Source: Pilatotrama ljubarskyi (taxonomy: Eukaryota; Basidiomycota; Agaricomycetes; Polyporales; Polyporaceae). From it: a stretch of DNA of 64,000 nt. The stretch covers positions 106,981-170,980 of the forward strand of contig MU277695.1 of assembly GCA_022385805.1 (NCBI GenBank). The letters are read 5' to 3'. The notes beneath the pieces were generated by a model that had not been told where the DNA came from, did not search any database, and was given only the letters and a program-made list of their open reading frames with translations. Below, piece by piece: positions 1 through 64,000 of this stretch. The position numbers and the translations under genes were made by a program. Each line of letters begins with the position of its first letter. Position 1 is the stretch's first letter.

Positions 1-1
1 G

Positions 2-184
2 TATATCAGGGCGTACATGGTGAACGGGACGCTACCTCCGCCGGGAACGGTATGCGAGGTCGATGAGCTTCCGTTCGTCGGAGCTGTGCAGAACGCTCGC
101 GCGATGTCAGCGGAGGATGCGGAACTGCTGGAGGCATTGAGGGCTTTGGCGATGGACCTGCCTTTGCGTGCGGGCCCTCGCTAG
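2..184 (+). CDS. C-terminus of an alpha/beta-hydrolase with a TAP-like tail (partial, 5' end outside window)
   Basis: One frame is open from the left edge to a TAG at 182-184 and gives 60 residues. It begins with an aromatic-Ile-Arg-Ala-Tyr stretch followed by N-G-T-L-P-P-P-G-T-V-C-E. This resembles the end of fungal secreted hydrolases of the TAP C-terminal type (tripeptidyl-aminopeptidase-like alpha/beta hydrolases), in which a Leu-Pro-x-Pro-Gly-Thr-x-Cys segment sits near the C-terminus. The catalytic part lies upstream of the window, so activity cannot be judged. The assignment rests on one short motif from memory and could be wrong; that this is a real coding end is more certain than the family. 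Confidence 0.5.
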   Translation, partial: YIRAYMVNGTLPPPGTVCEVDELPFVGAVQNARAMSAEDAELLEALRALAMDLPLRAGPR

Positions 185-777
185 CTTATCGCATGGTGCC
201 GCATCTGTAATTCCAATAAAGCCTGGTCAGTTTTCCTACCTCGCCGGTACGGCTGATCGCGCAGTGTAAGCAAAGCAATATCAATGCCATTGGAAGTACA
301 AGAGCGGGGTGATTCAAGGCGGCTAATCCGCCCAAGTAAGCTTATACCAGTGGATGAGCGTACGCAAAGCAAGATAAATCCAGATGTACGGTACTACTAC
401 ATGCAGGTCCAAGAAGGGTCCAACCGGATAAGTCACGTAGGTACAAGGCATGGCGCCCTGCAAGTTGAGTATCTGTCTGAGTGAGAGTGAACGATGGCGA
501 TGACGGTGTAGCAGCTGTCCCACTCTACTGTAACAATGTCCCTGGTATGTATCGTAGGCCTTCTACAGCAATTACTTGATACGGGGAGTGATGAGTATAT
601 ACAGGTATACACATTACGCGTGTGGAAAGCGGCGTCGACAGACCCTATGCGAGGTATACACGCCAAACTACTCGAGTAGGCACGATGACCATCTATCAAA
701 CATGCTCACAGACGTGTCTTCATGGGTTGCAGACGCGAGAACAGGGCAGCAAGCACGAGCCCGCGCGCGACGTGCGG
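185..777. other. Intergenic stretch, no gene seen
   Basis: Small open frames occur on both strands but none has splice sites, family resemblance or a credible start. The stretch holds the 3' flanks of the hydrolase (+) and the membrane protein (-), which converge here. Confidence 0.6.
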
Positions 778-3126
778 TCACGATTGGGGCATGTGCTGAT
801 GATACTCAGGCGGCCTGCCCGCTGGCAATTGCTCTGCAAACGACCGGAAAGCGGTGGGCGACTCGGCGAAGCTGTGCGGCGGCGCCGGGAAGCGTGCCGC
901 CCAGCTCCGAGGAGACGCAAGGTCGGGATCGCGCCGCAGCTCGGTGGGATACGCCCCGGAGAGCGTCGACGCTGTGTTTGCGCGGTTAGGGCTGGGGAGC
1001 CAGGAGCCGGTGCCTGAGCGTGTGCCCGGGCATGAATTTGTGCCGGATCCCGAATGTGTGCCCGAGTACGCCGACGAGTCCTACAGCGCGGTTGGCGCGT
1101 CAGCTTCTTGGACAGACCATGAGAAGAGAGACGCATCGGAGCATACACTCACCTGTCGGAATGTCGACTGAGTGCGAGGGCTGGTCGGATGTGAGTGGCT
1201 CGGAGCGGTCGTCGCGGTGTCATCGATCGTGAAGTCCTCCCCGTCTCTGGAAATGAGGAGCACGCTGCATTCACTACTCCCATGATGTGGCACGAAGTCG
1301 CTGCGCTCCGTCACGACTTGTTCAGTAGGGTGCGTCCTTGAGCTTCCAGGCGCGCTCGCGCTCCCAGCGCCAGCGCCAGCACCCACACCTGCACTCAACG
1401 CCAACGGCGACGGCCTTGCGGTCGGATTCAGTGGCGCGATCGAAAAGTCCTTTGCAACAGGCGTAGGCCCCGCCGAGCCGTCGATGCGGAACTGCGGGCC
1501 CGGCGAGACCGGCGAGACGTACTTCGCCTTGTAGCTCGCGCTCTTCCGGAGCCCGTCCTTGAAGTTGAAGAAGCGCTCCATAAACGTCGGCACGCGCACG
1601 TCCGGAAGGTCGACCATGCGCGGAAGGAGCGACGTGCTCGACGTCTCCTTCAGGTGCGCGGACGTGTACGGCACGTCCATCTCCAAAGCCTCTCCGTCTC
1701 TTTCGCCGCCGTCCGCCATGCCGATGCCTCCTGGCGGGGACTGCATGAAGGGATCGTGGTAATGGTTGGACATGTTGCTCGGCCCGCGCCCGTGCCCTCG
1801 CCCTTGCCCGAGCCATTGCGTGTCATCGTCGATTGCCCAGTCCGAGTCCTTCCTCAAGGGACGGAGCCGGCGCGAGCGCCCCGCGGGCCAGAGCGCGTAA
1901 AACCATCGCCAGGGCCTCCATACAGCGCTCTGAGCTCCTGGGACGAGCGGGAGGGTCTTATTGCGCGGGTCGCCGTGTCTCCGCCATCTATGTCGCCAGT
2001 AGAGCCAGAACGAGAATGTCGCTATTAGGGCGACGCCCACTCCCGCCGCGATGGGCACTGCTACCTGGGCTGCTACGGTTGCTTTGCTCGTGCCTGCAGC
2101 TGGAAAAGGTCAGCTGGATGCCCTTCTGGGCGTGTTAGGTATCGGCTTACAACTCGTTGGCCCGCTCGCGCTGAGGATGGCCGCGCCCAGGTCGAACTGG
2201 TTCTCTTCTGTTAGTGGCAGATATGCCCACTGAGGGATTGTGCCGTTTGCTATCTGGATGTTTGGCGGGAACTTAAGCGGCTTGCTATCACAATCCCTGT
2301 CGTCTGCCCAATCGTTCCAGTCTGGCGGAGCATCTCCCGAACACATCGCGCAGGCAGCCCAGACGCTGTACATGACCGTATTACTGCAGAAATCTCGAAA
2401 TCAGCAAAGGGGAAACTGCGTGACGTTGTGTGCACTCGCCATGTACACTCATTGATACTGGAGGGATCTGCAGAACGGACACGTCAGATGCAATGGGGAA
2501 AACGACGGCTCTGGAGTCGTACGCACTGGCTTGGCATGCTTGACGCATCTGCTTACCCACCGAACATGGCGTTTGGCCCGAGTCGTTATTGAGCTGCGGA
2601 CGGTCGTCAAGTCAGCTGCGCATCCAGGGACGGCGTACAGTCGAAAAAGCAGGGGTCCGCGGATGGCCTCAAGGCTCGGCAGACCGGGAGCCGCGAGTGC
2701 AGGTGCACGGCTTGAGCAGCAGCTAGGAACAGGGCTGCAAGGTACGCCACCCGATATGTGGGCGCGGATGGACATCGCGAAGCCGCCGCCGACGCGAGTG
2801 GAAGGCGATCGAGGCGAGCGGCTCCGCACACGGGCGATCTGGAGGTGCGTTCGCGTCTCATGATAAGAGACCTGGCGGGTAGGTCGGAAGCGATTCAGAG
2901 CTTCGAGTGACGGTCCCTTGCATTTGCTCCCGGCCATGTACGATTGCTTTTCCGAGGAGAACGCTCACCTTGTCCAACCCATCCGAACATTGCGACTACG
3001 GAGGACCAGCCAAAGCTCAGCACCGCGCAGACACAGGTAGATAGAGTCAAAAGGGCGCACAGAAGACTGGGCAGCGGCGAGGCCGGCAGAGAGGAGAAGG
3101 ATTGCGAGCGCGAGAGGTCGTCGCAT
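778..3126 (-). CDS. Secreted-type single-pass membrane protein with Cys-rich ectodomain
   Basis: Seven exons join in frame to 556 aa: 3061-3126, 2969-2995, 2527-2593, 2440-2467, 2151-2383, 1153-2099, 778-1080. Residues 1-20 are a signal peptide ending Ala-Ala-Ala-Gln. A Cys-rich ectodomain of about 130 residues follows, with spaced Cys (GQTPC, CTC, ACAMC) and a W-x5-D-C region. One transmembrane helix covers about 153-175, then a long Ser/Pro-rich cytoplasmic tail ends with a PPEY motif. Architecture and the G-Q-x-P-C...C-T-C-N-T-V-x-Y-S pattern match a common uncharacterised Agaricomycete membrane family. The fourth intron (2384-2439) has a GC donor (TG/GCGAGT), which is needed to keep the C-T-C-N reading. 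The last intron (1081-1152) was chosen over a stop just inside it because donor, branch site and a clean 100-codon last exon agree. Intron two is long (375 nt) and could hide something. Function is unknown; a sensor or cell-surface role is only a guess. Confidence 0.8.
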
Positions 3127-4091
3127 CGCGCATGGCAACGTCGACAGCGGCAGACTGCTGGCGGATTGGCGGAGGGCTTGGGGGCGAGCGCGCGCGTGTC
3201 CAGGTCGTGTAGGGCGCGTCGCGAGAGTCGTAGAGAGGGCGGACTGAATGCGGAGGGCGGGGGAGGACATGGGCGGAGTCAGGCCGACGCAGGGGCGACG
3301 GGGACGGACTTGGGCAAATATTGTGCATGAGCACCGAGGCTAGAAGAGAGCGGACGAGGACATCGCTTCGCTCTCACCGCCTGCTGCCAAATCACCCTCC
3401 ATGGCAGATAGGCGCTCCCCCGCCCTCTCCTTCCCCCTCTCACGTCGCGTCGCGTCCTGTCCTGCGCCCACCTGCCGTCCTCGCCTCACGACCGCTCGCC
3501 GACGCGGTGTACGACCCCGCCTATCGTGAATGGCGCACGTGGGCGACGGCGTCGTGGCGCTGCCCTTGCCAGAAGTACTGCGATCGAGAATCGAAAGGCG
3601 GAGTACCCGGCAAGCATGTCCTTCGGGGGTTCCATGCTCACCGACATCTTCATCGAGCGAATGCCTGATCCCACCATCGGGACGAACACAATTCCATATG
3701 ACAAGATTGACGAATGGGACGGAGACATCACATCCGTCCTCGCATGTGGCGCGCGACACAGCGATCGCTGCAAGACTCGTTCGCGGGCGAGGGTCCGCGA
3801 CACAGCTTCAAGCTTCACTGCTGAGCCTGGTAAGTTGCCGGCTGTGGATGCTGTGAGCTGGAGAGCTGTGAGAGCTGGTAAGTCACCCAGGCCCGGCGCA
3901 GGCAGCCACAAATGCCATAGATGTCCGAGCCCGACGTGGCCGAGCAGAGCAGGGTACGCATGGCAAGCATGACCCGAGGCTGCATTGACGACCGGTACGT
4001 TGCAGTGGTGTACTCGTCTCCGTACGCAAGCTGAACGACTAACAATAGCGCAATGCAGCGTACCGCTCCCACTTGAGGTCTGTAGACTTAC

Positions 4092-4541
4092 CCTGTGAAA
4101 GACCTTTGTTGCTTTGTGGCGCTGGCTTGGTCTCTGGACTCATGTCGCCCTCTAACACCAGCCGCACTTTACTGCCCTGGCTCGGCCACGCCACGAGTGG
4201 CCCCGTTTCGTGATCCGTCACTTTCACCAAACTGGGTCTTGAATACTGGCCAGCCACGGCTCCTCGCATGGCTGCTCCGGCGGCTTCCTCGCTATGGTCT
4301 GCCATGGACAATCCCGAAGCCATGTCGGCATACCGCTTTGTGGCTTCTCGCTACCCTCTCCCATGGCGCTCTTGCTTTGTCTGGCCCAAAGGCTGCCCCA
4401 GGACCCTTGTTGAGTATGAGCTGGTCAAAGCTCGCGCCCAGCTCGTATATGAGCCCGGTCTGCTCCCCTTGCTCTGCCGTTCGAGCTTGCGCCCTTTCGT
4501 ACGACGACGATACCCGGACACTCTCTTTCCGTCTCTGAGCT
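4092..4541 (-). CDS. Fragment of an unassigned gene or relic
   Basis: An acceptor after a CTAAT branch-like site opens a frame rich in Glu/Gln/Ala that runs through a G-L-I-Y-E-L-G-A-S segment. It then needs either a weak intron (about 54 nt, donor AAG/GTCCTG, ending at the TAG before the REATKRYAD segment) or a one-base frameshift to continue as a second, equally protein-like stretch. That stretch ends at a strong donor (GTAAGTC). I recognise no family. It may be part of a real gene whose other exons I could not place, or a decayed copy. The opposite strand is also open over part of this interval, so strand is uncertain. Confidence 0.25.
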
Positions 4542-4639
4542 CTGGGACTTCAGATTAGCAACGTTATGCAAAGTTACAGCCATCCCGACGTGTTCTTCTG
4601 CCCGCTCTACAACCCACCGGGGGTCTCCGATCCTATCAG

Positions 4640-4992
4640 CTCTATCCTCTCGGGTGCGTCGGACCACTGGACTTCGAGCTTAACGCCGCCCTCGCCTCCT
4701 TCCGCGACTCTCATCACTGCTTCTGCGTCCTCCGTATGTTTTCCTACTGGAGCGCCTGCACGGCTCGTCCCTCACCATTTCGGCAGACTCCAACTGCTTC
4801 CAGAGAGAGCTCGGTCTCTCCTCCTTCATCACCTTCGCCTTCATCGTCTACATCTGCGTCAACGTCATCGTCATCGACCGCATCCCCCGCAGGGAGCAGC
4901 AAAGTGCAAAAATACAGGCGCATGTGCGCCAAGTCGGGCAAGCCGCTGCTCGACTTCGTCGCGGAAGTCGAGAGCCGAAGAATTATGCATGA
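4640..4992 (+). CDS. C-terminal exons of a possible small membrane protein
   Basis: A frame with F-E-L-N-A-A-L-A-S-F is joined across a 53-nt intron (4734-4786, GTATGT...CAG) to a hydrophobic helix of about 20 residues (ELGLSSFITFAFIVYICVNV). A basic tail follows and a TGA ends the frame at 4992. The intron is canonical and restores a continuous frame, which favours real coding sequence. No start codon or upstream exons could be fixed, and the minus strand has competing open frames just upstream. Family not recognised. Confidence 0.3.
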
Positions 4993-5910
4993 GAAACGGA
5001 GACAAGTGCGTGCTCCGGCTTTCCACGCGTCGCTCCCTCGCTGAGCGTTTCTCCATAGGTCAAGTCCTCGCAATCGTCTCGGAACTCGTCTGTGCAGGCA
5101 GGGTCCGACCGGTGCTGACCCCGCACTCGCCCTATACCCCGGAATCCCTCCTACGTTATCATACCCCACGTTAGTCCTGGTACCCCGCATCCCGCATCTG
5201 GTAATTGCGCGTACGGGTACCGCGTACATGCCTTGGCACTTTCCTTACGACCACATACTGAGAATCACTGTATATACATCTACCGCAACCGAGTCTGGAC
5301 TCGTGTCCATTACGGTGGCTGGCGCTCCGGCGGCTCCGAGGATGCGCTTCTGCAATTGTAGGGATCTATTGCGAACATCTCGGGATGGGCCCGCAGATTC
5401 TAGCTACGACAACGGTTGCTTCTTCGATCGGGCGAGGGCGGAAGAGCGTTGAGGAAGGCGTGCAAGTGGCCGTCGGTGCGTATGTTTGTTGTTTGCGAGC
5501 TTCGACACCACATCCGCCGCATTCGGTCGTGTCCCGGAATGACGCAGCGTCCTTTCCCATAGCACCGCCGTCGTTCCGTACGTTGTTCGCACTGCAGCAT
5601 ACGCTGCGCCCTCCGCTCGAATTCCATCTGGTCTGCGAGAGCGAGGACGAGGAGCCCCGAGCGGAAGGCCTTGCGGAGATTGGAGATGTGCGAGCAGTGC
5701 TGCGCCCCTCTGCGACTGATCTAAGCGAGCGCAACGTGACTGATGCCTTGGCGCTACCCCGCATTTCCCCGCATTGAGCAGCCCCTGGCCGTCTGACCCA
5801 GTGCGGGGTAGCCCTCGCCTTAAAACACAAGCTCAGCCCCTCCGCCCGCCCTCCGCCAATCGCTGCTCTCCTTTCCTCTCTCTCTCCCGCCTCCTCCACT
5901 CCCCGCACCG

Positions 5911-5938
5911 CACCCCGCACCCCGCACCCCGCACCCCG
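5911..5938. repeat. 7-bp tandem repeat CACCCCG x4
   Basis: Four perfect copies lie directly upstream of the carnitine acyltransferase start codon, ending 10 nt before it, so they fall in the presumed 5' leader. Confidence 0.9.
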
Positions 5939-5948
5939 CACGCCCGCC

Positions 5949-8900
5949 ATGGCCTCCAACGGCCCCGTCACCAAGTTCGAGTCCCACCCACCCGAGTCCC
6001 GCACCTTCGCCCGCCAGAAAGAGCTCCCCAAGCTCCCCATACCCCCGCTCGAGGAGACCTGCCGCCGGTACCTCACCGCGCTCGAGGGCCTCCAGGACCC
6101 GCGCGAGCACGAGGAGACGCGCCGCGCCGTCGAGGACTTTCTCCAGAACGAGGGCCCCCGCGTGCAGGAGAAGCTCAAGGAGTACGCGAAGGACAAGGCC
6201 AGGTTCGTCGGCGCTGCTGCCGTTCCCACACCGTGTTGACTGCCCCCGCTCTGTCCCCGCTGACGTTGATTGCCTCGCGTCTTCCCCCGCGAACAGCTAT
6301 ATCGAGGAGTTCTGGTGAGCGCGTCCTCCATACGCCTCCGTGTCGAGAACAGCGCTGAACGGTCGCCTTGCTTATCCAGGTATGAGTCCTATCTATCACA
6401 CTCGGATCCGGTCGTCCTCGCACTCAACCCCTTTTTCGTCCTCGAGTGAGTCCCGCGTCTATCTCCCGTCCACAACACATTTTCAACGCCCGTTCCTCTG
6501 CAGAAATGACCCAACACCAGACCGAGGGCAGCAACTGCCCCGCGCCGCCTCCCTCATCGTCTCCTCGCTCGGCTTCATCCACGACCTCCGCGCAGGCATC
6601 CTCGAGCCCGACACCATGCGCGGCACGCCCCTCGACATGGACCAATACACCCGACTCTTCGGTACGGCCCGTATACCCACCGAGGTGCGCTTCTCCCACA
6701 TACCCGTCATGGAAGCGTCGAGGCCTGTTCGCTGACTTTCGCACACCACGGCAGAGGGGCTGCAAGATGGAGGTCCACCCGGAGTCGCGCCACATCGTCG
6801 TCCTCCGGCGCGGCCAATTCTGTGAGTCCCCTTCTTCTCCTGGGAGCTTAGAGCTTCGTCCGCCTTCCGTTCGCACGGCGAAGCGAAGCGTGATCGGGGA
6901 TTATCGCTGACTCGCGATCTCGCAGATTGGTTCGACGTGCTCGACGCCGAGAATAGGCCGGTCCTGACCGAGCGCGAGATCCTGCGCAACCTGCAGGCTA
7001 TTGTCACCGACGCGGACCAGATGCCGATCCACGAGGTGCGGACCGGACCTCCTGCCTTGTATCATTCCTTGACTTAGTCGCACCATGTGGACTCGTCGGT
7101 ACAGGTCGCGCGCAACTCGATCGGCGTGCTCTCGACGGAGAACAGGAAGGTGTGGTCGCAGCTGCGCAAGGCCCTCATCAGCAACAAGAACAACCAGTCG
7201 TGCCTGGACGTCGTCGACAACGCGCTCTTCGTCGTGTGCTTGGACGATGCCGCGCCCGAGAACCTCGCCGAGCTGTGTGATAACTTCTTGTGCGGCACGT
7301 ATGACCTCAAGGGCGGTATCCAAGTCGGGACTTGTACCAATCGGTGGTACGACAAGGTATGGCCTGTTCGTGTGAGCGGTTCTGGCACCTTCACTGAGAG
7401 AGAATAGCTGCAAATTATCGTCTGCGCTGACGGTGCTGCGGGAATCAACTTCGAGCACACCGGCGTCGACGGCCACACTGTCCTGAGGTAGGAACAACAC
7501 AGTTGTACTAGCTCCAGCTGCTTATCGCTCGCCGTGCTCACACAGGTTCGCCGCGGATATCTTCACCGAGGGCCTCATGCTCCTCGCCCGCTCCATCAAC
7601 CCCTCCGCCCCCACCCTCTTCCACGCGCCCCTCTCGCCCTACGCCAAGTCGTACAAGCCCCCGCGCGGGCAATCCAAAGACTCCATCCCGACGCCTTCCT
7701 ACGTCATCGACACCGCGCCGAAGAAGCTCGAGTGGACGCTCTACCCGGAGCTGCGCGCGGGCATCCGCTTCGCGGAGACGCGCCTGAGCGACCTCATCTG
7801 CCAGAACGACTGCCAGGCGCTCGAGTTCAAGACGTACGGCAAGAACTTCATCACGAGCCACGGCTTCAGCCCGGACGCGTTCGTCCAGATGGCGTTCCAG
7901 GCGGCGTACTACGGCTTGTATGGACGCATCGAGTGCACGTACGAGCCCGCAATGACGAAGTCGTTCTTGCACGGCCGGACGGAGGCGATCCGCACCGTAC
8001 AGCCGCACACGGTCGAGTTCGTGAAGGTACGCTACCATTCAGTTCTACGTGAGAATCGCGCCTTGCTGACCGTGCTGTCGCTGTAGACGTTCTTCTCCGA
8101 GGCGCCGAACGCCCAGAAAGTCGCCGCCCTCCGCAAAGCCTGCCAAGGCCACGTCCAGCTCACCAAGGAGTGCAGCAAAGGCTTCGGGCAAGACCGCCAC
8201 CTCTACGCGCTCTACTGCCTCCTGCAGCGCGAGCGCGAGAAGGAGGCGCAGAAGGAGTTCCAGAACGCCGCACAGAGCCCGTACGACGAGGACGAGGGCC
8301 GGCCGCTCTCGCCGACGAGCACGACGTCGAGCGGGAGCAACGGGCACCACAAGCCGCCCCTTCCTGCGATCTTCACCGACAACGGGTGGCACATCCTCAA
8401 CCGCTCGATCTTGTCGACGTCGAACTGCGGGAACCCTGCGCTGCGCCTGTTTGGCTTTGGCCCTGTCGCGGCGGACGGGTACGGTATCGGGTACATCATC
8501 AAGGATGAGGGCATCTCTGTGTAAGTCGCTACTCCTACATATCCAGTAGCTGACGAGGCTGACCGACCTCGGCTGCAGATGCGCGTCGTCCAAGCACCTG
8601 CAGACGCGGCGCTTCCTCGACACGCTCAAGGGCTACCTGCTCGACATCCAGCGCGTGCTCATACAGCTCCACCTCTCCGCGAACCAGCGCCCGGAGCCGT
8701 TCGTCGACCACGCCGGCGTGCTGCGCGACTCCAAGACCGGGCGCCCCATCAGCGGGCACCGCGGCGCGGACCACGGCATCCCGGGGTACGACGACGAGGA
8801 CACCATGCGTACGTCCCTCTTGTTTTGTGCTGTCGTGCTGGTGCGGCGGAGGTGGGCTGACGCGCGTCGTTGCGTTTCCGGAGCAGCCGGCTACTCGTTC

Positions 8901-8996
8901 TTTGACAGCGGAGACGTCGAGCTGCTCGGCCGCAAGAAGAGCCGGCCGAGCTACTACAACACGGGCAAGATCATCCCGATGGCGGAGTACGTCTGA
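5949..8996 (+). CDS. Carnitine O-acyltransferase (carnitine acetyltransferase type)
   Basis: Twelve exons give 760 aa: 5949-6202, 6297-6314, 6380-6445, 6504-6684, 6755-6821, 6926-7035, 7105-7356, 7408-7487, 7546-8026, 8087-8520, 8579-8808, 8887-8996. All junctions keep frame. The product has the whole choline/carnitine acyltransferase fold: an N-terminal L-P-x-L-P-I-P-P-L-E-E-T segment, the F-G-T-A-R-I-P-T-E-R-G-C block, R-G-Q-F-Y-W-F-D-V, the catalytic His (about residue 333) in E-H-T-G-V-D-G-H, and the late K-T-Y-G-K-N-F block. Such enzymes move acetyl or acyl groups between CoA and carnitine so that peroxisomal and mitochondrial acetyl-CoA can be exchanged. A Ser/Gly/Thr-rich insert sits between the last blocks. 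Exon 2 is only 18 nt, and the first intron uses a rare GTTCGT donor. There is no clear PTS1 at the end (Ala-Glu-Tyr-Val). YAT1/YAT2-like versus CAT2-like subtype is undecided. Confidence 0.93.
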
Positions 8997-9516
8997 GCGT
9001 CTGGTTTTCGCCTCGTTCACGATTTCCTGGGGGGAGAGGATCGGGCGTATGCTTTGATATCTGTTCGACGTAGGTTAAGAAGGAAGCTAGTGCCGTTGGA
9101 TGGCTCGGTTGTATGTACTACTAGTTGTATACCTACTTCGCCTTATCATAAGTTCTCGTACTCGTCTGTACTGATCGTTACTATACTACGCACGAATATG
9201 ACTGGCATTTCTGGAACCTTGAGCGTGCACACTCAGTACACACGCATGTCAGAGCGCAAGGCCATCGAGCGAGGACGAGCCCGACTCGTAGAAAGCGTGG
9301 AGCAGACCAAGCAGGCGCGGTAGGTATGTCATGATATGATGGTCGTATAGCGTTCGAGCCGTGAGTACACCGGGCAACATTAATACAAAGTCCCTATCGG
9401 ACCGTTTTCCTTCTATCCAACAACACCCCGAATTACATGATCGTGTTCATCGTCTTCGTCTATCCCACTGAGCTCGACAAGCCTCCCTTCCCATGGCGGC
9501 CTCCGCGCCGCAACGG
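8997..9516. other. Convergent intergenic region, no gene seen
   Basis: Holds the 3' ends of the carnitine acyltransferase (+) and phosphate transporter (-). It is more A/T-rich than the flanking exons, and no open frame has support. Confidence 0.6.
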
Positions 9517-11914
9517 TCAGTGGCGCCCTCGGAGGCGCTCCTCTTCGCGCTGCTCCTCCGCGTACACGATGTCCGGGTCGCGGTCGCGCACCTCGGGCAG
9601 GAGCAGGGAGAACGCGGCACCGGCGAGACAGCAGGCGAAGAAGACTGCAATCCAACATCAGCATGCGAGAAGAAGGGGAGCGAGGCGGAACGCGTCGACG
9701 TACTCCAGAGGACGGCGGGCGTGCCGATCTTCTTGGACAGGCTGTTGAACGCGAGCGCGGAGATGATCGCGCCGGCCTTGCCGCATGCCGCGGACATACC
9801 GTGCGCGGACGCGCGGAAGCGCGTCGGGAAGACCTCAGCGGGGTAGCACTGCACGTATATCGAACCCCGTCAGCATCATATACAGAAGAGAAGAAGGGGA
9901 GGAGCGGACGCACGTAGGTGGTCGTGTTCGCGCCAAAGTTGAAGAAGAACTGGAGGAAGGCGAAGCAGACGATGAACGACGCCGTGCTCAGCGTGTGGAA
10001 CTTGCCCGCGAGGATGGCGAGGAAGAGCGCGGTCATGAGGAAGCCCTGGATCTGAATCCACTTCCGGCCGAGCTTCTCGATCGTCAGGATCGTCACGTAG
10101 TAGCCTGCATGTGAATCGGATGAGCATATGGCGGGAAACGCGTTATTGCAAGGGAGCGACTGACCGGGGACGAAGCCGAGCGCGGTGACGATGAGGTTGC
10201 CGACGCCGATTTTGAAGAGCCTGTTCCAGGGCGAGCCGCTGCTGCCATCGAAGCCGATCTGCTGCAACACGACGTTCTGGTTCAGGTTGATACCGTAGAA
10301 CCTATCGAGCAAACCACGAGTCAGACAACAGCACGCCCACGAACAGCAACTCGAAACACATACGCGATGTCGAGCAAGAACCAGCAGCTGCACGTGCCGA
10401 TAAGGATCTTGAGGTGCCGCCACTCCGAGAAGTAGTGTGCGAACTCCCGCCAGTGGCTCTTCTTGGCAGCAACGAGCTGCGCGGGGTCCCGCTTAGGCCC
10501 GCTCTCCTCCTCCGTCGTCGCAGCCGATCCGTGCTCGCTCGGCGGGGTCTGTGTGCCGTCGGACTCGGAGCCTACCGGCTTCTCCGTCACGCCGGGGTCG
10601 GCATTTGCCTTCTTCTTGAGCTCCTCGATCGACTCCTCGTCAGGGACGGGCACGTTGCCTTTACGCGCGGCGACGTAGCGCGTGGACTCGGGCAGCGTGA
10701 GACGCTGGTAGAGCGTGCCGAACGCGGGGATGAGCGACAGGCCGACGAGGATGCGCCAGACTGTATAGCAGAACGGTCGTTAGTCGGGCCGAGAGCCCGT
10801 GGTTCCTGGACGCGGGGGATTAGATGGAGACGCACCTCCATCGACCTTGCTCGTCTTGCCGTCGACGTCCATCGTGTGCTTGTAGCAGAGCAGGATGATG
10901 ATCGTGGCAAGCGAGCCGACGAAGGAACCCCAGCCCTGGTTGGCGAAAATGTAGGAGAGGAGCGTACCGCGGCGCCGGAGGTTGGCGCGGTCGGTAGCGA
11001 CGGACGCGGACATGGGATAGTCGCCGCCAATACCGATGCCGAGGATGATACGCCATACACCAAGCCAGATGAGCGAGCCGGAGGGGGAAAGAGCACCTGT
11101 ACGAAATCAATTAGTACCTCCGGCCACCATGCTGGAGGAGGGGAAAGCGTACCGGTTGGGTCGCAAAGCGTGCCGATGGTGGCGAAGATGATCAACATGA
11201 GTTCCTTGCCGTCTGGAGGACTGATTAGCCTGATGAGAGGACAGAGGCTGCAATGCTTCACGTACAGACTGCTTTCCGACCAAAGTAGTCGGCGGAGTAG
11301 CCTAGAGAAATAAGAGCGGTTAGAACGACCTGCGGCGCAAGCATTGTAAGGGTGAAGACCATCGCCGTGGCGCGAATGCGAGCAGGCGGAGTAGTCACAC
11401 GAGCAGAAGGGTCAGAGGACGTACCAAAGGCGAACTGGCCGATCACACTTCCGATGTTGGCACCAGCTTTGACGAACCCTTCGAGACCGGGAGGGAGGGA
11501 TTCGCCACCGTATAACCGGTATTGCAACATAGTTGCGACGGGCTATGAGAAGAATTAGGATGGCGGACCTGTTTGAGATGGGGCTGGGGACGTACGTTGA
11601 TGATGAAGAGGTCATACGCTTCGGAGACGGTCAGAAACCAAAGCAGACCGTCACTGGAAGCATATACGCACCATCCAAGAAGAATCCGACCTGCGTAGGA
11701 GGAGGGGGGAGATTTGAGCATTGGTCGTGTGACAGGTAAATGCGGACGATCGACGTACTCCAGCGATGCCCAGGAGCTTCAGCTCGCGGTAGGAGAGGAG
11801 AAAGGGATAGCGTCCGCCTGATTCGCGCTCGTACTCCTCTAGATTTGACTTGTACGTCGTCGGGCGGTCCAAGTGGGCGGGGGAGGTGACTTCTGGGCGC
11901 GCGGGAGCAGCCAT
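9517..11914 (-). CDS. PHO84: Phosphate:H+ symporter, PHO84 type
   Basis: Twelve exons give 556 aa: 11759-11914, 11672-11690, 11596-11618, 11542-11425, 11301-11266, 11212-11153, 11096-10836, 10760-10364, 10301-10165, 10104-9914, 9848-9704, 9644-9517. The order matches the MFS phosphate transporter family: an [12 protein letters not shown] first helix, the diagnostic G-I-G-I-G-G-D-Y-P block (about residues 157-165), a long charged central loop (Glu/Lys/Ser-rich), then Y-G-I-N-L-N-Q and [11 protein letters not shown] in the second half. Yeast Pho84 is about 590 aa, so length fits. Members import inorganic phosphate with protons at the plasma membrane and are usually induced when phosphate is low; no such site was identified here. 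Intron 9 has a GTCAGT donor. Alternative: another phosphate-permease paralogue in the same family. Confidence 0.93.
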
Positions 11915-13238
11915 GGCGCGTAGAGAGAGAAAGGACGAGGTGGTAAAGAGCGAAGGGAGTGGCCGAGGCAGTCTATAAGACGCGGGTCTAGTGATGGGCG
12001 CTGGAAGAGAAGCGAGTGGGTGTCGGTGGCTGAAAACGCACGTTCGTCGACGCTCTCCAGCGACTCCACCCGGCGAGTGTGGTGCGCTCGACAAGCTCGG
12101 CCTCCCTTCCGTAAAATCTCTTTTCCTTTCTTGGCATGCGGTCCCTCTGATCCCCCGACCCCCGCACCGCCACTGCCCCTCCAGCCTTGGCCATCCCGGA
12201 TATCCCACTCTCGCCCTTCCAGCGCAATCCGATAGCTCTGTGCACTGCTCAAATTTCAGGCCAAGCCGGTACTGCTAGTCGGACAAGACCGTTGAAAGAT
12301 GTAGCCATCCACGTACCTGACAGAGCTACGCCACCAGAAGGATTGCTCACGCAGCCCGCTATGCGACCGCGCCATCCAGTCGTGCGTGGAAGAGGCTTGT
12401 CCGGACATGAACACACAAACCCAAACTATCCAAACGACAGAACAGCCGTCGACCCGCGTCGCGCGCGGACTAGGTTTGGGAGCGCTCGTACCGGGAACGT
12501 ACCTGCCTGCGTCATCTCGTCCTTACCCTGCCAGAGCAGATCCCCCTGCGCGGCTGCGCCGAGCCTTCCCCCAACGCTACGTCGGTGAGTTATCGATATG
12601 TGGCTTGGCGGATCATGTGAAATGACTGCTTCTACGGATCTTTGTATTTGGACCAGCGTACAGATGACCTGTAAACGGTCGGTGGGAGTCAACGCGTCGA
12701 TTCAAGCCCAAGCTTAGCCCACTACCAGCCATCTTTGATCATCGAACCTTTCTTCTCGTTGCGTCATGCTGGTGCGCCGTCATTGCGCGGGGCTAGTAGC
12801 ATACGATGCCACTCTCGAAACCGTCCAGGACGCAAGGTGCTCCGCCTCTCGAACTTACAGCTTACAGTCCTTCGCTACTGCGCCACGCACGTTCCTCGGA
12901 TTCACTGAGCCTGGATAGACGTCGCCAGGACGTCGCATACGTACGTTGTACCGACCGTCTGCGCATGTGAGCTGCCCGTACTACGCAGCGGGTGTCTTGA
13001 CCTGTGACCTGCTCTTACGTGGTGGCTTGCCGCTCGCAATGTTCCGATCATGCGTATGCGGTCGATAATTTCGCGGTCCATAATGCGCCTATCGAAGGCG
13101 CTGCCAACTTGGATATCATCAGTCCGTTCGCGCGCGCACGTCTGAACGATATTCGACTCAAAGGTTCTCTCAAAGCATGCGATGTGTGGCCAGGAAGTCG
13201 GCTCTGATGATTGGGACAAGCAACTCCCTCGTTGTTAA
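11915..13238. other. Intergenic stretch, no protein gene seen
   Basis: Upstream region of the phosphate transporter. Several open frames of 60-130 codons exist on both strands, but they overlap each other, lack splice signals and match nothing I know. Confidence 0.55.
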
Positions 13239-13331
13239 GCTGATATGGCCGAGTCGTTAAGGCGAGTGATTTGAATTCGTCTCAATATCACTTGGGCATT
13301 GCCCGCGTAGGTTCAAATCCTGCTGTCAGCG
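13239..13331 (+). tRNA. tRNA-Ser (anticodon TGA), with a short intron
   Basis: The 7-bp acceptor stem GCTGATA pairs with TGTCAGC (one G-T), with discriminator G at 13331. The D-arm (GGCCGAGTCGTTAAGGC) carries the B-like A-box, and the T-arm (GTAGG TTCAAAT CCTGC) is the B-box. A GGGC/GCCC variable arm is typical of class II tRNAs. The anticodon stem AGTGA/TCACT encloses TT-TGA-A plus about 11 extra nt directly after position 37, where nuclear tRNA introns sit. The anticodon depends on this folding; a shifted pairing would change it. Confidence 0.85.
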
Positions 13332-14066
13332 TCACTTTTTCTTGCTTTCTGGCGGCAGGGAGCCCGTTGGTGAAACCCACGAACGCAGCCGGACCATCCA
13401 TGTTATTCGTGTGCATTACACCGCTAGACGGTGGAATTTATAGCTCCCACAGGCACGGAGTGAGCTAAGAATACGCTCGATACAAGGCGCAAGAATTGGG
13501 CGCTTCTCCCACAGCTGTCGGTGTCCGTTATTCGTTTCCAGGCGGACTGCGGAATGCTCATGATGATGGAATTCGCCACGGCTGTTGTTGTATCTTTTGC
13601 CGGTGTAAAACGGAGGTGCCCGACGTTACAGGACGAGCATGGGTGCGTGGAGGACATGTCTGAAGCACTACCGGGCGGTCGAGAGGACAACACCGGCTTC
13701 CGGAGGATTCTGGAGGCTGACGAGGGCTGTCCGGACTCGCCGGCGGCTCGGGCGCAGGACGAATTCAGGGCGAGCGTCAGCGGCGGCGCGACTGCCGAGA
13801 AGGGTGAGACTTGGCATTCCGGATCAGTGGGGCTGGCCGAGGCAGGGCCGTGATTGGGCGGCGCTGCGAGCATTGCTGGCCGATTGGAACTCCGCTGCGA
13901 GCGGTGTGGCTGGTCGGGAGGGCGAGACGCTCAAAGGCTTGCCCAACGCCGTCGTCGTCGCCGCGCTGCGACCCCCTCCGCATCGTCTCCGCCGTCTTCC
14001 TCAACCCGCCCGCTCGTTTGTTCCTTCTGCTGTTTTGGCCCGTCGTCGTCTGAGGGTGGTCGAACC
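13332..14066. other. Intergenic stretch with one doubtful open frame pair
   Basis: A 149-codon minus frame (13424-13873) and a 110-codon plus frame (13521-13853) overlap; neither could be tied to a family or splice model. The last part is the presumed 5' leader of the glycosyltransferase. Confidence 0.4.
13336..13340 (+). terminator. RNA polymerase III terminator (T5)
   Basis: A run of five T begins four bases after the tRNA discriminator, as expected for a pol III stop. Confidence 0.7.
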
Positions 14067-15793
14067 ATGCTCCGGTTGACCTCGGACCACTTCCCAGTCT
14101 GTAAGTCCCTTGTCTCACCACCCGATCGTGCTAAGCACGTCGAGAGCGCGCTCACTCTAATTGACGCACTCTCTACTCTTCAGTTGTACCGTTTGGGGTC
14201 ATTGGGTACGCTCGCGGTGCTGTTCGCTATCCTCGAGGTTCTTTGTGCTGACAGCTCGCCAGCTTTTACCGATACTTGTGGTACCTAATACGTATAGCTG
14301 CTTCCCTCACCTACCGCCCCGTACCCCTACCGGAGAACCCGACCTACATCGCCGAGGAGGATGTCACCATTATCGTGCCCACCATCGATGCAGGAGAGGA
14401 GTTCAAGGAGGCAGCCCACAGCTGGCTTGTCGGCAAGCCCAAGGAGATTCTCATCATCACCGAGGAGAAAATGCTTGGCCCCCTCCAGGACCTTGCCAAC
14501 GCAGTCGACCCCGAGCGCATCCGCGTCCTGACCGTCCCCTTCGCCAACAAGCGTCTCCAGATGTCCCACGGCATCAAAAACACCACCACCGATATCATCG
14601 TCTTCGCCGACGATGACGCTATCTGGCCCCCTACCCTCTTGCCTTACGTTCTTGCTTGCTTCGAGGACCAGAAGGTCGGCGGCGTCGGTACTTCGCAACG
14701 TGTGCAGCCTGTGGGCGAGCGCATGACGGTCTGGGAGGTCCTCGCTGCCTTCCGTCTCTCCATCCGCAACATCGAGATCGCGTCGTCGACGCACATTGAT
14801 GGTGGTCTCCCTTGTCTCTCGGGTCGTACTGCTGCCTACCGCACGGTTATTCTGAAGGATCCTGAGTTCTTGCACGGTTTCACGCACGACTACTGGCTCG
14901 GGAAGTACCAGCTCAACTCCGGCGACGACAAGTTCCTCACGCGGTGGATGGTCAGTCACGGCTGGAGCACTTACGTCCAATGCTGCAAGGAGGCCGAGCT
15001 TCTCAGTACCATGAAGCCCAACTGGCGCTTCTTGAAGCAGGTGCTTCGTTGGACGCGCAACACCTGGCGCTCGGATTTGCGTTCTCTTTTCACTGAGCGG
15101 TATATCTGGACAGCGCACCCATATGTCGCGTACACTATGGTGAGCGCTCATGTGCCTAGATCTCCCCGCTGGTGTTCATCATTCGTTTCAGGTTGACAAG
15201 CTGTTCAACCCGTTCACGTTGCTCGCAGGACCCTGTCTGGTCGCCTATGTCGTCTACAAGTCGACGATCCCCGTTGACGAGGGCGGTTACCACTTGCCCT
15301 GGTGGTGAGTCGCGCTTATCGCAGCGGTTCCGATGAGTTGGTGCTAAGCGTCTCTCGCAGGAATGTCGTGATCAGCTACTTCGTTTGGTTATTGGCGACA
15401 CGGACGGCGAAGCTGCTTCCTCATCTCTGGTACCGGCCACAAGATATCATCCATGTCCCCGCCTTCATCCTATTCGGCTACTACTTCTCCATCATGAAGA
15501 TTTACGCACTATTGACGCTTCACGAGGTCCGTCTTCCCCCCCCTTTTCGGAATCAGCCATGCTGACCCAGACCTCTACAGACCGGTTGGGGTACCCGTGC
15601 GGGTATCGGCGATGCTCGGGCGGCCACTGCGGCGGCGGACGCGGGCAAGGGTGGCAGTGGCTACGTGGAGAAGCTCCCCGACACGCCCAGTTACCCTCAG
15701 CAACAATACCCGCAACAACCCTACTCCCCACAACCACAACAGCAGTACTACCAGCAGCCTCCAGTGGAGATGCAGACAGGATACGCACGGTGA
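14067..15793 (+). CDS. Family 2 glycosyltransferase, CPS1 / hyaluronan synthase-like
   Basis: Six exons give 474 aa: 14067-14100, 14184-14205, 14263-15139, 15192-15304, 15361-15526, 15581-15793. The start is the ATG that yields M-L-R-L-T-S-D-H-F-P-V-F before an N-terminal membrane helix. The cytoplasmic GT-A domain shows V-P-T-I-D-A-G, the metal-binding D-D-D (about 135-137, in F-A-D-D-D-A), G-D-D-K-F-L-T-R-W and an R-W-T-R-N-T-W block standing in for the QxxRW of processive synthases. Two or three C-terminal helices and a Gln/Pro/Tyr-rich tail follow. Relatives in Cryptococcus (Cps1) and other fungi make or help make a cell-wall or capsular polysaccharide at the plasma membrane. The actual sugar product here is unknown. 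Exon 5 ends at a GTCCGT donor. Confidence 0.88.
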
Positions 15794-16673
15794 CCATCCG
15801 AGCCATGCTTGCGAGGGTGTACGAGATGAGACGCCTACGACCGTTCCTTTCCTGGACTCATTACCCCAACCCGCTCCCTCCTCCCTGGCGTTCTCTGCTC
15901 CCTGGCCCCTGTCTCTTCCTGCCACATCGTCTACACTGCTATCTACGATACTCAGAATATACCCACCGTGTTCTACCCAACCCGGTGCATGGAGATCTAG
16001 CCGTCCGCCGTACCCGCTACGTACTAGCCACCCTCGCCACACGCAGCCCCGTCGCCGCCGTACCCGTCGCAATTGTAGCCCGCTACGCCCGCATCATCCA
16101 GGATAGTGTGCATGTAATATGTACAGTCTGACTCACCCTCAGGACACTTCACCTTCTCGATTCCCCACCAGTAGAGACGATCGCCCGCCGCCCCCGGGCG
16201 CCCTAGCTATCTAGGCCTGCTGCGTTCGACGCTGTCCGCTTCTCGCGCCCCTCTGGGCCGTCCGGGCTCCGGATCTGCAGGTGGCGTCCTCCGCAGGCCC
16301 GCAGCGCGGGCAGAACTTTACAACAGCATGGATGTTTACAGCACGCCTCACGTATCTATTCTAGTTGTCCCAGGTTCGGTGCCTTTTAGTTTTACATGCT
16401 GTTTTCTTCTCTTCGTTCGGTACGAGAATGGACGTTTCTTTTTGGGCACCGCAAATAGTAGAGGTTTGCAAACAGGTCTATCTGATTGCGTCGTGTGATC
16501 CAACAGATGCGCTGAGAGAAGGTGGATGATGGTCTACAATTCTAGGACTACCACTTCGACAGATACGCTCTCTCCGTTGTACCGATACAAGAATAACCAA
16601 CTTCTCAACTTCTCTTACAGACCGCCCATTTTCCTCTCTGCTTCCCTTCTTAGCACACGGTCCAAGCTACCTT
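15794..16673. other. Convergent intergenic region, no gene seen
   Basis: Holds the 3' flanks of the glycosyltransferase (+) and ADE6 (-). Only short unsupported frames are present. Confidence 0.6.
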
Positions 16674-19600
16674 TTACTCCCCACACCACTTCCGCGCGCT
16701 CTGAAAGAGCCTGAACCATGGCCCCGTGCCCTTCCACGCCTCCGCGAACTCAGGCGGATACCAGCTGTTGCTCTCCAGCGTGACCACCCGCTCCGGGTGC
16801 GGCATGAGCGCGAGCACCCGTCCGTCCGGAGTCTGCACGCCCGTAATGCCAGCCGGGCTCCCGTTCGGGTTGAGCGGGTACTTTTCCGTCGGCGCGCCAG
16901 CCGAGTCGACGTAGCGCACCCCTACGAGGCCCTGCTTCTCGAGAGCGGCCTGCTGGCCCTCCTTGCTGAACGCGACGCGGCCCTCGCCGTGGGCGACCGC
17001 GACGGGGAGCTTGGAGCCGGCCATGTCGCGCAGGAAGACGGAGCGGCTGGTGGCCTCGCCGGGGACGACCTCGACGACGCACACGCGGGCCTCGAACCGC
17101 TCGCTGCGGTTCGGCTTGAAGTCGGGCCAGTCCTGCGCGCCGGGGATGATCTCGCGCAGGTTGCTCATGAACTGGCAGCCGTTGCACACGCCGAGCGCGA
17201 ACGTGTCCTCGCGAGCGAAGAACGCGGCGAACGCCGCGCGCGCGGTCTCGTTCAGGAGCACCGAGTTCGCCCAGCCCTTGCCTGCGCCGAGGACGTCACC
17301 GTAGGAGAAGCCGCCGCATGCAGCGAGCCCGCGGAAGGACTCGAGCGAGACGCTGCCGCGAAGGATGTCGGACATGTGCACGTCGACAGCGTCGAAGCCT
17401 GCGGCAGTGAACGCCCAGGCCATCTCGACGTGCCCGTTCACGCCTTGCTCGCGGAGGATGGCGACCTTGGGGCGGCGGAAGAGGTTGCGGGAGGGGTGGT
17501 AGGCGAACCTGAGGTCGTAATAGATGCCCTTGAAGTCTGGCGATGTGATGAGCGAGAACTCCTCCTTGGCACCCTCTGGGTCGTCTCGCAGAAGTTGCAT
17601 GCGGTAAGAAGTCTCCGCCCATGCAGCCTGCAGATGCGCCCGGGTGCTACTGAACACCTCCCGAGATCCGAGGGAGAATCGGATGTTCTCGTTGGTGTTG
17701 ATGTGCCCGATGGTATGAATGGACGTTGGAGGGAAGCCACGCTGCGTGAAGAAGTAGGTCACTGCAGCGACATCGCTCTTGCGAACCTGCAGAACAGCAC
17801 CGAGCTCCTCGTTGAACAGCGCCGAGACATAGTCCGAGCTCCCAGTGATGGCCTCCAGGTTGACGTCCAGGCCTGTTCGTCCCGCGAACGCCATCTCCAC
17901 TAGGCTAGTGAAGAGACCGCCATCAGAGCGATCGTGGTAGGCAAGCACAACACCCGGTAGCTCTTGGCGGATAGCTTGAGACGCAACGAAGAAAGCCTTG
18001 ATATCTCTGGGATCGACAACGTCCGGCGCCTCCGAGCCGACCTGCTTGAATACCTGGGCGAGCGCCGATGCTCCAAGGCGCTGTTTACCTCTTGCGAGAT
18101 CAAAGAACAGCAAGACGGTCTGTTCGTCGAGATCGGTGCGGAGCTGAGGCGTCCAGGTCTTGCTAACATCCTCCACGGCCCCGAATGCGGTGACGATGAG
18201 GGAGAGCGGCGAGCTCACTTCATGCTTCCCCTCCCCATCCTGCCACTTCATGGACATCGACATGGAGTCCTTGCCGACGGGAATGCCGACGCCGAGGGCA
18301 GGGCAGAGCTCGAGGCCAACGGCCCTTACAGCGTCGTAGAGCGCCGCACCCTCTCCCTCCTTGGATGCGGCGCACATCCAGTTCGCGCTCAGCTTCACGC
18401 GGCCCAGATCACCGACATGGGCGGCAGCGAGGTTCGTAAGAGACTCCGCCACGGCCATCCTGGCAGATGCAGCGGCGTTCAGAATAGCCACTGGCGTGCG
18501 CTCGCCCATAGCCATCGCTTCACCGGTGAGCACGTCGAAGCCATATGAGGAGCGCGTCACTGCGACGTCGGCGACGGGAACCTGCCAGGGGCCGACCATC
18601 TGATCTCGTGTTACGAGACCTGTGATAGTGCGGTCGCCGATGGTGATGAGGAAAGACTTGGACCCAACGGAGGGAAGGCGGAGCACCCGGTCGACAGCGG
18701 CGGAAATTCGTGCAGACTCGTCGAGGCCCGGGAGATAGGTCGACAGATCGGTGTTGAACGCGATAGCTGGTGGGGCGACGTGCTTGTCCGTCCGATGCAT
18801 GCGAGGGGGTTTGCCGAAGAGCGTGGACATCTTGAGCCGGATGACATCCTGCTTGAGCAGGCGATCGGTGACCACAAGCTCATCGGAGTCGTTCGCTGTG
18901 CCGACGATGGAGAACGGACACCGTTCTCGCTCAGCCAGGCTACGGAACAATGCCTCCTTCTCCGGGGAGATGGCCAGGACGTAGCGCTCCTGGCTCTCGT
19001 TGCACCAGATTTCCATCGGCGACATGCTGGTGTCCGCGACTAGGACGTCTCGGATTTCGAAGGTAGCGCCCAGGTCGGAATCGTGGACCAATTCAGGGAG
19101 CGCGTTCGAGAGACCGCCAGCTCCGACATCGTGGATCGACTGGATTGGGTTTTCGTCTCCCAAATTGGTGCAGGCGTCGATGACCTGCTGGCAGCGCCGC
19201 TGCATCTCGGCGTTGTCACGCTGCACACTCGCGAAGTCGAGGTCGGCGGAGCCTGCACCGGAGACTTGACTGCTTGCGGCTCCGCCTCCGAGTCCAATGA
19301 GCAGCCCAGGACCACCAAGGACAATAATCTTCGCTCCAGCGGAGATCTTGGACTTGTGCGCAAAGGGCGGGCGAACATTGCCCAACCCTCCGGCGATCAT
19401 GATCGGCTTGTGGTATCCCCTGACTTCAGCCTTCCCGTCCTCCGAGGGAGGGACGCTCTCAGCAAATGTACGGAAGTACCCCGCCAGAGCGGGGCGACCG
19501 AACTCGTTGTTGAACGCGCTGGCACCGAGAGGACCCTCGATCATGATGTCGAGAGCGGACGCAATATGGGCAGGGCGGCCGAAGTCCGTCTCCCAAGGCT

Positions 19601-20744
19601 GCTCGAAGCCCGGGATGAGCAGGTTGGAGACGGTGAAACCGGCGAGACCCGCTTTGGGCTTCGAGCCACGCCCGACCGCACCTTCGTCTCGAATTTCGCC
19701 GCCCGAGCCTGTCGCTGCACCCGGGTAGGGAGACACGGCGGTAGGATGGTTGTGCGTCTCGACCTTGACGAGGATTGGCATATCCTCCACCTCACCATGA
19801 TAGAGATGTTTCGTCCCCGGGTTGGCCTGACTTTCAGCACTGTACGACACTGCGAAACGGGGGGCGCGGTGACCCTCGAAGACAGCAGCGTTGTCGGAGT
19901 AAGCCGAGATCGTCCCGGTGCCGTTGAGCTTCTCTGTGTTGCGGATCATCTGGAAGAGCGACGTGTCCTGAGCCTTGCCATCGATCGTCCAGGATGCATT
20001 GAAGATCTTGTGTCTGCAGTGCTCGGAGTTCACCTGCGCGAACATGAAGAGCTCCGCGTCGGTGGGATTGCGGTTGATCGGTGATGCCCCCGTCACATAG
20101 GCATCGATGAGGTAGTCGATCTCGTCCGGGGAGAGCGCAAGCCCGAGCTCCTTGTTGGCAGTAACGAGCCTCTGGCGGGCGCCCTCACCATCGCGGTCGG
20201 ACACGAGGTCAATCGTCCGGAGAGGACTGACTGCCTTGTGCGCAAAGATCGCTTCGGACTGCGGAAGGGACAGTTGAACGACCTGAGTCATGCGATCGTG
20301 AAGAAGGGGTGCGATACGGCCCAGATTCTCGGGAGTGATGCTGGTACCATCGCTAGTAGTGAAGACATATGCGAAGCCACGTTCAAGACGCTCGACATGC
20401 TCGCCAAGCCTGCAGATCGCGGCAATGTCTGTCGCCTTGCTAGACCAGGGCGACACCGAACCCGGACGGGGCAGGACAAAAGCGACGTTCTTGCCTGACT
20501 GGAGAGCTGACTGTGTGCTGGGGAGCTGGACGTGGTCCCCATACTCGAGCAGTCGATCGAGGACTAGACGGAATGGGGAGTCAGGCTTGGACAGTGCTTC
20601 TTCGGCGGAGGTCGATCGACATGCGACAAGATGAACGTAGACGGCATCCACAGAGGCAATTTTTGGGCATTCTCTCTGGATGTTCTTCAGCAGGACATCT
20701 CGTCTTGATCGGGAGACCGAAGAGCTTCCCGGGAGGACGAGCAT
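16674..20744 (-). CDS. ADE6: Phosphoribosylformylglycinamidine synthase (FGAM synthase)
   Basis: A single uninterrupted frame encodes 1,356 aa from the ATG giving M-L-V-L-P-G-S-S; the frame is open a little further upstream, but family members start here (yeast Ade6 is about 1,358 aa). This cytosolic enzyme turns FGAR, ATP and glutamine into FGAM, the fourth step of purine synthesis. The N-terminal substrate-adaptor region, two PurM-like halves ([23 protein letters not shown]) and the C-terminal class I glutaminase are all present. The nucleophile Cys is about residue 1187 in G-V-C-N-G-C-Q, with the His and Glu in M-P-H-P-E-R. No frameshift or missing motif. It is the only long intronless gene in a very intron-rich window. 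The 333-codon plus frame inside it is a shadow. Confidence 0.97.
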
Positions 20745-21385
20745 GGTGACCTTCACGAATCGAAGGCGGCAATGAGCAAAACATTCCGCTAGCATGAATG
20801 GCAGACGCACCGTCAACGCCTATTCTCACTATGCTTTCTTCTGAGCTTTGCAACGATGATTGCGGGATCTCGGACTGCTGGATGGCGAACGAACGGGACA
20901 AATCGTAGGCTACCGATCCGTTCGATCTCCCGGCCAGTCACCGTGGAGCCCGGGTCTCGCGCCTATGGACCAGTGCGTAAGTGAAGACCACGATGGTGAC
21001 TTATGCCAATGGCACTTACAGGGGGCGTAGACCGTGTGCAAGACGGTCAGTATCGGAGTATTGGTGGTCGACATCGAACACTCAAAGCTGCACCGAAACG
21101 AATTTTGTCTGCTTAATCTTATCTTATCAGGGAAGGGCTCCGTGAAAGTCGGAGATGGACCAATAAGTACTGCTTACGACAAGGATGTCGCCCTACGTGC
21201 CGGACTTCAGCGTATGAACTGCACGGTGACCGTTGGCCCAAGTTCTTTTGTCCGGTATGATAATTCAATGAAAGCGGTGAAGCACCATGTATGCGCTCCT
21301 GCTAATCTTCAGTGCTTACATAGCCTATACCAATCGTGCTGTAGTGGAACAAGTGTGTATGTCCCTTCGGGCTGCAGGCAGGTCT
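20745..21385. other. Intergenic stretch, no gene seen
   Basis: Upstream of ADE6 and downstream of the small minus gene. A 124-codon plus frame (21034-21408) overlaps the next gene and has no support. Confidence 0.5.
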
Positions 21386-22195
21386 CTACACTAAAACTCC
21401 AGGCTTGACACCTCGTTTACGTAGCAATTGCTGAAGTCGGTACTACAATGGCCCATATGTCAGTATCGTGCGGACTTGTTCTGCGAGGGACATGAAGGCG
21501 CACCTTGCCAGGATAATCCTCGGGGGGCGCGTACTTGACATGGATACTTACTGTGTTCTGTATCATCTCATTCCAACCCACGACCTGCAGAAATAGACTG
21601 TCTTCGTCCCATCCATCTGAAGCACTGCTGGGGACTGCAAAGTGCGGTACCATCCTCACTTTCGCTACGAAGTCGTTCTTCAGGAGGTTGTATGTCTCCT
21701 TGAAGAACTTGTAGTCCGAGTCCTGGAAGGGACGGAACTCCCAAGGCGGTGAATACGACGGATGCAGGATGTAAGCGTCAAACAGCATCTTCGCAAACGC
21801 CTGCTCGGACCCACTATTCACGCACTGCCAATTCTGTCGCAACATCTTGGAGACGTACGTGATATCCCATGCGGGCTACACCTTGTCTGCCCCATGCAGA
21901 TTGCCTCTCCGGCCGGTCGCCGAAAAGTATGACAACGTGAGGCGCAAGTACGGGACGTCCGACATGCATGGCATGACGGGGTTTTGGCGCCGTAGGGGAG
22001 TGGATGGGAGCTGTGTCCGGCCCAGCGCACCCATTCGGCACGCCTGAAAGATGTACGCTGAATCAAATCCGCCTACAATATCAGAACATGAGTAATACCT
22101 TCGATACAGCCCTCCGGGTCCCCCATGACGGTGGTATCATCTGATGTAGGGGTCATTAAAGGGCGTTCTTCGCTGGCCGGAGAGTGGGATGCCAT
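21386..22195 (-). CDS. Unassigned small protein
   Basis: Four exons give 221 aa: 22108-22195, 21882-22072, 21504-21833, 21386-21442. The third exon is strongly protein-like (many aromatic residues, H-P-S-Y-S-P-P-W-E-F-R-P-F-Q). The last intron (61 nt, CTGAC branch, TAG acceptor) restores a clean end with a basic K-Y-R-L-Q-Q-L-L tail. The first two introns would be only about 35 and 48 nt, which is short, so the 5' half may be mis-modelled or slightly decayed. Without the second intron a TAG interrupts the frame. No signal peptide or membrane segment. I do not recognise the family. Confidence 0.45.
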
Positions 22196-23175
22196 GGTAC
22201 AATGGTGTGATCTCAGGGAGGTTGTGCTAATCTTGAGGACGCACTTGCAGATGGCTTTATACACGATAAGCTAGGGTGGTGCGGGCTAGCGTTCACGCTG
22301 CATGACGTAGCGTGTACTCTAAGCAGAGTATGAGGATAGTGTTTGGAGGCCTACCGCACGATAGAGATGGAGTGGGTTTGATTTGCCAACACCGATACCA
22401 GCTGAGCGCGCGCCGGGCGGTAGGCCCAATGTTCGCGTTTTGAGCAATTCTACATCTACTGTCTGAGCAGAAAGCATGTTATTCAGGTGGCGCAATCCTG
22501 CTTATCGAGTCGTTGGGCGTACTGTAGAGCATCCTCGAGCAGTTAGCCCCGGACCCGGGCGCGATGACTGGACGCATCGTAATCAACGCAACGTACTGGG
22601 CGTTGTGAGCTCAACCTGACGCGTGACGGCTCGGATTTTCTCGGTCTCTCTGTATGTGCGAGAGGCAGAGTCAAGGTAGAGTTCTCCGCCTCTCGTCGGC
22701 GGGTCCATATGCAGGCCGCGGAGGCCCCGGACCGTTCTGCGGGCCGGAATCTGCCTGCGACACAGGCGCTTCGTACCCACTACAACCGACTCGGAGTCCG
22801 AGACTCTTCGAGTTGGATCACTGCTTCTCGAGCGACGAGCACTGAGCTTTCTCTAACACCCACATCAGTGCCTCGGACAGACAGAGAACGCATTCGACTG
22901 CGTGCAGGCCATTACTACTGCAGTGTCCTGGCGGACAAAGTGGCCAGGCTATGCGTTGCACTCGTTGCAACTGATCAACGGTCGTGTCAGTGCGTTCATT
23001 CACAATTCAACGTACCCCTCATTTCGGGATCTTGTGCTTCAAAGTCGACGCGGAGGTTGCTGTGAGCCAAACAGTTGTGATATGAGTTGTGATGACCCAT
23101 GACATCACCAGACAGCCGTAGCTTTGGCCTAGACGGTCACTTCGAACCAGCTTCCAAGCCCACCAGATCGTGATA
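22196..23175. other. Divergent upstream region, no gene seen
   Basis: Lies between the small minus gene and the WD40 protein. It is A/T-richer and holds only short overlapping frames. Confidence 0.5.
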
Positions 23176-26100
23176 ATGGTGGCCCAGGCGGACAAGCGCC
23201 TCCTATGGCATCCTAGGGGGCAGAACAAGTTTGTAGTAGGAGGCAGCGCGCAAATCACGCTCTACGAATGGCTTCCGCAGTCGTCGCAGATCAAGCAGGT
23301 AGCGTCCCAGCTAGAACTGAACACCATGAAGGTACCCGGTCTTCTTACTATCCATCTCTACTTCAGTATACTTCGTGCTGATGGCGCGGGTCGCATCTCT
23401 TTGCGCAGTGTTTTGCCTGGTCTCCTGACCCTGTTTTGGATGACCTTATCGCTGTCGGGTTCGGCAACGGTCGTGTGGACCTCCTGCGTTTGGAAGCATC
23501 CAAGCACGCACGCAATGGAGTGCTCTCCAACGGACCTGCTGTCTCTCTCCCCCCTCGCAACACCCGCGCCTGCAATGCTCTTGCGTTCTCTTCAGCTGAC
23601 CCAAGCTATCTTGCAGTTGGACTAGACAAAGTCCGGAACGACCCTAGTCTGCTGATCTGGGACATTCAATCTGCTGCTCCCATGCTCTCCCTGAACACTG
23701 CTCCCTCATCGGAGCGTGTAGCCCGACCTCTCCCGTTTCTGCCTCGCACAGACTCAGGCTCTCGTCCTTGGGATTCGCGTATAGTTCAACAGCACGCTCC
23801 TGTCGAAAACGTCTCTACACTTGCTTGGATTCCTCAGTCGTCGTCTTTGCTCCTGGCTGGTGTCTCTCACCGATGGCTTCAGCTTTTCGACCTTCGAAAT
23901 CCAGCATCCGGGCCCTCAAAAGCGGCGAGCAAGGTTCAGGGCATCGCCACGGATCCCTTCGATCACAACCGTGTCGCCTGCTTCGGTGACGCAATCGTTT
24001 CCATCTGGGACATCCGACGCTTCACCCAGCCTGTCCTGACGTTCACTGCGAAAGACGCATCCGCTGACGGCGCGAATGGTGGCACTGCAGGAAACCTCGG
24101 GTCGCGCGGAAAGGCCACTCCGGTGGCGGCAGCCACCCACCTCACTCACGTAGAGTTCTCATCCATTCGTCGCGGGACTCTGGCTACTCTGGAACGCGAT
24201 GCCGACTACGTGCGCTTCTGGGACATCGTGCAGGCGCAAGTGGTGGAGGCCGTCCAAGAGACCAGCCGCTCCCGCGACTCGTCGCATTCGGGTAACAAGG
24301 CGGTTCGGTCGTCGTGGGTCAAATCATGGTCCACTGCGGGCTCTTCCCCCAGCCAACCCTCGCCGCCACCCCAGGCTCCACAGAGTGACTTCCCCCAATA
24401 CAATCTGATCCTTGCAGATACGCGAAGGAGTAGGTCGTATACCCATACTGATTGTGTACGTTCACCTAATCCCGATTCTCAGCAAAGACGTTTTCTCGCC
24501 CTTTCGCGTCCTTCGCCCTTGTTCCAAGTCAGAAGCCGCACCCGCTGACGTCGAATGTCATGCTCGTAAACAAGGACGGCGACCTCGAGCTCTATGCAGT
24601 GCATGACACCCCGGTCCATCCTGCCTGGAGCTCCCGGGGAGACTTGGCACTCGGTGTTGGGTGCTCCTATAGCATCGTCCCCGGGATAACCGATCTCACT
24701 CCCCCGCCCGACCCATGGAACATCCCGTCCGCCTATCCCTCTCTCCCCGGCTCCCACGCGCACTCTCTAGAACGTCCTGACATTTCAGGTGATCATGCAG
24801 GATCGCGCCGCTCGCGTCTGCACTCGGAGTCCCCTTCTCACTCCGTCCCCCCGCCTACCTTCGGACGAGGCGACGAGGACGGCTTCCCTGCCCTAAGCCC
24901 ACCCCCAAGGCAGCCGCCCGCTGACGAGCCACTAGCAAGATCTGGACGTCGCCGTGCGCACAGCCCGTCCAGTCTAAAGTATCTGCACTTCGAACATACC
25001 GCGTCCGGAAAGGCGTCGTCTGGGTATGGGCCCTCCCAGGGCCGGAAGCACCGCGGTGACCTTGAATCTCAACTTGTGCATCCTCACGTGTCGTTCCCCA
25101 CTCCAAGGACGGTCACACTAGCACTTGACGATGGAGAAGTCAGAACGAAGCCCACCCGGAAGTCTATGGCGCTGAAGGCGCTGCAGCACGTCGTCGAGTC
25201 GGACATTTCCATGATCATGCGGCAGCGCGCCATACGTGGGTACGGACTGGACAATGTATGTCTCATTGTTATCGCCTGCGGTAGCATGCTCATGAGCGCC
25301 AGCCCATACGCAACTCCGTTGTCGTCCGGGAGACTTCGCAGGATTCCCTGATTTTATCAGAGCTATGGCTATGGGTCCATCGTACGTCGCCTCCCTTGTG
25401 AGAACAGGCGTCGCTTGAGCTGAACCGCTGAACAGATGCCCAACGCCTCCTTTCCATGCCGTCGTCTGTGATCGAGGGCTACAACTTCGCATACCAAGGC
25501 CTACTAGGGATCTGGGAGGGCTTCCGGCCCACCCGTCCCCACCCGCCTTCAAGTCAGCCTACCCCGCGCATGCCAGCACGCAGTGCTAGCGCCTTCTTCG
25601 ACGGCCCCTCCGCATCTCCACTCCTCGCGCCCCTGAGCCTGGACGTGCCCCGCAGATCGAATTCGAGGCATTCGGGGGGTCGGAAGCGCAGTCGCCCGCC
25701 GCCGTCGCATCTTCCGGACGACTTCGTCGCAGCGATTGAGGAGCTGAATGCGAGAAGCGGGAGCTCGGACTCGGTGGCTGCCTGGAAGCCGTCTGTGCAT
25801 ACCGCACGCTTGGCGCAGAGACGTTTCGCTCTTCAGCTTTGCGGTTGGAGTTTGGCACAAGATGATTTGGCACGCGCTATCAAGAGGTAGGCCGCAAGCA
25901 GTGTGGATTCCACGTGAAACGTCGCAGGCTGATCGATGGAAGATGGGAGAAGGAGAACAAACACACCCAAGCTGCGTGCTGGCTGGTATTCACAGAACAG
26001 AACAAGCAAGCCATTGATATGCTCATGCGCAGCAAAGGTGATGTTCGCTCCCAACTTGAAGATTCTCCGAAGTGCTGACTGGGTCTGCAGACGAGTCCCA

Positions 26101-27118
26101 TCATATGATGTCTGGCATGGTCGCTGCATTGACGTCGGGCAGCTCGCGCAATCCGGAGCTGCTTCAACATTGCGAACGGTTGATCGTCCGCCTGCAAGAC
26201 CCTTACCTCCGGGCGCTCCTCACGCATCTGACCATCCGCGATTGGACCGAAGTGCTCGAAGAAGACTCCCTCCCTCTGCGGGAGCGGCTGGCGATAGCCC
26301 TTCAATTCCTCGGCGACACGGACGTATCTGCATACCTGCGACGCGTCTCCGACAGATGCATCCATGACGGAGACATCGACGGCATCTTCGTCACCGGCCT
26401 CACGAACAGCGGGATGGAGCTTCTTCAAGCATATCTGGACCTCACTGGGGACGTGCAGACGGCCGCGCTGTTGTCGAGTTTGCCGCCTACGCGCGCACAA
26501 GACCCTCGAGCCAACCGGTGGCTGGAGGCTTACAGGGACCTCCTGGATGGCTGGCGGCTCTTCCACCACAGGTGTCAGTTGGACATCGACCGAGGGAGGG
26601 TTCTCAGAGACGCAATCGAGAACGGAGAGATGCGTCCGTTCGATTGGGCGCCGAAACAGCTGCTCCTGCGATGCAATTACTGCGGTAAGCCAATGGGCCC
26701 TCCGCTCACCGCGGATGGAAATCTTCGGGTGCGTACCGGTCCTAGGATGCCTCTGCCACTGCAATGCCACTGACCTGGGCAACAGGCGACACAATGCCCG
26801 CACTGTAGTCGGCCATTACCCCGGTGCTCCGTATGCCTCATGACGCTGAACCTTAGCCCGGACGCATCTCGCGGAGCCAACGTGCTAAACTCAATCCCGT
26901 CTGGTAGGTCCCATTGAACTATCCTCTGTGATTCAGCTGCTGACTTAAGCACCACAGACAGCTTCAACGAGGCGTTGGTTTTCTGCCAGACGTGCCGCCA
27001 CGGAGGACATGCCTCGCACATCATGGAGTGGTTCTATGGCGAGGGTGGTGCAGCTACTCGGGCACATGGATCGTGCCCGATAGCTGGATGCGATTGCCGC
27101 TGCTCTGAAGAACTATAG
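23176..27118 (+). CDS. SEA4: MIOS/SEA4-like WD40 protein of the SEA (GATOR2) complex
   Basis: Nine exons give 1,155 aa: 23176-23331, 23409-24429, 24483-25255, 25342-25381, 25436-25886, 25928-26037, 26091-26728, 26786-26903, 26958-27118. The N-terminal half is a WD40 propeller (W-S-P-D-P-V-L-D-D-L-I-A-V-G; L-L-I-W-D-I-Q; V-S-I-W-D-I-R; V-R-F-W-D-I). A Ser/Pro/Arg-rich linker and an alpha-solenoid follow, ending in a zinc-binding module: C-N-Y-C, C-P-H-C, C-S-V-C, C-Q-T-C-R-H-G-G-H-x3-H and a closing C-D-C-R-C. This order is that of Mios/Sea4, a vacuole/lysosome-associated complex that relays amino-acid state to TORC1. Small exon 4 (40 nt) is required to build an L-W-L-W-V-H helix. The linker could contain a further small intron. 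Confidence 0.88.
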
Positions 27119-27621
27119 GAGAACCTGCTGAAAATATATGACTCGTAGCGGTGAGAACCCACGAGGCGCTAGTACAATGCAGTCACTCGAGTCGATCAGC
27201 ATAGTAGTACAGCGGGCCTGCAGCTGGGTTGGAGAGAATAATATTCAGCCCCCGTAGTTGTCTCGCCCCGCGACATGTATTTCTTACTCGATGGCGAAGG
27301 TAAAATATGGTGAAAGTGTTCCAGGAGAAACCTGAGCACATACTGTACTCTATGACTTTGAGAAAGTCGAGATTTTGCGAGAGCGTCGCTGAATAGCACA
27401 AGCAGATTAGATACGGTAGACGCTCGATGTTCTGTTCTGCGGGCGCGGGCGCCTGGTGTTGCGCCACAAACGACGATGACATTCTGCGCCGAGCCCAGTG
27501 CTGCTGCATGCTCTCTCCGTCCCTGACCATCTCGCCGACTCCCTCCTCGGCCCCCCTGTCTCAGCTGCTCTCTGCTCAAGTACCTGCGTCTCCGGATACC
27601 TAGCGCATCCCCGTTAGCAAG
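27119..27621. other. Intergenic stretch, no gene seen
   Basis: Tandem same-strand spacing between the MIOS-like gene and the small membrane protein. Nothing supported. Confidence 0.55.
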
Positions 27622-28343
27622 ATGCCGGTACGTTTCTGACGTCATATGCCTCGGAATCCACATTGACTCTGCGGGATGGCTGCGTACAGACTCTGACCGC
27701 AATTCCGCCAGTCACTGCCGTCGTAGATGCCCTCACGCCCCAACAATCAAGAGAGATTGCACTACATGGGTACGTCCAACTCCAACTCCTCCAGACATCC
27801 TCGGCATCACAACCGACGACGTCCCCTTTCCCGCTTCACTCCACCAGCCACCGCGCCCTCACACCCATCCTCTCCGGAGCCATCTCCGGCGGCATCGTCG
27901 GCGTCGCCTGGATCATCGGCATAATCGTCTGGCTCTACAAGCGGCACCGCCGCGCGAAGCGCGCCAAGGCCGCCGGCTTCCGCAGCTACCGCGAGTTCCT
28001 CGACCCGCCCAAGAAGCAGGAGCCGTTCATCATCCCGCCCGACCCCGCCGTCATCAAGGGCCAGGTCAAGCCCGGGCAGAAGATCGTCGTCGAGGACGCG
28101 CAGGCGGCGCATATGAAGCACGTCAAGCACGCGAACACCATCCCGACTGCGGCTGGGGAGGACGAGGAGAGGAGGCATGGAGAGAAGGAGGGGGTCCCAC
28201 CGGGCATGGCACATCGGAGTTCTGCGCCGTGTAGATTGCCGGAGAGCGAAGAGTCTGCGGAGTCGGAGCCGAACGATTCAAGGCAGGAGAAGCAGCGGAA
28301 CGGCCAGTCGCACTCGGATCCAACACTTGCGCGCTCCCCATGA
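27622..28343 (+). CDS. Small single-pass membrane protein
   Basis: The model is exon 27622-27627 (ATG CCG), a 62-nt intron with GTACGT donor and TACAG acceptor, then 27690-28343, giving 219 aa. One helix of about 24 residues (62-85) starts with a Gly-rich S-G-A-I-S-G-G-I-V-G motif and is followed by K-R-H-R-R-A-K-R, so the tail should be cytoplasmic. That tail has F-R-S-Y-R-E-F-L and P-P-D-P-A-V-I-K-G motifs and an acidic/polar end. No signal peptide is visible in the short N-terminus, which may mean an upstream exon was missed. Similar small membrane proteins occur in Agaricomycetes; role unknown. Confidence 0.55.
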
Positions 28344-28548
28344 GACGAGTCTCTTAGATCTGGTTCAGTGAGTCCCATCTCATCCTTCACCTCGAAACCT
28401 CAGCCTGACCACCAGGCGGCTCAGTTTGGTTCTAATTGATGATGCTTCATGACTTCGACGACATCTGTACCCATAGCACTGTACACGATTCACATTGCTT
28501 CTAATCCGCCTTTCCCAGCACGTCTCTCGCTCCACCCGGACGCCAACC

Positions 28549-31516
28549 TCAGTCGCAGTACGCACCGACGTTCGCAGGCTGCACAGAACCGCACCGTCAG
28601 CATCCCCTTCGACAGAGAAAGGACAAACAAGGTACTCACGGCGACGTCGCGCGCGTAGCGGTACAGCACGCCGCGCTTCTCGCGGTACTCGCGCGGGACC
28701 CACTTCTCGCGGCGGCGCTTCTGCTCCTCCTCTGAGACGAGCCAGTCGATCCGCCGCGTCTCGATGTCGATGACGATCTTGTCGCCGTCCTCAACGAGCG
28801 CGATCGGCCCGCCGACGAACGCCTCGGGGACAACGTGGCCTGTTTGAAAGGGTGAGTGAAGTGTAACATCATGGAGCGAAGAGCGATTCTTGCCGATGAT
28901 GAAGCCTCGCGAGGCACCGGAGAAGCGGCCGTCGGTGATGAGGGCGGTCTTGCCACCGAGTCCGGCACCCATGAGGGCGGCAGTCTGACCGAGCATCTGT
29001 TGAGTTGAGAGCAGTCAATATCGCAATCCCTTGGGGAAAACCTTGGAGCATACCTCAGGCATACCGGGCGCGCCCTTGGGACCCTGGTAGCGGAAGATGA
29101 TGGCCATACCTGCGGTGATTTCGCCGTTCTCGAGGGCAGTGAAGAAGGGAGGAATGCTAGATCGAACGTAAGCCTCCTGTCTGCGGAGGTAGGAGAAGCG
29201 GCAAGTACCTATCGAAGCATTTGGCAATACCCTATGAGCAGGGATCAGCGACCAGTAAGACTCAACTGCAATCACAGAAGGACAACGAACCTCGAACCGG
29301 AGACCCTCCTTCCCGGTGATCTTCGCGACAGCAGTCTCGGGGGCAAGGTTCCCGCGCAGGATCGTCAAATGGCCAGTCTGCTTGATCGGGTTGCTCAGCG
29401 GGCGCACTACGTCTTGGGTCTCGAACTCGAGCTCGGGCACGTCCTCGAGGTTCTCCGCGAGCGTCTTGCCGGTGACGGTCATCTGCGACCCGTCAATGAG
29501 GTCGGTGTGCTTGAGGAGGTACTTGAGCAGCGCGGGGATGCCGCCGACGCGGTGCAGGTCCTCCATGACGTACTTGCCGGAGGGCCTAGCCGAGTGGGTC
29601 AGCTCAGAGAAGCGGCATGGGTAACAGGACGGAGGACGTACTTGAGGTCGGCGAGGTAGGGCGTCCTGTCGGCGACCTTCTGGAAGTCGTCGATGGTGAG
29701 CTCGACGTCAGCGGCACGAGCCATGGCGAGCAGGTGCAGAACCTGCATCGCGGCATCAGTTTGAGTCTCATCTCGCCACCAGCTCTATAGGACGCACCGC
29801 GTTGGTGGAGCCTCCGAGAACGTTCACGATAGTGACTGCGTTCAGGAAGGACTGGCGGGTGAGGATGTCCCTTGAAGGGAGGGCTGCAGTCAGCGAATAC
29901 AGGTGTGTAAACATCGGCAGGAAGACATACCTGGGCTTGAGATCGAGCTCGAGGAGGCGCTTCAGGTACTTCGCGGCCTTGACGCACTCCTGGGCCTTTT
30001 CTGGGTAGGTGGCGGGGATACTGGCGGAGTACGGGAGGGAGAGACCGAGGACCTCGAGAACACTCGACATCGTGTTCGCCCTGTTCGATCATCTGAGCTT
30101 GCCATCCTTCTCCACTTCCAAAAAGACAGAACATACGTGAACATGCCACCGCAAGCACCGGGCCCAGGGCACGAGTGGCGGACGACGTCGAGGCGCTGCT
30201 CCTCGGTGATCTTGCCGACGGCGAACGCGCCGTACGACTCGAACGCGTCGGCGATGTTCATGTTGTCGCCCTTCTTGTGCCCGAGCGAGGGGCAGTCGAC
30301 CTGGCGCACGCCGGGCTGGATCGTGCCGCCGTAAACGATGACCGTGGGGCGGTTGTGCCGGGCGGCGGCGATCACGCAGCCGGGCATGTTCTTGTCGCAT
30401 CTGGAGAGCGTTCAATACAACTGGACGGGCGGTTGGGAGGGTGCGTACCCAGGGATGGAAATGTTGCCGTCGTAGTGTTGCGCCTAAAAAGAAACGTCTA
30501 GCAACTGTAATGAACAGAGGCTCAAAAACGCTCACCATAACGACCTAGGTCCATTTGTCAGTCACAACGAGGGGAAAACATTCAGCTATCCACGTACAGT
30601 CTCGATAGAGTCCGCGATGAGGTCACGACTCGGCAACCTATGTGCATGGTGAATCATACGCGGACTCCAAAGATGCGCACTTGACGTACGAATATCTCAT
30701 GCCTAGTCAGTTCCAGACCCAGTCAGTAATCTCGGACGGCAATCCTCTAAGGACTACTCACCCTCAGTACCCATCGTGATACCATCACTGTGATTCGGTA
30801 AGCCCAAAAGCTCTCAGAGGACTTGTACGGCATAGAACATACCTGACACCGATTGTGCTGAACGTCAAGCCGACCAGGCCTTCCTGCGCACATCCCTCCT
30901 TCACTTTCCTAGCGAGATCGAGCTGCGAGGGAGTGTCAGACACAGGATCTCTGTACGCCTGCAAGTTTTCGCACTCACCAGGTGGTTGTTGCAAGGGTTG
31001 CCTTGAGGGTAATGAGATGCTGAGCGTCAAGGGGCGGGTAGCAGTGGACGCACCCTCCCACCACACAGGCGAGATACCGATCTACGCAAGCGGCCGTCAA
31101 GTTAAGCGATGGCGCAGCAGCAATTCTGACGCGCGCACTCACCTGAGGCTTGTCCAGATCTTCAGGCGTCACGCCCACGGCGTGCACTGTGCACAAGGCC
31201 GCCTTAACTCTCTTCCTCATGCATGTATAATCACCGAGCGGGACGTACGCATCGCCTGGGCACCTCCACGCCTCTGTACAGTCTCTCAGGGTCTCATCCA
31301 ACTTGCTTGGCCTGGCTGCGACGCACCTTGTCTTGGGTAAGATGGCATGAGTACTTGTTGAGCTTCACGCCACTGCTCGGCGAGGGCGCCTTAGGCACCG
31401 AATGGCTGTTCCGAATCGAGCACACAAGTCGTGAGCATACCGCACCCTCGCTCCGTAAACCACAGGGGTCATAAACCACAGACGTACATCTCGACGTCTC
31501 CTGCGTGGGCGGACAT
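28549..31516 (-). CDS. ILV3: Dihydroxy-acid dehydratase
   Basis: Twenty-two exons give 590 aa (yeast Ilv3 is 585): 31488-31516, 31327-31405, 31249-31273, 31143-31186, 31054-31081, 30979-31001, 30843-30922, 30762-30787, 30690-30702, 30598-30637, 30536-30544, 30449-30483, 30137-30400, 29931-30080, 29798-29870, 29642-29742, 29291-29585, 29209-29231, 29054-29156, 28894-28996, 28640-28839, 28549-28578. The enzyme makes 2-keto acids for valine and isoleucine (and pantothenate) using an Fe-S cluster. Cys ligands lie in G-C-D-K-N (C145) and C-P-G-P-G-A-C-G-G (221-227), and S-G-A-S-R-G is near the end. One exon is 9 nt and one is 13 nt. The intron at 28840-28893 has a GC donor (ATCG/GCAAGA). No Arg-rich mitochondrial presequence is visible after the chosen ATG, although the yeast enzyme is mitochondrial; an upstream exon is possible. 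Confidence 0.93.
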
Positions 31517-31981
31517 GGCTGTAGTGGTGGTGGTAGTGGTGGTCGTGAACGAAAGACCGAGAGACCGAGAACGCAGACAGAGGCCGATGACTGCTGCAGT
31601 GTCTGGATCTATGTACGGTGCGCGGGAGGGCGGAACATCTTTCTGGTCTAAAATACTCTTGCGGTGAATATGGCAGGCCGCGGGGACGGCATCTGACCAG
31701 CCCAGCCGGTCCGCGACCAGCGTATTCACGTCAGATCGATCGGCAGCACGCAATCATCCTGCAATGTCCTCGATCGCGATAATCCTCATATACTCCTTCT
31801 CTCATTGGCCCATCACCGCCAATCGTCTTTCTCTCAATACGTTCCTCTGGTTTGCTCGTCCTCGTGCATAGACTTCCAGCAATAAGTGGTTTTGCACAGA
31901 GTCTAGAATACAGGATAAAGAGTACACGACCACACCGAGTGCGAGACTTGTCGAGTCACTGGCACCCGCGGTATCAATTCG
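31517..31981. other. Intergenic stretch between ILV3 and PEX5
   Basis: Presumed ILV3 promoter and PEX5 3' flank (both minus). Just upstream of the ILV3 ATG the sense strand has a CCACCACTACCACC-rich run. No gene seen. Confidence 0.55.
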
Positions 31982-34422
31982 TCAGAAGTCGAAGCCCTTT
32001 TCCCGGAACGCCTCCAGGCTCGTCGTCGGCTTCGCCATCTCGGCCAGGTCAGGACGGTTCTGCGGCAGACCCAACGTCAGATGATAGCGCAACGATCGCG
32101 TGGTTGAGCAGACTGACCATCGCTTGGAACGCGCGCCGGAGCGTGATCCACAGCTGTTCGCTCTTCGCGCCCCCGGAGGACTCCTGCATCGCCAGTGCAC
32201 TGAGGAAGTGCTCGATGGCCTCTTGGTGAGCGCCGATGTTTAGGCCTGTTAGGCATGTTAATGAGCAGCGCATTCGGCAAAGATACTTAGGTCGCTTACA
32301 TGCCACGCCCACGTTATAGATAGCACGCGTGTAGGTGGGCCTGAGCTGCAGGGCTTCGCGGTAGGCACCCAGGGCCTCTTCAGGCTTGTTGCCATTAGAC
32401 AGGGACGATCCTAGTCGGTTCCATAGCAAATAGTCCTGGAATAGGCCATTCAGCATGAGGTTCTCTGCCGCACATCCTATCCAGACTCACCCTCGGCCGG
32501 ATGCTCAGGGCAGCTTCGAAGCAGTCCTTCGCCCGGTTGTAATCCCCGCTCGTATAGAACAGCACACCCAGGCCGATTTGTACGTCGGGGTCGACCTCGC
32601 CGCGATTGAACTGCTCTCGAGCGACCTTCAGGAACGCTTCCGTCACTTGCTCTTGCGAGTGCCAGGACGAGTGCTCGAGAGACTTCCATGTTTCCTCTGG
32701 GATGTTCGCGTTCGGGACGTGGGCGTTCAACCAGCGGAGGAGCATTGCATGCGAGGCTTTCTCCATTGCCTCGTTCGTGAACACGATCGCCAAGGACTGG
32801 ATAATTCACGTTAGCAGCAGGCTATCGTGAAGGAGGGATTGCGCTTACCAGCATGCCTTGCCCTGCCGCACCAGCGGCCTCCGCTCTCTTCACGCCTTCC
32901 GTGAGCGCACGCATGGCAGCGTCGTCACGCTCATCCATACTCCTCGTTTCGCCGAGCAGTATCCAGGCTTCGTAACCGCCTTCTCCTAGGTCACCGTGTT
33001 GAATGGCCGCTTCAAGCAGGAGTGCAGCCTCTGAAAGCGATCCGTTGCGTGCCAGGAGGTCTTTTGCTTCCTGCAGGGATGACTTGGAATGCGTAGGGTC
33101 CAGATACTTGTTGTCCTTCTCTGCGAGGGTTCAGGATCAATAATCTCGTATGCATATTCGCGCTCGCATGGTACGCACCGAAGACGTAGTCTCCCAGAAC
33201 CGGGAGCCCCCGCTCGTCGAACTGAAGCGGTGGCTCAAAGGAGTAGTCGGAATCGCCAAGATTGCCCTCCCATGCGTTCTGCATCATGCCCCCGTAGTCG
33301 AAGTCGAGGTCTTCGCGCTGCTGGTTCATCATCTGGTTGAACTGCGCCTCCCACTTGGCCATCTCTTCTTGCGGAGGAGGCAGCTCTGAGCCCTGCAGCT
33401 GATCCCAAACCCTGACGGATTCGTCAGTATCGCTGCGAGCGCGTTCACCGGTATCCAGTACGTACCCCTCGAAGTCGGTCCCCCGGTACGGGTTCTCCTC
33501 CTTCTCCTTGTCTATGCTCGTCTCTTGGAGGTTCTCGGCGAGCTGCTCAACCCGATCGTCCACCTCGGTGATCTTCGCGCCCTCGCTCTGGCCCGCATAA
33601 GACGCAGCGAACTGCGCAAACGCCGCATCGAAGTCGATCTCCTTCCCCTTGCCTTTCCCCGTGTCCATGCTCATCTGCGGCATCCCCATGGCGAAGCTCG
33701 ACATGCCCGTGGGCATGGACCGCCCGTACAGCCCGGGCGACATGTACGGCGCTTGGCTCACTAATCCACAAAATCAGCACACTGCTCGTATGCGCGAGAT
33801 AGCGCCGCTCAAGCGTTCGGACAGCAACGTACGATTGGACTGCATGGGCATGTTCTGCTGACTGGCAGGTCGCGCAATCTGCGCAACGCTGTCGAACTCT
33901 GAGCTCCAGTTAGTGGCGGGCGACTGAGTGCGGAGCATGTCGCCGCCCATTGCCCGGCCGGACTGCATCTCGTTCCACGCCTTGCTTAGGTCATGGCCTG
34001 CGGCTTGCGGCGGCGGCGCATCCATGAAGCGCTCGACGTTGGGAGGCATAATGTGTCGCTGCATGGCGAAGGAAGGAGGCGCGCCGGCTTGTTGTGAGGA
34101 ACCGCCTTCAAAGAACTGGCGGGCCATGGCGAGGTCCCGTTCTGATCCATGTGCGGAGGAAGTGGGCAGGTGATGGAGCTTCAAGCGGGGTCAGCACGCA
34201 GTGCTATGTCACAGTGTGCAACAGAGAGTCTCACTCTAGATCCAGAAGGCCCTGCGATCCTGTCCTGGTGGGGCCAAAGGTCAATACCACTCGTGCGGGT
34301 GAAGCGTTGGGGCTACACACCTGCTGCAGGCTCCGGTCGCCCTCCGTATGCTTCAACACTTGCGAGAGGGGGTTGAACGGCACAGCACATTCTGCACCCG
34401 AGATGAGACCTTGCAAAGACAT
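31982..34422 (-). CDS. PEX5: Peroxisomal targeting signal 1 receptor (Pex5)
   Basis: Eight exons give 649 aa: 34321-34422, 33833-34178, 33179-33760, 32849-33120, 32491-32796, 32300-32435, 32118-32245, 31982-32059. Pex5 binds C-terminal SKL-type signals in the cytosol and carries cargo to the peroxisome. The first exon holds the conserved Cys (C12, in S-G-A-E-C), the site of recycling ubiquitination in other fungi. The long disordered half has W-x3-F/Y-type docking motifs (N-W-S-S-E-F; W-E-A-Q-F). The C-terminal half is TPR repeats ([38 protein letters not shown]) and ends F-R-E-K-G-F-D-F. The start was found in a separate exon; the junction between exons 1 and 2 is the least certain. The gene follows ILV3 on the same strand. 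Confidence 0.93.
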
Positions 34423-35276
34423 TACTGGGGTTATTCGGATTGAAGCGTTGGCAGCAGGGAGGGAGAGCAGGTCGCTGTCGGCGTTAGGGACGACGGAGGC
34501 TACTTTACGAAGCGCGCATATACGCGGGATAGCGGGGTTCGGCGGATGCCGATCCGCCGCGATTCACGTGAATCCGAGCACTTACGGGCGCTTGTTTCTC
34601 TGCCTATGCCAAGCAAAGTGTTCTTGTCAGACTTGCACATCTGGCACTGCTACCCTCGCTTCCAATCGCGGTTATTTCGAACCACCCGACATACTTAGGG
34701 CAGTTCCATATGAGCAGAAGGGAGAAGACATTGCTTTTGCTTGTGGATCCTGCTAGTGCCGGCACGTTGAAACTGGCTACCACTGCTGGAGCAACTCTTG
34801 TCGCATGGGATGCGCCTGTGAAGGGTGCTTTAGGACAAAATGCCTTCTCAAACGCGCGAAAGTACCACTCGTGAAGATAGGCAATCGTAGGTAAGAACGA
34901 CACAGACAAGCCACAACCCTCTCCTTGCCGACCCTTGTCTCGCCGCACAATCAGAGCCCCTGTACACCCGACACCGCTCGCTGTGCTCTGCACTGCGCCT
35001 GTCTCGCTGCCGCAGCTGTGCTAAAGACGCAGTGATCCGGCGGCGGCGGAACCTCGACCGAGGAATCTCTGGAGTTGCTCACCTTGGCTAGCAGCCTCGG
35101 CCAACATGAACCGACATCGCCTCCCTTGGCGCCATCCTGTGCAGCTCGATCACCTGCGACTCTCCGTAACTGGATCCTGACGTATAAAGCTCCGCGCGAC
35201 CTCATCAAGGGCCTTCACCATCTCCCATCCCTTCCTCTCACACAAGAACTTCAAATCGCCCTCGAGAACGAGCAGA
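34423..35276. other. Divergent promoter region of PEX5 and AIM24, no gene seen
   Basis: Only short frames on both strands. It contains the presumed upstream regions of two divergent genes. Confidence 0.55.
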
Positions 35277-36407
35277 ATGTCCTACCAGCCTTCCTACCCT
35301 CAGCCGACCCCAGGCTACCCCGGCCAGCCGCCACAGCCCAGCTTCCCGGGACACCATCACCAGTCCTCCTACCCTAGTATGGCGCCCTCCCCGGGACCTG
35401 CAGCCGCACACGGCTCCCATGGTCCCCCTCATGGCGCCCCCCCAGCCCAGGGTCCCGCCGCCGGCGCATCCAGCATCCCCACCACCGGCCAGGTCGAGGG
35501 CGCGCAGTTCCGTATTGACCACCGGGACAGCAACAGCATGCTCTACCTGCGCCTGCAGCCGGGGTACGAGGTGAAGGCGAAGCCGGGCAGCATGGTCGCG
35601 ATGGACGCGACCGTCAAGATCAAGGGCAAGCTCAAGTTCAGCGTCAAGAAGATGTTCACCGGTGGCGAGGTGCGCCGGCGGCCTCGAGTGATACTGCTGC
35701 AACGGGTGATGGCAGCTGATGTCCCTCCTCGCGCAGATGTCGGAGTCCATCTTTACCGGGCCTGGCGAGGTCCTGCTCGCGCCCGAGACGTGGGGCGATA
35801 TCGTCCCCATCCATCTTGATGGGCAGACGCAGTGGAGTGTCGGCAAAGACGCTTTCCTTGCGTGCACCACCGGCGTGGCGCGCACGACCAAGTCCCAGGG
35901 TCTCGGAAAGGCGTTGTGTACGTACCCTCGGTAAAGAAAAGAAAGCGTGGCTTGCTGATGCCCATCCGCAGTCTCTGGAGAAGGCCTGTTCGTGTACCAC
36001 GCAACCGGCGCAGGCATCATGTGGGTGACTAGCTTGGGCGCGATCTTCTCGAGGACGCTCCAGCCTGGTGAGCAGTGGATCGGTGAGTCAGGTACAACGC
36101 CAGAGCGCCTCGAATATCTAACTCATAGTGCGAATCGCTCTGCACAGTGGACAACGGCCACCTAGTCGCATGGACGGCGAAGTACAAGGTAGAACGCATC
36201 GACGCCGGTGGTTTCTTCTCAGGTGCGCACACAGACGAAGGCCTCGTCTGCCGGTAAGCCGTGCAACTCCCTCTCTGGTTGGAGACTGGGAACTCAATGT
36301 GCTCCAACAGCTTCACGGGCCCCGGCATCGTGTACATTCAGACGAGAAACCCCGAGACTCTCGGAGAGTGGATTCGCGAGCAGGTTCCCCAGACGGCCAG
36401 CCAGTGA
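35277..36407 (+). CDS. AIM24: AIM24-family protein
   Basis: Five exons give 295 aa: 35277-35669, 35737-35917, 35972-36082, 36148-36253, 36311-36407. About 70 residues rich in Pro, Tyr, Gln, Gly and His come first. Then follows the double-stranded beta-helix domain of the AIM24/TIGR00266 family (G-S-M-V-A-M-D; K-K-M-F-T-G-G-E; F-T-G-P-G-E-V-L-L-A; G-L-F-V-Y-H-A-T-G; F-T-G-P-G-I-V-Y-I-Q-T-R-N). Yeast Aim24 supports mitochondrial inner-membrane organisation (MICOS/cristae). This version resembles the shorter, bacterial-like form and shows no obvious mitochondrial presequence, so location and role cannot be carried over safely. Confidence 0.88.
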
Positions 36408-37046
36408 TGAGTCTGAAGTTGCATGCGCCATTGTACCATATGATATCCGGATGAATCCCCATCTACACCTCTTAGCGACGTGAAATTCAATCGTGGTTGA
36501 ACGTACACATGCACCACTCTGCGTGGCCGGAGATACCAAGCGAACCTCGAGTTAGAAAGCAGACCTTGTCCCGAAAAAGGCACGTACCATCCAAATCGGA
36601 CACGATCGACTCATCTCGTCCATGTTCCCGTTTTGTCCCGTCTGTTATGATGCACACGCGGGATCGCCGGGGACGGGCATACGAAGGCCCGAGGGGTATA
36701 TAAGTACGCAGGGTGCATGCGGTGCACTGCGAGCCTCTCCTCAGAGCAATCCCACATGGCACCCTCCTCTTCCCGTGTGCCATGTCCAGAACGTCGGCGT
36801 CAAGGAAAGGATATCGTCGCAACACAAAATACATACAAACAACAACAGAGCGGCAAGAGTGATCCAGATAAGCACAAGTGTAGGAGCAAAGTCACGAGAA
36901 GAGAAGACTGTTGAGGGGGACCATCATCGGCGACGGGCGTGTGAGCGCGTTTGCCCCGGGTGACCTGAAAGTTCGAAGTTCAACATGCAACGCGGTTCGT
37001 GAGCATGCGTCCTCGGCTGCAAGTATAGCAACGCAAGACTATGAAC
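36408..37046. other. Convergent intergenic region with a TATA-like run
   Basis: No supported gene. GTATATAAG at about 36697 resembles a TATA box but points to nothing that I can model. Confidence 0.45.
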
Positions 37047-38914
37047 TCACCTAGCTGGGATCAACGTACCCCTGTGAAGAGGCGAACGCGGGTCGAACGT
37101 CGTGTCGTGCAGCACGGGGGCTCGCCCGCTCGCATCGCTGCCGGGAGTCGCGCGCACCATCACGTCCAGTCCTTCCTGCACACTCCCCATGGACGCAGCC
37201 GAAGTTGGCTGTATCTCGCTGGACCCAAATATGGGCGTATGCGCCGAGATCGTGGATATCGCCGAGTGGAACGACTCCGGGGACCCAGGGCAGGACGACG
37301 GTGCTGGAGACGCGACGCGGGTGGGAGACAACACTGGCGACGCCAACGGTGCACGCCGCACTGGAGACGCCACAAAGATCGGAGCCTGGGGCACTGGCGA
37401 TGTCGCCGGAGCAGTTGTAGGAGCTCGCGCTGCCGGACGGTGCCCCTCGGCCCATCGCATGACGCGCGCCCTCAGCCCACAGTGACGACAGAGAGTCACC
37501 GGGTGTTCGCAAGCACATTTGGCACCGCTGTTGTCTAGGACGTCGCCCGCACTTGCTGTAGCGCGCAGCGGCGCCCCTCTGACCTGCGGCGCGGGCGCGG
37601 GCAAGGTCTGAGTCTGGACTGTCGCATATCGCTTGTCTTCTGTTGCCTGAACGAGGGCGGCGGTATATGTGCGGATGCGGGTTTGACGGTCGACCTGGAC
37701 ACCGGCGTCGCTGGTAGTTTTGGCTATCTTTTGGCGTCTCGTCGGGGTCGCTGTGCCAGTGAAGCCGGCGGGCGAAGATGCGACTATGCGCTGGCCTGAA
37801 GCAGCGGAAGCAGCAGCGATGGGCGACAACAGATTCAGGTCCGCAGGTGGCGACTGTACCGAACTCGGTGGCGTCCCGTAGTCGGATATGGTCACGGTCG
37901 GACTGCGGACCGAAGCTTGCATTGCCTTCTCCCTGGCTCTACTGTACTTGTCGCGTGGGCGCACCGCGAAATCCGCCGGGAAGTACTTCGTCATGCCCGA
38001 CGACGGCAAGGAAACGTCACTCCTCCTATCGCTGGACGCAAGCGCGCTGCTCCCCGATGCAGGGGAAGCCAGCGGAAAACGTGCAGGTGGAGACGCGTCC
38101 GACGTGTAGGACAACGACTGCGCGTACCGCGGACTTGGGGCCGAGTCGGTGCCGTGTTCCACTTGGGTCACTTCAGTGGGCGGGGAGGACGAGGTGGAGA
38201 CTTCGCTCGGACTCTCTCCTGTGGTATGCCCGACCTGCGTGGGGGCTCGCACAGCAGGACGTCCCGTGGTATGTCTCGCGTCCGGCTGTCTTGGACGCGG
38301 AGGCTCCATGGCCTGTGCGGTGGTTGTCGTTGCCGCCGCCGCCCTCTCGGGCATCGTGGTTGTCTCCTGGCTCCCATTCTGCGTACTAGTGCTGCTTGTG
38401 CCATTTCGCTGGCGCTGCTCTCGCTTGATTTTCTCCTGGATCTCTGCAATACGCGCATCACGAGCCGCACGCTCCGCCGAAGACCGACTCGTCGTACTGC
38501 GTGGACTCAGCTGTCCGTGGTCACGTTCGACCCCCTTGCGTCGCGATCCCTGCGGTTTCTGGCCCGAGGGCGGTCCCGTCCGGACGATTCTAGTCTCTCC
38601 ACGCTCGTACGCGGCGTTGAACGCCTGTTCGGCCGAGTCCCAGTCCTTGAAGCCCACGAACACGCGCCCTGGCACGTCTATGCGGGCTTGGACGTCGAGC
38701 CTGTAGTTGGGGGAGCACATCAGGATTCTTGCTCAGCGTCAAGGCTGGCGGTAAGGGTATATATGCCGTGCGTGTGGACAGGCTCGACCAGCTGGGACAC
38801 CGGACCGTGGTGCTGCGGTAACGAACATGCACAAGAACTGCAGTGGACGCACCAGTTCGTGAATACTCCGATTTCTCTGCCTACGGTGATGACATATGCG
38901 GGGTACTTTGGCAT
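37047..38914 (-). CDS. RNase H1 N-terminal-like (viroplasmin-fold) domain protein with a long disordered tail
   Basis: Two exons (38853-38914, 37047-38700) give 571 aa. The intron removal joins Y-V-I-T-V-G-R-E-I-G-V-F-T-N-W to a later F-V-G-F-K-D-W-D-S-A-E-Q-A-F block, together the hybrid-binding domain seen at the N-terminus of RNase H1 and in caulimovirus viroplasmin. A short charged coiled-coil (about 30 residues) and several hundred residues rich in Ser, Thr, Pro and Ala follow, with a Cys cluster (C-x-C-x7-C-x2-C) near the last quarter. The RNase H catalytic domain is absent, so this is not an RNase H1. A nucleic-acid-binding role (RNA:DNA or dsRNA) is an inference from the domain. The end (stop 37047-37049) could instead splice to a short tail. 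Confidence 0.72.
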
Positions 38915-39622
38915 CGCTCACCGGGGTCGACTGCAGGGACAGCTCGTGCAATCAGGATGAGGTAGAGGCACAGAGCCAAGACGCGACTCGACCTTCCCTC
39001 ATACTTGGCTCTCCTTTGTCGGCGTCACGGCAGCCTGCGAAGCTGCAGCGATGGACCCTGTCCCGCGTAACGTCGTCGCCGCGACGCCGCCGTCGGTCCT
39101 CGGAGGCTTCTCCCAGCGCGCTTTCCATCAGATGCGGGACAGTAGGCGCTCACGCGGTCCTTGGTCCCGTTTTGGTCCCGCGATGTTTGTTTGTAGACCC
39201 GTCTCGCTTGGGTCTCGCCGCGATAATCCGTCAGGAACGTGGCTCGAAGGGTTCCTGCGGTTTCAGGTGGTATGGAAGCATGGTACTGACACCCATGCGC
39301 GAGCAAATGCTCAAGACTGTGCGTCTCGAGGATCACTGTCTGAAGTACTAGTCGGCACGGCCAATCATGGGCGGACAAATGATATCGCCGCCCTCATCGC
39401 AGGAAAGACGTGTGGGATTTGAATGTATGTGGAAAGCGATTACCATGACCATAGCAGGCCTCATAAAATCCGCAGATGTAGTATAGTAGCATGACAAAAC
39501 AGCAAAACCGTTCCACGTTGACGACACTTCCTGCAAGTGACCTAGCATGGTGCCCAAAGAGCAATAGCGGTTAGGATGGTCTACCGCAGCAAGCATCGCT
39601 TGCACGGAGTCTCGCGTACACA
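38915..39622. other. Intergenic stretch between two minus genes
   Basis: Frames up to 150 codons occur but overlap on both strands and have no splice or family support. Holds the promoter of the upstream gene and the 3' flank of ATG27. Confidence 0.5.
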
Positions 39623-40751
39623 TCACACCGCGATGTATCCGCCTCGGCTCGCCTGTCGCGGTCGGATGGCCGAGCACAGATGCGAAGCGACGTCTCTCAG
39701 CATATACGGGACTTCTCTCCAGAAGTCGCGATGGCTGGAGGAATGAGACCACTTGGTGAGAATTCCAGTATGGAGAGGTAAATGCACGTACGGAATGAGG
39801 TCTGTGCCTGTTGCACCATACGTGGAGTAGTTGTAGTATGCCCCTAGGCCGAAATACGCCACAAACGCAAGCAGGAGTCTGACCATGAAGCAGAATGAGC
39901 TTTGAGCAAGAAGCATACGTCGCCATCGTCTACTCACATCAGGAAGAAATACCCGAGACCAGAGCCGACGGACTCTTCCTTGTCACCTCCAGACCCGCTA
40001 TCGCCGCCCTCTCCAGGCTTCTCTTCATCTTCTTTTGGCCCACCGAACGGGCAACCAGCGACGGCTTTCCACTCTAAGCGGAGGTCCTTGCCGTCATACG
40101 ACGTGAAGTTGATGCTCGACGGCTCCGGTTCTGGTGAGCAGAGTAGCCTGAGGTGGAAGAACTGGGGTATTGGGTCGGCGTTCACCGCGCTGGGGTATGA
40201 CGGGCCTGCGAACGTCAAGTCAAGACCCTTGGGCGCTGCATTCATCCCGGTCAATCAAGTCGTTCATTTCAGGCTAGGAGAGGAGAGGCTGGACGGACTC
40301 ACAAGAGAGGGAAGAATATGTCACGGCGTCTGCCGAGGAGTTGGCTAGCGGGATCACGGAGAACACACGGTCAGAGTGCCCGTCTTTGCGGTTCGTCCTG
40401 ACCAGACACGCGCGCGTTCCCGGGGGACACTGTCAGGTCTAACAATGAGTTCCGCCGTTCGCACGCTGGGTATTACGGGGTGGCATGCACCTGGTCCTCC
40501 GACGGCACATCGCTCTTGCGCTCGAGGTCGGCGCAAAGGTTGAACGTCACCTCATCCTTGATAGTAGACGGTGGTACTGAGATTTCGCGCGAGACAGTAT
40601 GCTCTCCCGCAACCTTTGTGAGGTCGTACTGGTTGTCTCCAATAGTGATATGGCAGTCGAATGGCTTGGGATCGTCCTGGGCGGACGCGAGAGCAGAAAC
40701 GAGCGTGAGTAGAGCGAGGCGGGCGATGGGACTCCTGAGAATGCCCATCAT
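39623..40751 (-). CDS. ATG27: Autophagy-related protein 27
   Basis: Five exons give 294 aa: 40491-40751, 40303-40429, 39938-40235, 39792-39878, 39623-39734. A signal peptide (ends A-S-A-Q) is followed by a lumenal mannose-6-phosphate-receptor-like domain with paired Cys (F-D-C; N-L-C-A-D-L; C-P-P-G-T-R-A-C-L-V; L-L-C; G-C-P-F). Then come an acidic Gly/Ser linker, one transmembrane helix ending in a Y-F-G-L-G-A-Y-Y-N-Y motif, and a cytoplasmic tail with H-R-D-F-W-R-E-V-P-Y and a final G-G-Y-I-A-V (a Y-x-x-hydrophobic sorting signal). Atg27 cycles between Golgi, endosome and vacuole and helps supply Atg9 membrane. A 59-nt intron inside the helix-coding region was chosen over a 38-nt alternative because it gives the usual helix. 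Two adjacent ATGs begin the frame. Confidence 0.9.
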
Positions 40752-41088
40752 AGGCCAGCTACGTCGTGAATGGTTGAGATATGAAGACGGTGCCGCGCAG
40801 TGCAGGCAGTGAGAGAGAGAAGGGAGAGTCGCTTATGACGGTTGCAATAGTGAGTGCGCGCGTCCGCTGCACAGGCGTGCAAAGTCGCGTACGACGCGGA
40901 CCCCGCGAGCACGGATTACGTCAGACACGCGCGGTCTAGGGGGACCTCGGAGACCCTGATACGGACGCGTCACGGAGACGCGTCAGTGCGCCTCGAGCCA
41001 TCCGCCACGATTGTCCTGATCTCATCCGCCACCCTCGCAGTAGTATATATATCCGTCCGTCAGAGCAGCTTTGCCCTCGCCCACCACC
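40752..41088. promoter_or_regulatory. Compact divergent promoter of ATG27 and the Josephin gene
   Basis: Only 337 bp separate the two start codons. A TATATATAT run (41044-41052) lies 37-45 nt upstream of the Josephin ATG and is the clearest TATA-like site. No other element was identified. Confidence 0.4.
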
Positions 41089-42948
41089 ATGGCTACCATC
41101 GCCGACCTTATTCCGCTCATCTACCATGAGAAACAGCAGGAGGGCTCCATGCTCTGTGCTCAGCATGCACTCAACTCTCTACTCCGTAAGGTCTAGCCGA
41201 GATTCGTGAAGATTGTGTGCTAAAATGTTGTGACCTCTTGGCAGAAGGACCATATGTCAGTAGCCGCCGTCTAGGACTACGCTAAATCCCTGACATCGCG
41301 CCTTGCCGCAGTTCAGCGCACCCGATCTTTCAGAGATTGCTCGCAGACTAGACGAGACCGAACATGGATTCCTGGATGAGCATTCCGGGGCGACCAGCAC
41401 CAACATGGATGATACAGGTACGTAGATTGGCTCTGTAACTCACTCGTCCTGTGCTAACGACACGTCAAAGGCTTCTTCTCTGTGCAAGTGCTCGAGGAAG
41501 CCTTGAAAGTCTGGAACCTCACGTTTGTGCCCTCCTACAATACTCCTGTCACCCAGTCCTGATCCCACATTTGACAGTCTTGTACGCTGGAGGAGCGAAG
41601 CCATGCGCCCTTACCAAGAGCACCCGCAGTACGTGTTCCTTGCCTCTTTACCGTCTTGCACGAACCCATGCGATGGCGCCACCAGCACCCAGATGGGTTT
41701 CATCCTCAACCAATCCCAGCATTGGTACGCCCTCCGCCGCTTTGGGCGCGTCTCGCCCGACCCCTCGCTCGATGCCGACCCTGGCGACGGCCACTGGTTC
41801 AACCTCAACTCCTTCCTCCCCGCACCCGAGCGCATCGGAAAACTCTACCTCGGCATGTTCCTGCAGCAGGCCGAAGCGGAAGGTACGCCTGCCGCGGACA
41901 TCTGTCCTTCCTGCCTGCGAGATACTGACTACTCGGCTGCTGCCATACAGGGTATTCGGTGTTCGCTGTTGTGCAGCAGGACCCCGAGGGCCCGCTTGCG
42001 CTTTCGCGCACGGAAGCGGACGAGGTCGCAGCCTCGATCCCCGAGTCCGCCGCAGGCAACTTCTCGTCCACGTACCACTCTGGCTCCCGCTCAGGATCCA
42101 CGTCCGCCCACCCGCTCATCGGCGTGGAAGGCTTCGAGGACGAGGACATGGAACTGCAAGCCGCGCTCCAAGCCTCCCTCTCCGGGGGGGCTTTTGACCC
42201 CTCCGCCTTCGCCACGAACTTCCAGCAAAGCACGAACTACCAGTCCAATCCCTCCTACTCAAATAGCGGTCCTAGTGTGCGCACGGCTGTGCGGCGCGAG
42301 TACCAGGTGATCGAAGAAGATGACGATGACGACGAGATCGTAGAGCTGCCTGGGCCCCCGGCTCCAGCGGTGCCCGAGGATCCTGTAGCGGCAAGCATGG
42401 CGCGGCAGCGCGCAATCATGGAGCAGATGCGCCGCGCGCAGGAAGTTGCGCTGCAAGAGCAGTACGAGGATGAGGTCGCGCGTATAGACGCTACCACGCG
42501 TCGTCGACAAGCCATTGGGGCCGGTGTTGCTGCAGGCACAGAAGACGAGGAGGAGATGCTCAGACGCGCCATCGCGGAGAGCGAGGCCCTCGCACAGGCG
42601 CAGGCTGCGCGCGAGCCAGAAGAACAGGAGGCTCCACCGCCTGCGCCCCCTGCATGGCACCAGCATCGGGTGTACGACGACGAAGATCAGGAGCTGCAGG
42701 CGGCATTGCGCGCCTCACTCGAGACCGTCCCGGAGGGGTTCCGCATGCCGAGCCCACCACCTGTCGTTCCACCACAGCCCGTACAGGCCCAGCAGTCCTC
42801 AGCGTCTTCCTCGCTCAAACCACCTCCGTTACAACGGCAGGCGTCATCAGACGTGGAAACAGAGTCAGAAGCTGAGGGCGCCGAAGCTCCTGAGCCGCTG
42901 AGCATGGAGGAGATTCGGAGACGACGCTTGGCAAGATTCGGAGGCTAG
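41089..42948 (+). CDS. Ataxin-3-type Josephin deubiquitinase with three UIMs
   Basis: Seven exons give 503 aa: 41089-41185, 41245-41255, 41312-41417, 41471-41522, 41578-41628, 41686-41882, 41951-42948. The Josephin cysteine-protease domain fills about residues 1-190. The nucleophile is C23 in G-S-M-L-C-A-Q-H-A-L-N-S-L-L, the catalytic His is H118 in N-Q-S-Q-H-W-Y, and the third residue is in W-F-N-L-N-S-F-L. The tail has three ubiquitin-interacting motifs (E-L-Q-A-A-L-Q-A-S-L; M-L-R-R-A-I-A-E-S; E-L-Q-A-A-L-R-A-S-L) separated by acidic and Pro-rich spacers. Family members trim ubiquitin chains in protein quality control. Exon 2 is only 11 nt, and two introns have unusual donors (GTCAGT, GTTTGT). 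There is no long poly-Gln tract. Confidence 0.93.
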
Positions 42949-43255
42949 AGGACTTAGACTTTGTACGTTACCTTGGAAGCGCGATTGCAGTTGTCCGAGC
43001 CAGAAACGTGCGCATTGAGTAATCACACCTACCCACACCTACCTTGCCGGTCGCGAATCGATGCCAATGAAGGTGATTGAGAGTCCAGTCGACGGTGCGC
43101 GTTGAGGGGTTATAGTCGGGGATCATACCCGTACACACAATTAGTATCCGGTGGGAAAATGCGATGGTAGTGCTTTTGGTGCATGTGGAGTACATGGCGA
43201 GCAATAGGGTCATAGCGGAGATAGCGACGGCATAAAAAATGATGATACAGGACCT
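42949..43255. other. Convergent intergenic region, no gene seen
   Basis: Short spacer between the Josephin gene (+) and ribosomal L11 (-). Confidence 0.6.
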
Positions 43256-43974
43256 CTACTTCGCCTACAAAACGATACAAAGTAAACAACCCTTTCCCGA
43301 GGACTAGTTATTGCGTACGCACCAAGATGATACCATCGAAACGCTGCTTGAACCAAGCCATCGTGTCCTCCTTCTTGATACGGTGGGAGAAACCGATGCG
43401 GGCCTTCTTCTGCTTCCGCCTCGCCACCCGCGCCCCAGGACGACCCATCACGACGTAGAAGTCCATACCGAAGATACCGATGGTGGGGTCGTACCGCGCA
43501 CCGAGATCGATGTGCTCCTGGATACCGAAGCCAAAGTTGCCGGTCTCGGAGAAGTTCTTGCGGACAAGCTCGTACTCCTTGACCTTGAGGCCGCGCTCGA
43601 GGATCTCCTCCGCCTTGGGCCCCCGGATGGTGACGTGCACCGCGATCTTCTCGTTACGACGGATACCGAACTGACGGACGGTGTACCGCGCCTTGGACGT
43701 GACGGGGGTCTGACCCGTGAGCTGCTCCAGCACCTTCGACGCCCGCGTCAGGCGATCACCGGATTCACCGACCGAGATGTCTGCGCAGAGTAGCACGGGC
43801 CGTTTGAATTTGTCTGCTGCGAGCAAAGAGGAAAGAGAGGGGACGCACTGATGACGAGCTTGTCGATACGGAGCTCCTTCATGGGGTTGGTGGGGGCGGT
43901 CTTCTGCTCGGCCTAGAGTACCAGCATAGTTTAGCCATGGAACCGACAGAGCAGCGTTCAGCGAGACGGACCAT
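43256..43974 (-). CDS. RPL11: 60S ribosomal protein L11 (uL5)
   Basis: Four exons give 177 aa: 43972-43974, 43849-43912, 43323-43780, 43256-43264. uL5 binds 5S rRNA in the central protuberance of the large subunit. The product is full length: [15 protein letters not shown] at the start, [28 protein letters not shown], and [13 protein letters not shown] near the end. The first exon is only ATG (donor GTCCGT) and the last is GCG AAG TAG. The last intron was preferred to reading on into V-R-T-Q-stop because donor, acceptor, 58-nt size and the usual short L-A-K type ending agree. If the ATG-only exon is wrong, another ATG inside that intron would have to be used. Confidence 0.92.
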
Positions 43975-44151
43975 CTTGTCTGCAGCGTTAGTCTTGTCGC
44001 TGTCGTCGGTGTCGTCGATAATTGCCAGTATCCCGCACAAGGGTCCGGTGGCTTGGGAACAGCTGTATAGTACCTCTCGGCAGATGCCGGCAGTCCCGAT
44101 TTGGCACCCCCTCCCAGCGCCTACTTTCACTTACTACGGCTGGTGCTGTAA

Positions 44152-44817
44152 CAGTGGTCTCGTACCCAGACGATGGTGTGATACACCCGCACCCCACCAC
44201 CGCGGTCACACCAACGTCTGGGGCAATTTAACCGTGGACTATACCGTGGGCTTTAGCGCCCGCCCATTTTGGTATATCGGCCTAAGCGCGCATAGATAAC
44301 TCTCGCTTAGATCTCCCACCGCTGGCTTCAGAGTACCACCACTGGTCGTGATTGCCCCTCGGGGGGCAGTCTCGCTGGTACATGACGTGTATATGGTGCA
44401 TATAGGTGAAAACCTCCAGCAGAAGCGGCATCGCATGGTAATTAACACGGGAAAGGCAGGAATACGGACTTCAAGTTAGGATGTTGTCGATTGGTACTGA
44501 CTGGCCATCTGGTCGCCGGACGCCTTCCCTGGTATCCTATGGTACCCATATGAAATTTATGCGTCCATTTGTGCATTCAGGCAAGCCAAAGAGGGCACCT
44601 TGCGTACAGGAAGGAGTCGAAGTTGTGTTCAGACAGGCGCGCCGTAGCGGTGGGAGATCTAAGCGAGAGTTATCTATGCGCGCTTAGGCCGATATACCAA
44701 AATGGGCGGGCGCTAAAGCCCACGGTATAGTCCACGGTTAAATTGCCCCAGACGTTGGTGTGACCGCGGTGGTGGGGTGCGGGTGTATCACACCATCGTC
44801 TGGGTACGAGACCACTG
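44152..44817. mobile_element. Foldback / MITE-like element with perfect 173-bp inverted arms
   Basis: Positions 44151-44323 and 44646-44818 are perfect reverse complements over 173 nt; I compared them base by base. A 322-bp unique spacer lies between. Taking the ends as CAGTGG...CCACTG, both outer flanks read TAA (44149-44151 and 44818-44820), a possible 3-bp target duplication of the PIF/Harbinger kind. CAGTGG ends also resemble hAT termini, but no 8-bp duplication is present. No transposase frame fits inside, so it would be non-autonomous. Identity of the arms suggests recent insertion or conversion. Confidence 0.8.
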
Positions 44818-44820
44818 TAA

Positions 44821-45721
44821 CAGCTAAAGTCCACCTCCTCATGGTGCCCCTGGATTGCTTTGTCTCAGCTCGCTGCCTCTTACCCTATGCTGTTCTGTTC
44901 AACTGTCTTCGAATGGAGCTCCTGATGCCCTTTGCAATCCTCTCGCCCGCAGCCTCAGCCCGAACACTCCGATTATAAGACACCGATTCTAAGAGACCTC
45001 TCGAGTCTCTTGCGACCGGAGAGGTCGGAGTTCGCTACTGGTAAATCGGTTGGTTCAGGCTATACCATGCCCTGCAGGAGCTTCATGGGGCGCAGGTGCA
45101 TATTGATGTCAGATGATGCGAGGCTACACATCCTGTTCCTGCCGTTGTACTCTAGTCAAGGGTTTCTGCTCTCTTTACTAACGGTCAGTCGGTCTCATAT
45201 GGTGATTGTGAACCTGCGATTACTCTCGAGGACATACCACCATATCATTCTTAGGCGAATGTGACCTGTTGCTGGGAGCCCGACTGATGTACTGCATCCG
45301 GAAGTGTCATGCTCTAGCGGTACATGCATTGCTTGAGATGAGGAGTAGTAGAGTAGCGAGGGTCATGAAGTACATGACAGCACGTACTATGCAGCACTAC
45401 AGTTGACGATGAGAAATACGACGTCGAGTCCACTCCAGCTGACGTCTAACACAGAAACACGCATGTTCCCCAGTCCGAAGACATTGCAGTCCGTGCACGA
45501 TGATCAGGCGTTCGTATGCATGCGTACAGCGAGGACACAGCGGCGGCGATGAAGCTCAAGTCCAGCACCAGTACAGAAAAAATAACGATATTATTCCAGC
45601 CATTACGACGCGCGTCGGGACGTCCACGCCCTTGCACGCGTCCGGATCTACGACATCCACTTACACACAAACTCGAACTCGAACTCGAACTGAGAAGGAC
45701 AACAGCACGGCGGCCATATAG
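44821..45721. other. Intergenic stretch right of the foldback element
   Basis: No supported gene. A short CTCGAA-type tandem run is seen near 45670. The region is the 3' flank of the next minus gene. Confidence 0.5.
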
Positions 45722-47464
45722 TCAATGCTGGGCAGCGCCCTGGACCTCAGCCTCCCCGCGCTCCGCCCGCGCTGCCTGCAGCTCCCTCTCCAGCCACCGC
45801 AAGAAGCCCTCTGCGCTCTCCTGCGCGCGCACCGCTGGGTCCGCGCGCAGCACATCCAACACGCGCTCTCCCACCGCGATTCCACACTCTTCCGCGCGGC
45901 CGAACCCGCCGAGGCAGCCCTTGCGGTACTCGGCCTCCCCCAAGCCGAGGAGGCCGTGCACCGAGCGCTCCCCGGGCAAGAAGGTCCGGAGCAGGATCGG
46001 GAGGGCGATGACGATGGGGAGGTCCGCCGTGAGGAGCTCCAGGTCTGCCTCGAGGTCGGCTAGAGGCGCCTTAGGGCTGGCACCTGGGGCTACCGGGCGC
46101 GCAGGCGTCGCGTGCAGCTGGATCGATTCGAGGAGGGCGATCAGCGAGCTCAGGCCCTCGAACGCCTCGTCAACGACTTCGCGCGCCAGCCGCGTCTGCT
46201 CGTTATCCTTCGATGGCTTGGGGAGCTGGTCGAGCAGGTTGTACAGAGCCCGTGCGTCCGCAACGACAGTCGGCACCCGCATGCTGGGCGAAGGAGGCGT
46301 CGGCGGGCGAGACGGTGGGAGCTTCAGAGTAAACCTGCTGGGGGGAGGAGTAGCCGGAGGAGTGGTCGACAGAGGCTTCTTAGAGTCCTTCGGCTTGAGT
46401 GTGGTGGAGCTCATCGAGGGGGACGCCGGGGGAGATGGTGCAGGAGTAGGCCTGTGCGAGAGTGCAACCAGGCCGCGCCATACGAGCGAGATCACGAACG
46501 ATGCGAGTGCGCTCTCAGCGTACGCAGACGCGACGTACCGGGAGAGAGCGCGGGAGTAGATGGGTATAAGCGTCTGCAAAGTCAGGATCGAAGGGTGAAG
46601 GGCCTGGACCTTGGTGACGGTCGAGGCCTTGCCAACGACGCCGCTATTGGTCGGCTGCGGGGGTGGAACGGTCTCCAATGCGTCAATTAGAGGCATCAAC
46701 TCGTTCTTCATGCCATTGATGAGAGGCTCGACGACTCTCTTGACGATTGAGACCAGGCCCTCGCGGATGCCTTTCAGATTCTCGACCCTGGTATCGACTT
46801 CAACCCCTAGTCCGATCTCGTCGAATGACTCCAGCAGCTCGCCAGCGAAAGTGGCGAGCGCGACAGCGTGGAGCTGAGTGGCATTGGGCTGCGGCTCTTG
46901 AGGGGTTGGCGCCGCCGGAGTGCGGAAGGCCGGTGACGACAGGAGCGGAACCAGATTCGTCGATATGTTTGCTAGGAGCACAGACAGCGGCCGCTGGAGG
47001 GTGCGGATGACTGCGCGGTATAGATGGGGATTCTCGCGAGATGCCTTGACCTCACTATATGCGATCGTCAGCGGCAACAATTGGCAAGTGGGACGAGCCA
47101 AAGCTTACGAGACGATCAAGGCGCCGAGCGTACGCCCGCGTCCTACGGGTATAGGCCGTCTGCCGCCAAGCAGCTCTCCGGGCGTGCCGGGGCCAGACGG
47201 CTGTGCGAGGGCCTTTGAGACAGCCTCGCTAAGTTTGAGGCCAAGTACTTCCATGAATGAGCCATCCTGAACGACTGTCGTGGAAGGCGCCATACCCGCA
47301 GCAACGGGCGAAGGGGAGGGGCGCCGGAAGTTCGAAAGAGACAGCTTGGAGAGGGGACGAGGTGCCCGCTCAGCGGCCACCGGAGTGTCCTGGCGAGGAC
47401 CAGGAACAGGAGAGGTGGGGCGGCTGGAGGGGCGGAAGAAAGAGGTCGGCCTGAGGGTGTACAT
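45722..47464 (-). CDS. Unassigned helical protein
   Basis: Two exons (47109-47464, 45722-47054) give 562 aa, joined in frame by a 54-nt intron. The first 60 residues are Pro/Ser/Arg-rich. Then come mostly amphipathic helices with conserved-looking segments (F-M-E-V-L-G-L-K-L-S-E-A-V; Y-R-A-V-I-R-T-L-Q-R-P-L; S-R-A-L-S-R-Y-V-A-S; G-F-L-R-W-L-E-R-E-L), broken by a Ser/Pro/Thr-rich insert around residues 330-370. No catalytic motif, signal peptide or transmembrane helix was found. It reads like a subunit of a scaffold or tethering complex, but I cannot name it. The clean two-exon frame with good G/C third positions makes a real gene likely. Confidence 0.7.
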
Positions 47465-49137
47465 GGCGAGAGCGGGATAGGATGAGGTCGCGAGTTCGTG
47501 GTGTGACTGTGTACGATTTATAATGCCTTAGAAGAAAGGTCTATGCGTCTATGGATTGAGTGGGGGTGTTGGCACTAGTTTTCTGTTGTGACGGAGCAGG
47601 CGACCTGGATCCGATGGAGAGTTTGGTGGATTTAGCCCATAGGGAAAGGTGGGATATGTGCGCGCGGGGGAGAGCGAGTAGAGCAAGAGGTCCTAAGGGG
47701 GCCTGTCTGTGTCGACGAGGGGAAGGCCAAGGGGTCCGGAGTGAATGTTGTTCGTCAGATGTGGAGTGCTGCAGCGGTTGTGGTTATTAGTACGCCGGGC
47801 AGGCGCCGCAGCGGGTGAGTGGGACGCACCGGAGAGGCGAGAATATCATATAGATTGAGCAGAGAACGCTGTGAGCGACGATGCGCTGGGTGCGAGGGTG
47901 CGAGGGCGGCGGCGGGGGAGCTGAAGGAGGGAGTCCTTGACCAACACGCAAAATTCTCGCTGTCCTATAAGACGGGCCGTGTTTCCCACGTTCCCCGCCA
48001 CCGCACTCGCCGGTGTTATATCGATACATATAATCCTCAGGCGGAGGCTTCCATTGTCCGGATCTCCACACATCCCGGACGTTCGACTGCCACTCCGTCC
48101 CAGGCCCTCCCTCCGACCGTAGGCCCAGGGACACTCGCAGAATGCCCGTGCAACTCATATCCGGATGATCAGCGCGACTGCAGCACAGGCGCCCGCGAAC
48201 TCCAACTCTGAGTCTGCCCTGGCTTCGCAGAGTGGGACTCTCGCAGCTCCTCCAGAATGCTCCCATTCTCCGTCATCTGGCTCCGGGGCACCCGTCCCTG
48301 GCTAGGCTACAGCGCAATCCGCTCAGAACCTCCTGGACACCGCAGGACTCGCGGTCGTCCAAAACAAGCAGCGCGTCTCAGCAGCACCGTGCGGCGCGCC
48401 CGCCAGCCAGTGCCACTGCATGCATTTGCCTGCCGCTGCTTGCCACTTGAAATCTATCAAGTCTCAAGGCCTTCAGCATAACCGTGCTTCATAAATCGAG
48501 GCTACCATGCCTGACGTCTGGCGGCCTGATTATAACATGGGCTTGGCGATGGGATCGTGATGCCTATCCAGATTGCATCCTCCGAGCTCGCATCCCAGCG
48601 CGCTGCATGCGTCCGGCGCGGATTCAAAATCCGGATATGAACTCAGAAGACCACCAAAGGACACAAGACGTCGGAACGACCGGTCGGATGCGCGGCGTGG
48701 ACGTGCGCAGGATCGTTTTCACGTCTCCCTTGCCAACGCCCGCGCGTCCGGGCTAAAGCCGCCTTCCATCTCAACTCGAGTCGCAATGCAATCTTTGTTC
48801 GCTCAGGTTCTCGCTCGATCTTCCACAGCACGGCGACCATCACCATCACCCGAGCTCGTGAAGGATGGAACGGTGGCATTACTGCTGATGCAGAGACACA
48901 TGCGCATGCACACAGACAGGAACCGGTGGCACCACAAAGGCGCGTACGTCGTGAAGATATAATGAGACTCGTGGCGCGTCGTGAATGAAAGAACACATAC
49001 GTAAGAGCCCGGAAGAAGACAGCACACAGACGGAAAGAAACCCTTGACACGCCTCAACACCGCGCACCTCGCGAACCCCTACCCCACTCTCCTTTACCTC
49101 CTCCTCTTCCCTTCACTCGTGACTACAGCGTCTTGTA
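47465..49137. other. Long intergenic stretch, no gene seen
   Basis: The largest frames (minus 47787-48266, minus 48643-49050) overlap others and lack support. It contains the upstream region of the preceding gene and the 3' flank of the GH55 gene. Confidence 0.5.
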
Positions 49138-52100
49138 CTATGACCGCGTCCACGCCGTCACCGTCTGCGCGAACCCGTTCCTGTTCGCCGAGTTCGGGAC
49201 GATGCCCTGCGCGTTCACGCTGATCTGGTACTGCGCCGCCACCGTCGACAGGCTGTATATCCCGACCGTCGACGCCGAGTCGATGTTCACGATCTGCTGC
49301 TGGCAGTTGAACGTGTTCAGGCAGCCCTGCCCGTAGTTCTACACACAGGTCCGGTGAGTGAGTGCTCGATGGACCGGATCGGAACCGAGGAAGGTAGGGT
49401 CTGCGCACCTGGAAGAAGCTGTAGAGCCCTGCGCCTGTGATTGTGCGGGGATGAAGGTGAGAACGACCCTCGTCTGACGCGTGGAGAAGGGAGCCGGAAG
49501 AGACGTACCGAACACCAGGATGTTCTGCGAGTTGGACACCGTGAGTGCCCAGGCGGCGCCCGGCCCGAGCGTGGGGTCCTTGTACGCCGAGTTCGGGATG
49601 AATGGCGCAGGGGGGACGGGGTTCGGTTGGAAGTACGGCTGCGGATGCGAGTGCGAGTGCGAGTGCGTGTTTAATCAGCTGTCATTGAGCCGTCGCAGAA
49701 GGGCGGGCGTACCGTCTCGGTTTGGATGAGGCCCATGTAGTGGTTCTGCGCGTTTACGAGGTAGTATTGGTATAAGATACTATGCTCGCCTAGTATAAGT
49801 GGTCAGTGTCTTACGTTCGTGACGGCGTTCGCAGTGTACACTCACTAGCTGTTCCGATCAGCCAGACAGGACCCTGCGACTCGGACATGATCCCGCGTCC
49901 GGTGTAGACGTTGATCTGCGGGCCCTGGTCCAAGTCGTGGTCTGCGTTCCACACCCACAGACCCTAGAAACGCCCATAGAATCAGCATAGTCCTCTTCGC
50001 TATTGGCAGGAAATACATACCTCGAAGTAGCCACTGGAAGAAGGGGTCAAATGAAGCGCGAGGAAGGCCGCGAAGCAGTTGTTGCCGCCTGCGCCAGACG
50101 TGGGGCAATTGTTCGCCTGCAGGTTCGTTCCCGCCTCTGCAGAATACGGAAGGTGAGCGGGCGCTTTTGGTACTGCAGCAAAGGCGAGACGTACTTCCGC
50201 CGAGGATGATGTGGGTATCCCAGGTTCCTGCAGCACCTTGCTGGCCGGCAGGGTCGTGCACGTTCCATTCGAGGACGACGGCGCCGGCGGCTGCGCGGAA
50301 CAATGCACGTCAAACGGCCTCTCCCATTGCCCTATGCGAGAGAGCGGACATACTGGGCCCGCGGGTCGAGAAGATCATGTCGGTAATCTCAAGTACGCCC
50401 TGCGAGCCGCTGGTGCCCGCGCGGACGACAGGGACGGCTGCGGGAGCTTCATGAGCACACACGGCATGACCACCCTCGTTCCAGCGACGACGTACGGTTG
50501 TTGTAGTCAAAGAAGGTGTTGCCGGTTCCGAGAATGGTGGCCCATGCCTCGCCAACGACTTGTGTGCCGGCAGGGATGGTGATCGTGTTCGTCACCACGT
50601 ACACGCCGGCGTCGAAGAAGATGATCTTGCAGCCGGCGTACTGTCCACCGCGAGGCCTCGTCAGCTTCCAGGACACATTGAAAGCGCAGAGGCGCCGCCT
50701 AACGAACCTTGTTGAACACGGCCTGGATGGCAGCGGTATCATCCGTCTGCCCATCGCCCTTCGCGCCCTGCGATTTGACGCTGATAAACTGGTCCGGGGC
50801 GTAGTTCGCGTACTGCGGGTGCGTTTTCCCGAATATCCGCCCCGCAGAGTCGAGCAGGCTCCCCGCCTTGTTGATCGCGCCGATGTTCGCCTGCACGAAG
50901 CGGCCCGTCGGGTTCGTGCCCGTGTACACGTTGCCCTGCGCCCATGAGTTGATCGTGGTCGTGCCGCCGGCGAGGACGACAGCGCCGCTCGCGACGCCGA
51001 CCGCGGTCGGGACGTTGTTCAGCCGGATGTTGTTCAACACGAGCGAGCCGTGCAGCACGCCGTTGCTTGGCTGGGAGTTGCGCACGAAGATGGGCGTGTT
51101 GGTCACGACGGCGTCGATGATCGCTTCGCCCCCGACGCCCTGGTTCTCTTGTGTCGTGCCTCCGGTGGCAAGGTCGAAGCCGACCTGGCAATTGTTGATT
51201 GTGACGCCTGTAAGGTGTTCCGATCAGACAGGATTGACCACTCAGAAGCTCAAGGGACACACCTTGGAAGGTCCATCCCCAGTTCCACAGCCCATAGACC
51301 TATGAGTAGGCAATGAGACATCCATGCACCGAGAAGCTCACGCTTGGAAGCAGCTTACAGCTGTGAACGTGTCAGAAGTCATCTCATAGCATGTTTGAGA
51401 GCCGAACTTACCAGTGTTGGCATTGTTGACGGTGATGTTGCGAACGGTAAACCTGCGAGCATATCCCCTTTGGAAGCCGATCGCGAGCGAGAGGGAACTT
51501 CCTTACTGTTGGTTACCGACCCACATGCCAAACTTTCCCCCATTGAACACAAGGTCTGTGCCAGCTGTTTAGCGCAAGGGGCCGTTGTGATGTCTAAAAG
51601 CGACCTACCGCCCATGAAGCCGCCGCTGAATACAGATGATCAGCGATTGCGCGTGGGATCTCATAACGAGAATCGCGGCGTACCTCCCATTCTCCATCCA
51701 GATTCCTTTCGTAACGGAGTGAATCAGCAAGAGAAGAGCGACGAGCCGGAACAATGCGACTGACCTTGATGGGCATTACCAGCCGCGGTGGACATCTGGA
51801 AGACGATGTTGATCAAGGAAGTCGCCTGCGATACCTGCCAGTGAATGCCCGTCGCCGATGCAGATGTTGGCATGCGCGAGACATCGATCTTGAAGTTCCG
51901 GATGGAGTGGTAGCTGTTCGCAGATTTGATCATCGGTTCAGGCCCAGACGATAGAGTGGGCGAAACGCTTACAAGTTGTTTTGGTTGACGTACCAGCCGG
52001 GATCAGCATCTATGAACGATATCTCGGTCAGTTCCGACTTAACTCGTACTGAGGAGATACGTACCGATGACAGCTATGCCCTGGAAGTTCGGAGTCGCGA

Positions 52101-52745
52101 CGAGAGTGGGCATGTGTTTGGCATCTCCGATCAGCTGGGTGTAGTAGTACGAAATTATGGGTGCCGAGACGAGGTATGTTCTGTGGCAGTGTCAAATACA
52201 AGCCCAACATCCCGTGGACAGACATGACGTACCCTTGCGGGAAGTAGACGAGAGCAGGAGACACCCTAGGAGATGAGAATGAGCCCAGTTGGCTGAACGG
52301 AATTGATCAGAATGTTTACGTGGATTGCCCGCATCCATTGCCGCAACGGTTGCCGGACGAGATAGCAGCGCTGCTCAGGCGTGAGTACTACGCCCCGGGG
52401 CTGCGGATGAGGGCAGTAGGTTCTCACTTAATTGCCGCCGTATCATCGGTGACACCGTCGCCTTTAGCGCCGAAGTCCTGCAGCACACCAAGTTAATCTT
52501 GGGCTCCACTCGAAGGCATAAGTAGTCACCTTGACGTTACGGAAGACCTGGTATCCGCCGGAGTTGCTATTGAATGGTGCGCTCCCTCGGTGTTGTATCT
52601 GCTCCAACCAAAACGGTGCGCTAGGAGAGGCGGTTCCGATCGTAACCGGAGCAGAGCATTGCGTGCCGAGGCCAGAGACGAGAGCCCCCAGACCAAGAAA
52701 CATCAAGAAGTGTAGGAGCATCGACGTCGGACGTATGAGATGCAT
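49138..52745 (-). CDS. GH55 exo-beta-1,3-glucanase, secreted
   Basis: Twenty-three exons join in frame to 773 aa: 52530-52745, 52428-52477, 52320-52370, 52233-52265, 52065-52180, 51973-52009, 51765-51913, 51684-51705, 51609-51625, 51507-51564, 51412-51452, 51359-51360, 51263-51299, 50708-51207, 50496-50640, 50354-50437, 50195-50290, 50021-50136, 49846-49963, 49713-49789, 49509-49638, 49409-49434, 49138-49338. A signal peptide (first ATG or the one 8 codons later) precedes two right-handed beta-helix halves, each opening with a D-G-x-T-D-D-T-A-A-I motif (D-F-G-A-K-G-D-G-V-T-D-D; A-K-G-D-G-Q-T-D-D). V-V-L-E-W-N-V, W-D-T-H-I-I-L-G-G and Q-T-E-T-P-Y-F-Q-P-N-P follow, as in Phanerochaete Lam55A. 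Such enzymes release glucose or gentiobiose from beta-1,3/1,6-glucan, as in wall turnover or storage glucan use. Exon 12 is just two nucleotides (see findings). Confidence 0.9.
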
Positions 52746-53808
52746 CCTTCAGGACGATGGTAGGGGCTAGGGCGAATCGAGGAGGGGCCTTAAGGTCGCT
52801 GCCAACGACGTCCCGACAAGAGGAACTCTTTATATGCCGCTGTGGTAGGGACGAGCAGGACCCCTCGGAAGCATGCCCATGTTGGACAGAGATCCCGCCC
52901 AGACAAAAATTGGCCACTCACTAGACTCCATTGCTCGTGACATGGCACGGAGAAACAGAGCACGGCCTTGTCACCGAGTCCGGCACTGGCGACGTCGAAC
53001 ATTTCTATCTGTTGACGATCTTCGAGCGTTCCGGTCTCAAAATACGCCCATGACGAAGAGCAGGACGCGTGTCGAACAAAACTCGATGATCGCATGACAG
53101 CGCTGCACGAGATGGACACCCACGACGGGTCGGATGCTGTCAAGGAACCAGTCGAAACCCGCGTCTACCACGTTCACGTGTATCGTTTCAACGCGGTCGA
53201 AGTGATGGCTTCACCTTCGGCGGCGGATCCGGTTGCGTCAGTTGGCGCGAGTTCACCAGAGCTTCCTTGAAGAGGCACGCAGGCCAATCCAGCATGCCTG
53301 CCTGCACTGCGGGACACACGCATACAACCTGTGAACGACAGTGTGAGATGGCCATCAGCGCATGATACTGAAGGCTCGACACCTACGTCCTGAGGCACAC
53401 AGATCATGGGATACAGCTCGACGGTGCTTCATCCTCCGGTAGGACAGTCGAAGCAGGACGCCGAGATGAAAGAAGAAATCTGCCAGGCATTTCGGCAAAA
53501 TACGAGGTAGATCAGCAGTCTCCGTTATCATGCCTGTAGACAAAGCAGCTTCGTGGACGACATCGAAAGCACTGTCTTGGGGCGAAGCCACGCAGAAGTG
53601 GGGCCATCGTCTTTAAGCTATATGCCACAGTAAGCTTGTTGGCGCGCAACAGTTGGCGAATGCCTTACCAAGAAAGATCCGTGTCTCTTAAGCTCTGATA
53701 GTGCTCTTGCATGGTGCTCCTACTGCAACATCACGCAGTCGACCCTGATCGATCTGGCACCCGTAGAAACGCTCGAACTCCACGAGGAGTTTGTACGGCT
53801 GCAATCTC
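52746..53808. other. Intergenic stretch upstream of the GH55 gene
   Basis: Short frames on both strands; nothing could be modelled. Confidence 0.5.
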
Positions 53809-54856
53809 CTAGCCCCGCTGTTACGTCGGGACTATCTGAGTACGCATTGACATCTCGCTCGAATAGCGAACCTCACCGGTACGCGTGGCCGGCACTCCGA
53901 CCATTGCATGGTATGGGAACTCCGGGTAAACTGAGAGTTTGCCTGACCGTATGGTTTGTGTCCAGAAGGTCTGTCATACGGGAGCGGATATGTAGGTGGG
54001 AAGCTCACGAGGTCATCTTGCGAAGCGCACTGGATGACGAAAGACACATGAGTAACAAGGTATTCGTGGTGGATTGAAGTAGTCCAACGCCGTACCTGAA
54101 GCCGATGTCCACATTTGCTGTGATCATGGAGTCACGCTGTATTCACATTGGCGTGCAAGTTCCAGTACTTACGCATAGATAAGGGTAGAATTCTCCATGT
54201 GGGAGATCAGATGGAAGGTGCTGACGGATAAGTCAGCAGCACGGATTAGACCAGATGTATCGTCAGTACATGGATGATGGCAGGTCCATATTGCAATCTC
54301 AGCGTCTACAGGGGTATCAGAAACCACGCAGGTGACACGACCAGAGAAAATTATGAACCAAAGGAAGCGAATGCTTAGGCGCACGGTGCCGACTGACCGG
54401 TACGACCGCTGGCACGCACCACAAAATCGCGCAATGGACGTCGTCGTAGTCGAGCAGGCTGCAGAGCTGTGAGACTATTGCCCGTCCCTACAGAGTTCAA
54501 CGAAAAACTGACCTCGAAGGGTGAGCCCCAGTCTCCCAGAGGCAGACCTATCACGCTCTGCTGGAGTGGGGAGGACGAGCGTGTGAAGGGTGAGACCTGC
54601 ATGTCAGGAGGGCCCATCGATCGCAGGTCATGTTCGGGGCACTCGTGCTAGTACTCTATCGAGTCCACCGAGCTTGTGCAGTACGTCTGTCCCGGCTCCA
54701 TCCGTTGCGGAGTCTTGGTATAGCAGGACGGGTTGCATATAGTCAAGGCGGCCGCTGGCCATCCCAACCGGGGCATGAACGGAGTTTCCGAAGTTGGAGA
54801 CCACCTCCCATAGCCAGGCTATGTGAGCTTCGGGAGTGTGAGCATGCAGCCAGCCT
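53809..54856 (-). CDS. Possible unassigned gene, structure unresolved
   Basis: Several protein-like exons follow one another on the minus strand. They are a Trp/His-rich block (W-L-H-A-H-T-P-E-A-H-I-A-W-L-W-E-V-V), H-E-C-P-E-H-D-L, G-L-P-L-G-D-W-G-S-P-F-E, L-C-S-L-L-D-Y-D-D-V-H-C-A-I-L, then I-A-I-W-T-C-H-H-P-C-T-D-D, and finally C-A-S-Q-D-D-L-V-S-F-P-P. They can be joined with GT-AG introns, but several would be only 36-37 nt and no start was fixed; a stop is possible at 53809-53811. Family not recognised. It could be a real small gene, or a decaying one beside the transposon block. Confidence 0.3.
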
Positions 54857-55778
54857 CTAAGAACGACGCGATGAGTTGAACAACTGACATGCGTTGTTAG
54901 CATGCGAACTTCAGTCAATGTATACGACACAAGACACCACATACCGGATGCATCGCCATTCTATCTTGGCTGAAGCGGGTTGTTCGCAAAGGCGCTAATC
55001 TAGCAAGTGTCTTCTCGTACATGATTTCATGAATCACAACTACGACTGAGGCTCAGGACACCGGGAAGGGAGAGCACTTCTTGCCGGCCCTCGCACAAAC
55101 AAGTTGTAACATAGTTTCAAAGTATATCGAGCCCCGGCACCAATACGGTGCTTGCGTAGTACTATACGCCCTGCGGGAGCTTCAAGTTCAAGATCGATAT
55201 AGGAGTCGTGATTCTGTCACCGCATGCGGGGTGTACAGGTTGGGAAGCAGGTTCGGTTCTAACGTTATTTTTAGCAGATAAGTGCATTGTGTGAATCTTC
55301 GCACTCTGCCACAACCGCGCGGCGCGCGCTTACGTACACCACCGGGTGAACTGGATCCCTTCTGAGGGAGGCGCGCTAACCTCGGCGCTATGTCTTCAGC
55401 CACACGCGATCCGCCTTGGCTGCTATCCGTCTGCCACCTCTTTGTCAGACCGCCCGTGTCCGGCATCATAGGAGCACCCCGCATCCCGCACCGCCGCATA
55501 GGTCCTACGAGCATCATGATCATGTTGATGTTACCCTCTGGCATGAGACGGCAGCTCGGTTTGCTTTCCCGGCGCCTCCAGGGTCGGGTCTGGTTGCACG
55601 TCAGGCAGGTTCAGGTTGCCTCGCATGTAGTGGTGTGCAAAGGAACTTATTCAAGTATTCCGGGGACTGTACACCTTGTACGGTATCATACCAAAGTTGC
55701 TATATGAGACATTCGAGACGGACTACGACGTGAAATGGGCCAGTGCCCCCCGGGTGACGCCGAGTCGCACACTGGCGG
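54857..55778. other. Intergenic stretch left of the transposon-like block
   Basis: No supported gene. No terminal inverted repeat could be matched, because the other end of the element lies outside the window. Confidence 0.45.
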
Positions 55779-57587
55779 TCAAACTGCCGCTCCTCCCATT
55801 CCGCTCGCTCCCCCGTTCGATAAACCGTCGTTTCCGGACATTGGTCCAGCGTGTTCCATAGCTGAGATGGCCACTAATGCTGAGGTGGGAACTGCTGAGC
55901 CATGATCCTCCGCAGAGTCATCCACAATGAAAGCGGCGACAATCTTCTCCATGTTCAGCTGCATATTTGGCACGCCCTTAGTACCGGTGATCGCCGTTTG
56001 CGCTACACCGCCGGACTTGATCTTGAAGGCCTTGATGTCCTTCTGCAGTATCTGAGCGAAGAATCTGTGGGAGAATCAGATAAGGTTCGCAACATTGCGA
56101 GCCAAAGATACTCACAGGGCTTCCTGGAGCTTCCGAGCTTCTGGTTCCGGCCATCCATCTCTGTGCGCAATGCGCACTTCCTTCAGTTTCTCGTCGACGT
56201 AGACCCAGAAAGGTCGCTTTGTCCGCTCTCCGTGCGGCACGCACTTGGAATACTGTATCGCGCAGTCCCGCTGTGTTTGAGATGAGTATATAGTCAGAAT
56301 TCACAACAAAGCACGACAAAGAGCCAACAAGGGTACTCACGAGGAAGGCAAAACGACCCCAGTGCTCCTTTCTGGCGCGTGTCTCATACATGCTTGAAAG
56401 CAGCGCAGTAGTGAGCTGATAGATATCATCCTTGTTCTTGATCGCCAGGTCGATCTAGGACCGCCGGGGAGGACGGAGAGCGTGAGAGGTCGAGCGGTAC
56501 ATTGGGCGAATTCGAAGCTAGCATTAGCCGAGAGTCACACGGTCGAGACGAGCGCGCACTGCACCTTCGTCTTAAGTCCTGACCGGAACTGTGTGATCTG
56601 GTCTGCGATCGTGGTCTTAACTATGGCCCAGTCAGCAGCATCGTCACGGCATTCCTGCGTGAGCGCGACTGAGTCGAGGTGATCAGAGATGTAGTTCTGT
56701 GAGTGGGTGGCCCCAGTTGTGATGAGTTCCGTCATGATGCTGACACTCGTGGAGATGTACTACGACGTACTGTCATTGAGGTCGTGATATTGTTCACATA
56801 TGCAGGTACGTTATATGCGCATAGGACTGCACTAATGCACGAACGAAGCCGAGTCTAGAGGGAGGTCCGGGCCATTGGCACCAAGCAGTGAGTACTCAGT
56901 CTGACAATTGCTGGGGGCCAGCGGATGTTTAGTACGTACATAGAAGTCGGGATGCTTTGCGTACAAGCGGAAGTATCTCTTCAGGATGTCGTTCTCGATG
57001 TGGTATAGGTGTATCTTCAAGTCAATCAACATCTCCGTGGGCGAAAGCTATAGTAAAGGTATGCACACAATTAGTATCAACATGCATCCAGAATACGTGA
57101 CCGATGGGAGTACGTTGCAGAATGATTGAACCGCATCCATCTGCTTCCCCGTGAGATTCGCCATCTGGCACTGTTCTTCTGCCCTTGCGCGCAAGATCTG
57201 CCCGGAAGGGCGGCCGCGAATCCTCAGATGATCTCCAGCATCGTCGTCGTCAACACGGGCATGCTTAAAGCCTGTCTGAGCGATTGAACTGGCATCCGTG
57301 GGCATGGCGGGTTGGATTTGGTGATAATCCTCGGGCACCGGTGAGTGACTTGACTCCATGGTGAACAGACTGGGCTGAGACATCCAGGATCTATGCTCAG
57401 GTTGTCCCACAGCAAGCATGCCGGTAGGACCAGCTTGTGCCCCGGAAGTTTCTGTCAGCGACGAAGGAGCGGCTGCGGTCGAAGGCTGCTCGGATGTTGT
57501 AAACTGTGAGTCCACCATGCTGGTGTCGTCGCCTAGGCTGAAGGTTTGATACAAAGCAGCCATAGTGGATGGAAGGCGAGCAGCCAT
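55779..57587 (-). CDS. Transposon-companion protein (unassigned, helical)
   Basis: Seven exons give 442 aa: 57114-57587, 56940-57047, 56841-56900, 56565-56696, 56341-56454, 56116-56270, 55779-56064. The first 120 residues are disordered (Ser, Thr, Gln, Pro). Then a helical domain starts with L-T-G-K-Q-M-D-A-V-Q and M-L-I-D-L-K-I-H-L-Y-H-I-E-N, passes D-W-A-I-V-K-T-T-I-A-D-Q-I and H-W-G-R-F-A-F-L, and ends K-R-P-F-W-V-Y-V-D-E-K-L. The shape resembles proteins often found beside Plavaka-type transposases in Agaricomycetes, but I have no function for them. It starts 192 bp downstream of the transposase stop, on the same strand, and has no stop or frameshift. One intron uses a GTGCAT donor. Confidence 0.75.
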
Positions 57588-57779
57588 GTTGTCAGAGATG
57601 CAGACAACAAGTCAAATGCCAGCGTGTCGCCAGTGAATGTGACCCAGGAGGACCCTCTCCATTGCTGCACGTGAGTCTTCTGCGCCACTTCCCAGGCCGC
57701 GACTCCCTGAGTCACTCAACCCTCTGGCTGCTCCCGCAAGCAGCGCATGTTCAAACCAGCGTGCGCACACAATGTATTA

Positions 57780-60700
57780 CTATTTCAACATGTCATAGAT
57801 TTCCACTTCTCGCGAGAGCGCAACCTGCGGATCCACCATCCCAAGCCGCTGCCGTTTACGAGGAACAGTAGACCGTAGCACCGTCCCTGTATCCAGCGGC
57901 GGCAGAGGGTCTTTCCCCCCTCCCTCCCTACCCCTTCCTCCAATGCCTCCGCTGACTCCATCTCGGAGGCCATCACCGCTGCGGTCAGAGGCTTGGCTGG
58001 CGCCGCCTCCAGCCGCGACTGCTATGACAGACTGACTGGTGGGTTTGGGTCTTTGAGTTGAATCCTTGGGACAGCAGATGATGAACTCGCCGCCAGGGCT
58101 ACTACTAGTGGCAGCAGTCTTGGCTCGACGTTGCCGTGGGCCTCGCGGAGCGACCTCGAGGAGTGTCGGTGCAGTGTGAGAAGGTTGCAATACTGTAGAA
58201 TCTGGGGCTTCATCGGCTGCCGCCACCACCGGAGCTCGGTTTGGGGGTGCAGCAATGCGACCATCAACGACGGGAGTCGAAATGGCCAGATGTGAGCCTG
58301 TGTCGTCTTCGGGTACCCCGAGTCCGAGGAGATCTATGGTACCAGGCTTGTTGACTTTTGCCAAAGCATCTTCCGCCGTTTTGCGAATAGCCGCCTCCTT
58401 TGCCAGCTTCTTCTGTAACTTCGTGTCACGCAGGGACTCGGCGGCGGTACGGTGGAGGGCCATGCGCTCATTAGCAGGAAAGTAGGTCTTGGGCGAGAGG
58501 AGTGCAGCGGGGAGACACGAGCGGATGAGTGAATGATTATGGAGTCCGTGCATGTTGAGTACGAAGTGAGTCTTGTCCGTATGCGTGATTGTCGTGCGAG
58601 TACGCAGAGTCACTTCACGCTCCTGGCGTACATGTTCGGTATTTGAGGATATGCAGAGGCCTCGCGTGCAGTCATGCTGTACATTCACAGCGCAGATGAT
58701 GTCCTGGTCACATCTCGCTTCGTTAGCATATGGTCTGTCCGGTTCAGCGGTGAGAACTTGCTTTGGGTTCTAGGACCAAGAGATCGCCTTCGCGACGCAG
58801 CTGGGGCATGCGCAGCTGAGGATGAGGGTCCTTGCCCAGCACTGAGATTCTCACAACGACAAGCGATACATCGGTTAACTGATCCTCGGCCCGCAGCAGT
58901 TCGACGACAGATGCGAAACGATGGCACTCTGATGCTCCGCTTGACATTGCTGACTGCGTGACAGGCATGGGCACTTCTGTAACGGGCGTACGGATCTGAA
59001 GAAATGGTGAACAGTTAGCACTCGTACCTCGACAGGGACACCATTAGGTGATGATGCAGAGTCCAGACTCACCAGGACCTCGTCGCCGACTGCGACAGAG
59101 TCACCGCTGACAGCGATCACACTCGCCGCTCTCTGCCATGGCCCCTTGGCACCGGATGGAGGCTTCAAGCTGGAATCAATGCCTGCCGACTCTGTCCTCG
59201 ACCATGGGACTGCTGGTGATCGTTCCGGTCGCCGCGCAGAGCTTACCCTTGGGTGCCAACCGGTGTCGTGCGCTGAATCCTGAGTCTGAGCAGACTCTTT
59301 TGATGGCTGGGCAAGCGCCATCCTTCCTGGTACGGTCGGCTTCTGAACAGGGACACCAAGAAGCTGAGCATCGAGGGTGTGGGCCTGGATGTGCTCCTGA
59401 ACGGCAGGACCTGCGCAAACCCATCGCTTGTCGGCCGTACTGTACCAGTATCCACCTGTGACCATGTGTCGACAGCGCTCTTGGTTCGCAAAAGCAGCCG
59501 CAATGTCACGACTTGGGGCCTGACGGTTACTGTGGATGGAGCATAGTCGGAAGATATGGTTAAAAGACTCATATCTCTCAGTAGAGAAGAGAAGCGCGGG
59601 GCCATGGCGTCGGATATGAGCAGGAAGATGGGTCAGGATGTGGAGTTTGTTTTTCTCTGTGAGTAGCGAAGGGCTAAGAGCGGCAGCAAAGTCGAGAACA
59701 TCTTGGATCGCTTTCTCGAGAGTGTCCTAATCCCGTGTATGACTCGTCAGTGACTGTGCTGGGCCTTGAAGGACGGACACTCCGAGAATGCTGGGACTCG
59801 GAGCAGACTCGGAGGACTCACGGCGTATTTGTTGATATCAACAATCTCGGTCTCCCACAGCAATACAGTCAGATCACCAATTGCCAGCCAAGCATTCTGC
59901 AGCTCGTCCTCAACCAGTCCGCACACCGCAAACGACATCACTTGGCTGATGGTCTTGAAATGCTTCCCAATGAGTGCGCCACGATAGCGGCACATGTAGT
60001 CCGCCATGATGTTAGGGATCTTGAGGCCGGATTTCGCCAGGGAGTTGAGGCGAGCCTGGAACGTAGTGAACCCGCCTTTCTTCTCCAAAACCCAGATGGT
60101 CTGTGCCCAGAAGTACTTTACCACTCCGAGCAAATGTGTGTGCAGCGTCTCTACCGGGGTGTCTTGATGTACATCGAGCCCTGTCAGAGAAAATTTGCGA
60201 GATGTGAAGTCAGCTACCGTCACACGTCGCATGCTGAGCCCTCAACAGTCTACTGCCAAGAGCAGCGAGGGTTTGGACGCACCGTCCATCTTCAACAATG
60301 GATTGATCAGTGGGACATCCCGCTTCTTCAGCAGTTCCTTATGAAGCTCTTTGTTGACCGCTTCTGGCGTGAGTGCCTTTCTCTCCGGCGTCGCCCGCCG
60401 AAATGCCTTCCCCAGAGCTAGGAGGCGGTTGATTGTCGGCATCGCGAGGCTATCCTTGGTTCCGCTAGATGTGATCGCGTTCTTGAGCGGTTTCTCCGCC
60501 GCTGCATGAGTTGCCTGAAAGAGCTGAGACATGATTGCCTGTTGGGTTTCAGCCACTGTCCGTGTGCGGCCCGGCTGCCATGTCGATGTTCAGTAAGAGT
60601 GCAGAGCAAACTACTGATCAGTACGTACCTGAAGCAAGGAAGCGAATCCATCGTCGGACTCCTTGAACGCCTTATCACCCCCGACATGGCAACACCGACA

Positions 60701-62952
60701 GAAGTGGTTCCCCTTCAGTCCAATATGGCTGCAGAGCTCTGCCTGCATCGGATTGTCGCCGGGGAGAAAGAGAATCCACGGGCGCACAAGGATGTATCGC
60801 TTGCGGATAGCATCCCATGCACGAAGAGGCGTAGTGCCGCCGTGCCTGCTGCAGCATCAGAAAGTGTGCACGTCAGCTCTCAAAGCTCAAAAGCGTCAGA
60901 TGTGTAGGTTACTACGGCGCTGGACGCACCGTATATCATCGCAGACTGCCTGTATGATTTCCATGGGCGAGGCATGCGGTGAGGTCGCTACGAACTTGAC
61001 ATTCCGAGATTTCTCGATCTCGTGCCGTGGCAATGCGCCGTTGGACATGTAGCACGAATAGTGCACATTCCATTGCTTCGAGGAGTTTCCTGAGACGTCG
61101 TCTATAAATATAATGAGCGGTGGAGACTCCCATTCAAGACCCGCGGCTGTCAAGCGATCCGCATTGGGCATTTTTGCAGCGTACTCTCTCGAATTGGCTG
61201 TTCCCAGGGTGGAGGTACAGTTATCGCATCAACGATATGATTCAACAACAAACATACACTTGCTCGACTCGAGACTCACGTGCAAAGATGCTTGCTGCCT
61301 TGTCGCCCTTGGATGCTTCAATTTCAGGCCAATTCTGAAGGAACATGGCGCAGGACATCGTCATGCGCTTTTCTTCGACCTCGAGACCGTTCTGTTGTAC
61401 GTAAGGCAGGGGCGTCAGCAACAGACTCATCACGCCAAAGCTGTCAAGGCCTAATGAAAGCATGGGAGGACTAACCTCTCCAGCGCGAACGTGATGTCCA
61501 ACTGCCCACATCCCCTGTCCCTCAAACTCGAAGAAACGGGTAGGAATGAACCATTGGCCATTCATACAGTGCGTGAGCTCATTGACGTAGAAGTCCTTGT
61601 CGCGCAGGCGGACCATCGGTGTGAGGAGGTGGTCTGGTGCATCAACAAGCCATTTTGACGCCTGCCAGGTCTCAGAGACTCGACCACCACTGAATAGCGG
61701 ATATGCTCTGATTTGGGGCCTGACATCAGGATGAGCGTAATCCTTGAAACGGAGTCAGTGGCTGAAGGACAGGGGGACCGGTGGGACCAGGTGATTGATC
61801 CCATACCTGTGCAATCATATGGCCCACTGAGTTGTGGTAGAACACGTTCCCGGACGCAGACTGCACGCGTACTGCAGGATTGCCGCATGCCTCCAAGGCA
61901 TCCTTCTGGAATTTGTCGAGCTTATAGAGGGAGGGTACCTCTCGCGCTCCCAAGTCCTTGCCCCACGCGAGTATGGCTTCCTGTTGTGCACGAGAGAAGC
62001 GTAATTCCGGAGCACTGAAGAGGATGTCGGTCTTCATCATCTGAACGAATATCACCCAAATTCGATTAAAAATGGTTCACGCGTGATCAACTAGCACACG
62101 CACCCCTTTGTCAGGATATGGGAAGTAATCTGACCCCTCTCGAGACATGGTACGGCTGCCGAGGAGTTCCTGCGCCACGGAATCTTGAAGATCACCGGCT
62201 GAGTAAACGCCTAAATCCCAAATTGTCACGGTGATCTGTCATCAGCAATGAAGTCGTGTTGAGCTACCGCACCGGGCGCACCTTGTGTCTCATCTACTGC
62301 ATACGTCGAAGGTGGCTCTTCCTCCAACCACCCTGACGGATCCCCGCCGGTAGCCTGCGCGGTATGTGCCGCGGATACTGCCTCGAACAGACCAGCTCCT
62401 GCCAAGACCTCTTCCAATGTGACCGTAGCAGACGAGTCGACAAAGCCTTCGCCTGCCGAGAAGAGAACTCGTCCGCTGAGAGCGTCGCGCATGGCCGCAG
62501 AATGATACTGCTCATCAACGGTATGCTCGTTGGGCTCCCACAGCGGATGGATGGGCAGGGGCTCGTTGGAAGAGGTCGAGTTGTCCTCGGGACGGCGGAA
62601 CCAGAAGTCGTCCGACTCATCCTCGCAATCTTCGACCGTTGTTACCCTCTGTCCAGGAACTGCTGGTGGCGGGGCCCGTGCTTGACTGAACCTCGTCTGC
62701 GCGGCCGCTCGTTCAACCGCATAACGCATCCTCTGGCAAACAATCTCCTGATGGCGCTTGAGATTCTCATGAGCCCGCAGATTCCCCAGCTTCATCCATC
62801 CCTGCCCCGCTTTCGGGGGAGGACAAATTTTGCATCGCCCGCTGGCACCGTCTATCTCGAAGTCTGTGTTTTTGAGAGTGTCATCTATACATGTGGCGCT
62901 ACAGTCAGTCTGGCTTATACTGCTTACCTTCCGGACGTGAAAAGCCGGACAT
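57780..62952 (-). CDS. Plavaka-type (CACTA-like) DNA transposase, apparently intact
   Basis: Thirteen exons give an uninterrupted 1,432 aa: 62928-62952, 62282-62884, 62104-62210, 61807-62040, 61476-61742, 61280-61391, 60930-61197, 60629-60848, 60283-60574, 59822-60180, 59073-59726, 58762-58995, 57780-58703. An N-terminal zinc finger (C26, C29, H47, H53) is followed by an acidic linker. The core shows I-F-I-D-D-V-S-G-N, L-P-G-D-N-P-M-Q-A-E followed by a C-x2-C-C, then D-T-P-V-E-T-L-H-T and F-S-T-E-R-Y-E-S-F-N with S-N-R-Q-A-P-S-R-D. This order is that of the large fungal transposase family described as Plavaka. The acidic residues in these blocks are presumed catalytic. A Cys/His-containing region (N-V-Q-H-D-C) and a long charged tail end the protein. 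The intron at 58704-58761 has a GC donor (AAA/GCAAGT). Intactness suggests recent or current mobility, which is inference. Confidence 0.85.
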
Positions 62953-63151
62953 ATTCGAAGGCAGGAAGGCGAGAGTCAAGAACAGATGACATAGCCGCCC
63001 ATGCGCCACAAAATCTGGAGGTTTCGCCTCTGATTCTGGCGAAAGAAACCAGAAGGTATGAGTATTCCCCGCTCAGCGCTGAGGGCAGCAACCATGCAGT
63101 ATAGAGTCTGACATATACAATTGTGGAATCAAGATACTAGCTATAAGTTAG

Positions 63152-63972
63152 TCATGACGCGCGCGTCCTTTTCACGCCGCGTCGGTTCCCTGTGTCAGTA
63201 ACAACTCCATATCCCTCTCTGCTAACGTTGCTCTGCCCACTGTCGCTGACCCATTCCCTACACAGCGATGTGAGCGACGGCCCACGAGGTGAGTGGGAAA
63301 CTTACCGGATATGCTCGCTTTCAGAGCGTCGTTCATGCGGGTCAATAGACATACGCGTCGGTTCACCCAAGAAGCGCTGGACGACGTGCATCCGTTCCTC
63401 CTGAGCCCGTAGTGCCGCTCGCATCTGGGAGAGTTCTTCTTGGGCGGCATCAAGTGCGCGCATGCACGAACATGTGCGTACTGCATTATAGTCTAAGGAG
63501 CGACATGACATGTTAGAATGGACGAAAGCGTGCGGCCATGTATTGGCGTGCGGCATACCTGATAGCATCGTGGCCTGGACCCCCACGCTGACATACTCCA
63601 CTTCAGAGACTGTAGGCAAAAACCTGATGTCAGATCCACCCGACTGCTGGAAGTGCAAGATCATGACTTACCGTCAGGCTCCTCGCTGACTGTTTCTTGC
63701 TCGCCTAGAGCGTCAAGAAACTGCGTGTCTGACGTCTGCGAGTCAATCCCGCCGCCGCACATGAACTGCCTATGTACACAAGCCAACATGAGTTGCACAT
63801 CGGCATGGGGGTAACGAGGGAGTCATGAGGAGACGTACTTGGCTGTGCGGCCTTCGGGCCTTGAGCGCTCAGCAGCAGCCCGGTGGGGTTGTTCACGAAG
63901 AATTGCCTGTTCCAGCAGGAAGTCTTGGAAAGGAACCTCGGAGGGTTCATATTCGTTGTCGGAGCTCCACAT
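63152..63972 (-). CDS. Small coiled-coil protein of the transposon block
   Basis: Five exons give 191 aa: 63839-63972, 63672-63769, 63559-63609, 63306-63492, 63152-63257. The protein is acidic at the start (M-W-S-S-D-N-E-Y-E-P-S-E-V), then has a predicted coiled coil of about 45 residues (A-A-Q-E-E-L-S-Q-M-R-A-A-L-R-A-Q-E-E-R) and a basic tail ending K-R-T-R-A-S. No known domain. Its stop lies 199 bp upstream of the transposase start, on the same strand, and all junctions are canonical GT-AG. Position and strand suggest it belongs to the same element; the window ends 28 bp beyond its start, so its promoter is barely visible. Confidence 0.65.
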
Positions 63973-64000
63973 GTATGCAGAGCGCTATAACGCAGGTAAG

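What the first reader, a model, noticed from the sequence alone, without database searches (positions are those of the whole stretch)
51359..51360. Predicted 2-nt microexon in the GH55 glucanase gene
Exon 11 ends in phase 1 at a strong donor (G/GTAAGT), and the next conserved exon (V-Y-G-L-W-N-W-G-W) begins in phase 0 at CATAG/GTC, so exactly 2 mod 3 nucleotides are missing. Between them the minus strand reads TTCACAG/CT/GTAAGC. The CT completes G/CT = Ala and leaves introns of 51 and 59 nt, the normal size here, instead of one of 112 nt. All 22 other exons fit in frame, so a frameshift elsewhere is not needed. Exons of 1-3 nt are very rare and need special recognition.
Basis: partly seen in the sequence, partly recalled or inferred. 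Interest (0 to 1): 0.8.

Follow-up and report, generated by a model that had tools for sequence, protein, structure and literature searches.

The report
Two-nucleotide exon in fungal glucanase gene
A wood-decay fungus gene for a glucan-digesting enzyme very probably contains an exon only two letters long, which completes one amino-acid codon and which gene-prediction programs seem to have stumbled over in related fungi too.

Summary
On the minus strand, exon 11 of a GH55 exo-beta-1,3-glucanase gene ends in phase 1 at G/GTAAGT, exon 13 begins in phase 0 at CATAG/GTC, and between them lies CACAG/CT/GTAAGC. The 2-nt exon gives a 23-exon, 770-residue protein with the conserved single Ala (NTAVYGLW), aligned without a gap at this junction to solved structure 3eqn. 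With these outer sites it is the only in-frame two-intron solution (introns of 35 nt or more). Introns of 51 and 59 nt match the other 20 (52-74 nt). Of 466 other GT...AG 112-mers in the window, 5 contain a 2-nt exon at the weakest site scores found in this gene, none at median scores. In the fully supported orthologue clade, 5 of 9 annotated proteins have indels exactly at this junction (3 of 111 outside it), as expected if predictors cannot place the exon. A paralogue in the same genome has one phase-1 intron at this codon, and Grifola's misread model suggests the same, so the downstream intron was probably gained 2 nt from the old one. No transcript or orthologue DNA could be examined. Main rival: retention of intron 11 (in frame, +17 residues). 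One-nucleotide exons are known in Fusarium and Arabidopsis, so this is a new member of a known kind.

The parts
49138..52745 (-). GH55 exo-beta-1,3-glucanase gene, coding region, 23 exons, 770 aa plus stop
   Evidence: Spliced; PDB 3eqn matches residues 25-443 of the N-terminal 443 aa, E 1.2e-183; best-matching orthologue P0001 (Trametes meyenii) 90% over 100% of the full protein
51412..51452 (-). exon 11 (41 nt), ends in phase 1: ...AAC ACT G
51361..51411 (-). intron 11 (51 nt), GTAAGT...CTGAC...TTCACAG; multiple of 3 and stop-free, the only one of 22 introns that is both
51371..51375 (-). candidate branch point CTGAC of intron 11
   Evidence: matches YTRAY; 11 of 20 other introns have one 8-40 nt from the acceptor
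51359..51360 (-). 2-nt exon 12, CT, completing G|CT = Ala
51300..51358 (-). intron 12 (59 nt), GTAAGC...CTCAT...CTCATAG
51313..51317 (-). candidate (non-ideal) branch point CTCAT of intron 12
51263..51299 (-). exon 13 (37 nt), starts in phase 0: GTC TAT GGG CTG TGG AAC TGG GGA TGG

Best explanation
A real, constitutively needed 2-nt coding exon (CT) separates introns 11 and 12 of the GH55 glucanase gene. An old phase-1 intron inside the Ala codon (G|CT) was joined, in the ancestor of the polypore orthologue clade that holds this gene, by a second phase-0 intron just after that codon, which left two exonic bases between them. Each intron is a normal short fungal intron with its own donor and acceptor. 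Because the acceptor AG of intron 11 and the donor GT of intron 12 are only 2 nt apart, both cannot be occupied at once, so the introns must come out one after the other. Removing intron 11 first leaves CTGCT/GTAAGC, with the donor's -3 to +6 bases unchanged (GCT/GTAAGC), so the second step needs no special factor. Shown: sequence, frame, site scores, conservation of the residue, annotation anomalies. Inferred: splicing itself, its order, conservation of the 2-nt exon in the clade, and the time of the intron gain.
For: Frame and 23-exon model. Only in-frame two-intron solution for the outer sites, and no single GT-AG intron that keeps the NTAVYG residues without deletion or insertion (introns of 35 nt or more). 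Donor 12 (+1 to +6) scores 7.4 bits, reached by 9 of the 20 other introns; acceptor 11 scores 7.2, reached by 1 of 20; intron sizes 51 and 59 against 52-74. Chance: 5, 1 and 0 of 466 controls at minimum, lower-quartile and median thresholds. 3eqn reads NANTAINAIWNWGW, aligned without a gap at the junction. One residue at this place with both flanks present in 112 of 120 homologues. Clade of the window plus P0001-P0009, 100/100: 5 of 9 annotated proteins have indels at this junction against 3 of 111 outside it (P0040, P0105, P0118; Fisher p 3e-5) and 8 of 180 at the other 20 junctions of the same nine (p 7e-5). Neither p allows for relatedness or for choosing the test afterwards. The odd peptides read like translated splice sites: GMSLT and GVSL... 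start like this gene's donors 16 and 13 read on in phase 1 (GMS, GVS), and GALQ ends in Q directly before V, as CAG|GTC would. Paralogue on C9: single phase-1 intron at the same codon, annotated as NADTAIYSIW. Sister Grifola P0106 (98/96) reads ...SCIAVFGVW, as if ATAG|CN GTN TTY were contiguous there.
Against: No RNA read or cDNA of this gene or clade was seen; no DNA of any orthologue could be fetched (no relative; 1 unrelated hit). The two nearest orthologues (P0001, P0002) simply have Ala, and P0004 and P0006 have Gly; these four do not tell whether a 2-nt exon exists there. Gly is also a natural residue there (21 of 113), so the Gly that opens the odd peptides is weak evidence by itself. 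Scored over -3 to +6 (exon bases included) donor 12 gets only 5.5 bits, below 13 of the 20 other introns. Intron 12 lacks a perfect YTRAY branch point. Keeping intron 11 also preserves the frame.
Confidence: 0.88

Rival explanations
1. Intron 11 is not removed: its 51 nt are coding and give a 17-residue insertion (NTGKFGSQTCYEMTSDTFTAVYG) followed by one ordinary phase-0 intron of 59 nt. It could also be an alternative isoform.
For: 51 nt is a multiple of 3 with no stop, the only one of 22 introns with both properties; one canonical intron is then enough.
Against: The 51 nt have donor GTAAGT (9.1 bits; only 1 of the 20 other introns scores higher), CTGAC and CACAG. None of the 120 homologues listed has an insertion of this length between the flanking Thr and Val positions; the longest odd peptide there has 10 residues, and the odd peptides of clade members resemble neither each other nor this one. 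The paralogue has an intron here and the solved relatives no insertion.
Confidence: 0.06
2. A 2-nt deletion (real, making a pseudogene, or an assembly error) removed CT from exon 13, and the gene has one 112-nt intron.
For: The ancestral form seems to be a single phase-1 intron with the last two bases of the Ala codon at the start of the next exon (paralogue; Grifola).
Against: The other 22 exons are open and in frame; 112 nt is far outside the 52-74 nt of the other introns; a good AG/CT/GTAAGC would then sit there by chance (0 of 466 at median scores); independent genomes have trouble at the same junction.
Confidence: 0.03
3. A non-canonical single intron (GC-AG, AT-AC or an unusual acceptor) restores the frame without a tiny exon.
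For: Nine single-intron frame-keeping joins exist if GC-AG and AT-AC ends are allowed beside GT-AG.
Against: Each deletes conserved residues or inserts intron sequence; none gives NTAVYG alone.
Confidence: 0.02
4. A stwintron: one intron nested inside another, with the whole 112 nt removed.
For: Stwintrons occur in fungi (search listing) and also need consecutive splicing.
Against: Removing all 112 nt leaves the frame broken (stop after 428 aa); of the inner joins listed only CT is in frame.
Confidence: 0.01

Closest known systems
1-nt exon of CYP621A P450 genes in Fusarium (PMC12940212, parts 1 and 2 of 3 of the text read)
   Same: Fungus; tiny exon completing a conserved codon; found from a phase clash and an over-long intron; nearly all gene models wrong at the site
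   Different: 1 nt (G, AG/G/GT), ascomycete, supported by 18 RNA reads and 20 orthologous genes; here 2 nt (CT), basidiomycete, no RNA
1-nt exons of APC11 and VPS55 in plants (PMC4674806 and PMC8831610, passages read)
   Same: Tiny, conserved, missed by annotation
   Different: Plants; 1 nt; RT-PCR and RNA-seq proof; some VPS55 copies spliced alternatively
Small exons of Phanerochaete chrysosporium P450 genes (PMC1184071, passages read)
   Same: White-rot basidiomycete with short introns and very short exons
   Different: Shortest exon reported there is 6 bp
GH55 glucanase with solved structure, PDB 3eqn (its name Lam55A and its species are recalled)
   Same: Same protein family, same residue at the junction
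   Different: No gene structure examined

Membership tests
Ultra-small (1-3 nt) constitutive exon | Reading frame needs the missing nucleotides and nothing else nearby repairs it without changing conserved residues | tested here: met
Ultra-small (1-3 nt) constitutive exon | Flanked by canonical acceptor and donor of normal strength, introns of normal size | tested here: met
   donor 12 is weaker (5.5 bits) if its exon bases are scored too
Ultra-small (1-3 nt) constitutive exon | Encoded residue conserved in homologues without the exon | tested here: met
Ultra-small (1-3 nt) constitutive exon | Arrangement conserved in orthologous genes (DNA) | tested here: inconclusive
   only proteins available; 5 of 9 clade members odd at this junction, 4 of 9 uninformative
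Ultra-small (1-3 nt) constitutive exon | Included in mature transcripts | not testable with these tools
   no RNA data held
GH55 exo-beta-1,3-glucanase | Full-length similarity to characterised members | tested here: met
   3eqn E 1.2e-183 over residues 25-443; full-length homologues annotated exo-beta-1,3-glucanase. Enzyme activity not testable here
Stwintron | Internal intron interrupts a splice element of an external intron; both removed with no exon left between | tested here: not met
   removal of all 112 nt breaks the frame

The most novel reading that the evidence does not exclude
A 2-nt exon, the first reported for a basidiomycete as far as the listings show (searches listed 20 of 103 and 20 of 478 papers), arose once when an intron inserted 2 nt downstream of an older one in the ancestor of the Trametes-Ganoderma-Cerioporus-Epithele orthologue clade. 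It has been kept ever since, although each copy must be spliced strictly one intron after the other and annotation pipelines mis-model it.
Probability: 0.6. Interest if true: 0.55.

Novelty: new member of a known kind. Interest (0 to 1): 0.45.

Why it matters
It would add a 2-nt case in another fungal phylum to the very short list of exons below 3 nt. Because old intron, new intron and an outgroup without the new intron can all be placed, it would let one date how such an exon arises (intron gain next to an intron) rather than only that it exists. It also gives a practical warning: 5 of 9 published models of this enzyme in the clade look wrong at one conserved stretch, which would spoil expression constructs made from them. 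A 2-nt exon between two short introns is also a clean substrate for testing whether splicing can be forced to be sequential.

Tried and rejected
Single-intron GT-AG, GC-AG and AT-AC solutions: all nine lose or add residues. Other tiny exons of 12, 19 or 1 nt with the same outer sites: all out of frame. Retention of intron 11, of intron 12, of both, and skipping: only retention of intron 11 stays open. Origin of intron 12 as a copy of intron 11: local alignment score 11, reached by 171 of 231 intron pairs (that pair included), so no sign of duplication. Search for fragments or transcripts of close orthologues (116-aa query): of the 120 hits listed, 8 match a clade member best, at 60-82% identity, and none of these 8 is recognisably a spliced transcript of a clade gene over this junction; P0177 and P0184, whose best match is P0006 at only 76% and 69%, read DTAIYMNW and DTAVYMNW without a break (the last two remarks read by eye). 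DNA of orthologues: viral contigs gave none; a genome contigs pattern for WNWGWTFQ gave one contig that is not a GH55 gene by its translation around the match. Pfam PF12708 in the own genome matched only this gene and the C9 paralogue. A third protein search with the full-length protein was made because the first, with a 443-aa query, could only see proteins up to about 775 aa; of the 67 new proteins among the 120 listed, none has its best match in the clade. The first chance control counted the finding itself among 467 stretches and used thresholds set at its own scores; one search replaces it. Outside the clade other junctions are often odd (0 to 41 of 111, mostly in the C-terminal part), so the 3 of 111 here is a low value, not a typical one; two of the three (P0105, P0118) are the same species. 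Papers PMC4014442, PMC8022950 and PMC3990503 mention microexons only as an aligner option in the passages seen. PMC13149111 and PMC11121469 were searched by passages; the latter describes a 20-nt microexon in Trichoderma. The two papers that hold phrases such as 'exon of 2 bp' (PMC7725694, PMC8760474) were seen in the listing only. A search for papers on the species listed three, none opened.

Full report
What was checked. The window is part of contig C26 of a 33.1-Mb assembly in 173 contigs. Its GH55 paralogue lies on contig C9 of 668,816 bases, and the database protein P0015, annotated Pilatotrama ljubarskyi, lies on a contig of that length, so the genome is probably that species (Polyporaceae). 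This is an inference from contig length. The gene reads on the minus strand.

Gene model. Exon by exon the coding region runs from 52745 to 49138 in 23 exons and gives 770 residues and a stop. The two introns in question are 51 and 59 nt; the other 20 are 52-74 nt. Exon 10 has to start at 51555 to give the conserved MGDLVF; the upstream AG used in my first model adds three residues but does not change the frame. Every other junction fits. CT gives G|CT = Ala.

Is the frame clash real and is CT the only answer? With the outer sites fixed and introns of at least 35 nt, four AG...GT pairs can be written between them; only CT is in frame. Nine single-intron joins keep the frame if GC-AG and AT-AC ends are allowed beside GT-AG, but each deletes conserved residues or adds intron sequence. 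Keeping intron 11 and removing intron 12 is the one of these that deserves to stay open as a rival: intron 11 is 51 nt and stop-free, the only one of 22 introns that is both a multiple of three and open. Skipping CT gives a stop after 428 residues, keeping intron 12 a stop after 267, keeping both a stop after 284.

Chance. A bare AG-NN-GT in the right place is not rare: 5% of 20,000 dinucleotide shuffles and 50 of 467 real GT..AG stretches of 112 nt in the window, a set that includes the finding. Scored with matrices from the other 20 introns of this gene, the intronic sites are good: donor 12 GTAAGC 7.4 bits (9 of 20 others reach it) and acceptor 11 TCACAG 7.2 bits (1 of 20 reaches it). With the three exon bases included donor 12 drops to 5.5 bits, below 13 of the 20. 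Among 466 other such stretches, 5 hold a 2-nt exon at the minimum scores of the gene's own introns (2 of them would give Ala), 1 at the lower quartiles and none at the medians. Intron 11 has a perfect CTGAC branch-point candidate; intron 12 only CTCAT, as have introns 3 and 15.

Protein evidence. The solved sequences 3eqn and 5m5z align without a gap at the junction and have one Ala at the site; a distant third one, 8jhh, does not align clearly there. In the 120 best homologues of the first search, 112 have exactly one residue there with both flanks present; over the 113 with one residue it is Ala in 89, Gly in 21, Cys in 2 and Glu in 1. None has a 17-residue insertion at that place.

Orthologues. 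In trees of 46 and 30 proteins the window protein and P0001-P0009 form a clade with 100/100 support: Trametes meyenii, T. versicolor, T. gibbosa, Dichomitus squalens, Cerioporus squamosus, Daedaleopsis nitida, Earliella scabrosa, Epithele typhae and Ganoderma adspersum (names). Five of these nine have insertions or deletions exactly at this junction: GALQ, GMP, GMSLT and GVSLRSSDAD in place of one residue, and the VYGLWNWGWTFQ exon missing in Ganoderma. Outside the clade 3 of 111 do (P0040, P0105, P0118, the last two from one species); at the other 20 junctions of the same nine proteins there are 8 anomalies in 180. The Fisher p values (3e-5 and 7e-5) do not correct for relatedness or for post-hoc choice. 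I read the odd peptides as work-arounds of gene predictors that cannot place a 2-nt exon. All four begin with Gly, as G|GT would give; three continue as this gene's own donors would if read on in phase 1 (GMS as donor 16, GVS as donor 13, GM as donors 16 and 18), and GALQ ends with Q directly before V, as expected if CAG|GTC is the phase-0 acceptor. Against it, or neutral: Gly is natural here in 21 of 113 homologues, the two closest orthologues have plain Ala, and Dichomitus and Daedaleopsis have plain Gly.

Polarity. The paralogue on C9 has a single phase-1 intron at the same codon, ACC G|GTGCGT...TGTAG|CC ATC TAC, and its published protein reads NADTAIYSIW, so the published model of that gene is right where no tiny exon is needed. 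The Grifola frondosa protein P0106, sister to the clade (98/96), is badly mis-modelled upstream but reads ...SRISFSCIAVFGVW. I A V F is what ATAG|CN GTN TTY would give, that is an acceptor directly followed by CN GTN without an intron between. This suggests that intron 12 was gained after the split from Grifola, 2 nt downstream of the older intron. It rests on one protein model. Intron 12 shows no special similarity to intron 11.

Mechanism. Both introns are short and have their own sites, so each can be recognised across the intron. The AG of intron 11 and the GT of intron 12 are 2 nt apart; a bound 3' splice-site complex and U1 on the next donor would overlap (general knowledge of splice-site footprints, recalled), so the two introns cannot be prepared at the same time and are removed in turn. 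Removing intron 11 leaves the donor's bases -3 to +6 unchanged (GCT/GTAAGC), since exon 11 and intron 11 both end in G. Nothing special is needed beyond order; the order itself is not known.

Known or new. A 1-nt exon in 20 Fusarium CYP621A genes, supported by RNA reads, was published in February 2026 with the same line of reasoning (PMC12940212, text parts 1 and 2 of 3 read). It cites exons of 2-5 nt in Arabidopsis, Drosophila and humans. One-nucleotide exons of plant APC11 and VPS55 are established (PMC4674806, PMC8831610, passages). In Phanerochaete chrysosporium P450 genes the shortest exon reported is 6 bp (PMC1184071, passages). The listings (20 of 103, 12 of 12, 25 of 25, 2 of 2 and 20 of 478 papers) show no title or start of abstract about a 2-nt exon in a basidiomycete, in a library that lacks most subscription papers. 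The finding is therefore a new member of a known kind, with a useful evolutionary setting, and it still needs RNA.

Noticed in passing
51361-51411: Intron 11 is the only one of the gene's 22 introns that is both a multiple of three and stop-free, so its retention would give a full-length protein with 17 extra residues; a possible isoform.
   Followed up: partly
51555-51564: Two in-frame acceptors 9 nt apart (CTAAACAG and CTGGCACAG) before exon 10; the downstream one gives the conserved MGDLVF. The Trametes meyenii model (P0001) has two extra residues at the same junction.
   Followed up: partly
49639-49712 (intron 20): Intron 20 contains a short run of a CACTCG-like hexamer repeat and is one of the two longest introns (74 nt).
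   Followed up: no
L005 (G000:C9:59000-66000): GH55 paralogue whose introns, read by eye, differ in several positions (extra ones within FNGGK and WNWGW), a hint of active intron gain or loss in this family.
   Followed up: partly
P0106 (Grifola frondosa, protein only): Published model looks frameshifted over the FNGGKFGMWVGNQQ stretch and lacks the FTVRNITVNNA exon (read by eye).
   Followed up: partly
P0105 and P0118 (Taiwanofungus camphoratus, proteins only): Two models of this fungus also break at the same junction although they lie outside the window's clade P0001-P0009; another tiny exon or an ordinary model error.
   Followed up: no
L018, positions 4322-4345: A Synechococcus MAG contig holds an exact match to the degenerate 24-base WNWGWTFQ pattern, but the surrounding frame is full of stops and shows nothing GH55-like to the eye; probably chance.
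   Followed up: partly
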